Of a DNA stretch of 64,000 nt, positions 1-64,000 are shown piece after piece (the first letter of the stretch is position 1; each line of letters starts with the position of its first letter). The stretch is from Rutstroemia sp. NJR-2017a BVV2 (lineage: Eukaryota; Ascomycota; Leotiomycetes; Helotiales; Rutstroemiaceae): NCBI GenBank assembly GCA_002946415.1, contig NJPS01000039.1, forward strand, positions 372,001-436,000, in the 5' to 3' direction. The translations under genes were made by a program, and so were the position numbers. Under the pieces are notes generated by a model. It searched no databases. It had not been told where the DNA came from and was given only the letters and a program-made list of their open reading frames with translations.

Positions 1-1022
1 CGGGGAATTTCTTGGGCATTCTTCGGAGGATAGCCTCATCTATATCCTGGATACGATTCGTGGCACCAAGGATCATGATGCGAGCGGGTAGACCGGTCTT
101 GTTCGCTGACGTGAGGCCATCCCAGAGTGTCATAAATCTAAATCAATTAGTCTTCTTCTCCAATCAGCTTTGAATATTTGACATACTCTGCTTTCACCAT
201 TCCGCTAGCTTCATGTTCACCACTCCGCCTTTGCCCAAGGACAGCATCAATTTCATCTATGAAGACAATAGTCGGTTGCAGTTTACGTGCCAAAGAGAAT
301 ACCGCTCTAACAAGTTTATTTGAGTCGCCATACCACTTCTCGGTCAATGTTGAGATGTGCAGGTTGATGAAGCAAGCTCCACTCTCATGTGCCAAAGCCT
401 TCGCGAGCATAGTTTTCCCGCAACCGGGGGGACCGTAGAGGAGGACACCGGAGGGCGCAGACAAGAGAGGTGAGGAATGCGAATACAGATGGGGTAGAGT
501 AAGTGGGTATATGACAGATTCCTTTAGTTCCTCAATTATGTCGTCCAAGCCACCAATATCTGCCCATGTCAGTTGCTAATCGTGAACCTTTAATACTCGC
601 GCGCACTCACCATCAAAGCCCACAGGTATATCTTCTGGGGCTACAACTTCCATCGCTATTTGACTTTCATATTGATCAAGTTCCAGATCTTCTTTTCTTG
701 TCCTTCTTGACTTGCTTTTGTCCCGACCAGATCCTGTCTCTTCCGAGTCCGAATCATCGTTCGCTCTTCTATCGAGTCGTCGAAGGTTTGCTGCGGCTCT
801 TAATCTTGCTTGTTCATGCTGCTCTTTCTCGGGGTCGTTCCCGAAAGGCAAGGAAGGTATTAAGCTTTTGGCGACATAAAATAAAGAAGCGCTCTGAAGT
901 ACAAGCCATGTTAGCAACAGTCGTGGCATACTCAGATCAGAAGTATCAAGAACACTTACAGAGACAACGATCAGGAGGAGATCCTGCAGCAGACCATATT
1001 TTCTATTGGTGCCGTCGCCCAT
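1..1022 (-). CDS. MSP1: Msp1/ATAD1-type AAA ATPase, mitochondrial outer membrane (3' end outside window)
   Basis: Membrane-anchored AAA+ ATPase that extracts mislocalised tail-anchored proteins from the mitochondrial outer membrane (known role of the family). Exons on the minus strand are 1022-960, 893-611, 559-187 and 137 to the window edge; introns are 894-959, 560-610 and 138-186. The N-terminus has a hydrophobic segment ([10 protein letters not shown]) continuing across the first intron, then a charged linker, then the AAA core beginning [16 protein letters not shown]. The Walker A motif GPPGCGKT and the Walker B motif IVFIDEIDA are both intact, and the pore-loop region [10 protein letters not shown] is typical of Msp1. 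Exon 4 continues with [16 protein letters not shown], which matches sensor 1 and the arginine-finger region. An in-frame ATG 12 nt upstream (1034) is an alternative start. The C-terminal end of the protein lies before base 1. Confidence 0.93.
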
Positions 1023-1417
1023 CTTGATGCGCAAACTGATAAGTTGAATGATTCCGCCCAGCCGATATAGATATGAAGCACGGCTGAATTGGTGGCGGGT
1101 GCAATCGCTGTTGTGAATTGTGGCGTTTAACGTGGCACGTGTGGCTAGTAAAGGTGCCTCAGGTGCATACCCATTGGGCTAGCGTTTGTTTACACTGTAA
1201 ACGTTCCCCTCCGTACAAATGTGATAGACTTCATAATCGACAGAACCTTTGGTTGGGTGGGCGCATATTCTCGCAACACCTAGGCCTGATTGTTTAAATT
1301 ATCTTCTTCATTTATTCTTCAAGTGCAACGTTCAATCGCAGGGAAACGCGTCGACTATTCACTCATCTCGCGTCGCAAACCTAGGGCACATTGTTTACAT
1401 TACTCAGAGGATAATCG

Positions 1418-3094
1418 ATGTCGAGATCTAAGACCTCAACACTCGCAGGCTTAATAGAGTCGGATTCGGAGGAAGAACAATTGGTTGAGCGCAACATGAC
1501 GAAAGCAGATACTAAAGCGAATACTGCGGCAAAAAAGCTACGAGGGAGACCCAAAGCCGCCCCTTCAAAAGTTATCAAAACGAAGGCTCCCACACGTCGC
1601 ACGAGTGGAAGATTGGGCGGGAACCCTGAATTATCCATGCCGCCGGCGAAAAGTAACAAGAGAACGGCTCTAGCAGATAAGACGAATCGGGAAAAAAAGG
1701 CCCAGAAGGAATTAGAGTCGGTTGATGACACAGGAGACAATGTTATGGAGGATGTAGCTTCGGGTGATGAGTTGGATGCCGAAGTGGCAGCGGTCGAGGA
1801 AGTCAAATCTGGAAATGCGAAGAAACCCGCGGCGACTCGCGCGAAAGCTGCAAAGAAGGACAAAGGAGATAACACCGACATGGAGGAAGTTGAAGTGCCG
1901 GCTGTCAAAGCGGGCCGTCCCAGGAAGGGTAAAGGAAGGCTAAGAGACGAATCGACCGTGCCAGTCGAGGCGTCACCCGAGAAGATTATTCAGGAAACAC
2001 AGGTCCCGGTCGATGAGATAGAGGTCGAAGCAGACTTTGAGGAAGAAGAGGAGCCGGAAGATAGTGTACCAGAAGTTCCCCAGAGGGAAACGCGACCTTC
2101 ACAAGGCTCTAAACGGCGGCGGCCTTCCATTGCGAGGCACTGCGCAGGGAGTACTTCAGATACGGAGAGAAGCGATCCCGCCGTTCGGCGCAGACTTGGG
2201 GATGTGACCAAAAAACTCGAAAGTGTTGAAGCAAAGTATCAGGACCTTCGCGAAGTTGGGGTAAAGGAAGCAGAACGCATTTTTGATCGTTACAAAAAAG
2301 CTACAGAAGAGAAGACCAATTGTAGGACTACTTACTCTACAAATTTTTTTATCCAACTAACACTTCCTAGCCTCCAATGAACTCATTGCTTCACTCAAAT
2401 CCAATCTGGCGGCTCAAACTGCCTTAGCGAAGGAAACCAAAAATCTTAAAAAGACGATCGAATCGCAAGATGCGCTAGTAACGAATTTACAAACACAAAT
2501 CCATCACCTGGAGGCAGCATTGTCCGAGGCACAAGCGGAGAACAAGACGTTATCCACAAAGCTTGCTGCTAATCGCAAGATTACTGCATCTTATGAAAGC
2601 GCAAATGTCAAAGTACCCGGGAGTGCTGTAAAAGCCAACGGTGGTATGCGCATGATAGGTAGTGCAGAGGCGGCTCAGGCTGCACAAGCAGCCCAGTTGA
2701 AAGAAGATTTATATAGTGATCTTACTGGGTTGATAATTCGCGGCGTAAAAAGGGAGGCAGAGGAGGATGTATTTGATTGCATTCAGACAGGCCGCAATGG
2801 CAGTAAGTTATTTTTCGATAGAGTCGAATACTTGAATTCTGACCATGTTTAGCTCTTCATTTCAAACTCGGCGTCGAGAACGAGACGACAGCACATGGCG
2901 ATGCAGATTGTCGCTACACGCCACTGCTCGATCCAAGTAGAGACAAACCTTTACTTGAACTATTACCAGATTATCTGGTTGATGAGATCGAATTCCCTAG
3001 ACCGCAAGCCGCTAGGTTCTACGCTCGAATCACTAGAGCGTTAACGGAAAAGCCTGCGAGTATAGGGGGTGCTGCGGAAGGAAGCGATGAGTAG
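1418..3094 (+). CDS. PCS1: Monopolin complex subunit Pcs1/Csm1 family
   Basis: Kinetochore protein of the Csm1/Pcs1 family, which crosslinks microtubule-attachment sites and prevents merotelic attachment (family knowledge). Exons are 1418-2321, 2371-2802 and 2853-3094, giving 525 aa. Introns 2322-2370 (unusual donor GTAGGA, branch CTAAC) and 2803-2852 were placed by restoring the frame across each gap. The first half is a low-complexity, charged, nuclear-type region with AT-hook-like GRPRKGKGR and GRPKAAPSK motifs. Coiled coil spans about 260-375 (KKLESVEAKYQDLREV, later IESQDALVTNLQTQIHHLEA). The C-terminal globular domain carries the family hallmark LYSDLTGLIIRGVKREAEED followed by YTPLLDPSRDKPLLELLPDY. 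The start was chosen as the first ATG of this frame. The symbol follows the fission yeast name. Confidence 0.88.
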
Positions 3095-3963
3095 AAGTTA
3101 TTCGTGTTTAGGGTAGCACGTGGTATTATTCTTCGGGAGGACTGGAGTATGCGTTTGTGGTTCGAATATGGTTGTGTTGCTTTCTATGGTGGACAATTTA
3201 TGGATAGATACCTCTTGTGATAGCGTTATGCTGTTTTATCTCATAGCGTATACAGCCTCGAAGTGTGTGACATTATCATTACACTGATCTACGAAGATCT
3301 GTTGTCTGGTGAATTTTCTCGAAGTTATAGTGAACATCGCCTTTGCGTGTCGCTGAAAGCCGGTGTGGAGTAGAGCACATTTGCGATGAATACATTGCGT
3401 AAAGCCAGGACCTGATGGACTCGGTTCTTTCGGGCCTTGAACCCGGCGTTTAATCTATTTTGTCATCAACGAAGCATCCACGCAAACCAGGCTGAGCAGA
3501 TCAACCCTTCTAGTGGCAAATTTTACTGTTTTGAGTTTCAGTTCAGGTTTCCATCCCGTCTCTTAATGGTGCAACCGTTGGATCATCTAGATGTATCTGC
3601 GGGGCACAAGCGGGGGTTACAGCGAACCGCTCCACAAAACAATATCCTTCGACCACGAGGCATCTTGTGCATCGCATTGACAGCGGATCACCCCTCTCAT
3701 GCATTCAGAACGTCTATCCAAAGAGAAGGCTGATAGATTGCATGATTCACTCAACGTCGACCTGTTTGGTATCCAATAGTATTGATGCTCGCAATCTCTT
3801 TCAGACGCAACGCTTTGACCTTTGTGAGACATTCCAAGAATGTCATTTCCCGGAGTCTTGGTAACATGAAATTCAACCACTGCAGTTGCATCGAGAATCG
3901 ACCTACATTCGCTGGTTGAGTAGCACCATCAACGAGCCATGTTCAGTTTGATGCCTTTCCCCA
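3095..3963. other. Intergenic, no gene seen
   Basis: Stretch between the stop of the Pcs1/Csm1 gene and the next ATG. It contains only short ORFs on both strands, with no recognisable domain or intron structure. It probably holds the 3' UTR of the upstream gene and the promoter of the downstream gene. Confidence 0.6.
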
Positions 3964-5856
3964 ATGGATCTTGATCTCCCGCCCGCATACAGCGAGAAGG
4001 CTCTTGCGCAGCCTCGCGGCAGCGACAGAATTCGTCCCCTTGAAATTCGTCGGAAACCAATAACCCCTGAATTGAGAACTGTATCGGCTGGGAGCCCTGC
4101 GATTAAAGTCACGACGGAGCATAATGAAATCATACATAAAACGCGATCAACTCAAGGATTGAGGAATTTCAACGGCGAAGTCGATACCTCTACTTCAATA
4201 TGCGCTCAGAGCAACAACACGTATCAAGAAACACCTGCTTCATCGCGCATTCCCTGCCCTCGTGCGGCTTCCGCCTCACAGTTAAACAGAGTGCCCACCT
4301 CTTCCTCTGCTCTAACTACTTTCGAGAATATCGCTCCTGCAGACACAATCACACCGCAGCCATCTTCAGCTCCTTCCTCCCCATCATTTGTTAGCAAGGC
4401 TTTCGAAGAAGCACGCCACTTTGCGGGTGGATTGATAGCGCATCCATCCGAAAGCACAAGACACTTCTCCATCCTACGACATTCCCACGGCCTGGTGTTC
4501 TATCAAGGTTGTGAAACAACCCTCGCGGTATCCATATTCTCTGATGCACCACTTCCAGTAGATCGCCAAATATGGCTCCAAGATAAAGGATGGTCGGGTA
4601 AGACAGGCATGCGTGTAAAGGCATTCATTGGAAATAATGGGAATTGGTTGAATGTTACTCCAACGACACCTATTACTGCGGAGCAGCTCAACGCAAGCGA
4701 TGAGCGGGCCTGGCAACGCGATATCAAGAAATTTCTAAAAAAGACCAAATACCCTAAGCATGTTTTACGAGAAACTCTTGTTGTACGAATACCTGTGGAA
4801 GCTAGCGATGGATACTTCCAGCTTGTGCTCTGTCCAGACGAGAAGAAGAAAGTGCTCTGTCCTAGTCCCGTATTTCGGGTTCTTTCGACATCGAGTAGTC
4901 CTCATTCGTTAAGAGGTGCAAGTTTGAGTACTTTGCCTTTGGAGCTAGGCGCTCTCGCATTGACTACCTATGCTAGTAATACAATCGGACGCGTGATATC
5001 TCCAGCTACGACTGCGGCGCAAACGGCTGTAAAACCATTTATGCCGTCATCGAAGAAGATCGAGGCTGCTACGATGCTGTATAGTACGACGGGAACGCAG
5101 GAGATGGTCAATACGACGATTCAGAACGGAAATGTTGAGTACCACGGAGCGAGGAATGTGATGCCTACGCATGCTGGAGCTGGCCTCGAAAGCGGTCCAG
5201 CACTACCATATCCTATTTATTTCGCTGCGCGAGCAGAGATAGCTACGAATGGTGATTACTTTAGTATGCCCACTATGAATCTCACAGGCGTTTCCGAGCA
5301 CATCGACCATCAACTTCGAGGTCACTATTTCGCATGGGCACGTGTCCACGGTGCAGCGAAGAATGCGAATCCAGCCTTGGAAAACGGATCTTGGTCTCAA
5401 ACAGTTGTATCATCTGTGCAAGTTCGAGCTGCCGATATCCCAAGAGCCAGCATAACACAAACCAGCAAGAAAGCGTTCAAAATCCACTTCATCTGCGACG
5501 ATTTTGAACCTCAGCTTTATGCTGGTATGAAGCTAGATATCAAAATCATGGGGTTCTTACGTGCGGATGGCGCGGGGGCTTCCAGCGACTTCGAGCAGGA
5601 GTTGGTCGCTTCGCTCAACGATATTATATTCGCTCAGAATCTTCTTTCCGAGCCCGCGTTTGCGCCCGATGTGGAGGTTGGTGGTCAGTCTCGACGAGGG
5701 GTGTTGGAGGGAGCCTCGACGAGCTATGCGGCGACGAGGTTGGCGGCACAGAGGCAGTTGGATAAAGTGCCGTTGCATCGGATGGGATTGAGGATGGATG
5801 TTGATAGGGTGAGGGATAAGGCTATTGGTGTGAATGGTTTTTATGTGAGAAGATGA
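3964..5856 (+). CDS. Conserved ascomycete protein of unknown function (often labelled LipA/NB-ARC domain protein)
   Basis: Single-exon ORF of 630 aa. The first 140 residues are Ser/Pro/Thr-rich and probably disordered. The conserved part starts near residue 155 with HFSILRHSHGLVFYQG and continues with PLPVDRQIWLQDKGWSGKTG, a block I recall from fungal proteins automatically labelled LipA and NB-ARC domain proteins. No P-loop, lipase serine motif or membrane segment is visible, so that label should not be read as a function. A second conserved part (about 410-500) contains PYPIYFAARAEIATNGDY and HYFAWARVHGAA. The mixed beta-strand pattern could suit a beta-sandwich scaffold, but this is inference. 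The ATG at 3964 is the first in frame and is followed by an uninterrupted frame to 5856. Confidence 0.8.
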   Translation: MDLDLPPAYSEKALAQPRGSDRIRPLEIRRKPITPELRTVSAGSPAIKVTTEHNEIIHKTRSTQGLRNFNGEVDTSTSICAQSNNTYQETPASSRIPCPRAASASQLNRVPTSSSALTTFENIAPADTITPQPSSAPSSPSFVSKAFEEARHFAGGLIAHPSESTRHFSILRHSHGLVFYQGCETTLAVSIFSDAPLPVDRQIWLQDKGWSGKTGMRVKAFIGNNGNWLNVTPTTPITAEQLNASDERAWQRDIKKFLKKTKYPKHVLRETLVVRIPVEASDGYFQLVLCPDEKKKVLCPSPVFRVLSTSSSPHSLRGASLSTLPLELGALALTTYASNTIGRVISPATTAAQTAVKPFMPSSKKIEAATMLYSTTGTQEMVNTTIQNGNVEYHGARNVMPTHAGAGLESGPALPYPIYFAARAEIATNGDYFSMPTMNLTGVSEHIDHQLRGHYFAWARVHGAAKNANPALENGSWSQTVVSSVQVRAADIPRASITQTSKKAFKIHFICDDFEPQLYAGMKLDIKIMGFLRADGAGASSDFEQELVASLNDIIFAQNLLSEPAFAPDVEVGGQSRRGVLEGASTSYAATRLAAQRQLDKVPLHRMGLRMDVDRVRDKAIGVNGFYVRR

Positions 5857-7190
5857 TATCTTGCGCATGGGTGGAAAGGTCAATGGTTGTGATTGTATAC
5901 TAATATATACCTAATTAATAATGAGAGATACCCTTAGATCTAACGAGGTTCATCGTGTCAAGGCAAGATGCTCACTTGCTAGATTTAGATCTGGAATTTG
6001 ACGTTCGTACCTAATGGTGCCGTGTCTCGTACCCAGCTAGCCCCCTTCATCCCCTTTCGCTTCATGCCGTCTATACTCACTCTTTATCTTTTCGTTGCTT
6101 TTCGGATATGACCACTCCACCGTTTTCTTTTCATAACTCAATTTACGTGTTCATCTTCGCTTGAGATCGACGACAACCAGCAGGGAGAATTCTTGAATCA
6201 AGCTAGTTTTAGAGGTTAGACCTTGTGTCATGTAGGCTTCCGGAGTTAGATGGGATGTCAAGTGCATGCAGGCCAAGGCTCGTTTCTAGTTGACTGAATC
6301 TACAGCATGATCTCTCGTGCCAAAGTTGGACTTTACAATCGATACAGAATACCTTCAGGATTTCAAGGTAAGTAAGGTAATTTGCGCTATACCCCCTCCT
6401 GTGAATGATCAGCTAATTGACTACGCATACCGAGAAGTGATCGGAGAAATGGACTCTCCTCCTTATATGAGCGAGCTATCTGCAACAAGGCGTCTCCTCT
6501 TCGTTGCATTACTCGCTTATTTCCCTCCAACTCGGTTCTAAATCCTTGATACGCACTGAGAATGATTGATACCCAGCGAGACGAAACGGCTTTGCTTCTT
6601 AGGACACCCCGTGAAATTTATCAGCACAGATCTAGTTTACTTTCAGAAACGACCAAGACCACGCCAAAAAGAAGATCTCGAACGTCCAGAAGAGGAACAG
6701 GAACAGACATAGAAAAAGGATGTAGCCAAGTCTACAAAACTCTTATATAGGTTTTCTCTACTAGCATCGATACCATGTCCCAACAACCTGTATACCTTCC
6801 CATCCGATGATGAACTTATTCAGTAACTGATAATCCGGCATCCTTTATAATTTTAATATACAATAGAACTCGTAGTAAACCCAAGTCTCGTTATAAACTT
6901 TTCAATAATGAACTTTACTTGTCGTCCAGATTTTGTGGAAAGTTCGGCGTGGATGAAGTTGGAGTTGGAAGAGGAAGAACTGCGAACACCCCACTCTGCA
7001 ACCCGAACAAATTAGGAAAAAGCTACTTCCATTGTGGGTGAAATCAACTTGTTTGATGTACTACTGTGAAGTAGATCAATCGTGAGATCATATAAAACTT
7101 AATAGAACACCAGCGCAAAACCCATGCATAAAACACCAAACCACCACCCCTCCCTCTCCGTTTCCAACCCCCAAAATTCTAAAAAGTCAA
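5857..7190. other. Intergenic, with weak small-gene candidate at about 6309-6709
   Basis: No gene can be called with confidence. Around 6309-6541 there is an ATG followed by an intron-like donor GTAAGT at about 6366 and an open frame to 6541. A second possible exon after a TTTCAG at about 6648 reads as a charged tail. I recognise no family and could not settle the reading frame. The rest is AT-rich with many stops. Confidence 0.35.
7181..7185 (-). terminator. Pol III T-run terminator of tRNA-Pro
   Basis: Five consecutive T on the minus strand, five bases past the tRNA 3' end. Confidence 0.7.
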
Positions 7191-7286
7191 GGGCCTAACC
7201 GGGACTTGAACCCGGGACCTGTCACAGTTCTCTAACGAGAGGGTTATTCACCCGAAGCGACAATCATACGACTAGACCATTAGGCC
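7191..7286 (-). tRNA. tRNA-Pro(CGG) with 24-nt canonical intron
   Basis: Read on the minus strand, the acceptor arms GGCCTAA and TTAGGCC pair perfectly. The D arm holds the A box TGGTCTAGTCG, and the T arm is CCGGG-TTCAAGT-CCCGG. The anticodon stem GTCGC/GTGAC closes a seven-base loop TTCGGGT with anticodon CGG (Pro). A 24-nt insert at 7227-7250 sits at the canonical position one base 3' of the anticodon, and its ACCC can pair with the loop GGGT as expected for the tRNA splicing endonuclease. Removing it leaves 72 nt. A run of five T on the minus strand (7181-7185) is a likely Pol III terminator. Confidence 0.93.
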
Positions 7287-7993
7287 GACTTATAGCAATC
7301 TCGCTTGTTATTTAATAATATATAGCTATAAGAAATTTGCCGCTCGTGGCCGCTTATGAGAGATGTGGTTTTAGCGGGTTGTTATGTAGCGTTAGCGGAG
7401 TATCTACATTGAGTTTCTTTACATACAAGTTCTCCATTCTTTACACTCAACTTCTTTACACGCAAATTTGCTAAGTGAAAGCTTTGGAGTACACGGTTTT
7501 GTAATAATTACCTTGTGGTCATTATACGATGCACAGCAATTATCATTTGAAATTCTCTATATCTAGGTATCCTCCTCTCTTTCTGCTTTTCGTCGTCTTC
7601 TTAAAGTGTTGATTTCGAACTATCCACCATCTACACAATCCCAATCCAGCACTTGAGCAACCAACTCCTAAATAATATATAAAACGCTAAAAGCCAAAAT
7701 ATATCTACAAGTAATGGTAAGTAAGAGGCAATAAAGAAAGATCATTGATGTTAGTAGGTTGAGTCTTGGAATGCTGGAGCCTTTTATTCTGTTTGTGGTG
7801 GTGTGCTGAAGTTATAAATTCTTGACGTTGAGGTTCTGTTACTTACTCACCCACCAACCACCCTCCCTCGGCGAGCCGAGGGTTCATCGTTTGCACATAG
7901 TATGGAATGTCACAACTAGCAGGAATAACTTAACATCCACTACCAGAATGATATTCATAATTGCAACACCACAACCACATCTATCCATCCATT
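7287..7993. other. Intergenic, no gene seen
   Basis: AT-rich stretch between tRNA-Pro and the 3' end of the SDR gene. Only short ORFs are present. ORFs that read into 7994-8440 on the plus strand are antisense shadows of the SDR gene. Confidence 0.6.
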
Positions 7994-8989
7994 CTACTCC
8001 TCATTCCCCAACCCCACCAACTCCAACGACTTCTCCCACAACTCCTCCGCCTTCTCTCCATCATACGCATACTCCGCGTACCCCTGCCCCCACGGCCCAT
8101 CCTCCTCCCTGTACTTCTTCCCCACCTGACAATCCTCCAAATACACTCCCCCACTCCCCTCCAACTCCGCACCCAACACCGCATACACCGTCGTCGCCGC
8201 CCCCTGCTCCACACTCTTAAACTGATTCACCAAATCCGCATTCCCCAAAATCCCCTCCTGCACCTCTTCCGGGAGATGCTGCATCAACCCCGAATCCGGC
8301 ACTCCCCCCGGCTGCACCGCAAACGCATGCACGCCCCTGGATCCATACCTGCGCTCCCACTCCACCGCCGTCCACAGATTCGCCGTCTTGCTCTGCGCGT
8401 ACGCTTTCCAGGGATCGTACTCCCCGTCTAGATTTAAATTGTCGAAATGCACGGAGCCCTGACGATGCGCGATGGAGGATAGGATAATCACTCTGGCATC
8501 CGGCGCGGCGTTCAAAATAGCTGGTTTCAGCAGATTCAGGAGGAGGAAATGCGCGAGATGGTTAACGCCAAATTGGCTCTCGAAACCGTCGGTGGTGCGC
8601 GCTTCGGGTACGGCCATGATGCCTGCGTTGGCGATGAAGAAGTCGAGTTTAGAGCATTGAGCGAGGAATTCGCTCGCGCATTTGCGGACGCTGGAGAGGG
8701 AGTTGAGGTCCAGTTCGAGGAGGTGCACGCGGGAGGTGTCTTGGGAAAGTTCGCCTAGTGCGGTTCGGGCCTTGCTGAGGTCCCGCGCGGTGAGATAGAG
8801 AGTTGCACCGGTGAGGTAGAGGGCTTGAGCAGTGGCGACGCCGAGACCGGCGGATGCGCCAGTGATGAAGATGGTTTTTCCAATGAGTTTGTTGGTGGCG
8901 TTTTCGGATTGGACGATCTGTTGGGCAGTGGGACGGTTGTCGCCGGGTCCCTGGGGATTTTGATGGAGTTGAGCGTAGCGGGATGACAT
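7994..8989 (-). CDS. Short-chain dehydrogenase/reductase (retinol dehydrogenase/WWOX-like)
   Basis: Intronless 331-aa NAD(P)-dependent oxidoreductase of the classical/extended SDR fold. The cofactor motif TGASAGLG is at residues 43-50, NAG at 121-123, the catalytic serine block LSS at about 170-172, and YAQSK (Tyr197, Lys201) completes the active site. The order and spacing match fungal retinol-dehydrogenase-like SDRs, whose substrates are usually unknown; no substrate can be assigned here. Residues 1-35 are a short N-terminal extension. The acidic tail after residue 280 (YREEDGPWGQGYAEYAYD) is typical of this fungal subgroup. A TATA-like element lies about 105 bp upstream on the minus strand. 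Confidence 0.92.
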   Translation of the reverse strand: MSSRYAQLHQNPQGPGDNRPTAQQIVQSENATNKLIGKTIFITGASAGLGVATAQALYLTGATLYLTARDLSKARTALGELSQDTSRVHLLELDLNSLSSVRKCASEFLAQCSKLDFFIANAGIMAVPEARTTDGFESQFGVNHLAHFLLLNLLKPAILNAAPDARVIILSSIAHRQGSVHFDNLNLDGEYDPWKAYAQSKTANLWTAVEWERRYGSRGVHAFAVQPGGVPDSGLMQHLPEEVQEGILGNADLVNQFKSVEQGAATTVYAVLGAELEGSGGVYLEDCQVGKKYREEDGPWGQGYAEYAYDGEKAEELWEKSLELVGLGNEE

Positions 8990-9094
8990 CTTGAGAGAGG
9001 GCGTGTGTAATTCTTTTGTAAGTGTGAGTTGGGAACAGATCGAGATCTCTGATGAGGATGATGGTGATTGAAATGCTTAGACGATCATGATGGG

Positions 9095-9102
9095 TTATAT
9101 AG
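9095..9102 (-). promoter_or_regulatory. TATA-like element upstream of the SDR gene
   Basis: CTATATAA on the minus strand, about 106 bp before the SDR start codon. Position and sequence fit a core promoter; no transcript data. Confidence 0.45.
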
Positions 9103-10448
9103 TTGAACATGAAAGAGTCAGGACATTAGAGTTCGATGGAGTTAAGATATTGCCGATGAGGATATTCAGGAGAGAAGCCTTAGACCCATCACATAGACGT
9201 CTTAACTCCATACATCCGATCATAGTCGGTCATCGGGGTTCTTTGAGGTTCCATCCAGTGAACTATCAGACTGACACAGCATTGCCAATCACCACTTGGT
9301 CATCTGGCTATGCATTCCAACCTCCAAGCATCATGCAGGCCGATGAACTTGGGAGTAGCTAGCGGTGTGCCTATCTTAAGGGAGTTGTTACCAAACTTTT
9401 GATCAAAGATTCCACGATTGCTCAACTGGTTGTGAAAAGACTTCGAGTCATTAATTCTTGTACGCCACTATATGCAATCAAAAAGACATGTCGAGCTCTC
9501 CGAGCCCCATCCCACCAATTAACTCGCACTAATTGGTTTATCCAGAAACGCTAGAACTATTAGCGCGTCAGCGACTTGCATAAAATGTGGATCTTTTTCT
9601 CCCGTCAGACGCCATCCGGTAAACTTTATTTACAGCCGCTTCATCGAGGGCAAGTTTCATGGTCAGTGAAATGGACGAATCGACTTTGGTGCATGAACTA
9701 ACCAAGAAAACTGCATGGTTAATGGGCTCGCACTGCGCAGCAGATCTTCGTTGACGATGTAAGTCACCGACGATTGAAGGAGCACACCCGGGTATGCTCA
9801 TCGCAGATCTATCAATGTCCGCCCACTCCAAGCAAAGTTTCATACTTGACAGCACCTCCGATGCAGACTTAAATAAAACCCGAATCGGACTACACTCGCA
9901 TCCAAAAACCGATTGAGTTCTCTGTTTCGCACGCAGCTAGTCCATCTGATCATCTCAGATTTCGCATGTAGACATTTGCACTCTGCTACTATGATTAGCC
10001 AGTTAGATGAAGCTAAAGCTTCCCATTCCCTCAAGTAGAGCTCAAGCCCTCACATCCAGCTCGACAGACATACCCTCCAAGCAAATCCTTCGTCTCTTGC
10101 CCAACAGCACATACGACTGCAAGTTCTCCCTCACTCTCAGCGCTGAATGCTAGCCATAAGCACGGTGAAAAAGCAGAATGATATACATCGAGAAGAAGTG
10201 GCGGGAGCTTCAAGACAATATAATTCATCTCCTAAATCCGGGAACATGATGTTTTCCGGTCCTCATCGTCTTCTCTGCTGGGCACATAAAGACTTCTGAG
10301 CTCCATCTAGAGCACTCGACAATTCCGAGTTGCTAGAGAACTGATCTGCTTATTCGGTATGTCATGGGAATGGTATTGCGGTTTTGTGTAAACGTCGACG
10401 ATCGATTCTGATCTCTATAACCTCTCTTAAACCTTCCTGTCATAACCT

Positions 10449-10562
10449 CCTGCTGTAAAAGAAAATAACATCCTGCTGTAAAAAACCTCCTGCTGTAAAA
10501 CACCCTGCTGTTAAAATCTCCTGCTGTAAGAACGCTCTTGCTGCAGCTGACCTGCTGTAAAG
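10449..10562 (+). repeat. Array of CCTGCTGTAAAA motifs
   Basis: Five good copies of CCTGCTGTAAAA or a close variant (starting near 10449, 10472, 10489, 10504 and 10520), one decayed copy (about 10537) and a final copy at 10551 lie within about 114 bp. Spacing between copies is irregular (about 15-31 bp), so this is not a simple tandem repeat. Function unknown. Confidence 0.8.
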
Positions 10563-13017
10563 TGGTCGACGAAAGATAATAATGATGAATAAACCACCTT
10601 TGTTCATCTAAATTCGATCAAGCCCTCCCACTCATAAATAACATCACCGAATTCGATAAATTTTCCCCATAATATAAGTGCCACTCACGATCACCGCTCC
10701 CCTCCAAAGATATACCCGATCTAGGCATCAAAATATTCAATCGCAAGAAATCCCCAGTACCTCCCCACCAACCGCACTCACACGTCAAACTCTCCGCTCC
10801 GCTTCAATACCCCCTCAAGAGATGAAGACGGACATCCTCGACCCCCGAATCCAGTATCTGACCGTCAATATACTCTCCTCCATTCCCCTCTTACAATTTC
10901 GCTTCCAAGCCCCAGGAGAGAAGAAACCAGCATCCTGCTTACACGACAGATACTCATCTGACGCTCCGCTGGCTCTCCGAGGGCCACTGCCGTGGAGGCC
11001 GACTATGCCCTGCCCAGTCCATCTCAACTTCATTTCGCGAATAAATAGAATAGAACGCAGTTACCATCGCTTTTGCACCCGTCTCGTCTGGCGCACAAAG
11101 ACAGCGATTGAAAGATAGCAACAAACACAAGTAAACTCCTATACCGGCTCATCGATGCCGCTGTGTGATGAAGTGGAGAGAAGTCCATGGTTTGAATTCA
11201 AGGCGATACTCTCCATTTTCGAACTGTGAGAGTGCTCTGCGATCAGATGAAATGTGTTTCGTGCCTACCTGCTTTGCTCTCTTTGGATGCTCAAGTTACC
11301 CACCCCAGTAGTGATTGGTTCAGATATTGAAAACCTTGAGACACCGATCATACCCCGGTTAATTGGATGAACCCCAAATAGCGAAAAGGGTAACAGATTC
11401 ACACAACGATACGACCTACCTAACATAGACGGCGTAGACTCAGTCCTTTGGTGGCTGATACGATCCAGATACATACGCTTCCTCCCGAAGTCGTCAGGCA
11501 GACACCTGTGTGTCTCATACCATCCATGAACCCCATCCTCAGTCTTCCCCGCGAAACACACCAACACTGCAGTATGAATCTCCCCATAATTCATTTTGCC
11601 TAGATTTTCCGTCCTGCATCCTTCGTTTTAGATGTCGCCTCAGGATGCGAAGCGCCATGGTACCGTTACCATCTGTATTCAGTGTTGGATACTGCTTTGC
11701 AACTGGTGTGTGATGGGATTCGGTCGCGATGAAGGCTGCTGTATTGGAGTAGCTTTTGTTTTCTCGCGGGGATATATCTTAGCGATCGCAGGATGTTGTC
11801 TTGCTGTGTGTGCTGTAAACGGGAAAGCTAATGATGGATGAATGACAGCTGTATGTTTGTTTTCCACCTCCCCAAAGAACCATCTATGTGTTAATCGGTT
11901 CATCAATTCCGTGGGATTCATCCGTCTGTCCTACCTTAATTGCAAAAGTGCAATTGACGCATCAGTAGAGCATCTTTTCCAGTACAGTACAAGTACAATC
12001 AACGCCCGTAACGTGACAGTGACCTCAAACGGCAGCATCCGCTTCCAGCTTCCACATCTCGGTAACTTATTCAAGGTTAAGTTATGCACCGCCAAACATA
12101 ATTCGAAACAATAGCGTCTTCCTCTTCCTACAGGCTACCGATGACTTAGGCGATCACCATACCTTTATCAATCATATCGCACCGGATGTTTCGTTTCACA
12201 AGAAACATCAACGCCCACCACTCATATCCAGCGCTCATCAATCATGTCTTGCAGCCGACGGCTCTTCTTCGCTCGACCGTACGTACGCATCAAGATTCGC
12301 AGAGTGGAGAATTGCATGCATTGAACCAGCGTCGGAGTATTCCAGCCAATGCGGGTTAGTGCCAGCGGGGACGTGCCCTTTGTAATCAAAACGAGAGGTG
12401 GGAGAAGGATTGGCAGAAAGGCAGATGAAAATGTGGATGTTGGGATAGGAAATGAAGATCGTCAATGAATCCTCAGGTTTGGGCTGTGCAAAGAGCGTAC
12501 TACGTAGGTCTGGGGTTTGCACGCTGTACTGTCGCAGCGAAGGCAGCCTTAGGAAGTTGGGATGAGATCCTCGTGGATCCTGTCTGTGCATAATTCTGGG
12601 TTGGAGAGTTTGTTTAGTGAAAGGGAATGGGAATGGACCATTGTGTGTGGCGCGACGATAGACGTGCGATTGGTATGGGAGGAAATGGTACTCGACGTGC
12701 ATCGACTATTGATACAATATGTTTGAATTTATGTAGGCGTCGTGTTCGTCCTGCATGGAAAAAGGTTGTAGCAGGCTAGCAGCTGAAATTATCGTTGTGC
12801 GTGGCTGCTGGCTGCAGAGACAGGGGATATTCATGATGAGCAGCATGTGCTGTATACTTGTAGTAAGGTGCAAAGTAAGGCAGATCGGACGAACATCTGA
12901 ATGTTCTCCGGCATGGAATGATGGAATGATGGCATAATAATGGGCAAAGAGCCGGGGCGGACTGGTCATGTTGGCGCTTAAGGAAATACGCGTGGCCGTG
13001 ATGAAAATGAGGGTATT

Positions 13018-13048
13018 CATGGATGATGGATGATGGATGATGGATGGT
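13018..13048 (+). repeat. GGATGAT microsatellite
   Basis: Four consecutive units of the type GGATGAT, the last one imperfect. Confidence 0.7.
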
Positions 13049-13811
13049 TGATGAATAAGATCAGATGACGGGTCGGGTCGGGTATATGGGATGGATAGAC
13101 GGTCGTTCATGTTTTGTGTTTCCTTCCTCACAGTGAGCAATCAATTGTTGGGTGCCAAGTCAAGCGCCTTCTCTCTTCTCTCCTCTTCTCTCGCTGCGTG
13201 CCCCTGGCAGTAGCCTGTGGATGTCCTGCACACATCACATAATACCCTTGAATGCTGTAATCTTTAATTTCTTGCTTCCTTCCCGCCAGCCAATCCGATC
13301 CACCGAATCTCGGCCTTGTTTCTTTTGGGCCGTCGTTGTGCCTGGAGCTTATCTATATCCAGATTAGCCTCTGCCTTTCCCCTGAGCGAAAGTCAAACCT
13401 TCCCTACCCACTCTGTACCGTTTGTCCGTTCCCTCTCATTTCTCCGCACTTGAGCACAGAGACCAGCAAAAAACACGAGACGAACCCTTTCCTCGGTCGT
13501 AGTCTCTCCTCCTCTATCTCTCCCTCACTCGTTCTCTCCTCTCGCAATCGAGAATCTAATCAATCCTTTCGACCTCGTCGTCCTTCCTTTATCGACGAAT
13601 CTCAACCATACCATCTCCCTGCCCAGGTTGAGACAATCCAATAATTGATACCACACTGTACATTCTTTTGCAATCGATAAACGAACCACCCTCATTCAAA
13701 AACTCCATGTCCTCGTAGGCATCGTCGATAATTACAATAATACACCCACCACGAACCCATCAATCAATTCGATCTCGTAATATATTCCACAGTTCGCTCT
13801 CAACTGGGAAG

Positions 13812-15955
13812 ATGAAGGGCCGTTCACATCAGCATGCTCGCCATGCGCGGCGCGCCGAAATAATTGAACAAGAATTGGAAGTTAGAGAGGCCAATCCAGT
13901 ACCAGAACAAATCGTCTCTGTGGTCTATGTAACAGCCTCACCAACCTTTACTGGCGCCATTGCTGGTTATTCAACCCTCGGACAGACCGATTCTACTACA
14001 TCGGCTCAAAAGCAACACACGACGACTTCCCAAACTCAAGCGGCCAAGAATACCCAGACGTCCGAATCCAGCAGCAAGAACCAAGATGCGACCGTTAGTA
14101 GTCACACGACTCTCCAGACTTCCGCCTCTAGCTCGTCCGATCTTCCAAGCTCACTTATTCCTACTACTTCTGTCGCAAGCTCAGTTGCTCTTCTCGCCGC
14201 TACCGGTAGTGTTACATCTAGCACCAATTCACAATCAATCTCCGCGACGACTTCCGCTGCTAGCGCCTCATCGACTGCAGACTCTTCGTCAAGTTCAAGC
14301 TCAGGTGGAATGAGCACTGGAGGCAAGGCAGGATTGGCAATTGGAATCCTCTTACTAGCTGCTGCTGTTCTTTCCCTTGTATTGTTTTGTTTTAAGAAAA
14401 AGAAGGCCGCCGCCAAGCAAGATCGTCTTGAAGATGAAAAAGCAGACGCATTTGGCGCTCAAGCTCAACGCGCAGCAAGTACACAATCCGCTCGCACCGT
14501 TTCAACTGCTCCTCGTCTGTCTCTTCGGCCTGTTACTCAATTCCAACCTTACAACAGCGGAGCTGAAAAGCAAGCTGCCACTTCAGCTCAACCACAAATG
14601 AGCACTTTGGCTCCAATCGCCAGTGTATCAAGTGCCGCTCGTTCCGAACGACCAGTGACCACTCTTCCAGTTGCAGGCCAAGAACAAAACAAAGACAATC
14701 CTTTCGGAAACCATGCTGAGGCTATTGATACACCAAATACCGATGGCCCCGCCGTTCTGGATAGCCCAGCCGCTGAAAAGATCTTTGCAGCTTCCGCTGC
14801 CGCTGCCGCCGCTGCTGCTGTAGCAACTTCATCTGCTGCTAGCTCTCGCGCTCCTTCTGTTGAACCGACTCCTCTCCAACCTGCTGGTCTTAAACGCGGT
14901 GCTTCTAAGCGCGAAAATGGTCCTCGACAAATTGATTTCACTACCAATGGAGGCGCTGTTAAGGGTCCACCAAGTCCTACCGCATCAGAATTCAGCAATG
15001 CTTCAGGAAGTACAACTGCACCAGCTCAAACTGCTACCGGTATGGCTATTGCTGCAGCTGGAGGTCCACCAAACTCGGCGGTCCATCGTGTCCAACTTGA
15101 CTTTACCCCCTCCATGGAGGATGAATTGGAACTGAGAGCTGGTGACTTGATCCGCGTTTTGCACGAATATGATGATGGATGGGTAAGTCTTCTGAAGTGC
15201 CGTGACAATATAACTACTAACATTTATAGGCACTTTGCATTCGTCTTGATCGCTCTCAACAAGGTGTTGTTCCAAGAACTTGCCTGTCCACTCGTCCTGT
15301 CAAGCCTCGTCCTCAACAAAATGGTCCTCGCGGTCCTCCACCTGGTATGCGAATTGTCACTCAACAACAACAACGTCCTATGTCGCCCGGTATGAATCAA
15401 GGTCCCCGTATGCCAAATAACCAAGGACCACCTTACCCTTCATCTCCTTCCGGCAACAAACCAATGACACCAATTGGACCAAATGGTCAAGGAATGCCAC
15501 GTGGACCAGGAATGAAGCAAGGACCGCCTCGATCAATGTCTCCGGCTGGTAACAGACCGATGAATCAAGGGCCACCACAGCAAGGTCCGATGACACCTCA
15601 AGGTCAAAGACCTCCACAAGGATTCCCTGGCCCCCAGCGACCAATGACCCCACAAGGCCAAAGACCTCAAGGTCCTCCACAACAAAGACCAATGACACCC
15701 CAAGGTCAGAGACCAACGAACCCACAAGGACCTCCACAACAAAGACCAATGACACCTCAAGGTCAACCAATTCAAACCCCGGTTTCAGCCGGTCAGCGTT
15801 CCCGCAGTGGATCCGTTGCGCAACCCCAACCCCGACCATCAAGTCCTCCTGGACCCCCACCAATGAACCCCGCTCCTCAGATGGACGGCCCCTCATCACC
15901 TCCCAACATCCGAAGCCCAGTTGAGCGAAAACCAGTTCCCGGTCAAGCTTTGTAA
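13812..15955 (+). CDS. Fus1-like single-pass membrane protein with SH3 domain
   Basis: Exons 13812-15182 and 15230-15955 give 698 aa; the 47-nt intron (15183-15229, GTAAGT, CTAAC) interrupts the SH3 domain exactly after DDGW. Residues about 50-170 form a Ser/Thr-rich, probably O-glycosylated outside region. One transmembrane segment (AGLAIGILLLAAAVLSLVLF) lies at about 173-193 and is followed by KKKK, giving an N-out topology. The cytoplasmic part has an Ala-rich stretch, then an SH3 domain (about 423-480; LDFTPSMEDELELRAGDLIR, then GVVPRTCL). The last 200 residues are Pro/Gln/Gly/Met-rich with repeats of RPMTPQGQ. This layout matches yeast Fus1, which organises cell fusion, and its filamentous-fungal relatives. 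Role in hyphal or mating fusion is inference. There is no classical signal peptide. Confidence 0.85.
15560..15780 (+). repeat. Repeats coding for RPMTPQGQ-type units in the SH3 protein
   Basis: Three close copies of a unit coding for QQRPMTPQGQ or PQRPMTPQGQ, plus degenerate flanking copies. This is an internal minisatellite in the C-terminal tail of the Fus1-like gene, rich in Pro and Gln and a possible ligand for SH3 or profilin-type partners. Confidence 0.75.
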
Positions 15956-18900
15956 GCAAGATATGTCTAGCTGCATCAACGGACGCTGGGGAGAAAATCT
16001 TTCGTCTTCAATATAGACTTCATTCACGTACAAAGCTAGGGATTTAAGTTATGGCACGCATTGTGGGATGATATCAGATGGATCAGATCGCGTTGACCGG
16101 AAGATGGGATTCATATTCAACGAAATTGACGAATGTATACACACATCAAATTTTTCTTCGATCAGCGAAGCTGGACAAATGATTCGATCATCGTTTTTTT
16201 TTTTTCTCTTCTTTTTTTTTTCCAAATCTTTTGGTTGCACATTAATTGCGGAATTTACTGAAGCAAATAATCTGTGCTTTTTTTGTGGTCTCGGATTTAT
16301 ATTGTGGTTATTTTTCTTCTTTCTTCCTCTTTTTTTTTTCACCAACGGAGGAGTTCATTTCAGGAAGAAAGAAAAGGAAAAGAAAATCACATACACAATA
16401 CGTAAAGGCGATAACAGTAATGTGTATCTTCTAACTGGATTCTTTCTTTCTCTCTTTTTTCGAGCTTTTTCGACTGTGGCTTCGTTTCTGGACTTTCTTT
16501 TGAGATACCTTTATGAATGATATTGTTTTTTTCGGCGGTAGTGGTTGGGGTTGGATGGAGTGGTTTTGGGGTGTTGGGGGAGGTTGGATGCGGTGATGGG
16601 TTGAGTGGAAGGACGAGATTGACAGACGGATTTTGATTCTTTGTTCTTTTTATTTTATTCTTTTTGGTATTCGCAACTGGTTGCTAGATGGATGGATGGA
16701 GTGGATGGAGTGTGGAGAGGGATCTATAGTTTGGAGGGAAGCGAGGGGATGGGAAAGGGAAGGGGAGGGGGATGGATGGATCAGTGGTGCAGTGGATGAA
16801 TGATTGGGTGGATTGATTCATTGATTGATTGATTAGTAACTAGATAGATTAGTTGTTGGGGGTGTAGAATATGAAAGATATAAATTAAAAGAATTTATGG
16901 ATATGTGAGTGGTGTGCTATTGTGTGCTGTGGGCGGTGTGCTATGCTGTGTTGGAAGGGTAGGTGTTTGGTGTGTGATGCTTGGTATGCTGGGAGGGTTG
17001 ATGTGATGTTTGGTGTGATGGGGTGGAGAGCAGGTGCATGGATGTAAGATACATGAACGCGAAAAGCTGCGATACTAGGTCGAGGGAAACGTAGCCCAAA
17101 GAGGGGTTAGAGGACTTTCAATGATGTATGTATCTAGGTCAAGTCCAGTCTTGGGATCAATGGGATGGCATGGTCTTGTGGGGATGGAAAATCGCTACAG
17201 TTGGGGAGGGAAGAAGAGGATAGTGGTTGAGGGGGTTTGATGGGATGTGTGAGGGGGAGGCTGTAGGGGGTGGTGATGGCATGAGAGAGAGGTAAAGGGT
17301 ATAGAGGGGTGGTGGGAATGGGATATAATCGGGTGAGATTCGAGGTGGAGATGAAGGGATGGGGTTGGAGAGAGTGCTGTTTTTGACGGTGGTGGAGGGA
17401 GAAGAATGAATGGAGATGAGAGATTGGAGGGAAAGAGAGGGGATTGATCTGGTATTGAGTAAGGTTATGCTGAAGTTGATGACTTGGTGGGAAGTCGAAC
17501 GTCCAAAAGAAAAGCTGGAAAATCTAAAAGAGAGAGAAAGAACCCTTTGGGTGCGACGAGTATGCATCGTTGAATGGATTAATCTTTGTTGCTTACTCGT
17601 CAATAGCAGCGATGACGCTAGGATGATCGTGAGGAGAGCGAGAAGGGGTCCTTTCGCTGGTAGCGAGAATGCTGCTGATGCATTCCAACCCAACACTGTG
17701 GTGTTGAACAAGAAAAGAGGAAGAGGAACAGGATTTCCATGTCGGGAAGGAGATCTTTTCTTTCATTTTCTTCATCGCAGGCGATCGCAATGCACATAAC
17801 CTTCCTCCCGAGGTTGTAATGAAAGGAACATCAAAGTAGAAAAATGTCTGATTGATCATTCCAGCTGTACACAAAGGAAATCAGTTTCGATTCCTGTCCT
17901 ATCGAAGCAAGCGAAGCAAAAGGGGGGATGAAAATATATACTCCAGTCGAGATCACAACTCTGCAATGAGCCTGGGATGTTCGGAGTAGACTTACATGTA
18001 AGCTCTTACAAGCACAAGTTAACATCGTACGCTAGTACTGGATCGCTTCCGAGAGGTAGGATATCTGCTGTCCTGACCCATCCTGTCCTGCGTAGCTCCT
18101 ATGTGAATTGTAAACTGGATAGCGCGACACCGTTTGGCTATGTTCGAGGAAGATGTCTGGAAAATGCGGACTCTGAGCTCGACTTGAGAACAGAAAATGT
18201 AGATGATTGCATTTTCTTCTACAATCCAACAAATATGCCGGGATGTCTGTTCCGGGCATCATGCTGTCGACTGTTGAATGTAGATATGAGAAGAGTAGAT
18301 TTGAGATTGCCGCGAACGCAGTCACCGCAGAGACTTATAACTCATGTCTTTTCCATTCCTCTTCTATGATTAACCGGCCTGTAGTGGTCACTGGCGCCTT
18401 CAATTGTGGAGAGGAAGGCTGCTGGGGGAGAGAGAAGGTGCTGTATATGATGTTTGACAATCTGTGGACCTAAAAGTGAGAGGAGACATAAATTTTGAAG
18501 TTTGAATTTTGTTTGGACATCATTATTCTTCCAAATCCGTACGTTCGATATCCGCTCTATAAAAAGTGTCGTGTCTCGGAAACCTGGGGTACAAGTGGTT
18601 GCGAGCAAGGCCTGATCTAATTGAATAGCGAATGTTCTTCACGATGTGTATTGGTTACCGCCGCACCACAAATACTGTGGAATTCCCCTCAGTCTTTGAG
18701 GCATCAAACGGGCGTTGATATGTCAATGATCGGTGTCGTCTAAGATAAGGTTAATCGACGTGTGTTCCAGAATTCTAGTAATGCCACTATAGAATGTTCG
18801 CAATCATCCCGGCTCGTGAGTTGGGCGCATATACATGAGCAAAGTACACAACAGCTGGAGGATTGGATTTCGGATTTTACGGTATGGAATCGCGTAGGAC

Positions 18901-19019
18901 TTTGACGAAAGTTGCTATGCATACAGGCGAAAAGGCAAAAGCAGATCATGCATACGAAGTCGAAAAATGCAATATTCGGCAACACCACCCACGAAAAGGT
19001 GGGCACATTGAAAATAGCC
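15956..19019. other. Long intergenic region with low-complexity tracts
   Basis: The first part is strongly strand-asymmetric. Long T tracts occur at about 16195-16222 and 16328-16340. G-rich DNA with GGATGGA and GATT repeats follows at about 16530-17400. Several ORFs occur on both strands (for example 17157-17711 minus and 17410-17799 plus), but their codon content follows the low-complexity DNA and no domain is recognisable. No gene is called. Confidence 0.5.
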
Positions 19020-19027
19020 AAAAAAAA
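19020..19027 (-). terminator. Pol III T-run terminator of tRNA-Ser
   Basis: Eight consecutive T on the minus strand, ten bases after the tRNA-Ser 3' end. This supports Pol III transcription of the intron-bearing gene. Confidence 0.8.
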
Positions 19028-19036
19028 TTGTTCACT

Positions 19037-19173
19037 CGACGTGAGCAGGATTTGAACCTACGCTGGAAGACATTGTTAGTAATTGATTTCATGATGATGA
19101 AGGGATATTTAGCTTACCCTCCGAAGAGAATTGATTTCTAGTCAATCGCTTTAGACCACTCAGCCATCACGCC
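19037..19173 (-). tRNA. tRNA-Ser(AGA) interrupted by a 55-nt GT-AG intron in the variable arm
   Basis: On the minus strand the acceptor arms GGCGTGA/TCACGTC pair (one G-U). The D arm carries the A box TGGCTGAGTGG, the anticodon arm is ATTGA-CTAGAAA-TCAAT (anticodon AGA), the variable arm is CTC-TTCG-GAG, and the T arm is GTAGG-TTCAAAT-CCTGC. Between the variable arm and the T arm lies an insert at 19063-19117 that starts GTAAGC, contains TTACTAAC and ends CTTCCAG. Without it the tRNA is 82 nt, the usual tRNA-Ser length. There is no insert at the canonical 37/38 position. The insert has every mark of a fungal spliceosomal intron and the same length as mRNA introns in this window. A T8 terminator follows. 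Alternative: a broken tRNA gene, but all paired arms and both boxes are intact. Confidence 0.88.
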
Positions 19174-19789
19174 TATTGAGTTTGTTGTTGAAGGCTGCAG
19201 CTTATTTGAATTTATAATACTTCTTAAATTTACCCCGCATCATCTAGCTATACTTCGTACACAGCATAATCGAATTATCAAAATAATGCAGAAATCATTA
19301 TCCGGAAGTATGGAAATGTGAAAAAGATTCCATGGAAGTTTGATTTCATTATGGATATTCGAAATTTCGAGTACTTGAATTAGCACAATTTTCTAGCTTA
19401 CAGTTGGAACTCGATTAGCAAGGCCTCACCACGAGCCCCTTTGCATAGAAACAAAATCAACCAATCAGTATTTGCCACCACCTGAGGTGCAATACTTCAA
19501 CCACCAGGAGAGGACAGCTCACACAAAATCCTAGTGTTTACTTCGAAAAGAGATGACAAGTCTCCGAGAATTATCCTCCTCGATTTACCCCATTGCGCCC
19601 CGCATAAATTATGTTTCCCCCTTGTACTCTTTCGGCTGCCCGTGAGACTCACTCCTTAGTTCCATGGACACTCCGCGTCGAGGAATGTCCGCGCAGTCAC
19701 TTTGTATAAAGACGAAGCACAACATCTGAATTCTATCAAATTCTCAGATCAATCAAGCTCTCTCGATCAAACACCCTCCGTTAAACACG
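19174..19789. other. Intergenic; promoter region of the FAD monooxygenase
   Basis: No ORF of note. A TATA-like GTATAAAGA occurs at about 19703-19711, some 85 bp before the start codon at 19790. Confidence 0.5.
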
Positions 19790-21196
19790 ATGGCTCAAAC
19801 AACCTCCCCGAAAGTCATAATCGTCGGCTGCGGTATTGCAGGCCCGGTCATCGCCCTTCTACTCCAGAAAAAGGGCTACACTCCAATTATTCTCGAGAAA
19901 GTTAAACAACTCGGAGATGCCGGTGCATCCCTCATGATGCAACCCAACGGGTATGTCTAATCTCGGGTCAAGCAATACATATGATTAACCACGTGATTAG
20001 ACTCAAAGTACTCTCCCTCATCGGTCTTGCTGAATCAGTAACCAATGCTGCACCTCATGTCAAAGAAACTTCGAATATGACGCATACAGGTGAAAGTATA
20101 GGAAGCTGTGATATCCTCGGTGGAGCAAAGGAAAGATACGGCCAACCGGCTTGTGGTGTGAAGCGGACGGAATTCAATCTACATCTCAAACAGACCGTTC
20201 TAGATGCAGGTATTGAATTGCATGAAGGTTGGAAGTTGGAGGATATCGAGGACTCTGAATATGGTGTTACGGCAATTTCGGAAGATGGACAGAAGGTTGA
20301 GGGGTCGTTTCTTATCGGTTGTGATGGTATTCGTGCAATGTCGAGAAGTATACTTCTCAAACGTAAAGGCATCGAGGAGCCTGAAGCTTCGTATACTGGA
20401 TTGATTCAGGTATGTGGTTCATTTAGTCGTTGTTTCTCCGATGCTAACTCTTCTAGACTGCATGCATGTCATCAACTCCTGCAAGTCTGAAGAACCATCC
20501 CATCATCCTCAACATTTTCGGGCCTTCTGCGCATATGGTCCTGTATCCTGTATCACTAGATACAACTTCATGGGCCATTAGCCGACGCTCTTCAATCCAA
20601 AAGAAAGAAACCTGGCGAAAAGCAAGTCCATCTGAACTCGCAGCTCAAAAGGCACAGCTCCTAGAAGAATTCAAGGAATGGAACAATACTCCGGCATTGG
20701 ATCTTATTAGTGGTGCTGAAAGATTAATCACATATGGGCTTTTCGATCGTCCGAGTCTAGAGCCTGAGAACTGGTACAATGGAAGATGCATCCTTATTGG
20801 AGATGCTGCACATCCTACGAGTCCACATTTAGGACAAGGCGCTAATCAAGCTATGTATGTCTCGATCTTCTCCCCATCCCGATCCACCAGGTGTCATTTT
20901 AACAGGCATACAGGGAAGATTGTTACCACCTTCAGCGACTTCTGCCTTCAGTTGCAGGACGAGACTCGCCAATCTCGACTTCTGAGCTGACCACTATCTT
21001 CAGTGGATTCGCACAATTAAGACAACCTAGAACGGCGGCCTTGGTAGCAGGAGCAAGAGCACAAGGTGAAGATAGAGTGGTAGAAGCAGGTCCGAAGGCT
21101 GAGGAGAGGAATGAACGCATGAGGCAGAAGCATTCGGATACGGGGACTTGGATTAAGATTTACGATGCGTTGCTGAAGGAACCTTTTGAAATGTAA
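19790..21196 (+). CDS. FAD-dependent monooxygenase (salicylate-hydroxylase-like)
   Basis: Group A flavoprotein monooxygenase, an NAD(P)H-dependent aromatic or polyketide hydroxylase type; the substrate is unknown. Exons are 19790-19950, 20001-20409, 20457-20854 and 20914-21196, giving 416 aa. Introns were placed by frame and motif continuity. For the last intron the AG at 20912-20913 is used, because it restores the expected QAMEDCYHL after GQGAN. The Rossmann motif GCGIAG is at residues 13-18. The DG motif appears as LIGCDGIRAMSR, and the second FAD-binding motif is ILIGDAAHPTSPHLGQGANQ. No transmembrane anchor is seen at the C-terminus. It is not flanked by other biosynthetic genes, so no secondary-metabolite cluster is apparent. 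Confidence 0.9.
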
Positions 21197-22904
21197 GGTG
21201 GGATTTCCTCCGACTTCAAGACAGTTAGAGTGGAGCCCAGTTGTGGGAAGTTGGACCGGTTGATTAGATGAATATTCACTTCGATCTTAGTTCTGTGAAA
21301 AGGCCCCACTATGGAGAAATTCCCCTGCCTCTTGTCAGATATAAAACACAGCTTGATAGGAAATATCTTGAGAGGCATGCTTACCACAAAACTGGGAAAA
21401 GCGTTGGCAGATGCGAATAGACTTCGGTAGTTACATAAGCTGGTGCAGTTTCCAAGCTCATTATATGGTTATGCGTTAGGAGAATTATTTTCTTCCTGTC
21501 ATAGATCCTCAATAGTTGTCACATTTCTCATATATCGTCAGCTACGCAGCTAGTTGCTGTCGTTTCGATTTCAATCTCGTTGCCAACTCGCCGGCTCTGT
21601 TGCCACATGCGCTCCAACCACTCCCGCTGTTATGTCGAAGTTTTCATTGCGTTTACTGTCAATCCCTTCGTAAACATACGGTGGAGAGAGATCACTTGCT
21701 TTCTGGTACATAAAGGGCTACTTAGAATCAACGAACGGGATACCCGGTGTCATCCGGCCCGGACCCTCACACTAATATTTGGACGCTTTCAGCGATATGT
21801 TAGTCGAGGGGTGGGATTCTGTGGAACCTATACACTTTCTCTCCTGCTGTATAGTGCATTTAGTGCACTCCACAGAGGTTGTATTCACTTCTCATCTTCA
21901 CAAATCCCGCTCCATTCACCTTAAGAATCGCAGAAATTCATGTGGATACTAGTACTCTCCAGATCATCCACCGAGCTGCGATTCACTGGGTTTGTCTCTC
22001 GATACCTGGCAACGGTCTATATAAACCCATGCGGACGACGTAAACATGGAAATCATCATTGATATGGGTACCAGATGATTGGATGAGGCCCGGGTGGTAT
22101 ACTGGGACCAATAACGTTAGCCCACAATGAAGGAGAGACGGTTGACAGTAGAAGGATGATTTCCATATCTTACCAATTTATCTAAAATCGCAATTTTACT
22201 ACTACTGTTGTCGTTTTCCGTGATCTCTTCACATTTTCATCAGCACTGTTGCCATTTTCCATACCCGCACTGTCGAAGATCATGTCATGGCTATCAATAT
22301 CTCCAACGCCGCTCGTATCCCTCGGTTCTCAGCCTGGTAGGATGTAACACACTCAAAGCCGAACGGCATATGCTATTCCCAGCACGGGATAGAGACCTAA
22401 GCTGTCATTCTGCTGCGCTTGACATGCCACTTAGTCTATGGGGATGGAAAGCCGTTCAATGAGTTACTATTCGGTCTTTATATACCCTCGGCAAGCTAGA
22501 GTCATGGGATTTACTATATTCACCACCAAGGACGTCCCACTTTGTTGCTTCCATGAGCACTTCTATTATAAATTGCGTGTAGTAGTATTTCGCATCTCAG
22601 TGCATTACACGCACACAACAACCAATGTCATTGTCACGTCGCAGGATAGTGCAAAGCTCCCCCAGAAACGTATGAACCCTGCGGGAGGACGGGTGCGCAG
22701 CCTTTATAAGAGCTTCACTGCAGTAGAACAAGTAGATCGCTATCGTTCTTTACTTTTCACTGTCACTCGAAACCTTCCTTTCTTTACCTTTCACTGTCAT
22801 TCAGAGCCTTCCAGGTATTCTTCGCTGTCATCATGACTGGTATCCCATTATCGCTTTAAGTTCCGAAGTCGTAAATAAGTATCTACACCACTATGAACAG
22901 CATT
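21197..22904. other. Intergenic, no gene seen
   Basis: Short ORFs only. A two-copy tandem repeat of about 34 bp (CTTTAC..TTTCACTGTCA..) occurs at 22748-22815. No recognisable coding or RNA feature. Confidence 0.55.
22748..22815 (+). repeat. Two-copy tandem repeat, period about 34 bp
   Basis: Two imperfect copies starting near 22748 and 22782, each with the core TTTCACTGTCA and ending in CCTTCC. Confidence 0.6.
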
Positions 22905-24551
22905 CTACACAACACTAGTCTTCCTCCCCTTCTTCAGCCTCGCCTTCTCCGTCAACTCGCCAATCTTCTGCAACCGCCACTCACAACCCTCCGCGAACTC
23001 GCAGCTCCGACACTTAAACGCGTCTTCTACCGCCACGCCCTTCGTTTCCCTTTCTCCGCGCCACCATTGAATCTCATCGTCTAGATACACCTTCAATCCA
23101 TCCTCATCCATAAGAAGCGTCTTGCTACCCACTACCTCTCCACTATCTCGCGATCGGTATTCCGCTTTCAGCACTTTTCCAAGCGACTCCACACCGTCGG
23201 GGAGAGTGAGCCGAAACTCGGATATCATGAGGGACCAGAGAGATGCGAGATTATTGTGAGCGAGTAGGACACTTGTGGAATCCTGACTGGAGAATGGTGT
23301 ATTGGCATCTTCCACGTCGGAGACAGCATCATAGAATCGACCTTCACAGTCGTTCAGGCTGCCGACTTGGGCGATGAATGAGTCTGAGAAGATTTTGGCG
23401 GTGTCGAGATTGTAACGTGTGGCTACGACAGAGAAATCTACGGTATTGGTCGCGAGCGAGGAAAGAAGGTGGTGGTAGAGCATGAGTTGGACTTGGGTCG
23501 GTCGGAAGGAGGCATTGTTGGGAAGGGATTTGACGGAACGAGTTTTGACATCGCAGACGTAGACTTTGTTGGATTGCGTGCGCTTTCTTCGACGGGCTGC
23601 TTCTTTGGATGATGTTCCATCTGATGCTTTGAAAAATTCGGCCAGAGTAGTCTGGTCCGATGCAGGTTGTGCCTTCTTATCTTTCTTTCGGTAGGAATCT
23701 TCCAGCTCAACATCGGGGCAGATGTAGTTCAGCTCATCAATAACACCATTGACCACTAATCCATCAATGGTACCCCAGACCTCCAGCTCCCTCGTTTGCC
23801 CGGTCTCTCGTAATGTTCGCAGACCCTGTATTACATTCCATATCCGTAAACCCCAAGCATCCTCCTTCGTCTGAATATCAATTTGTACAGTTTTGTGAAC
23901 CTGCTCCTCGAGAACCTTATGTACAGCACTGCCCTGCTTCATCGCAGACGTTCGTCTCTTCCTCCCATGTTTTGTTAACGAATACCAATATTGTAGTTCG
24001 CACCAAGCCGGCGACACTAGATCCGTAACAGAAAGAGGTTTCTTCGGTGGCGTACGAAATCGTTCCAGAGGTGATCGCGTATCCGGCGCAGGAGGTTCGG
24101 TAGGGCCTGCGTCCGCGATATTCAACGGCGACACCACAGGCTCTGCAATCGTCGGCAGAGACTCGATGATCTGGCTACTCACTAAACGCTGAGGCGTAAG
24201 TCAGAATCATAAATACTCGCCACAGCAACACAACTCACAGTCCGGGTAGTGCTTGCGCATCTCAACTGCAGCATTGATCTGCTCAGCAACCTTTTCTGCA
24301 TCCTTAATTGCCTGGTACAAAGGGGAGATGTGCTGCCGCCCCAGAACTCGAGGCATGCGAAGAGTGCGTTGCGCATCATAATATTCGATGTCGTTGACGA
24401 TGGGGTTGTCTTCGATAGCGACGACTTCGGCGGGTGGCGACAAGAGAGCTTCAACTATCTCGACTTCTTCGGGGGAAAATTCAGATCCATAATCACTTTC
24501 TGCATCGATGGCTTCATTCTTGATAGCTTCTTCGGTGGCAGGACTAGCCAT
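22905..24551 (-). CDS. EXO5: Exonuclease V (Exo5/Dem1 family)
   Basis: Single-strand-specific 5' exonuclease with an iron-sulphur cluster; the family acts in mitochondrial DNA maintenance in yeast and in nuclear repair in other eukaryotes. Exons are 24551-24239 and 24181-22905, joined over a 57-nt intron (24182-24238), giving 529 aa. The hallmark CELQYWYSL (Cys165) and the C-terminal cluster CRSCEFAEGC (Cys495, Cys498, Cys504) provide the four iron-sulphur ligands. The nuclease core includes GSAVHKVLEEQVHK, the acidic motif VWGTIDGLV and the catalytic VCDVKTRSVKSLP. An acceptor AG 9 nt earlier would hit a stop, so the later one was chosen. The N-terminal 100 residues are acidic and poorly conserved, with no clear mitochondrial presequence. 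Confidence 0.92.
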
Positions 24552-25195
24552 GCCAATTTGTGCAGTGAGGGGTCTGATCCATTAAATTTTTGGGTGTTTA
24601 GCGGGATTTCCCTTCGTGATCTATGACGACACGTCGAGGGTTGAGGAGGGATAAATGCGACGCGATATCACGTGTCGGAAAAAGCTCTGGGCAAATAATT
24701 ATTTTGGGATGGATTTCCTGTCGTTGTTGAGTTGCGACTAGCTTGCTAGGTAGGTTATCGTATTTCATGTGTTGCCACAGAGTTACATACTGTATGTTGT
24801 ACGTGATGGCAATCTTGCAAGACAAGAGACTACCTCGGTACTGTACGTCTATTAACCTTACAATCACTACATGTTCTGACCACATTACGTGAAGAGGACG
24901 TTGGGGTCTTTATACCATCCTGGTATATGCCGGGCCGTATTTCGCACCACAATGTGTCACCGTCTTGCGTGCCGTAATCTGACACTTCATTCTAGTCGAA
25001 ATTCGTACGCAGTCGCGCATTATTACGACACTGAAGCGCGGCAGCCTGGATCAAAACACCGTGTTTCAGAAACTCGTGTTGTAAATACGATAATTCAGCT
25101 CGTACCTTGTTAGGCAGCATGATCTATATCAACCTCCGAATGTACCTACATCTACTTGAATGATCTGATCAGTTACGATATCAACGACCGACGAA
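24552..25195. other. Intergenic, no gene seen
   Basis: Divergent promoter space between the exonuclease V gene (minus) and the F-box gene (plus). No ORF or RNA feature recognised. Confidence 0.55.
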
Positions 25196-25927
25196 ATGAA
25201 TGCACCCAGACTCCAGATTTTGGATCTACCTCCAGAGATCCATTTGTTGATAACATCACATCTGATATATCCTGACGCTTTGTCGTTGAAACACACGAGT
25301 CGATATTTTAACTCAATCGTTGATATCGACGACGATTTACAAATCGAATGGCTCATTGAGAGACGAAGGCTACACTTGGATTGTCCAAGTGATAGCAATT
25401 GCAAACTGGGAAGTGATCTCAGATTTTGCAGGGGAAGCGTGCAGTGAGTTCATTCCAGAGTTACTCAGGTGGTCATCGAACTGTTGCGCAAAGTCATGCC
25501 ATCACATCAAAATACCTTTTGAAGTGCAATGCCCTTTGGAGGGGATGTTTGTGCAAAAGCAAGCCAAAAAAGCAGAGTGCTTACATTATAGTTGCATAAC
25601 TGTCATCCTCTGTAGTTAACTGCGAAGCCTTAGTCAAAGGAATATCCGGGAAAAGGACTCTGTAACTGACAAATACTCAGGTTGTTGATGAAGAGAAGAA
25701 GGGAGCACCAAGAGTGTGAAGATAGACCAGGAGGTAGGGGATGTTTGGTCTTTGGAAGACCAATATGTCTCGATAAACCTGGGAAGAAACGACATCTCGG
25801 AGCGGTGTGGAGGACATTGAAATCGGACCGCGTCGTTTGGGTGGCAGCAGTAGTCGTTGTTGTACTGGCTGCACTGATATTACCAAACGCAACCAATGTC
25901 AGCAGCCCCGGGGATGAGATCCATTGA
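25196..25927 (+). CDS. Small F-box protein with C-terminal transmembrane segment
   Basis: Exons 25196-25443 and 25681-25927 give 164 aa. Residues 4-45 (LQILDLPPEIHLLITSHL, then ALSLKHTSRYFNSIVD) form an F-box of the fungal type, which would bind Skp1 in an SCF ubiquitin ligase. A middle basic, Cys-containing part follows (CPSDSNCKLGSDLRFCRG, then RRREHQECEDRP), and near the C-terminus VVWVAAVVVVVLAALIL is a clear membrane segment. The 237-nt intron (donor GTGAGT, acceptor CTCAG) is long for this genome, but splicing it joins two parts that read well together. If unspliced the protein would end after 83 residues. There is no recognisable substrate-binding repeat, so its target is unknown. Confidence 0.72.
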
Positions 25928-27035
25928 TTCATTCCCGGCCCGGCCGACGGTGTGTAGTGTCGTGAACTACATATGCTATATGCCCACACAGTTAAAGGTA
26001 GCCTGCAAGGCAGGGACCTCGGAGAGCCAGCGGAGCGCCATTCATTATTCACTATCCCTCCCTCAACCTTAATACGACTTCATGGGAATTTTCTCCATAT
26101 GAAAACTTGCACAAATAACGCTCACCATGTCAGTCATGGATACTTGATATGCATAATAATTCGAACGTCGAGCTTCGGTCCCGAAGCACTGATCTAGAAG
26201 TTCGATTCCTCGCAGAACAAAGGAAACTACAACAAATATCTCTTAGCTCGGGTGTGATTTCACCATTACATTCTCCATTCATAATGTCACCATGCAACGT
26301 AACTATGATACTTATTCGTTGTCACTACACTGCCACAGTGATATAGCTGGTGGTCTTTCCAGTGCTTTAAAATTGTATCCAGTACTTCACATATCCCGCC
26401 GGGCAACTTACTGAAAATCTCGGGACCGAAGCAATTTTTGTGGGTCTATCAGGTGGAGGTCAAGGAGAAGCATCTAAGGATCAGGCAATGCCAAGGCCAG
26501 GATATGACGATACCTGCTGCTTATAGTAATGGAAGCCGACTCATGGGTGTTTATTATCAATGGTAGTCAGGGACTTCAGGGTCTTATTAAGCAAGGAAAC
26601 TTTGACAGAACGGTACAAAATACAACTTCAACACCGAATTGAGGTTTCAAACATAGTCATGCGTTGTGCTTCACGGAACTATATCAACATTTATGTTAAC
26701 CTTCGTATAAGTGGTTGAGCGGATCATGGAAGTTTGGCCATATCCCTTCCGAAGATTGCTTAAGCCCATGACAACCAGGACCCCACGATTCTCGCCGCCA
26801 ATGACGGGCTGATTTTCAATACCAGGGATATCCGTCAAACGGCCTTGCACGCACGGATGGTGGAGTGCTCGTGTCTGGTGCCCACTCTGAGATTTCAATC
26901 CTCGGTGCTTATGTTGCTGTTCAGTGTCCGAGAATTGCTCGGCACTTCAACTATAAAACCACGGGCTCTTTCGAGATTCCTGATGCCTCTTGGTTCATTC
27001 CTGTGCACTCAATTTTCACCTCAATAACAGCGAAG
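25928..27035. other. Intergenic; promoter of the beta-propeller gene
   Basis: No gene seen. A TATA-like CTATAAAAC at 26951-26959 lies 85 bp before the next start codon. Confidence 0.5.
26951..26959 (+). promoter_or_regulatory. TATA-like element of the secreted beta-propeller gene
   Basis: CTATAAAAC, 85 bp upstream of the ATG at 27036, a usual core-promoter distance in fungi. Confidence 0.5.
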
Positions 27036-29012
27036 ATGCGTCTGTCAACGATCTCTATCCTGTGCGTTACAGCGGCCACGGCGTTGGCCGCCTGTCCTTA
27101 TGCCGAGAGAAGTGTTTCCGACGTTGCACCTCATGCAATAAAACCTCGTGCTGCTGCTCCTGGCAAGAAAGGTGTTTTCTTTATGAATCGCATTGCTCCT
27201 TCGAGCTCGGTCCTGTACATAGCCAACACGGATGGCAGCAACGAGCGTCAACTACTTTCCAGCAACAGCTCTGCCTACGATTATCATGCATCATTCTCTC
27301 CGGACGGTCAATGGATCACTTTCACTAGTGAGCGTGCTGGTGATGGACAATCGGATATCTATCGTGTTCGCACAAACGGCTCCGATCTAGAAGCATTAGT
27401 TGCAACACCTTCATTTGAGGATGGTGGTGTGTTGTCTCCAGATGGCACCACCCTAGCCTATGTTTCCACGCGGGGCAATTACACGGCCAACATCTGGGTC
27501 AAGAATCTGCAAACCAAGGAAGAATTCAACCTTACCGACACAGCTTCCACCGCTGGCAACAATGCTTCCCCAAGTGGCCACTTTCGACCGAGCTGGTCAC
27601 CAGATGGAGAATGGATTGCATTCTCCTCTGACCGTAACACGAACTGGACCGGGCATAGCAACGGTACGGGATGGGAACACACTCAAACTCTCTCCGTCTA
27701 CGTTATTAGACCAAATGGATCAGACTTCCGACAAGTCATTTCCAAGGATGGATATGCTCTTGGATCACCCAAGTGGTCTCCAGATGGCTCTCGTATTCTT
27801 TTCTATGAGATGAGCAGAGAGGATACTTACAACGCCCATCTTCCATCAGCAGTCAATACTACCGTCTCACAGATTGCTTCTGTGGACTTCGCCACAGGAA
27901 CCGACTATACATACCTAACTTCGGGTGATGGCTGCAAGATCTCAGGACAGTATGTTACTGCTGATGTGGTCGGCTATGACATCAAAGGTGGTGACAGCGA
28001 AGGACTTAACTACAACTCCTCTAGCGGAACCAATTACACATCTTTCCTGGGCGGAATGCGCAACCCTGCATGGTCGCCGGATGGAAAATCTGTAGTGTAC
28101 GAGCGACCACTCTTCACACCGAACCGTCAAATGGAGAAGCCACTCTATAGCTGGGACTCCGAATACGAATACCGCTTCACGGATGTCTTCCCACAATTAT
28201 CAAAGCAAGGTGTGCTCGCCATCACCCAAAAACAGCTCGGCAACTCCTCCATCGTCACCATGAACCCCAACGGAACCGACCTCAAGCTCGTGTTCGACGT
28301 CTATGCCACCGACCAAGTTGAGTCTGCACTCGATGCCCAAGGTCTAGCCGGTGCATTCCAACCCACATGGACATCCGACGGCGAATGGGTTGCTTTCGGT
28401 CTCGGATACTGGTTCTTCGAACGCTACACAGAAGGAGGATGGATCTACCGCGCCACAGCAAACGGCTCCTACTACGAACAACTCACCTTCGGCACCCCCG
28501 GTGAAGTCAACTCCGGGTTCCCCAGCTTCTCCCCCGACGGAACGCAGCTCGTCTACCGCGACTTCGGCCCCTCACGAGGTCTCGGTCTGCGCATCTTAAA
28601 CCTCACCGACATGACCGTCACTAATCTAACCGACACATGGGACAACACGCCCGGGTGGTCGCCCGACGGTGAACGCATTGTCTTCACGCGTCGCAATCAT
28701 CTCGATTTGGATAATCTCTCCGCCACGGATAGTTTCGACGTGTATACCATTTTCCCCAACGGCACGGGCCTGACGCAACTTACGACCAGCGGGGCAAACG
28801 ATGCGCATGCAGTTTGGTCGGCGGATGGAAGGATTATGTATAATAGTGGGATGTACGGGTTCCGTGACGAGAGCGCGATTTACGATGAGGCGTTCCAGCC
28901 GTATGGTCAGATTATCGTGATGAATGCTGATGGGTCGAATAAGACGATGTTGACGGATAGTATGTGGGAGGATTCGATGCCTCTTTATGTTTTGAATGAT
29001 GATTTGGAGTAG
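27036..29012 (+). CDS. Secreted TolB-like (PD40) beta-propeller protein
   Basis: Intronless, 658 aa from the ATG at 27036. This start gives a clean signal peptide (MRLSTISILCVTAATALAA); a longer in-frame ORF begins at 26865 but buries the signal. The body is built from WD40-like/PD40 blades of the type WSPDG-EWIAFSSDRN. At least nine are visible, for example SFSPDGQWITFTSER, SWSPDGEWIAFSSDRN, KWSPDGSRILFYEM and GWSPDGERIVFTRRN. There are many NxS/T sites, as expected for a glycosylated extracellular protein. No peptidase domain follows the propeller, so this is a stand-alone propeller rather than a dipeptidyl peptidase. Ligand or enzymatic role unknown. Confidence 0.88.
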   Translation: MRLSTISILCVTAATALAACPYAERSVSDVAPHAIKPRAAAPGKKGVFFMNRIAPSSSVLYIANTDGSNERQLLSSNSSAYDYHASFSPDGQWITFTSERAGDGQSDIYRVRTNGSDLEALVATPSFEDGGVLSPDGTTLAYVSTRGNYTANIWVKNLQTKEEFNLTDTASTAGNNASPSGHFRPSWSPDGEWIAFSSDRNTNWTGHSNGTGWEHTQTLSVYVIRPNGSDFRQVISKDGYALGSPKWSPDGSRILFYEMSREDTYNAHLPSAVNTTVSQIASVDFATGTDYTYLTSGDGCKISGQYVTADVVGYDIKGGDSEGLNYNSSSGTNYTSFLGGMRNPAWSPDGKSVVYERPLFTPNRQMEKPLYSWDSEYEYRFTDVFPQLSKQGVLAITQKQLGNSSIVTMNPNGTDLKLVFDVYATDQVESALDAQGLAGAFQPTWTSDGEWVAFGLGYWFFERYTEGGWIYRATANGSYYEQLTFGTPGEVNSGFPSFSPDGTQLVYRDFGPSRGLGLRILNLTDMTVTNLTDTWDNTPGWSPDGERIVFTRRNHLDLDNLSATDSFDVYTIFPNGTGLTQLTTSGANDAHAVWSADGRIMYNSGMYGFRDESAIYDEAFQPYGQIIVMNADGSNKTMLTDSMWEDSMPLYVLNDDLE

Positions 29013-29019
29013 TTGGGCG

Positions 29020-29020
<1 letters not shown>

Positions 29021-29051
<31 letters not shown>
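29021..29051 (+). repeat. GATA microsatellite
   Basis: About seven uninterrupted GATA units just after the stop codon of the beta-propeller gene, in its presumed 3' UTR. Confidence 0.9.
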
Positions 29052-29880
29052 TTGCAGATACCCTTGTTCGTTGTAGGTAGACGACGATATACATAGTGCG
29101 GTGCGCCTAGGTAGCTATAGAAAATCACATCTTACCCTCCCGTCATATATGCCCCAAAAACACATCTCCGCGTCTCCTATCCCCCTCCTAACCCCAACCC
29201 AAATTCTCGAATCACAAAATCCTACATCCAAACGCGTCGAGATAAGCACAATCCCACCTCTTGGCAGCCGACCCGAAACAATCGTGGCGCAAACGATTGG
29301 TACTCGCGGGCCGAAATTGTTTTCCGCCGCTCAGGGGCACAGGTCGTACACTCCTTTTCCTTTTCCTTTCGGGACGAATTAAAAAGCTTGGTGTGAGGGT
29401 AAGCGTTATGTCAGTACTTTGCTTCTTCGGTTGGCGATCCTGTCATCTTATTCTGGGTTCGGAGTGACGCTGTTGATGTAAATTTTGCTGCAGTGGGGGA
29501 TGGACAGCGGCATATGTTGGTGGAAATTTCTCACGCGGGATAGGATAGGAGGATGTGGGATGATATGATATAATCTCCCACGAATCTCCCACGCCGTCCT
29601 CGATTTTGGTTTTGTTTCCTGTACGGAGGCAAGGTCATCTCTTTTTCATATTCACGCTTTCATTCACTTCGGTTTGGCGGGTTAGATACCTGATTCACGT
29701 TCCTTTATTTCACACGCTGTTGCAAGACAATAAAATAAATACGCTCCTTTCCGTGGGTTTCCTGCGATTTGTTACATTCACACACTCCTTAGATCTCCAA
29801 GATCAGCATTCTTTTCGTTCGTTCTATTTGTGAGCTTGCTCAGCAGTTCCATTCCACTCCTTACCTTACCTCCTCGAAAA
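29052..29880. other. Intergenic, no gene seen
   Basis: Short ORFs only. The last 300 bp are pyrimidine-rich and probably hold the promoter and leader of the DUF1996-WSC gene. Confidence 0.5.
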
Positions 29881-31523
29881 ATGCTCTCCAAAACCCCAAT
29901 CCTCGCCCTCCTAAGCGCAGCGCTTATCTCCCCCGCCAGCAGCACCTTCGTGATCCAATGCTACAGCCGCCTTGTCGACGAACGCATCGACCCAGTCGTC
30001 AGTCCCGGAGTCATCCCCGCAAGCCATGTGCACGCCATTGCGGGCGGAAGTGGGTTTAGTGATAACATGACATATGCGGATGCGCGTGCTGCTAAGTGCG
30101 GTACGTGTAATGTGAAGGAAGATTTGTCGAACTATTGGACGCCGAAATTGTATTACAAGGCGCAGAATGGGAGCTTTGTTTCGGTGCCGATTAATGGGGA
30201 TGATGGGTATGGGAATTTTGGTGGGATGGCGATTTATTATCTGTGAGTTTGAGGATGCGAGGGATAGATTGTGGACGGGAAGTCTAATAGATTGTCAGGC
30301 AACGCCCGGGTCCGGATAATGATCCGCTTGTGCCATTCCCTGAGGGCTTCCGCATGCTGGCGGGAGATCCAAATCGTCGCAGTTTCAACGAATCATCATT
30401 CGCAGATCGGGCTGTGAGTTTCCGATGCACTGGCACGGATGTGCAGACAAATGGGTTCCCGAATATCAATTGCCCAGATGGTCTTCGTCTTCAAGTTACT
30501 ATGCCTTCTTGCTGGGATGGTGTGAATGTTACTGCGACGGATTATAAATCCCATATGGCATATCCCATAGATGGTGATTATGATGGTGGCCGATGTCCTT
30601 CTACTCATCCTCATCATATGATGACTTTGTTCTTCGAGGTCACGTATCGTACGGATCTTTTCGCAAATGAGTGGTATGGCGATTCTCAGCCTTTCGTCCT
30701 GGCTAATGGCGACACTACTGGATATGGATTCCATGGTGACTTTGTAAGTTCTATGCAAACACATATTGAAGTGAAAGTTAGTCGTGCGCTAACATGACTG
30801 AAGGTTAATGGCTGGGACATTCCAACCCTCACCAAAGGAATAAACAACTGCCTTGATGGCCAACCAAATTGCCCTAGTGAAACTTTCACTTTTTACGAAC
30901 AATCCGACACTCAAGCATGCAAGCTCGCTCCGTTGATCAACGAGCAGGTCAGCGGTGTCCTGACTGCCCTTCCTGGCTGCAACACACCATCTTCAGGACC
31001 AGGGGAATACACCCCTCCCAGCTGTCTCCAAGACACAGCCCTGAAGAGCTCCCTTCTCAAAACCGCTCCCAACCGCCTTTCCTCCGCAGCCAGCACCCTC
31101 CCCGTAGGCGTAACCGACCTCAGCACCTCCAAAGGCTGGACCTATCTCGGATGCGGAACCGACGTAGCCGGTGACCGCACGCTGAACGCCGATTGGGAAG
31201 GCAACGATTCGATGACAATTGAAACATGTATCGATTTCTGCTCTTCAAAGGGACACAGTTATGCCGGACTGGAATTCGGAAGCCAATGTTACTGCGATAA
31301 TGCCCTGCCCGCGGATCGGGCGCCTCAGGCTGGTGTGGTTGGTGCGTGTCTTATGGCTTGTGCTGGGAATAGTACCGAGATTTGCGGTGGTGGTGCGGCG
31401 ATTACTCTTTATCAGAAGTGTGCTAGTGGTTCCTGTAAGCCGTCCACAACCCCGTCCACAAGCGCCAGGGCCGTCCGTTCGCTGGGGAAGAGGAGTAGGG
31501 TTACCAGAGGGTTGGATATGTAG
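29881..31523 (+). CDS. Secreted DUF1996 protein with C-terminal WSC domain
   Basis: Exons 29881-30242, 30299-30743 and 30804-31523 give 508 aa. A signal peptide (MLSKTPILALLSAALISPAS) precedes a DUF1996 domain (about 25-290) with the typical opening RIDPVVSPGVIPASHVHAIA, many conserved Cys and His residues, and HPHHMMTLFFEVTYRTD. A WSC domain (about 379-475; GWTYLGCGTD, CIDFCSSKGHSYAGLEFGSQ, CYCDNALP, CAGNSTEICGG) follows; WSC domains are thought to bind carbohydrate. A short Ser/Arg tail ends the protein with no GPI signal. The function of DUF1996 is not established; it is common in secretomes of saprotrophic and plant-associated fungi. The start at 29881 is preferred over the upstream in-frame codon because it gives the signal peptide. 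Confidence 0.92.
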
Positions 31524-33635
31524 ATGCGACTGGCTGGGTGCTGGGCGTTGAACATCCGGATACGACTCCGTTTGGGATGGGAGATCTGGGATGGGAAATG
31601 AAAATAGCGTATAGGGAAGAAGGGAGGGAGATGGGATTGTTAAAATTACCTTTCATGTAAATAGATATTATATTGCACACAGCAGCTATCCTCGTTCTGG
31701 GGATATCAAGGATGATAAGTTAGATGCGGTCATGATAAAACGATCTCTTCATATATCAGAGCTCCATGACGCTGTTGATCACTTCGATGTATGGAACGGG
31801 TCCAGGATTCTATTTTCCTGATGAGGAAGAAGATACGAATATACCTGGTATATATTCAGACGTCCGGGACGTGGGCATCTATCTACGGAGATGGTTCCGT
31901 GGAAACATACGAAAGTGGAGGGATGGGAAAGTAGAGAGAAAATGTGATTGTTGCCCTGGTCACCATCTAATATATGAAGGACCCCACACGAATACTACTC
32001 TGCTGAGAGCATAACTTTGCCCGGGGCCTTGACTTCAGCGCCATTGCAATACAGCTAAATAGCTCTCAAAAAATTCAATGCTTGACACGTGAGCAGTGGA
32101 AAAGTCGAACATTGTTTCAATACAGATTTTATTTGGTATTATTGAATATTTCTTTTCAGGAGCCTTTGTAATCTTTTCGTCCCTCGGCTGGTGGTGCCGA
32201 TAAAATAGGTAAAAGCATAGACCTCTTGAGTCTGGGCTGGTTGTTAGCTAGCCAGTGATACAGTAGTTACCCGTCCCACCTTCTTCCAGATCCATCGTCC
32301 CAATCAATAATTCCAACGTTTTAATTGTGTGATTGAACAAATCGGAATGCCCCTTGAGTCCCACAGATTCGCAGTCGCCTTATGGCAGTCCAAGGGGGAG
32401 TAGATTTTCCTTTCTTTTTTCTTTTTCTACAGAGGGCGGCGAACAAAAAGGGGAAGAGCACCATTGAACGGCTGCAAGAAATAGGCAAGAATACTCGGGA
32501 CGATCAACCAAAATCCTTCCACAAATTACCAGGTACCAATAAGTTGCTGTAACTAATTGATGGAGTAAAACCCACAGTGGGTGAATTCAATCCGCGTGTC
32601 CGCCCGAGGCTTCGTAGGATAAAAGTAAGCCAAGATTCACGACCCAATACCCGGGTTGACGAACCTCGTAGCTTGGCTTGTTTTCTTACGGCACAGTTTT
32701 CTGCATCTGGCCGAAAGAGGGCAGAAATGCGAAGGAAGGGTTGGAGATGGTTATATGGGGTTCCTGAGATATACTTCGTAGAGAACAAACACTGTACGTA
32801 CTTCGTACACACTCCCCTCCCCTGACGAGATCGACTTGTGAAATCTACAAGGAGTCGTACTGTACTTGGACAGCCTGGAAGACCCACCGTTCACCTAGAG
32901 TTTGGTGTTTTTACGCGGAGCTAGTATTGCAAAGACGGCGCAGACGATCTGCGTCCAGCTCTTGTTATGGGGTAGTCGACGAGGAGAGGGTAAGCTGCAT
33001 TTGGTGTCGCAATGTTTGATGTGGAAACGATCGGGTCTTTGGAAAGTCAAAAGCCTAACATCGATCTATACTTCGTACGGCGCGATGCAAATCTTCGTTG
33101 GGTCCGCATGCATGTGTTTAAGGGGAACGTATCCATGGACACGGCTTCGTCAATGCTTACTCGCTCAAGCCATGTGGAAATGCAGTATCTCGTGTGTAGC
33201 CATAAGACTTCCTGCCATTCATGGAGTATCTAACTGCTCACTGCTCACTGCTCACTGCAGCTGCTCAGGATGGAAAAAGATGTTCCTGTAGAAGCGTGCA
33301 ACCGCGGCACAGCTATGACCTCCCTCCACCTCGGATATGAGGAAAGTAAATCATGGTTCAGGCTTCAGGCTTCATTATCCCTTGCATGAAGGAGATAAAA
33401 TCTCAAAAGACCGATCGTTTGTCTCGGGGAAGAGCTTTAGCAATCTAGATCCACCACATCCCGGTTCTAATTTCCAACCCACCCCCCACTATAATACCAC
33501 ATAATTTCTTTACTTTATCCTCGAACTTGCTGGCGCACATTCGTTTCCGGCTCATCTTTTCTCTCGTGTTTTCTATCACCTTATTCCGTCGTTTATACTT
33601 CAGCTCGGACTTCTCTACTTTAATACGCTTCAAGG
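31524..33635. other. Intergenic, no gene seen
   Basis: No credible exon chain on either strand. It contains a tandem CTGCTCA repeat at 33235-33265 and a short GGCTTCA duplication at about 33359-33373. The last few hundred bases before 33636 are pyrimidine-rich and likely the leader of the RGS-LOV gene. Confidence 0.5.
33235..33265 (+). repeat. CTGCTCA tandem repeat
   Basis: Three consecutive CTGCTCA units followed by a degenerate fourth that includes CTGCAG. Confidence 0.75.
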
Positions 33636-35550
33636 ATGCCGAATTCAATTGATCAGTTGATGCAAGATGGGGATGCGCGTGCGAAGACGCCTCGTGATGA
33701 ACAGAGCAGTAGTCACAACAAAACCACGAATCTGTCCCTGATATCCTCAAGATCAGAGAGTATACGAGGAGAAAGCGCCTCATCATCCCCATCGAGTATG
33801 TCGAGCCCCAAATCTGTGAACGGAAGTCAGCACCGCTTCACAAATTCCGGAGACGGGGAAAGTAGCCCGCGAGGAACTGCGAAATTGAGTGATAGAGGAA
33901 GCTTGAGTAGTAGAGGGGGACCAGGTGTAAACGGCGCAGCAAACTTTACAGACTTCTTCAGCGCTGAAGTCTTTCATATCGTTCTCCACAACCCGACCAC
34001 TGCGCATAGATTCTTGAAGTTCTGCCAAACCCGTTCGTGTGCGGAGAATTTGGAGTTTCTGCAAAAGGTGGGCTACTACTGGCCTTTTCACGTCTCTTTA
34101 AGCCACTCAGCTAAACTTAAACATTAGGTCGATGAGTATTATCGACTGTTAGATGAGACGCAACGTCTTCTTTCCAGCATCTATGGAACTTATATCGCGT
34201 CAGAAGCACCACATCAAATCAATATCTCGAGTACTGATGCCAGACGATTGTCTCGTGATATTAAAAGTGCAACGCAGTCGATTCTTCCTTCGTTGGAAGA
34301 CATATTCAATCCATCCCAAGCACATATCGAGAAACTATTAGCTACTGATATGTATCCGCGTTTCGTCAAACATCAAGTCACCGCTTCTGCTACCATGGCA
34401 CTGGCTAGTGATAGAGACAGATTCCCCGGATTAGGCGACTGTTTTTGTATAACGGACCCAAAGTAAGTCCCCATCATACTTCATTCAAAGCCTCACCTAA
34501 CAATTCCCAGACGAGCCGATAACCCAATCGTCTTTGCATCCGATGGATTCGTTTCTGTGACCGGCTACAGCCGAGCCGATATTATCCCCCGCAACTGTCG
34601 TTTCCTCCAAGGTTCCTACACCGACTCTCAAGCCACCAAGCGTCTCCGCGTCTCTATCGAAAACTGCGAAGAAACCGTCGAGCTCCTCCTCAACTACCGC
34701 AAAAACGGCGATCCCTTCTGGAACCTCCTCTATGTATCTCCACTCCTCGACGCATCCGGCGAGGTCCGCTTCTTTCTCGGCGGTCAGATTAACTGTAGCA
34801 CCACCATCCATAGCCGGACCGACGTATTGAGGATCCTGAGTATGAATGATGACGATAATGAAAGTGTCATCGATAGCACTCAGAGGACAGCAAGTGTGAA
34901 AAGTAGGGAGTCGATGAAAGATGTTTACATGTACCCGAAGAGTTCGTTTTTCAAGAGTTTTAAGAAATACAAAGCGAGTCCGTTGGTGAAGGATGAGGCG
35001 GGGATGGAGAATGAGTTGATTGATAAGTTGGGGAAGTTGCAGTTTAATAAACAGGTTGAGGCTTTTTATACGGCTTATTCTAAGGTATGTTTTATCTACT
35101 TTTACTTTCAAGTTGACGGGAAGACGAACTAACAAAACCCAGTACGTCGTCCTCCAATACACCCCTCATTCTCAAGCCCTCACCATCAAATACTACTCCC
35201 CCGGAATAATCGACATCCTCTGTCTGAACCTCCCCAACGGCTCAGCCGCGCCCATCCACGACAAAGACATCTTCAAAGTGCTCGCCGAGCACTCCCCAAC
35301 GTCCGTCTCCCGCTCGTTTAAAAGCGTGGTCCGAGAAGAACTCCGTCTCGGAAACGCGGTCTCGATCGAAACGGGCTTGTTGACGGGCTACGAGGAGGTC
35401 AAGAAACAGCAGGGGTTTTTCGGGTCGGGGAAACAGGACAAAGGGTTTAAGAGGACGGAGGAGAAATATATTTGTCATTTTACGCCGTTGAAGGATGAGG
35501 TGGGGGCCGTGGCGTGGGTGGTTTTGACGGTGGCGCCGAAGGTTGGATAG
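33636..35550 (+). CDS. RGS-LOV photoreceptor, similar to Botrytis BcLOV4
   Basis: Exons 33636-34067, 34128-34462, 34511-35084 and 35143-35550 give 582 aa. The N-terminal 95 residues are Ser-rich and disordered. An RGS domain (about 100-250; FFSAEVFHIVLHNPTTAHRF, then CAENLEFLQKVDEYYRLLDE) would act on a G-alpha subunit. A LOV/PAS domain follows (about 245-355). It has the flavin-cysteine motif RNCRFLQG with the adduct Cys at residue 285, and GDPFWNLLYVSPLLDASG for the beta-scaffold. Together these predict blue-light sensing through an FMN adduct. The region after the LOV domain includes a basic, aromatic stretch (SSFFKSFKKYKASP), where the Botrytis protein has a membrane-binding segment; that equivalence is inference. 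The last 150 residues form a conserved fungal region of unknown role. Confidence 0.92.
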
Positions 35551-36008
35551 GGTAGGGGGTGGTTTTCTTGTGGATTTATGGGTTGGGGATTTCTAATGGG
35601 AGACGGGATTTACGTTGGGCGATGGGAACTGGGTGCATGGGAAACATTTTAGTGCATAGATACCCAGGAATGGCGCTAGATGGAGTTTGCAGCTAAAAAT
35701 GTATATTAGAGAAAATGATACGCTATATTCTGATTTTGCAATAAGCATAGTACCGCCACCAGCCTTCTCGAATGTATATTCTCAACATCAGGCCCTGGGG
35801 GCAATAGTTCACGCAGGAGAGCTACTGTATTGTATGAATATTTAGCGTGCTCCAAGCGCGCTGGAGAACTTTCCGACTTTTCCGCCCCAGAAGGCCCTTC
35901 TCCTATTCTTTATTTACAACAGTCTAGCAATAAATAGTCTAAGACTAGCACGTATACACTAGCGTCCGTCTCCTTATACCCCCCGGAATCGACATCCGGC
36001 TCCGCTCA
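35551..36008. other. Convergent intergenic space, no gene seen
   Basis: Lies between the 3' ends of the RGS-LOV gene (plus) and the transporter gene (minus). It probably holds both 3' UTRs. Confidence 0.6.
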
Positions 36009-37745
36009 CTACTCCTTATGCTCAAACGCAGCCGCCGCCTTCTCCTCCTGGGTTTCCGATCGCGCGGCTTCCTCATCCGCCGTATGCAGACCAATATCCG
36101 TCTCCGTCAACGCATCTACCGTTTTCTTGTAGTACGGCACGAAATTTACTGCGATGGCGTAGGTTAAGGATCCGACGAAGAAACACATGGGAACGAACAT
36201 CGCGAGGCCGGTTCCGTAGCGGTCGGCGGCGACGCCGGTTAGGGGGGGGACGCTGTGGGAGGGGGAGGGGGGGTTAGCGGGGTGGGGAGGTTTTTTTTAA
36301 GAAAAAGAAATATAAAAAGGAGGGAAGAAAGAAGGAAGGAAGGAAGAGAGGAAAGCAGAACTCACCAAGCACCACCCAACACCCCCCCAACAATCCACCC
36401 CGACCCTCTCTTCGTATGTCTCCCCAACCCTTTCATCCCCAACGCAACAATAGTCGGGAAGCAGATGGATTCAAAAAACAAACATATATACAGCATCGCC
36501 ATACCCGTGTTCCCGCGCTGGGTGATTGCCGGCGCGAGGAACACCATTGCGAGCACCATGTACACGCCGAAGACCCAGCGCGGCCGGAATATATACATGA
36601 GGCCGACGCCGGCGAAACGGCCTACTGCGAAGGAGGCTTGCGCTCCGGCGAGGAAGTTCGCGCCCAGGGCGGAGCTGGTGTGTGCGCGGGTTTCGGTTAC
36701 GTAGTTTATGAAGTAGCTGGGGGTTTGTGGTTAGATTTGTGTATGGATGTGCAAGTTTACTGTACTTTTGAAAAACTCACCCCGCAATAGCCACCTGCGC
36801 CCCCGTATAGCAGAACTGGGCAAAAGCCGCATGGAACAGCTTATATTGTTTCCGGAATGGCAGCTCATCGGCTCCAGCATGGGTTTCCTGAGCCTGGAAC
36901 TCCATATCTGCGTCGGTGATTTCCGGGATGTGGGAGAAGAAAAATATAATAGCGAGAATGAAGACGAAGACGGCGATCGCTAGGTACACCCATTGGACGT
37001 TTTGTAGCGCGCGGGCGTCGCTGAAGGTGAAGAAGACGTAGGAGCCGAGGACGGGGGAGATGACGGTGCCGATGCCGTTGAAGGCTTGGGAGATGTTGAT
37101 GCGGATTTCGGCGTATTTGGGGGGGCCGCATACTGTGGGGGAGGAGGGGGGTTAGACAGGTTGGGAGGGAGGGGGTGCGGGTACGTACCGGTGATGTACG
37201 GGTTGGCGGCGGTTTCGAGGGAGCCGAGTCCGTTGCCGATGATGAAGATGCAGGCGCAGAAGCCGCCGAAACTTTGGTGTTTGATGGCGGCGATTGCGAG
37301 AAGAGCTCCTAGGCCTGGGACGAGAATGGTTAGTTAGGCAACCGGATTGGGGATACATGCACATGCCATATAGGAAGAGGCCCCAGATGAAAACAGCTCG
37401 GTAGCTGTAATGCCGCAAGATCCAAGCAGCATGGCCTAGGGAAGCGAACGGGTAGGCACTGAATTGTATTAGTTCTAAGCAATGATGATTTGATTTCTAG
37501 AATCCAAGTACTCACCCGAAATAAGCAGCTTGAAGTCCCGACGATCTCGCCCTCGTGATATGTAACGTAGTTTGGAAATGTTTGTTCAGAGTATCGAGTA
37601 AGCTGTACGAGAATCCCCACAGGAAGAACAGCACAGTCACTAAGCAGATGGGAAATATCGACTCGCGTAATGTGATTTCCGCTGCGTTTCTTCGATCATC
37701 TCGGACGCGCAACGTGCGTCTTTTCCAGAAGTCGGATCCTAACAT
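36009..37745 (-). CDS. MFS sugar permease of the FucP (fucose:H+ symporter) family
   Basis: Six exons on the minus strand: 37745-37516, 37458-37367, 37314-37189, 37132-36781, 36716-36366 and 36252-36009, giving 464 aa. Introns are 37459-37515, 37315-37366 (GC donor), 37133-37188, 36717-36780 and 36253-36365. The first helix FLWGFSYSLLDTLNKHFQ, the block AAYFGAYPFASL and IIGNGLGSLETAANPYITV are characteristic of the FHS/FucP branch of the MFS, which imports L-fucose, galactose or glucose with protons. About twelve hydrophobic segments are visible. The C-terminal tail is charged and cytosolic. It is divergently arranged with the GH95 fucosidase at 38864 across 1.1 kb of shared upstream DNA, which supports but does not prove L-fucose (or L-galactose) as substrate. 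Confidence 0.88.
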
Positions 37746-38863
37746 GGTGGAAGCTTTGCGAGAACAGATGGCTCTCGGATTTAGAGCATTCGATGCTTAT
37801 CGAGTGGTCCAAATAAGAAGCGGAGTCTATCAACACGAGCGAGAAATCGTGCAACTATTTATGTGGTGCGCAATCATGGCTGGTGGGACCGTTCTCTCAT
37901 CGATTGGATGACTTGTGATTCGTACAAGGTACTCGCTCCCTCGAGAGATCTCAGATGGCGAATGAAGTGCCAGTTTTCTGCATTTTTTGACCTGAACAGC
38001 TAGACACAGTGATATGATCTGGGGTAGGGTATGATGTATCAGCCGGTACGAATCGTTGGACCGGTTAGAGCAGATCAGCGTTCACCCCGCATCTGCAGAC
38101 AGGCATTGCTTGTTCCTCATCGGCGCCCAACCACCTCCGCAAGTTTGATTTTGAAGCAATCATCACGTGGAGGTGGACTTCAACGGTTGCGAGTCGGGAG
38201 CGAGGTTCAGGTATTAATAGACTCAGCATGGTAGATCGACGTCAATTGCCTCGAACAATATCTCGCCGTTGATAGCCTGTCCAGACTTTGATAGCAGCCT
38301 CCACTTCACTTCATTTCCTCGGCAGCTAGAGGACCGAGCTTTAGTCGGTGTTACCCCACGGGGTATAAAAGGTATAAGACAAGGTTCACCGAGCTTAATT
38401 TGTCCACCAATGACCTGAGAAATCAAGTGGTTCTCTGCAGCGACCGTTTTCGCAATGTGTTTCTGGCCCCACATCATCTAACATGTAGCCAAACAACTCC
38501 TCCATATTCTCCACAACGATGCTCCGAAACGGAAGGAGACCGAAAGGAACGAAGAACTGCGAGGAAGAGTGGCCACTGAATATATACCCGACGGATGAAC
38601 TTTACATGAGGTAATTGGTGGTTTGTAGCCTGAAGATCGAAGGTTGCTATTCCATGGTTATTGGCTCCTCGTATGTATTTTTTACGACGATGGGGCTGTT
38701 CTGCACGATGACCTCCAGCGGGAAATCAGCCGTTTGTTGTTGCCATGGAGCGACTGCAAGATTATATATTTCAGAAGGGCCCGCCGGAGTCTTCGATGTT
38801 CTTTATCCAGCCATCCAATTTATCTTTCAGCGCCTTGCGATTGTCTGAAGCAGGACTTGAACC
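37746..38863. promoter_or_regulatory. Divergent promoter region of the transporter and fucosidase genes
   Basis: This 1.1-kb space separates two head-to-head genes with linked predicted functions. A TATA-like GGTATAAAAGG occurs at about 38362-38372. No ORF here looks coding. Shared regulation of the pair is inference from arrangement only. Confidence 0.5.
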
Positions 38864-41556
38864 ATGGCGTCGCAGCGGTCTCTCAAGATTTTCATGCTGC
38901 TATTTCCGGCAGCTGAAGCCAGCGGATTCTGGTCTAGCACGGCGGCAAGTTATGGGAATATCATCAAGGAGGCGTATCCCCTCGGAAATGGGAGACTTGG
39001 AGGTCGGCTTTTCTACCGGACATGTAATTGAAGTATGCTGATACGGAAATAGCTATGCCATTCGGCTCTCCTGGTGCCGATCAAGTGAACTTGAACATCG
39101 ACTCCTTGTGGTCAGGAGGGCCTTTCGAGAACAGCGTGAGTAAAAGCGCTGTGTATTTTGAGGGTTGTTCTAAATTCTCTTAGAGCTATACCGGGGGAAA
39201 CCCCGCCGGAGATTTATCGCATTATCTCCCTGGAATCCGAGAGTTCATCTTCACGAATGGAACAGGAAGTAAGTAATCCATGTTCTATGTATATAAATCG
39301 AGGCTCACCTCATCACAGATGTTGATGGACTTCTTGGAAGCTCAAATAACTATGGTTCTTATGCTGTGCTTGGGAATTTAAGTGTCTCGATTGCGGGGAT
39401 CACTTCGTACAAGTCATACAATAGAAGCCTTGATTTTGATACAGGCATTCATACGACTACTTACACCGCCAACGATAACAATACGTATACATCTACGGTA
39501 TATTGTTCTTTTCCTGATGAGGTATGCGTCTACGATATTCAGTCAACGGGTCCACTCCCGCAAGTCACGGTCTCGTTTCAGAATCAACTGGCAAATCAAT
39601 CATTTCTCAACACAACATGCGGTTCTGGCTACACTAGGCTCACTGGAGTTACACAGCTTGGTCCACCGCTTGGGATGAAGTATGATGCGATAGCAAGACT
39701 GGTAGGCTCTGCACCTGCATCTCATTGCAACGCCACCAAGTCCGGAGCTTTGACCATCCCACCCGCGAAGAACCTGCGTCATGTAACACTCGTCGTTGGT
39801 GCCGGAACAAACTATGACCAGACTAAGGGTAATGCAGCGAGCGGCTACTCGTTTAGGGGGGCTGACCCATCACCAAATGTCGAATCAACTACCACGAAAG
39901 CTTCGCGTATGTCCGAGACTACGCTCCGTAAGAACCACATCGCAGACTACAGCTCGTTGACAAAAGCTTTCACCCTGAATCTACCTGATACCGCAAAATC
40001 GGCAGGCCTAGAAACATCCGTCATACTGGACCGCTATCATTCGTCTGGAACTGCCGACCCTTACCTTGAGTCCTTACTATTTCGCTACGGTCGACATCTA
40101 TTCATAACCTCACAACGAAGCAACAGCCTCCCCACGAATCTCCAAGGTCGCTGGACGCAACTGCTTTACTCTGCTTGGAGCGCGGATTATCATGCAAATA
40201 TCAATATGCAAATGAACTTATGGGGCGTTGATCAGACAGGTCTAGGTGATCTTCAATCCGCTACTTGGGATTATATGGAGAACACTTGGGTCCCACGAGG
40301 GACAGAGACTGCGAAGTTACTCTATAATGCGTCTGGTTGGGTGACACATGACGAGATGAATATCTTCGGACATACTGCGTAGGTTTACTATTCTGTTGGT
40401 GAATTTACAACTAACAACGATAGAATGAAAGAGGAAGCCCAATGGGCTAACTATCCAGGTATGTCTATCTGCTCTTTGATAATCTCCCACTCATGCTAAT
40501 TTCACATAGCCTCCGCCGCATGGATGATGCTGCACGTCTGGGACCACTACGAGTACTCACAAGACATCTCATGGTTAACCAAGCAAGGCTACCCACTCAT
40601 CAAAGGCGTAGCTCAATTCTGGAGTACACAATTACAAGAAGACGCCTACTTCCACGACGGAACTCTAGTAGTCAACCCATGCAACTCACCCGAACACGGG
40701 CCGACAACCTTCGCTTGCACGCATTACCAGCAACTAATCTACCAAGTTTTCGAGTCCGTCCTAGCAGTAGCCGGCGTAGTCAAGGAGACCGACACAGCAT
40801 TTATAAACCAGATCACCTCACAGGTGAAATCGCTAGATAAGGGTCTCCATATTGGTACCTGGGGCGAAATCAAAGAGTGGAAGATCCCCGACAGTTTCGG
40901 TAAGTTCAAGATCCTTCCTCATCTCACTTGCAAACATCTCAATAACGAAAACCCCCCCAGGCTACGACTTCCCCAACGACACCCACCGCCACCTCTCCCA
41001 CCTCATCGGCTGGTACCCCGGCCACAGCATCTCCTCCCTCCAATCCGGCTACCGCAACTCAACCATCCAATCCGCCATCTCAACCTCCCTCCTCAGCCGC
41101 GGCCCCGGCACCGGCCCCGACGCCAACGCCGGCTGGGAAAAAGTCTGGCGCAGCGCATGCTGGGCGCGACTCAACGATACCGCGCAAGCATATTTCGAGC
41201 TCCGCTATGCGATCCAGACGAACTTTGCGGGGAATGGCTTGTCCATGTACTCCGGCTTGAGCGAGCCGTTTCAGATTGATGCGAATTTTGGGCTGGTGGG
41301 TGCGGTGTTGAGTATGCTGGTTGTGGATTTGGCGGAGATGGGGACGGGGAAGCTGGGCGTGCATACGGTTGTTTTGGGGCCGGCGATTCCGGAGAGTTGG
41401 GGTGGGGGGAGTGTGGAGGGGTTGAGGGTTAGAGGGGGTGGGGTGGTGGATTTTTCGTGGGATGGGAATGGGGTTGTGGGGAAGGCGAAGATTAGGGGGA
41501 GGAGTAAGCCAGTTGTTTTGGTTAACAAGAAGGGGGTTGTGGTGGCTAAAGTTTGA
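38864..41556 (+). CDS. Secreted GH95 alpha-L-fucosidase (or alpha-L-galactosidase)
   Basis: Seven exons: 38864-39003, 39054-39135, 39184-39268, 39319-40378, 40424-40458, 40510-40899 and 40961-41556; 795 aa. A signal peptide-like N-terminus ([19 protein letters not shown]) precedes the GH95 N-terminal domain ([16 protein letters not shown], then [14 protein letters not shown]). The catalytic set known from the Bifidobacterium fucosidase is present. [12 protein letters not shown] supplies the two Asn (396, 398), NSPEHG the general acid Glu529, and QIDANFG the Asp704. GH95 enzymes invert and release terminal 1,2-linked L-fucose, or L-galactose in some plant-targeting members. Several introns have weak donors (GTCGGC, GTAGGT), but the joined frame matches the family throughout. 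The neighbouring FucP-like permease suggests use of the freed sugar. Confidence 0.93.
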
Positions 41557-41699
41557 ATGAGGTTCAGATACCGCAGATAACTGTGTAAGAGATCTGACGA
41601 ATTGTTACTCGGAATGTACATAAGCACTGCTTGCTCCAGAGGTACATACACATTCATCATATCCAAGTGATACCCCCAAGTTATCCTCCCAGCTTCGAA

Positions 41700-42853
41700 T
41701 CACCAAGGATAATTCCTCCCATCCCACGTCCAGAAAGTTGCAGCACCCGCCTCCAATCCCTTAACAGTTTCCTTTCCACCTTCATCAACGCCCCCTTTTC
41801 CCTTCTCGCGAATCACCTTTAAACATCCTTCTATACTCTCATCTACTTCAATGGATCCATGCACTTCCCACGGAACGTCTGTGTTCTTGGCCATGTCCGT
41901 GTTTACCTCACCAGGATGAAGGGCTAAGACAACAGAGGCTTCTGAGCCTCGTTCTCGGTGCAGCTCTGCTGCTAGATGCTAGATAGGATAGATGTGAGTA
42001 ATTGCGGAGCATGATTTGTCGTCCCCGGAGAGAACAGGGATAGCACGGGAAATGTAAAATAAAGAAAAAGAGGCTATCGTGGGAAAGCAGTATTCACAAA
42101 GCAATTGCACAACGAAAAAACATGTTGTAGTGATCATCCAAAAACGAAAGTCCGCAACACATGAGAAGATCTGCAAACTCACCCGTAACCCCATATTCAG
42201 CGCCGCTTTCGAAGCAGCATAAGCCGCGAACTTATCCTCATACGATCTAAAGTCACCAGCCGAGCCTGAATCCGAAGAGATGAACACGATGGTGGAGATT
42301 GATATCTTCGGATTGGAAACTGAGAGGAGATGATTGGCTGCGAGGAGGGGTCCGAATGTGTTGGTTTGGAAATGGTGGTGCCATGATTGGTTGGATCTAG
42401 TGGTGTTAGGATAGTGAGTTTGTGGTTCGGGGTGTTGAGAGGTAGAGAAAGTTCTTGACTTCTATGACTGCACGAGAGCAACAAGATGTGACTAGAAACA
42501 GAGTCCAGGTAAACTCACGACCCAAGCACCCCATTCGGCCACTCCAAAACCCCAGCATTCACAACCACCGTCTCGAGACCAACTCCTCCCTCCCATCCAT
42601 CCCGTGCTATCAACTTTGACACATCGACAGCCAGCGCCTTGATACTTTCCTCCTCATTGATATCGCAACGCAGAAGGCTGAGTCTCGATTTGAAGTGTCC
42701 TGAGAGTTTGGATAATGTGTAAGGGACAGCGACAGAACGGTATGTAGCGATGACGAAGGTGCTGGGTGAGGATGATAGAAGTTGGCGCACGAATTCGAGG
42801 CCGATACCACGGCTGGCGCCGATGATTAGGTGGGTTTGGGGGGTTGAGGTCAT
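41700..42853 (-). CDS. Short-chain dehydrogenase/reductase (sniffer/carbonyl-reductase-like)
   Basis: Exons 42853-42519, 42396-42183 and 41978-41700 give 275 aa; introns 42397-42518 and 41979-42182 are longer than average for this window. The cofactor motif GASRGIG lies near the N-terminus (residues 12-18). NAGVLEW is the NAG region, FISSDSGS the catalytic Ser strand and YAASKAALN the YxxxK motif. LHPGEVNTDM is the usual post-catalytic PG motif. The family reduces carbonyl compounds with NADPH, but the substrate cannot be inferred. It sits convergent to the GH95 gene. A role in fucose or galactose oxidation is possible but not supported by any specific residue, so I do not claim it. Confidence 0.87.
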
Positions 42854-43594
42854 TGTATGAAGGGCTTGATTGCTAGAATATTCCTAAGATTATATCTTCT
42901 CATCGGCAGATAGAAAAGAAGCTCATGCTATCATCGCATTGCGAAGATTCTGGGTGGACCTTCCCGTTTGGGAAAGTGGGGTAGTTGCTTGGCACTCTGA
43001 TCTTCTCAGCCATATCTTCTTCGAGCGAGATGCTATGCTCACTGAGATATGCAACAAAACTTTAGAAGAGCCGAAAATGGCACGTGAATATCACCTGACA
43101 CTGACACTCTTGATAGATGCCAGCTAGACATAGTACTACTTCACAAATTGGGTATGCAATTGCTCGAAATACTTCAATTATCCATGTTTGCTAAAATCTT
43201 GCATGAAGTTCAACGGTTATAGACGAAGCTGTGTCCATCATCTTCCAATCAGACCTAAATTCTTTCTCTCCTCCGCGCAGGCCAAATTCAACTGCAAGAA
43301 TACCTGTACTTGTAACAACAATTATCAATCACAGCATCTACATGAAACTTTCATTTCAAAAGCCCACGAGTGTTCAATAGAATTTTGGCAATAATCAACA
43401 TCCATTTCGGAGACGTGGTCATATGTACAGAAAGCAATTTAAACACATTTTGGCTCCTCGGCGCCGTCGGTCCGTTGGGGTATATTACCATGTAAGGGTA
43501 TCTATAATTGAGCCCAGGCTATATAAACAGCCAGCAAAAGTCCATCTGCACCCCAGATTTTTCAAGACAATTTATTTTCTTTCTGATTTCAAAA
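42854..43594. other. Intergenic; promoter of the CBM1 gene
   Basis: No gene seen. A strong TATA box (CTATATAAAC) is at 43519-43528. Confidence 0.55.
43519..43528 (+). promoter_or_regulatory. TATA box of the CBM1 gene
   Basis: CTATATAAAC, 67-76 bp upstream of the ATG at 43595. It is a close match to the TATA consensus, as often found at strongly regulated secretome genes. Confidence 0.6.
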
Positions 43595-44627
43595 ATGCAT
43601 TTCAAGAAAAGTTCTATTCATGCGGCTCTGCTCACAGCAGCAGCTATTCAGAGTGTGAATGCTCAGCAAACTGCTTGGGGTCAATGTATGTGTCCGGAAT
43701 TTTTCGTGCAGAGAGTTCTTCTGTAGGATTTTGTATAAATAGGGATAGCTGACGAGTTGACTGCAACACAGGTGGTGGAGTGGGATGGTCAGGAGCAACT
43801 AGTTGTGTATCGGGATATGCGTGTACCTATGTAAAGTAAGTTATACTGTTATCCATTCACCGAAACATGCAGACTACCATCAAGAAACCCAAAACTAACA
43901 GTATCCTCCATAGCGCCTGTATGTCTTCACTTTCTCTCCCATCTCCGCTCCACCTAACACATCTCCCAGATTACTCCCAATGCATGCCCGGAACCGCAAC
44001 CACCACACCCCCCAGCACCACCCCCCGCACCACAACACCATCGACCACTCCAACCGGGACTCCAACCGGAACACCCACCACCACCGTCCCCGTAACCACC
44101 ACCGCCGCCGCCGGCTACCCAGGAGCAACACTCCAAAACGGGTACTACTGGATCCGGGCCGTCGAATCCCCCAACTTCCAGTACCCTCCCCTCCCCCCCC
44201 TTCCCCCTCCAGCCCAGCTAACCCTTCCTCCAGCTCCTACCTCCAATCCAAACCCACCAAAGCCGCCGGACCCGCCCTCCTCGCCGACCGCACCACCGCC
44301 GGGCAATTCAACGTCGTGTCCGGACAACTCGTGCAGCTCGTTGCGCCCTCGACTCTTTTGTACGGCAATGTGTCCCCACCAGCCAATTCATCTGTCGCGA
44401 AACTGGCTCTCACATTCAGCACGACGCAAAACACTTTTGGAACATTTGCTTTCAGCGGCGATGCTTTGACGTGGAGTGTTTCTAGTATTAATCGTCCGAA
44501 TCTGAGCGCGTGGTTGGTGTGCGATGCGCAGACTTTGTGGATTAATTTGGGGCCGTATGCGTACAATACGCCGCCGGGATGTGTGGATGAGACGATTCAT
44601 TATTTTAATGGAGCGACGGTTGATTGA
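43595..44627 (+). CDS. Secreted CBM1 (cellulose-binding) protein with unknown C-terminal domain and a 5-nt microexon
   Basis: Five exons: 43595-43685, 43772-43835, 43914-43918, 43970-44180 and 44234-44627, giving 254 aa. A signal peptide ends at about residue 23 (SVNA-QQ). The CBM1 domain reads QQTAWGQCGGVGWSGATSC, then VSGYACTYVNAYYSQCMPG, with four Cys and the aromatic residues that stack on cellulose. The third exon is only CGCCT. It supplies the bases for N-A-Y and keeps the frame; skipping it shifts the frame into the Thr/Pro linker. The linker (about 55-95) is Thr/Pro-rich. The last 150 residues (YYWIRAVESPNF, HSYLQSKPT, TAGQFNVVSGQLVQLV) form a conserved fungal domain with no known activity. 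The final acceptor was chosen to give NFHSYLQ, as related proteins read. Confidence 0.86.
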
Positions 44628-44806
44628 GTGGATTAGTGGGTAGTCACGCTGACGGGTTGGAGAGGAGATGTATATATGAAGGACTTGGTTTTGTAAATAG
44701 TTTGATAGTTATGGTTTATAAGCTTACATACCTTTTTGGTGTGGAGAAAACAAACGCTTTGATATCATTCGACATCTTTAACCTAGATCTTTATGTGACA
44801 CGGATA

Positions 44807-46815
44807 CTATACAGTTGATTTCCTCGCCGCTCTCTTCAACAAGCAATGGCTGCCCCATCGTCTTCGATATTTCTCTGGTACAAATGGCAAATTGGGCAGC
44901 CAGATCGTGCGGCCAAGTATATGAGTTTTCGAAGCATCAAGGAATGGTTCACATGATAACTTTTCCCAATTCTCGCTGTCTAGGATGTAGTGTGGCTCAA
45001 GATCTGATGATGTAGAACCAGGGTAGTAGGTATCGACCAGGAAGTCGCAAGTTCGAAGATCAACCTAAGCATGGAATTAGTCCTGTCCTCTAAGCAAGGA
45101 CGACAAACTTACATATTTACTCATATCTTCCAGATTCTGATCATTCATGCCTGATGGTGTGAGCCATGCACCTGGCCAAAGCCCAAACCCAGTCTCAGCT
45201 TCCGAGAATTCACCGGGTAACAATCCATCGAACTCGCTCTTGACGAACTTGGCTTTCATTCCATTCGGTAGATGATAGGTACTGGGGAACCTATACCATT
45301 CCTTGCCGAAACAGACTGAACTACCTTCCATTGACGACGTGCTGTTTTGTAGAGGTTCATAGATCTTGAGCGGAGCTGAATATGCTGTGTAGATACCATA
45401 GATTCTTGCGACACCAAGATCAACTGACCCAATCATGATAATGCTCACGAAGAGTAGCTTCAATCTTGGTGGAATCTTCCCAACTAAAGTCTTGGGGTCT
45501 GATTGTCCAAATGCTGCTAATATCATGTGAAGAGACATTGCAGAATTAAGTGCAAGGCAAGGATAAGCTGGATACATGAAGCGTTCTTCCTTGTGTGGCT
45601 GGACAGTAAAGATGCCAAGCCAAATGTAGAAGGGTGCCATGAAGACAATACTTCGAAGCGCAGTGACGGAACCTCTTTCCCTTGATCCAAAGATCTTTTG
45701 GAGGGCAAAAAGGGGTAGAGCAGATATAGCGAGTATAAACCAGATGTTGAAGTTGAGGAGTAGGTTGCGGATATAGAAATGCCATGGTTCGGTGCCGTAA
45801 ATTTCTGGACCTCTACCCTCTCCACTGAAAATATTATAGAGAACAATATTCAAGGGAACAATGACTAGGCGTCGGTAAAAGAACCCGGAGACAAGGAATT
45901 CAAATGACTAAATGATGGTTAGTAAACCTGTACTAAACCGCAGACGATTTTACTCACCAAAACCACTAACCCTCCCACAATCCCTCTCATGAACCTCCAC
46001 ACAGTATCGATTAATGCATCCTTATTGCTGAGGCTGGCAAATATGACCTCCTCCATCAGAAATGGAGCTGAAAGGGCCATTGAAAATGGCCATCCAAGTA
46101 TTCCTCCGACTGCGAACCAGAATATCCCTTGCGCAGTCTTCAATCCGCCCCTCCAGTTCATGAACGCCGCCATGCCAAGCATAGTGGTATACATCGCAAA
46201 ACTCGAAGGTAGAAAGGATGCAGAGGCGTGGAAAAGTCCCGGGCTGAATATATTGGCCATCATGAAGAACATTGCGACCCGTGGGTTCAAGGTTCCATTG
46301 ATGACCCGAAACAGTTGCGTCTGGCAAAGAGCGCAAATGAAGGCAAGGCCATAGCGGACGAAGTAAAACTCACCGACCTATGCGTATGTTAGGGACTGTA
46401 TGCTGAACTGGAATCTAATCATACCTTGGTAGGAAAGGGTAGAAGTCTCCGAAAGTTTCCAATCAAAGCATGTAGAGTAATGTATAACCAGCTCCGAATC
46501 GCATACTCCGGTGAGTATTCCCAAGTCTGCAGCCCATATCCATGACTTATATAATGTGTAGGTTCCCAGTAGTTGAATGTTTCATCGCAGTCCTGGATTG
46601 GAGCGTAGAGCGCGGCTAGAATATTTGCACCGAGGAAAACGTAGAATGCGCCGATGGGTTTGACTGCGAAAGGTGTGGCAGGTCTGTTGAGATTGGGTTA
46701 GCAGTGGATTTATTGCAATCAATTGAGGTACGAACTTCTTTTTCTTTGAATGTGAAGCTGTAGGAGCAGTCGCGCCTCCTGAAGGTTGCGAGTCTACAGC
46801 TGGTGAAGGAGACAT
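44807..46815 (-). CDS. ALG9: ALG9-type alpha-1,2-mannosyltransferase (GT22)
   Basis: ER membrane enzyme that adds alpha-1,2-mannose from dolichol-P-mannose to the lipid-linked oligosaccharide for N-glycosylation. Exons are 46815-46736, 46683-46425, 46377-45958, 45907-45113 and 45064-44807, giving 603 aa. Introns are 46684-46735 (weak donor GTTCGT), 46378-46424, 45908-45957 and 45065-45112. The GT22 signature QDCDETFNYWEPTHYI follows the first membrane segment, and WEYSPEYAIRSW, PHKEERFMYPAYP and the many hydrophobic segments match ALG9. The last exon is needed: without it the protein would read into a short false end, whereas splicing gives CDFLVDTYYPG and a basic C-terminus. An in-frame ATG 12 nt upstream is an alternative start. 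Confidence 0.9.
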
Positions 46816-47165
46816 GTCGCACTTCACATCGAACTTGTGCGGGACATCAGCGACGGACAGCTATCCTCAACAATGATGACATTTTTTGGTGAAGCATAAC
46901 TGTTGCAGCATAAATTGTGCATAACTAATCGGGCTCTACTCCCCATTAATTATGCAACCCCACTCAGATCCACAGAGCGCCACACTAAAGATATCCTGCA
47001 TTCTAGAAGGTCCGAGCTTCAAGAAATTATTTCGATTCCCAAGTTTTTTGAACAGAAAATTTGGAGAAGAACCATATCATATCACTTTCCACTCCACAAG
47101 CGGATTTTTGTATATCATTGATTTTATATAATACCTGTAACTTTTTATTGATATCAATTGGATAT
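46816..47165. other. Divergent promoter region of ALG9 and NAF1
   Basis: A 350-bp gap between two head-to-head housekeeping genes, AT-rich near the NAF1 start. No other feature seen. Confidence 0.5.
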
Positions 47166-49487
47166 ATGTTGACAGGTGGAATTGACGAACTCACCAACGA
47201 AGCTCCTCCAGCGAAACGCGCTCGCACCGAGTCGAACACTTCAGCTAACTTGACTTCCACCTCGCCATTGAACGACAGTATGAATACATCTGAAAATATC
47301 TTATCGAGCGCAACTAGTGGAGAGACCTCTAATCAAAAAGTCACCGGCAAAGACTCATCCGCGATGTCTCAAACATTCTCTGGAATACCTGGATTGGGGC
47401 GAATTGGACATGCGCCGGCTACTCCATTGAAGGTGGAAGAGAGCGCAGCAGAGGTTCCGGCAGTGAAGGATGAAGCATCTTTAGAGGATTCTCGTCACGA
47501 ACAACTATCGACAGACAATGGCAACCAAGAAGACTCCCAAATGGCAAACGCTGAACCTTCACAAGAGAATATCGAGTTTACGAATAATGCTGCGAGAACC
47601 AAGCCAGATTTCGAGATGGAAGATGAAGCTTCAAAACTTGTACAGAGCGCTTCGCAGCCAGCAGATGACGTTCTTGAAATACCGCAAGAATCAAACACAA
47701 ATGATAAGGTCGAGGGCGAGAATGCGCATACAGAAATGGAGGTTGAGGTTGAGGCTACACAGGTTCCTGTTGATGCTGCAACAGACACAGAGAAACCAGC
47801 GGAATCCCTATTAGCAAATCACATGGAGCATATCTCACCAACTGGTATGGCCGGTGTTCAAACAGAAATGGTGGAGGCCAAGCAAGCTTCTACCAATTCC
47901 ACAGCAGACACGGAGCACAATCCCCAAACCCATATGGACGGCATCCAAACAGAAACGGTCGATGAATCGAGTCCCCCCGAACTTACCCATGCTTTGGAGG
48001 CACTCTTGGGAGGTCTTTCAGAGCCGGCTATTTCGACGGCGACGGCGACGGCGACAGCAATCGAGACTACACTTCAACCGACAGAGGAAGAACATCCTGA
48101 ATGGGAAATCGACTCTTCGCCTTATGAGTCCTCGTCAGATGATTCTTCTAGTGACGATAGTTCCTCGGAGGATAGCGACGAAGAAGATGGAGAGAATTCA
48201 TACAAGCTCCTGAGTCCCGAGGAACAGGCTAGGATTTTGATGGAAGGTGATGGTGGATCCGACGACGAAGGAGCCGCGAAAGGAGCAAAAGGCACAGGGG
48301 CACAAGTACGGACGAAGAATGAAATTCCAGAAGAGGTCATACCCAAACCCGACGTCACAATCACACCAGAAATGCCTATTCAAGAACTTGGGAATGTGGA
48401 AACAATGGTAGAGGGAGTTGTTTTGATCAAAGCTAAGACATCTGGAGAATACCGAGTTCTAAGGGAAGAATCTGTGTTGTGTTTAGAAGATCGCAGTGTT
48501 ATTGGTGTTGTTTCTGATACATTAGGTCGAGTCGAGCAACCGTTGTATTGTGTAAGATTTACCAACGCCGATGCCATTGCAGAAGCTGGTTTAAGTCTCG
48601 GCACCAAAATTTTCTACTCGGAACAACATTCGACATATGTCTTTACACAAGCTCTGAAAGCGTACAAAGGCTCAGATGCTTCTAATCTGCATGACGAAGA
48701 AGTTGGTGATGAGGAGATGGAGTTCTCTGATGATGAGGCTGAGATGGAGCACAAGCGAAAGATAAAACAGAAGAGAATGGAAAAGAGGGGCGGTAAGATG
48801 CAACAGAATGGTGGTTCTGGACATAGTGGACATCCTTTGCAGCAATCATCCACACCAGGGGATGGTGCTGTTGGTTTAAGCTACGACGAAGCAGAGGATG
48901 GACCATACAAAACTCTTGCTCGTCCAGCCGGATATTCTGGTGGTGCTGGTAGTGAGGCTCCTCAAGAAGGATCACATCACAATAGACAGAATCATCGCGG
49001 CGATGGAGGTAGAGGCAGAGGAAGGGGCCGTGGGGACAGAGGAAGAGGTGACCGTGGACGTGGAAGAGGCGGCGGGCACAACGACCGCAACAAGGGCTAT
49101 TCTATTCCGTCTCAGATGCAGACAAACAACGGATTTGCACCGCCTAATCCAAGCCCTGGTGGATTTTTCAATGCGCAACCACCACCGCTACTGCAAGGGT
49201 ATTCCCCTTCACCTCAACAATATCCTCAAAACAACTTATATAATAACGCAAATACTCCCCAATACTCACCCCAGCAACCGCAAATGTGGCCGCCATATCC
49301 CCAGAATTTCCAACAAGGCTACCAGCAACCATTTACAAACCCACCAAATGTTTGGCCTGGTATGCCACCACCACCGCCATTACCCTCTGGAGCGTTCATC
49401 AATCCAGCTTTCTTCAATCAGATGAGTGCGCCCAATCAATGGAATCAGCCGGGGTCACAAAATGGGAATGACAGGAGCAAGCCATGA
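47166..49487 (+). CDS. NAF1: H/ACA snoRNP assembly factor NAF1
   Basis: Assembly chaperone for H/ACA small nucleolar ribonucleoproteins, exchanged for Gar1 during maturation. The frame is uninterrupted and gives 773 aa from the ATG at 47166; upstream in-frame codons exist to 47061, and a short first exon cannot be excluded. Residues 1-340 are acidic and disordered with Thr/Ala repeats. A Ser/Asp acidic block (about 317-345) precedes the Gar1/Naf1 core (about 398-510; VEGVVLIKAKTSGEYRVL, RSVIGVVSDTLGRVEQPLYC, GTKIFYSEQHSTYVF). The tail has an RGG-type region (GRGRGRGDRGRGDRGRGRGG) and a Pro/Gln/Asn-rich end, both usual for fungal NAF1. It is divergently transcribed from ALG9. Confidence 0.9.
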   Translation: MLTGGIDELTNEAPPAKRARTESNTSANLTSTSPLNDSMNTSENILSSATSGETSNQKVTGKDSSAMSQTFSGIPGLGRIGHAPATPLKVEESAAEVPAVKDEASLEDSRHEQLSTDNGNQEDSQMANAEPSQENIEFTNNAARTKPDFEMEDEASKLVQSASQPADDVLEIPQESNTNDKVEGENAHTEMEVEVEATQVPVDAATDTEKPAESLLANHMEHISPTGMAGVQTEMVEAKQASTNSTADTEHNPQTHMDGIQTETVDESSPPELTHALEALLGGLSEPAISTATATATAIETTLQPTEEEHPEWEIDSSPYESSSDDSSSDDSSSEDSDEEDGENSYKLLSPEEQARILMEGDGGSDDEGAAKGAKGTGAQVRTKNEIPEEVIPKPDVTITPEMPIQELGNVETMVEGVVLIKAKTSGEYRVLREESVLCLEDRSVIGVVSDTLGRVEQPLYCVRFTNADAIAEAGLSLGTKIFYSEQHSTYVFTQALKAYKGSDASNLHDEEVGDEEMEFSDDEAEMEHKRKIKQKRMEKRGGKMQQNGGSGHSGHPLQQSSTPGDGAVGLSYDEAEDGPYKTLARPAGYSGGAGSEAPQEGSHHNRQNHRGDGGRGRGRGRGDRGRGDRGRGRGGGHNDRNKGYSIPSQMQTNNGFAPPNPSPGGFFNAQPPPLLQGYSPSPQQYPQNNLYNNANTPQYSPQQPQMWPPYPQNFQQGYQQPFTNPPNVWPGMPPPPPLPSGAFINPAFFNQMSAPNQWNQPGSQNGNDRSKP

Positions 49488-50017
49488 TGAAATGAGATGT
49501 ACTGGGTGGGCATTAATTGGGTTTTCAGCACAGGGTTTAGTTGCATTTTACCACCATAGCGAATTGTATTTGGCATGTTCTACGAAGGTACTTATTCTAA
49601 AATAAGCCAGTTACTCGAACACTGTGAGCTCGGCTTAAATTGCGGCAGTGCTAAGTGATTTATGCTTTGGACCCTGAGAAAGTTACGGCATTTACGTGAT
49701 CGTACCACTTCAATGGAAATCTGGTAAATTCATTTCATAATATGACACTTTGTATGCCCGATGAGGTACTTGTACGCCGTCGTGATGGATTGGCAGCGAC
49801 TGGAAGGTTATCCTTTGCCCGAAAAGGCAAAAAAGTCCACGATAAGACCAAGAATAGTGGGGTACCACCCCGTGATGTCCCTTATCGTTCACACTTGAGT
49901 CAAGTCGTATATATTTGCACGGTAGGAACATACTTTCAAGTAAAATGTTATTGCTTGCTCAGGCCTCAGATTCTGTATTCTCTGTTACTGGACCTCCGTG
50001 GCGGGAACATCGTCAGA
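49488..50017. other. Intergenic, no gene seen
   Basis: The open frame that continues upstream of 50018 to 49742 has no conserved content and is regarded as chance. Probably the NAF1 3' UTR plus a promoter. Confidence 0.5.
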
Positions 50018-51473
50018 ATGGTTGACAACGTGCTACGAAACTGCCAGGCATGGGCCGAATCCGTTAGTGATCGGGTCAAGACATCAGAAATTGGACAACA
50101 AGCTGTTGATAATCAGAGATTATTGCTCTACGGGGTCGGATTACTGTCTCTTACGGCATGGTTGATCATACGAGCGGTAACCATTCTGAAAACTCCAAGA
50201 GTCGCGAGACCGGGCACACCAGATCTTGAGAAACCAGCATCTAGGAATGGGAAGCCACAAAGGCCACTTGGAGGTGAGTTTTCTTGGAATTTTGGTGGGC
50301 AAGAGCTGATAATGCAACAGTATGGGAGCCCATGCAGTTTACACGTCCGACGGCGCCTCCCTACCCTAATTGGGATGTGACCAAGACGAAACCGAATGCA
50401 TACCGCCCGTTTAGACATGGGCCATATCACATTACCATGGGATTAAGAACCATGAATTGGGATGAATGGATAGGTGCATAATGTTGGCGGATTTGAAAGA
50501 CTTCCACTGACCTCTTTCAGAGCTCGACAACCAGTATATGAAGTTTCATGACGATAAAGCGAGACGAATAATCGAGCGCGGTTCCCGATCTTGTTACACT
50601 GACCCTTCGGCTTTTGATGGCGCAGTCGAACTCCTGGAAGAACTATGCTCGTATCTACCGGAACGTTATCCCACCCTGTACAAACGAACAGCTGTCGGCA
50701 TGGACAACTTGTTGACTGGTGAATCATTCAACATCGTTGAACGACCCCTTGCGGAAGACCCAATGCAAATGGCAGCGCGCTTTGTACAGGATGATCTGGC
50801 AATCATGTTTGAGAAAGAAGACGGTCAATACTATCTCCTCGCAGGCGCCATTCTACTTGCGGGATTTTGGCGATTGGAAGACAAACTCGGCATGCCATTG
50901 AGCGAGATCCACACATCTGGTGATGTTCCCGGGTACAAGCAGAAGCTGGAAAAGGGGATGATGAACTTCTTTCGCCGGGTTCAGCCCAACGGACCGGTGC
51001 AGAGGGTAATACTCCTAGCGTGCGCGATTATGGCTACCTGCATGAGCTGACTTGGCGTTTAGAACAACTACTTCATTCAAGTGGATGACCAACTTGCTTG
51101 GTCGTCAAGCATTGGCCCGGAAGATGGCGCGCCAGGAACTGTTAGCTGGGATACGGCGGAGAATAATAAAGCGGTGGAGCATCATTGGTTTAGATCGGAA
51201 CGTCAAACATTGAGGAGATTGCCGCGATCAGGTGGTGTGGTCTTTACTATCCGCACGTACTTTCATCCGATTACGGAGATATGTGAGGAGCCGTATGTGC
51301 CGGGAAGATTGGCAAGTGCCGTGAGAAGTTGGGGTGATGATGTGAGCAAATATAAGGGGAAGGAAAAGTACGGAGAGGTTTTATTGGCATATTTGGATAA
51401 GAAGCATAAGGAGCAAGTTGAGGCTGGCCTTGATGTGGAGAATGAGGATGAGGTTAGGGCTTATCCATATTGA
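50018..51473 (+). CDS. DUF3445 (haem-dependent oxidative N-demethylase alpha-like) membrane protein
   Basis: Exons 50018-50273, 50321-50473, 50521-51005 and 51063-51473 give 434 aa. An N-terminal membrane segment (LLLYGVGLLSLTAWLIIRAV, about 33-52) anchors the protein. The DUF3445 domain follows (about 100-400). It has PFRHGPYHITMGLRTMNWDEW, then ELCSYLPERYPTLY, DDLAIMFEKEDGQYYLLAGA, YFIQVDDQLAWSSSIGPEDG and SGGVVFTIRTYFHPI. Bacterial members are the haem-binding alpha subunit of an oxidative N-demethylase; the fungal proteins are not characterised and are sometimes mislabelled as mannosyltransferases. Whether this one binds haem cannot be told from sequence alone. No partner subunits are seen nearby. 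Confidence 0.83.
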
Positions 51474-52399
51474 GGGCCTGGATAGCAGGTGGCCTGTATC
51501 GGGGAGAAGCATGAGGTAGTCCGGAGTGAAAAATTCTATCAACTCGGTCAGAGACTCATAGCACTCCATCGGTGTTGTCTTCTGAAATTTTGGGTTGTCT
51601 GAAACTGAGGGATGATTTGTGTGAGTGCCCAAATGCAACCCTACAATTGTATATATGAATATGATCGTTCTAAAACCCCTCACGGGAACTATACCTCTTA
51701 TGCTTGGCGCGGCTCTCCGCAGCGAAAATTATTTGAGTGCTCATGAATTGATATCTAGGCTATACTTTGCTGGATTATATGTGAACAGAATTCCTCCGGG
51801 TTCTGCGTACTTCTGTTTATTATCTGCTCATCTTGTCCATTTCTCTCCTCATGTTACCTATGTTCTTCATTTCTGTTCTTCTAAGCGCTGGTCGCCTTTC
51901 TATCACCAACCTTTGGACGCTTCAGCTCTGTTTACACTTATATTCCTTTAAGCTCTCTTCTTTTTACGTGTATTGCATTCCTTCTTTTTTTTTCATTACA
52001 TGGCAGCAAACATACATCGTCACCGCCGCGATATTGCGTCACAACATCGATGCACGGAATATCCATCTCTCTTTGGTCTCGACCCCTCAAAGGCTTCTCA
52101 CACTCCCAACAGAGTTCGTCCATACTACTTCTCATCCTGTTCGATCTACTCGAATCCCGGCGCCGCGTTGAAGGATTCGCCTGCACCGTCCAGTATGTAG
52201 TATGCAAGCGACCTCATACTATTTGCACATGCGGAGGGACTGGTGACCTCCACAACTAGCATGATGCTCACGACCTCCATCTTCTCCGGCCCGTCGTATT
52301 TAACCTTGGCTGGCCACGGCAGGGAGAGCTACTCTGTTTGCGGTGCATTCACAGCTCAGTCATCCCAATAATTCCTGGACACGGGCTAGTGGTAAGTCA
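51474..52399. other. Intergenic, pyrimidine-rich; left edge of the decayed array
   Basis: Pyrimidine-rich from about 51780. A short ORF at 52003-52200 starts MAANIHRHRRDIASQHRC and could be a first exon of the degraded genes to the right, but I recognise no domain. Confidence 0.4.
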
Positions 52400-53535
52400 A
52401 GAATGTCATGTTTCCTCATCTCTCTACTCTGGCTAACAGCAGTAGCTTGCTCTGGATATCAACGTCAACCTCGATAATCTTCCAAGTCTTGAAACATGAT
52501 TTCAGAATACGTGGTCATGTAAGTCAGCCCCCAGAATGCTCTTGTTCTTGTTCTAATATTTTCTGTATCTGCAGTTTGAGAAGATTTGTCATATTCTGGT
52601 TACTTCAACGCTCATGCAGGAATCTCTGTATACTGGGCCCAAGTATTGAGGGACCACTGACACGTTCGGAGAAACATCGATACCGATGTTCGCGATCGAA
52701 AGTACCATTACAGAATGGGTGGAAACGAACTCAAACGATAGGCTTTTCGTATTCAAGCCTGAGATACCCAGTGGGATTCCGAATAGATTCCACCATGCCA
52801 GACAACGGTATCGAAAGCAGAGAAACAAGGGGTTTCCTACCTCTGAACCCAATATCAAAGCACCCTCGAGTATACTGGAGACAAACAGCTGGGCAACAAG
52901 TCTGTACCAACTACCGAAGCATTGTACCACCAACCGACCTGGGTTTATAGGTGCCAAAGTGATGGATCAATGTAGGGTGTACCCTAAAAAGATATACTGT
53001 CCCAGACTCAGAGACTTCTTCAGAAGATGGGTTTATCACTTTAACGCTTATCACTTCGACACTCATCACCGGCTCATCACAAGAGCCGCAAAAGCTACGG
53101 ATCGTTCGAACTCGCAGCCGAAGTTCCGTTTGAAGACCAAAGAGAGCCCGAGTTCCAGTTCCTACGCCGAAGTTCCAAGAACGGAAGCCCTTCCTGTCGA
53201 GTCAAATCGTCGAGCTTGCCAAAACAGAAAAATTACTCAGAGGTGGACCAGCTAACCCAAAATTCCGTGGACTACAACCGGCAGCCCCTGAAGAGGGTGT
53301 GCGGGAGTCCGCGGAAGCTGCAAATGAGCCACAAGGACCTCTATTCAACCAGCGAGGACCAGCACTTCGTAGACCACAACTTGGTGCACCAACACTTGAT
53401 GGACCACCACAAGGCGGACCAGGCATGCCTGGTGGTAGTCCTGTTGAAGTCGGACTGTTGAGGAGAAACTTTGCCGTAGGCATTGATCGGGAAAATCCCA
53501 TCTTCTGCCCTGTCATTCTCACCTCCCGTTGATAA
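52400..53535 (+). pseudogene. Relic copy A of an unknown Pro/Gln/Gly-rich protein family
   Basis: Overlapping open stretches in different frames read as protein-like but do not join into one frame. These are 52686-53255 (a basic, Ser-rich reading) and 53299-53532 (ANEPQGPLFNQRGPALRR, then PQLGAPTLDGPPQGGPGMPG). The DNA around 53287-53395 is repeated at 56972-57080 and in part at 57830-57990, with shared pieces such as CTGAAGAGGGT, AGCCACAAGG and AACCAGCGAG. No known family is recognised. Either a decayed gene or a multi-exon gene whose introns I could not place. Confidence 0.45.
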
Positions 53536-54218
53536 GAAGAAGATCAACGACCCATGGTTTCTCGATATCTTGAAGAGAACAAGGGAGTAAGTTCCCAATC
53601 CAAATTCTGCGTATTCATTCTCTGACATATTGATGACAGATCATAAGGAGCAGATAAACTCAAGATTCAAGTCGTGAGCATACAAAAATACTGCTTCGGT
53701 AGAGACACCCCATGCATTGAGAGTATTGCTCACTGGTCTTACGTGCGAAAGAGTAACAACCCGCCTTACTCATAAGCCTCCAAGGTATAGACTATTAACG
53801 AGATTAAAGGGTGAAGGATACTACTTTCTCACGATAATCTTTGGGGAAGCGCGACGGAGAACAATAGATGGCTCCTTGCGGATTGACGATGGAGCAAGGG
53901 GCAACTACGAGGCGAGAGATATGCGATTTACGCCCGGTTCCACTACACGGTCAACACCCCGGCAACTTATCAGCTCCGGCATCTGCCTCGAGAACATTCT
54001 CCGAAATGCCAAGCATCCCTCGCCAGAGTCTCCGGAGACAAAACCCCTCCCCTATATCCAGGTCCACTCCTATGTAGCTACCCTATCCTCCCCCATCGTC
54101 CCAATTACCAACCTGCTCCAAACAATCTCCAGCATACCCTTACCAACCGCACACAAACCCAATCTACACCAGGGGTTCTGCAAAACACAGGTCGTGAGCA
54201 ACTGGTATATCCTAATGA

Positions 54219-54599
54219 TATATATCACCATGTTTACCACCATGTTTACCACCATGTCTACTATTATTACTCTTACGATGATCAACCATTCCTATATCCT
54301 AACCAGTATATAGTATCGCCCTATCGTATATCGCCCTATGGTCCCAGCCCACAGGGTCTCCCAGCTCCGAGCTACCTCGCGGTACTACCCTATAGTAAAG
54401 TAACCCCGGCGTGCTATCACCAGCTGGTAACTTTGATCAATTAGACGAGGCTGCCATGCAAGCTCAATTGGAAGAAGCTTTTAACCAGGCTCAAGCTGCA
54501 GTATATTATTCTCCCTACCCTCCGCAACCTGCATTCGCTGCAGCTCCCGCTACCCCAGCAAGAACTATAGACTCAATCGAAATCGGGGGACAGGATTGA
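54219..54599 (+). pseudogene. Relic of a Tyr/His/Pro-rich coding region
   Basis: One frame (to about 54442) reads IYHHVYHHVYHHVYYYYSYD and then YPNQYIVSPYRISPYGPSPQ. A second frame continues SPAGNFDQLDEAAMQAQLEE, then AFNQAQAAVYYSPYPPQPAF, to a stop at 54599. The switch between frames suggests a frameshift or an unplaced intron. The 12-nt His-His-Val-Tyr units resemble the His-His-Tyr-Tyr minisatellite at 57551, linking the two places as parts of the same decayed family. Function unknown. Confidence 0.45.
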
Positions 54600-55122
54600 A
54601 GAAGACTGTTCAGGCGTAAAAACCGTGCCGAGTAGCCCAGGTGAACCAATTCCGGAATCAGACCTGGAATATATGGCCACCAGGAAAGCGAGCCAAACCT
54701 CAATTGGGTTCCACGCGGAAGAGAGCAGCACCCGACGGTGTGCCGAGCTGCCTCTTCCATCTGATGGGTTACGATGAATAGAGTCTGGATGGAGTTTCTG
54801 TTACTGCACACAAATGCGATCCAACTTGGATGAATGAAGAAGGACCCTGTCAGCCTGGTGCGTACCACGACCCGAGCAAGACAAATCAGCTTGTTCGGTT
54901 CACATTAACTCGGCTAAGACGATACAACATCCACGAGACGACGCCTTAGGGAAAGTCAGAACCCGAAACATCGAAATCGTTTCCGTGTCTATGATTCTAT
55001 GCATTACGAGAACCAATAGATTGATGGAAACCAACGTATAGTTTTCCCAACAATGCGAGCCGTGCGACCTAGCTTGCAGTGGCCTTGCGAGCCTTTTATT
55101 TCTCACCCCAGGAACCCTACGG

Positions 55123-55374
55123 GTGAATAAAAAGTTTCACCAAGTGGGCATGTCCATTCTATATGGGAAAAACCAGGTCACAATGGACTGTGACCTAAGC
55201 CCGCATTCATGGCCGCAGGTGCGTGTATTAGCGCCGCACACGCCGCTTCTCAAGGCGGATTTTCGGCTGGTGAAACAGATGCCAGAAATGCACCCCTCTG
55301 AGTGCATCAGAGACCTAAAGGTTATGCAGCAATCCGCTGCCAGGGGGGCTAAATACCCGTGCGGAACCAAATAA
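55123..55374 (+). pseudogene. C-block copy 1 of the unknown repeated family
   Basis: Open frame ending in a stop at 55374, with the block RVLAPHTPLLKADFRLVKQM followed by PEMHPSECIRDLKVMQQSAA. The same block recurs at 55980-56130, 58262-58395 and 58408-58560, all on this strand. No similarity to a named family is recognised. Confidence 0.5.
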
Positions 55375-55892
55375 TAATGGACTGCGATTTAAACCCATCT
55401 TCACTTCCCCAGGTCTTGTAGTAGATGGATTTATTGCAACCTTCCACATTGCTTACCCATTCCACGAATACCCGTTCGAGGACGAAAGGGATGGGCCAGC
55501 TTTTTGCCTCGTCAAGAGGGATGAATTACTCAGACAAGCCATTTGAGACGGTTGGTTGATAGCGAATGGGTCTACTATCTGAGGAAAGGTGGTAACCTGC
55601 TTCAACGTTTGGCAGCCAGTCGCTTGCCATAATCGAGGAAGAGCTTATAGGTACAGCACGCCTGGTACAATCCTAGGACTTTCATCTCTTTCTATGGAGT
55701 ATAGTACTGAATATGGTGCACGACTCCGTCCAAGAACCAGAAGATAGGAGAGTGGGAGTATAGACCAGAGTTTTCCGATGGAGATGTGTCAGAACTCGTT
55801 CTAGACCCAACTATTGGATACACTAAGCAGCCCTCGGTCCTCTGGCTGCGGAGTTCAAGGCTCACGCCGACCCGCCGTCAAAGATCAGGCCA

Positions 55893-56306
55893 ATGTGTTT
55901 ACGCCCTAGAACTCCTAAAGACGATATCGCACACCCAGCCAATCCGCAATTTGGTGACCCAAGACAAGCAGTTGACGAAGTCCGTATACTAGGCCCTCAC
56001 ATGCCGCTCCTGAAGGCGGATTTTAGGCTCGTCAAGCAGCTGCCAAAAATGTACCCCACCGAGTGGATTAGGGACTTAAAGATAAACCAACAATTCGCCC
56101 GCAAGGGGGCCACAGGGCCTTGTGTGCGTTCCGTAAAGCTCTTTAATCAGATTAGACATCTGAATCTAAGATCGTTGCATGTAAAAATTTCACCGGATGC
56201 CCGCACTTGGGATGCCCGTGATTACACAATTGAAGAGATGAAAGTAACTCTCACGCCACTAGGGCTACTCCGTGGTATCAAAGTCAAAATTACCGAAGAC
56301 TGGTAG
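55893..56306 (+). pseudogene. C-block copy 2, the longest reading of the repeated family
   Basis: Open frame of about 137 codons to the stop at 56306. It reads HPANPQFGDPRQAVDEVRIL, then GPHMPLLKADFRLVKQLPKM, YPTEWIRDLKINQQFARKGA, and an additional C-terminal part (SLHVKISPDARTWDARDYTI, EEMKVTLTPLGLLRGIKVKI) absent from the other copies. This copy best shows what the ancestral C-terminus looked like. It could be the last exon of a living gene; I cannot place the upstream exons. Confidence 0.5.
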
Positions 56307-56929
56307 TCTGGTTCAGATACAGCGAAGAAGGCATGCGCGGCCATCAGTGAGTGATAGGTATTGCGCGTGAGAGAGAACTTCCAAATGGTGCGATGCTTCT
56401 TCGCTACCCCGTAGCACTAGAATGTTTGCAGCTCGGGGAGGAAACTAGAGATGAACGTGGCGATGCTCCTCCCACGGCACGACCCTTCTTACATCCCTCA
56501 CCCGTATCCGTACCACCCCTCCCACACCCGCGTCATCATAACGCACCGTCCTTCCCCCCTGCCGCTCCATCCCAACACCATTACTTAGCCACAGCCAGAA
56601 CCGTATACCTATCACCAAGGACGTCCGAGACAGCCCTCTTCCTATAGGGAATAATCCGCTTCCTATGGGGGACGAAACTCTTCTTAGGGAGGTCAAGAGA
56701 GAAGAGTCCCAGTATCACTCCCTGAAACGATCCTTCCATCACAAGGCCGGGAAGCAGCACAAAAGAAGGGAGATCTTGTAGCTTGAATATCGGTACCCGA
56801 TATAGCAATTACTCCCTCCCCAATATTTTGCTGTGGCAACGTCCAGCGAGTCCAGACGTATTCTCCCAATAGTGGTGTCGCATTTTAATTTGCAGCAAAC
56901 CGAACCGATCATAGCCATCAGCTCAGCCA

Positions 56930-57080
56930 CGACTTGGCGAGCTACAACAAGGTGGACCACAACAAGTAGTCCCTGAAGAGGGTATGCGCGGCCCGCTCAG
57001 GCTGCAAATCAGCCACAAGGGCCCCCGGCCAACCAGCGAGGATCCCGACTTCTCGGACCACAGATCTTTGTGCCAACTTG
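56930..57080 (+). repeat. Degenerate copy B of the Pro/Gln/Gly-rich segment
   Basis: Aligns by eye with 53245-53395. It shares CCTGAAGAGGGT, AGGCTGCAAAT or GAAGCTGCAAAT, AGCCACAAGG, AACCAGCGAGGA and GACCACA in the same order. A frameshift near 57000 separates QQVVPEEGMRGP from NQPQGPPANQRG. Confidence 0.6.
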
Positions 57081-57550
57081 GCGAAGCACAATAAGCAGCC
57101 GCCCGCTGCAGTCTTCACAATATGGGATTCGGGATACTCTAAAAAACGACCAAAGTATAGGTATCCCGGAAGATGGTCGAGAGGCCTCGTACTCCCATGC
57201 TTTACAGACCGTCTGCAAGGCTGTCTGTCCAGAGGAGAACTGGCTTACACTCCATATATCTCACATATATCTCAAAACTGTTTGAGGCCTTTGACCTATG
57301 TTACCCTGGATTGTACAGACTCTGATACAGGATCCCGATTGGGTTGTTTTCATCCTGTGTGTCCATCTGTCGACTTGGGCTTGCTCGGAGGACAAAACAG
57401 CGACCTCGTAGTTTTCATGAAGACAGGCCATTACGAGACACTCAGGAATAGTGTCGAGAGTATCGGCTTTGCCGTTCGTGATAGTATATTCACTATCTAC
57501 CCTTCCACAGACACATATATCTCCTCTGGAATTGTAGAGCCCCCCTTGGC

Positions 57551-57668
57551 CATCATTACCACGATCATTACTACCATCATTACTACCATCATTACTACCA
57601 TCATTACTACCATCATTACTACCATCATTACTACCATCATTACTACCATCATTACTACCATCATTACC
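57551..57668 (+). repeat. 12-nt minisatellite CATCATTACTAC
   Basis: About nine to ten near-perfect head-to-tail units. In one frame it codes for repeating His-His-Tyr-Tyr. It lies inside the decayed array. Confidence 0.92.
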
Positions 57669-57825
57669 GTTGGTTAAACGAGATTAAATGGGCTTAGAGT
57701 ACGGAAGGGCATTACAAGCGCTAATTGAATGTACGGCATGGGGCTGAAATGAGGGCATTCAGAGAATTAGCTAGTAAGTAGAGTACTCTTCCTTCAAACC
57801 CCGGCTTCCTCAGTTACTGACGATG

Positions 57826-57990
57826 ACCCCCAGCTAACCAGCGAGAACCCTGACTTCTCGGACCACAAATTCTTGTGCCAGGGCTTGGTGAAGCACAAGG
57901 AGGTATGCGGGGGCTCCCTCAATTTGGAAACCAACAACATCGACCGCCAATCAATCCACCACTCGGTGGACGACAACCAGTCGTACCAGG
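57826..57990 (+). repeat. Degenerate copy C of the Pro/Gln/Gly-rich segment
   Basis: Matches copy B over AACCAGCGAG, CTTCTCGGACCACA and the following TGTGCC. It then continues with AAGGAGGTATGCGGGGGCTC. Stops and shifts interrupt all frames. Confidence 0.55.
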
Positions 57991-58261
57991 CAATCTCTGG
58001 TGGGTTATACCAAGGTTCTGTGCAAGGAATCTATATCGTCGAGGAAGAGGCTGAATGCACAAATCCAGTGCTTGGGCAATTGGAAACACCATTGATGCCT
58101 GCTGGAATCTGACAACAAGATCGAGACTGACGAACAGCTGTCTCCTTCTTTTGACGAAGCATCAGAATACTCCGATATCAAGCACGGAGCATACATGACT
58201 TGTCGGCGCCTGTCGGGATATAACTGCGGGAGAGAGCCACTCGTTCGCCGCAGGCTCGTCG

Positions 58262-58684
58262 CAGTATACCAAGGACTCACACGCCGCTTCTCAAGGAGGA
58301 TTTTAGCCTTGTTAAGCACTAGCCGACAATGCATCCCTCTGAATGAATCAGAGATCTAAAGGCAATCCAACAATTCGCCGCCAAAGGAGCCACTCGTGCG
58401 TCACAGGTACACCAAGGAATCGAACCCCGCTACTCAAAGCCGAATTTAGCCTTGCGAAAAAGAATCCAAGGATGCACCCCTCTGAATGGATCAGGGGTTT
58501 GAAGGTACATCAACAATTCGCCGCAAAAGGAACCACATGGCCTTGCGTACGGTTGGTACATCACGCGAAACGTCTCAGAGAAGGTCCGACTAAGCTTGAA
58601 GATATGGCTAAGATGTCGGAAGCTTACCAAGCGCGAAGAGCAATTGAGCCCGCCCAGAGAGTGGTTACTAGTTGGGATCGTTGA
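58262..58684 (+). pseudogene. Tandem C-block copies 3 and 4 of the repeated family
   Basis: Copy 3 (58262-58395) is broken by in-frame stops: after LLKEDFSLVKH a TAG interrupts, and TGA follows HPSE. Copy 4 (58408-58560) begins 146 bp later and is intact: PLLKAEFSLAKKNPRMHPSE, then WIRGLKVHQQFAAKGTTWPC. It runs open to a stop at 58684 with a charged tail (HAKRLREGPTKLEDMAKMSE). The side-by-side arrangement shows a recent local duplication of about 146 bp, one copy already disabled. Confidence 0.6.
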
Positions 58685-59329
58685 TTCGATAGGATTAGTT
58701 AGAGTTTGTCAGTATAGGAGAGCAGGGTCTATATGATAGCCTGTATCGACCTGTAGTTCAGAAGAATTAACCTTCTTGAACCTAAGCAGCACATCGTACA
58801 CATAGTGATATGAGTGGTACTACAGTGTGGAGGTCAAATTCAACAGCATCTTAATGTTAGTCTGGCTCTTGGGCGTCCGTTGCGATGATACATACCCTGT
58901 GTGATGTTGTGAGTAGAAAATTCGACACTTGGGGAAGAGATGACCGTAGGCTGAAAGGTTTCTTTGTTGTCTGAAGGCCAGGGAGTGATTGGGTCAGAAG
59001 GGGGGTCGCAACTCAGAGCCACCGAAATAGCTGTGCATTTCCCCTAAAGGCTGAAGACTCATACCAAATGAACTATTCCGTCGTCCAAAGTCTGTATTAC
59101 GCTTCGCTGTTATGGATGCGGATCCAAATATATAATTGGCTATGTAGAATGATCCAAACATCTTCTATATCCCATTCAACCCAATCCAATCCAACCAAAC
59201 CAAACGCCAAGTCATCTAACCCTGTGACTGTCCCTGAAGCCTCTATGCTGGTATCAAGTCTATGTTCCGTTCCATCCAACCCATATATAAATGATATCAT
59301 CTGCCTCAATATTAATGTATACCCCTCCT
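58685..59329. other. Intergenic, no gene seen
   Basis: Short ORFs only. It separates the decayed array from the 3' end of the Mpv17-family gene. Confidence 0.5.
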
Positions 59330-60253
59330 CTAAGCTTCTACCTTCTGCTTGCAAGTCTCTCTCTCCTCTCTGGCTGTGATTTCCTTTCTCTTCACGCTAT
59401 GTTCGTGTGCGACTGCAATTTCCGTCTCCGCCGTCCTATTTAAGAAACTCAAATACGTCTGCCATCCAATCGCGATCACGCCTGCGAAAATACTCCTATA
59501 CTGCGGTTCGATCCACGCGAAACTGATTGCTGTGACCGCTGGCCATAACTTTATACTGTTCATCATACTGACTGGCACGGTCCTCTTTACTCTCTCCCAA
59601 GCATCGGCTAACGAGTCACCAGAGAGGAGCGATTGCATGCCGAAGAAATAGGTGTTGAAGATGGGCGTGAAGGTAACCTGGTTGACCGTGACTTTCGTTG
59701 CAAGGGAGGCGATCTTCGAGGAGTAGTTGAAGTTGTTAGAGAGGAACATGAACCTGATGCGATTCAGTTAGCACACCGCACAATCTATCATAGATGAACG
59801 TGACCAGGAAAGGGGAACTAACCACTTGTAACTAGGAATACTGCTCCCCATGCTAATGAACAATGCCCTGACCGTGCGCTTCCAATCATAATCATCGCCA
59901 TTGATGCTCTGTGCCGACAAATCGCCCAAGAAATATATCACCAGCGAACTGCAGAATTGGGTGGTATATGGCCGTTTCCGTTGCGCCCGGCCATAGGCCT
60001 GGAAGGTCCGTGTCAGGGGGCCGAGACGTTGCCAGAGCGGTAAGGTGGCCACGGTCGCGGGAATGGGTATTGCGGTGCCATTCGCAGCATTGTCTGCTAT
60101 GTGGCTGGCGTGTGAGTGATTCGCCGAAGTATTGGGAGTTGTGGATGAACTGTGTCGTTTAGGGGTGAAATTCGTTGGTTGTTGGCGATGAGCTTGGAAT
60201 TGTGAGCGTCGCAGCACAGCCCGACCGGCGGATTTGATTGCGAAGACTGCCAT
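59330..60253 (-). CDS. Mpv17/PMP22-family integral membrane protein
   Basis: Exons 60253-59823 and 59753-59330, joined over a 69-nt intron (59754-59822), give 284 aa. The N-terminus (MAVFAIKSAGRAVLRRSQFQ) is basic, rich in Ala and Arg and free of acidic residues, as in a mitochondrial presequence. The family signature includes GDLSAQSINGDDYDWKRTVR, then FISMGSSIPSYKW, KVTVNQVTFTPIFNTYFF and, near the end, SIKLWPAVTAISFAWIEPQY followed by FAGVIAIGWQTYLSFLNR. These match Sym1/Mpv17-like proteins of the inner mitochondrial membrane, whose transport role is still debated. Fungi have several paralogues, so this need not be the direct SYM1 orthologue. Confidence 0.9.
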
Positions 60254-60706
60254 GATAGTGGAAAGATGTAAAGAAAATTGTTATGTTATTGTAGAAACAT
60301 ATTCTGTTGGATGAAGTGTATTTACGGTGAGGTTGGCTCAACCCGGTGATGGCCGAAAGATGTTGGGGATTGTTTCGGGGTCACAAGAAAGAATGTTCCA
60401 AACGTTCTAAGTTTGGCCTGTTTGCATCCGCCTCCGAGTGTCGGGATCGGGCCTCGTACTCATAAGGCTCGGCTATGCGGGTAAGGCTTGAGCTAAGGAG
60501 CTTTTCCAATAGCCGAACCAATAAGAAATGTGTGAGTGGCACGTTGTTATCTATTTTTAGATGAATGATTTTCGCGAGATATTGCGAATCTTATGCAGGT
60601 GAATCTTGTGCAAGCTGTGAACCTTAGAACTATGAATGTTTACGGAGCAGATAGACGATTGCATAACACAGCCACGTGACAGCATAAAATGAATTCTACG
60701 GAATCT
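60254..60706. other. Intergenic, no gene seen
   Basis: Lies upstream of the Mpv17-family gene and downstream of the F-box gene. No feature recognised. Confidence 0.55.
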
Positions 60707-62375
60707 CTATTTTTCATGCTCCCTTCGTATTTGCCACAACGACTCACGGTCAATCACTCCGTGAGGCAACCTTAAGTGATGAACGGCATCGCCGTGAGAG
60801 CGGATGATATCGCTGCTCAGCAACTGCTTTTCAACCCGAAGTTCGCTTCGTGCATTCTCAGCAGCAACCCTCCCCCAAGTCTCAACTACATAAGGCTCCA
60901 CCTCAAGATCCCATGTACTCCGCCATGTGATTGATCGATAACCGTCCAGAGATTGGTATATAAAGGCACAAGCTTCTCCCTTTCTGCCGTTCCATAAAGA
61001 CATACTTTGCAGGCTCGGCATTCGGAGTGCAGCTTTGCCTGCAGCTTGCAACAGAGAAAAGATTTCCGAGTCCTTTGCTGTACGTGTCAATAATATTGAT
61101 GTCAAGGCCAATGACTTCAAGTTGAGCCAACTCCAAGTTGGATCACAACCCGCAAAGAAGCAATTGGCATCGACCATGAATGCCACCGAGAGTTGTTCAA
61201 GGGCAACGCTTTTCTTCGCAAAAGCTACACTTAGTGCGTGGCTTGGTGATCGTACGGAATCCACTTGATACGGTGACTCTGCCTTTCTTACTATATCGAT
61301 ATAGTCTTCGTTGGTATCTTCGAATACCGATAGGGTTTTGAGTCCCTTCGGTAGATACTCCCCGAAAAGCTTCCCATAATCTTCAATGCAAAGTAAGCAA
61401 TTAGGGACGATGGGAGAAGGGACTGGTTGGCTTACTATTGTCATAATATCTCTGTACTTCTGAGTCCCATAAGCGCCATGGCTCATAGATTATATATTCC
61501 AGCCGAGGGAAGCACCTCCACAGTTCCGACAAAGTATCTGGAACGAAGCGACGACGACAATGTCGACGTATTACCAAGGTTGTGACTGCATCCACTTTGG
61601 ACGGGTTGAAGAAATGGCTGAACGGCCTAAATTCAATCCTCTCGTAGAGCCGCAACAGAGCCGAAACATCAGGTTTGACGAGTTGTTGACCTTCCACCCA
61701 TCCGTGGTCAGGATCATGCAGCTCGCGATTATTTTTTCGCGAAGGATCTCCAATTCTTTTAATCATAATTCCATCTCTGTCATCTACTCCGAAATAACAA
61801 TTTTGAAACCAATGTTTCGAGTCGCTAGGCGACTGAGCGCTGAGCTCCAAAGTTAATCCCTTGTCCGCTCGATTCCAGGAACTGAGGATCTCAAGGAGCC
61901 TCCAGACTGCCTTTTGGGCGAAGTGCGAATTCTGAGCTTCCATGTAATGACTCTCTGTCTGACGACAAATGCGACATGTGTATGACCTGAGCCTGAGGTT
62001 CAGCCCGATGTACGTTACGAGGTCTCTCCGTGGGCTGACTATGCGCTCAAAATCTTCCAAATCTTCCACACGTGAGCATTGGAGCCTCAGTCGAGTGAAG
62101 TTCTTCTTCTCTATGGTCAACTGCCATTCTCTACATACCGCTGCGGCGGATGAAGAGCAACGATAATTTTGCGAAACATACTCGAGGATCATGGAGCATA
62201 CCTCGGGGGGCAGGGAATCCCAAGAGGACTTCGACTGTGTGCTCGTTGTGCAGTACCATTGCTGTCGTTGGGGTAAACACGGAGGAGTTGTTGCCATAAC
62301 CCCAGTTTGATTATGGTTGTCAGTAAATATGTTTCGATGTTTGGGTGTTCCCTGCTCATTCGATGTCGCTATCAA
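60707..62375 (-). CDS. F-box protein with DUF6546-like C-terminal domain
   Basis: Exons 62375-61436 and 61380-60707, joined over a 55-nt intron (61381-61435), give 537 aa; the junction restores RYYDNNYGKLFGEYLPKGLK. The N-terminal F-box (about 52-95; WDSLPPEVCSMILEYVSQ, then AAAVCREWQLTIEKKNF) would dock to Skp1. The rest resembles a fungal family of leucine-rich-repeat-like F-box proteins, with FTRLRLQCSRVEDLEDFERI early and SLQSMSLWNGRKGEACAFIY followed by ITWRSTWDLEVEPYVVETW near the end. These proteins are numerous in filamentous ascomycetes and their targets are unknown. A later in-frame Met (MATTPPCLPQ) is an alternative start. Confidence 0.85.
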
Positions 62376-64000
62376 TGCTGATGTAATGGACGTTATTTAA
62401 TAGTTGATTGCAACATTGATGGCGGGACTCTGAAATTCAGAAATAAAAGTTTTTGTTTGAGGCAATACAAAGCTACGAAAAGATCCGTCATTACACTGAT
62501 TAGCAACTCTGGCATGGGAACGCAGCAGTGAAAGAAGCTGCGAGTATACATGGTTTCTTGTTGGAAGGAGCGACGATGAGGTATGATTGTCCGATTGAGA
62601 CAGTCACAATACTTGAGCTAGGCCGAGACAATGGCTGGAGTTTGGTGTGTGTCTAGCAGATAGGTACCTTCCAAGGTTGTCTCTTATCTGAGCAGTACCA
62701 TAATAGTTTGGAGGACAGTTTTTTCTGCCGGATCATTACGTACTTGGGTCATAAGAAACGCTGGTTCTGCAAGTGCATCGCGCTTGCTTTCTGACCCAAG
62801 TGATACCCGCGCTCTTACAGCCCTAACGTAGGGTCTCGACTCATCGATAAAGATGGTACCACGGATCGACTAGGGTAAAAGTTATTCACTTTCTCGTTAA
62901 ACTCCTTAGTTTGCTACTCGAATGCGCGCCAATGATGGACCGGAAATGTTATACCCACGGTTCTCACGGTTTTTACTCTGGTTCGTTGCCAACTTACGCC
63001 CGAAAGTTTTTGAGCAGTTCTAGACCACGTCTGAGTACTCTGAGTAGAGCACACATAGGGCTGTACCGTCATTGATGAACCAACGATGAATTAGTAGTCG
63101 GGGCGCTACTTCGGTTAAGGCGACTGAATGTTTGGTTATGTGTGAATCATTTACCTACTTTCGGATATCAGTTCGATCGGCCCCAGTCTTCACACATAGT
63201 ATTCTTTTCTTAGGTTCACAGTCTACTCGACTAGCTTGCGTGTGGGATGTATAAGTATCTCTCTGCTGCCCCAGTATCCTCTTGTTAATTTCTTCTTATT
63301 TTTCATGAACGATATCTAGACATTTCGACATTATACCTTTACATTTCATACTTATATTTCGCTCTTTATTCGTATGTATACCCTTTGGCAACTGCCCTAC
63401 CTTGCTCTATCGACTCGTTGAAAATCTCTTCCTAGCTTTCCCGGATCTACAAAGGACTTCCTTCTACCTATTCTCTGGACCCTCCTGGATCTCCTGGACA
63501 TTCTTGGATCTTCTACTTCTTTTTATCCCTGTCGACCTTGGATACCTCTTCATAATTCTTTTCGATGTCGCTATGGAACCACGCCAACTCTGCCTGTCCA
63601 ATATACCCCGCACCCGCCCGGATGACTTCCTCCCCTTTCTTTTTCTATGACTTTCTGGATTTTATATATTTCTCCATTCCACGGATTCGTGCTACCGACA
63701 AACGATCCCCTCCGGAATAGATAACGATTTGCCCAACTCATTTCGACAACAGGTCCTTCCTATTAATTACATTCTTTTGGAATCCAGATTCACCAAGGAC
63801 TTTCTTCTTCTTCTTTTAATCAATCTTCTATAGGCTCTGGTCGTTCTTCGTCACTACCGTTAAGGACCTTCTCTACCGGACTTCGCAAGACCGCCTTATG
63901 GACCCTCTCGGATCTGGTAGCTTTGTTTCCTCTATTCATCACTAGACTTCCTCTGGATCTTATACTTTTGTTTCAATCAGCCTCCCAACAGGACTTCCGA
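62376..64000. other. No gene seen; pyrimidine-rich end may be a 5' leader
   Basis: No credible exon up to about 63250. From there to the window end the plus strand is pyrimidine-rich with scattered GGATCT, GGACTT and GGACCT words, as in long 5' leaders of fungal regulatory genes. A small ORF at 63402-63650 has no recognisable domain. A downstream gene would start outside the window. Confidence 0.4.

Follow-up and report, generated by a model that had tools for sequence, protein, structure and literature searches.

The stretch of DNA analysed here, referred to as the window, comprises 64,000 nucleotides (G000:C33:372001-436000) of the 43.4 Mb genome of Rutstroemia sp. NJR-2017a BVV2 (Helotiales, Leotiomycetes), which is assembled in 79 contigs. 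An exonuclease V gene lying in the window matches a protein of this fungus at 100%. A single tRNA match was detected in the window by cmscan, both at the gathering score and at E up to 1, on the minus strand from 19173 to 19037, and this match shows a long insertion ahead of the T arm; ARAGORN run without its intron option reported no tRNA in the window. The following features were assigned to this gene, its immediate surroundings and a control gene:

19037..19173, minus strand: tRNA-Ser(AGA) gene including the insert (cmscan RF00005, 51.4 bits, E 4e-08; ARAGORN Ser(aga) once spliced)
19118..19173, minus strand: exon 1, 56 nt, from the 5' strand of the acceptor stem to the end of the variable arm
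19063..19117, minus strand: putative spliceosomal-type intron, 55 nt, between the variable arm and position 48
19037..19062, minus strand: exon 2, 26 nt, comprising position 48, the T arm, the 3' strand of the acceptor stem and G73
19112..19117, minus strand: 5' splice site GTAAGC
19075..19082, minus strand: branch site TTACTAAC, which contains TACTAAC, with the predicted branch A at 19076
19063..19065, minus strand: 3' splice site CAG (insert end CTTCCAG)
19156..19166, minus strand: A box TGGCTGAGTGG (pattern match)
19048..19058, minus strand: B box GGTTCAAATCC, 11/11 (pattern match)
19137..19139, minus strand: anticodon AGA (ARAGORN)
19020..19027, minus strand: T8 run, presumed Pol III terminator, starting 9 nt past the 3' end
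19211..19219, minus strand: TATA-like element TATTATAAA, 38-46 nt upstream of the tRNA 5' end (pattern; weak evidence)
7191..7286, minus strand: control tRNA-Pro(CGG) with an ordinary 24-nt intron at 37/38

The original prediction had read this locus as a tRNA-Ser(AGA) gene interrupted before the T arm by 55 nt of spliceosomal type, and its anatomy was borne out. The gene divides into exon, insert and exon of 56, 55 and 26 nt, direct reading found GTAAGC, TTACTAAC and CTTCCAG in the insert as described, both the intact A and B boxes and the T8 run were recovered by pattern, and tRNA-Pro(CGG), proposed as a comparison, indeed has a canonical intron. Removal of the insert leaves the expected standard tRNA-Ser of 82 nt, which is called Ser(AGA) by ARAGORN. 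The branch A lies 14 nt from the insert end, itself counted, and the insert boundary can slide by 1 nt, with one of the two settings giving GT-AG. In the minimum-energy folds of the spliced Ser forms, the anticodon arm does not adopt the cloverleaf shape. A group I or group II intron core was sought for the window gene alone, and only RF00005 matches were returned in the window by Rfam (gathering score and E up to 1); considered beside this, all twelve inserts described below are just 48-65 nt long. Intron mobility was considered and rejected; none of the twelve inserts has a strong copy elsewhere in the window.

As a reference for mRNA introns, two protein genes of the window, which their peptides suggest to be mannosyltransferase-like and GH95-like, were searched at five junctions for GT..AG introns that keep the reading frame. 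This joining of reading frames was used instead of a codon-usage intron finder, which was too weak on the window. Three of the five junctions have a single solution (47, 45 and 51 nt), a fourth allows a choice of four 5' sites (lengths of 38-59 nt, with GTGAGT at 50 nt), and the remaining one has no in-frame GT..AG solution. The four solved introns carry CTAAY 10-12 nt from their end. The insert had been said to match the protein-gene introns of the window in length: its design is the same, but at 55 nt it is slightly longer than the introns of 45, 47 and 51 nt. Taken as a group, the tRNA inserts (48-65 nt) agree with a U2-type length as judged from this small reference set (45, 47, 51 and 38-59 nt).

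A genome-wide search located Ser(AGA) at exactly three places, each bearing the insert at the same site and matching over the full 137 nt, so that, as regards the question raised with the original prediction of whether all copies carry it, every copy found does. The two other genes both lie on contig C43 (L002 and L003; G000:C43:1254735-1254870 and 1256270-1256405), in opposite directions and about 1.4 kb apart, and are mutually identical across tRNA and insert. The similarity between them spans about 150 nt, so that little beyond the gene and its intron appears to have been copied or converted. Their identity with the window gene is 88%, with 79/82 exon positions the same, compared to 43/56 alignment columns in the insert. 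The splice signals are nevertheless conserved among the paralogous inserts, all of which keep GTAAGC, CTAAY and CTTCCAG, an outcome that does not speak against a real intron. Between the window gene and the C43 copies, one acceptor pair is altered on both sides (C3-G70 to T3-A70), and T50-G64 in the T stem becomes T50-A64.

Four more tRNA families with a similar insert turn this single oddity into a pattern. At least twelve genes in the genome, belonging to five tRNA families, have mRNA-type inserts at five non-canonical positions, which were numbered by us from the exon lengths:

Ser(AGA), three genes (window copy, L002, L003): insert at 47/48
Arg(TCT), two genes (L059, L060): insert at 53/54
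Pro(TGG), three genes (L086, L094, L153): insert at 10/11, plus a 37/38 intron
Thr(AGT), three genes (L115, L139, L140): insert at 23/24, plus a 37/38 intron
Ile(TAT), one gene (L149): insert at 13/14, plus a 37/38 intron

None of these inserts lies at 37/38, the location of a canonical tRNA intron; the second intron of the Pro, Thr and Ile genes, which does, is an ordinary one of 11-34 nt. The insert is present in every copy found (Ser 3/3, Arg 2/2, Pro 3/3, Thr 3/3, Ile 1/1). For example, the spliced Thr query matches just three loci, all of them interrupted both at 24 and at 37/38, and no uninterrupted copy of the five families occurs among the 63 RF00005 matches, including the intronless Ser(AGA) that would have spoken against the spliceosomal interpretation. 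The observation made at Ser(AGA) is confirmed as real and is wider than first described. ARAGORN assigns the correct tRNA to all twelve spliced forms; when the unspliced genes are submitted, four are missed, five receive a wrong isotype and the three Ser genes receive the right anticodon with a misplaced intron. Likeness of the inserts across families amounts to nothing beyond short weak matches between Ser and one Thr insert, and gapped patterns used to look for relatives gave no matches in viral contigs (Ser, Thr and Pro) or in prokaryote genome contigs (Thr).

The tRNA genes were read from the 63 RF00005 matches, B-box pattern sites and further short stretches of the genome, and the inventory is incomplete. 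Three of the searches drawn on gave 206, 113 and 145 matches, with sites taken from among the matches listed; those of the 113- and 145-match searches were read in part, on contigs up to C36 mainly the ones with a T run. In another B-box search, 62 of 70 sites were read, and three of the other eight share C74 coordinates with C25 sites that were read, while 20 of the 23 sites of a T-arm pattern were covered. Several matches fall at identical coordinates on G000:C25 and G000:C74, which suggests that the assembly contains some sequence twice. This incomplete inventory includes no tRNA-Tyr(GTA), Leu(TAA) or Gly(TCC). A query without matches carries little weight, since a Phe query gave zero matches and the T-arm pattern then yielded four Phe genes. 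These four Phe genes and two Ile(AAT) genes have canonical introns only, and the remaining ARAGORN-parsed tRNA genes among the fetched sequence have a canonical intron or none, except for an odd tandem pair. This pair, L049 (G000:C34:1185243-1185388 and 1185557-1185693), consists of two tandem tRNA-like sequences whose inserts of 65-74 nt follow the anticodon loop (CTCATAG, CTCGAAG) and can be cut as GT..AG, but have no CTRAY near the end. In addition, two near-identical tRNA-like sequences (L130, C50:5560-5800, and L137, C55:82055-82295) have a long insert and a perfect T stem and resemble each other even in the downstream sequence; they are possibly a tRNA-derived repeat.

All twelve inserts begin with GT, contain a CTAAY whose A lies 11-19 nt from the end, end with AG and measure 48-65 nt. 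The chance of encountering the full signal was estimated from random 48-65 nt stretches of the window (GT, CTRAY 8-25 nt from the end, and AG), which gave 1.5e-4 at a fixed place and 5.7e-4 with four shifts. Within the boundary shifts that the tRNA permits, none of the twelve inserts has a second solution with the full signal.

At the level of sequence, the exons evidently evolve under tRNA constraint. Every acceptor and T-stem pair forms across the twelve genes (144/144), and pairs changed on both sides occur once in Ser, four times in Arg and once in Thr. The spliced forms of the Pro genes L086 and L094 are identical (83/83, the 37/38 intron counted), compared to 30/62 for their inserts and 31/60 for their upstream DNA; similarly, the Arg pair shows 34/66 in the insert and 31/57 upstream. 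Within-family identity of the inserts is higher, at 70-77%, in Ser and in Thr (42-44 of 57-60), the identical C43 pair aside, and these inserts have drifted less than their upstream DNA. The inserts therefore diverge much more than the tRNA, and in two families they stand at background, splice signals aside. One Arg(TCT) gene, L060, keeps all seven acceptor pairs, three of them as G-T, with four both-side changes relative to L059, and may be a diverging isodecoder.

It is probable (at roughly 85%) that the window gene is a functional nuclear tRNA gene whose insert is a U2-type spliceosomal intron, and that this intron belongs to a set in which Pol III pre-tRNAs would be cut by the spliceosome and three families would need the tRNA endonuclease as well; the spliceosomal reading originally given to Ser(AGA) is supported by the sequence comparisons. 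For removal of the inserts, the spliceosome appears to be the best explanation by a wide margin. According to the proposed mechanism, Pol III would transcribe the pre-tRNA from the internal A and B boxes and end at the T run, the spliceosome would recognise GT, CTAAY and AG and join the exons via a lariat, and the second intron of Pro, Thr and Ile, the one at 37/38, would be taken out by the tRNA endonuclease and ligase.

The promoter and terminator elements bear on which polymerase is involved. All twelve genes have a B box matching 10-11 of 11 positions, ten of the twelve match the A-box pattern, and a stretch of at least four T begins 4-16 nt past the 3' end in each of the 11 genes that can be read (the Ile L149 sequence is too short), so that spliced structure, boxes and T run are together those predicted for a functional Pol III tRNA gene. 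The insert leaves both boxes intact in Ser and Thr. In both Arg genes, the insert splits the B box after G53 and the 3' AG of the intron restores AGTTCGAGTCC, 10/11 of the consensus. The Pro insert splits the A box after G10, where TAGTTCAGTGG results from the intron end TAG in L094 and L153, and CAGTTCAGTGG from the intron end CAG in L086; the A-box pattern matches at the intron end in two of the three Pro genes, with no match in the third or in Ile. The intron 3' AG replaces the lost purine-G in Arg and Pro, and the promoter is therefore probably kept. TATA-like upstream elements, found at 8/12 insert-bearing genes and 18/28 other tRNA loci, neither support nor oppose Pol III. It is conceivable, although improbable, that the genes are instead transcribed by Pol II, spliced co-transcriptionally like an mRNA and then trimmed to the tRNA. 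Such a route would suit the known habit of spliceosomes, which normally process Pol II transcripts (PMC8527467, available part), and the internal A box of Pro and Ile, which the intron shifts about 50 nt from the 5' end. It is opposed by the T runs of all 11 readable genes, by the well-preserved B boxes, in Arg through the 3' AG itself, and by the same layout, insert aside, in most other tRNA genes read from the genome. As the Pol II route shares the spliceosome step with the best explanation, the odds of the two overlap.

A different remover of the inserts has also been considered, namely the tRNA splicing endonuclease, as for the ectopic tRNA introns of archaea and Cyanidioschyzon merolae, in which case GT, CTAAY and AG would be coincidental. 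Non-canonical introns (for instance at 53/54 in archaea), several per tRNA, are known there, as in nucleomorphs and a red alga, without a role for the spliceosome (PMC4090602, available part). However, the full GT-CTAAY-AG signal is present in 12/12 inserts and in 0/50 canonical introns of the same genome, even with shifts of 5 allowed; among these 50 (a count that leaves out L049, L115, L139, L140 and Ser-AGA), a GT..AG cut is possible in two and CTRAY is held by five. Endonuclease removal of the inserts is thus quite unlikely, more so than transcription by Pol II. A strict bulge-helix-bulge was found at none of the twelve insert junctions, but this test does not discriminate, because none of the 50 canonical introns reaches 9/10 pairs either.

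The position of the inserts was further assessed by a scan blind to splice signals, in which each 35-75 nt stretch was deleted in turn (965-1825 products per gene) and the products were scored on tRNA pairs and conserved bases only, the canonical intron of the Pro, Thr and Ile genes having been removed beforehand. In 8/12 genes (two Arg, three Pro and three Thr) no other product scores as high as the GT..AG form, which leads by 0.5-1.5 points; in Ile it shares the top score with one other product. In the three Ser genes, two products score 0.5 above the GT..AG form and nine equal it, an ambiguity that arises because the variable arm leaves slack. A control scan of 50 canonical genes, which used the same score and allowed deletions to differ from the known intron by at most 6 nt in length, placed the best deletion at 33-41 in 49 and found a GT..AG form in one. 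For Ser(AGA) only, an ordinary long 37/38 intron of 48-50 nt could be envisaged instead, which is how ARAGORN parses the unspliced genes, as i(37,48), i(39,50) and i(40,50). In the window gene, the corresponding product folds at -23.6 kcal/mol with an anticodon hairpin, compared to -23.0 kcal/mol and no such hairpin for the GT..AG product. This candidate was rejected in spite of the window-copy fold being 0.6 kcal/mol better, because the variable arm would be lost and the 37/38 form of L002 has no anticodon hairpin (and a weaker fold, -19.3 versus -21.6). The parse discards a strand of the anticodon stem together with the CTC-TTCG-GAG variable arm, identical in the three Ser genes, and retains sequence that differs among them; it also accounts for none of the four other families, and is very improbable.

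That the interrupted genes are pseudogenes or assembly artefacts is just as hard to credit: insertions in eukaryotic D or T arms, which mostly affect a single gene among many synonymous ones, are as a rule ascribed to pseudogenes (PMC4090602, available part), but for five families that decoding requires no copies other than the interrupted ones were found, every acceptor and T-stem pair is kept, with compensatory changes, and the genes are spread over several contigs with differing flanks.

With respect to known systems, spliceosomal introns in Pol III RNAs have a precedent in U6, although the U6 gene of Rutstroemia itself has no intron, its single match over the cut-off (G000:C23:42069-42174) being full length and contiguous. 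Going by the title of a 1990 paper, Frendewey et al. reportedly found within the U6 intron of Schizosaccharomyces pombe a sequence that matches the tRNA-type B box. The spliceosome is reported to remove the intron of fission yeast U6, so that S. pombe U6 resembles the present genes in that an essential Pol III RNA is interrupted by an mRNA-type intron (PMC10484740, available part). It differs in that U6 is a component of the spliceosome and its intron is ascribed to reverse splicing (PMC10484740, available part), whereas the hosts in Rutstroemia are tRNAs, with five families and five positions. Similarly, the nuclear rDNA introns of lichen ascomycetes are spliceosomal and short (57 bp in one example), interrupt a structured RNA that does not come from Pol II, and are also removed once placed in yeast rDNA (PMC8527467, available part). 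Their host is a Pol I rRNA in which the tRNA endonuclease is not involved, compared to a tRNA presumably made by Pol III in Rutstroemia. The ectopic introns of archaea, nucleomorphs and C. merolae are alike in lying in D and T arms, in archaea including 53/54, and in occurring several per gene, but those of archaea and C. merolae rely on bulge-helix-bulge and those of the Guillardia nucleomorph measure 3-24 nt (PMC4090602, available part). Canonical nuclear tRNA introns, cut at 37/38 by endonuclease and ligase, are found elsewhere in the Rutstroemia genome and also within the interrupted Pro, Thr and Ile genes themselves; unlike the twelve inserts, they have a fixed position and lack the full splice signal (0/50). 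A word search of the available part of the Yoshihisa 2014 review found no mention of the spliceosome (PMC4090602), and the available parts of PMC11782384 and PMC9849252 contain nothing on spliceosomal-type tRNA introns. No report of spliceosomal introns in nuclear tRNA genes was found in the open-licence literature, among the matches listed.

In teaching, the splicing of nuclear tRNAs and that of mRNAs are kept apart as two pathways, each with its own substrates. Interrupted genes of the kind described here can escape standard tRNA finders or be misread by them. According to the tRNAscan-SE 2.0 paper, a eukaryotic tRNA gene is limited to one intron (PMC8450103, available part). It is likely, with a little less assurance than for the inserts being spliceosomal introns, that the spliceosome is an obligatory tRNA-processing machine for five essential families in Rutstroemia, that Pro, Thr and Ile pre-tRNAs are spliced by two unrelated machines, and that some of the introns sit inside Pol III promoter boxes where the 3' splice-site AG doubles as promoter sequence. 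If true, essential tRNA genes that need the spliceosome would break the separation between tRNA and mRNA splicing, and translation capacity would be tied to spliceosome activity. These genes may then offer a natural system in which to ask whether Pol III transcripts are substrates of spliceosomes, which of two machines is the first to splice one small RNA, and how introns invade structured RNAs that bear their own promoters.
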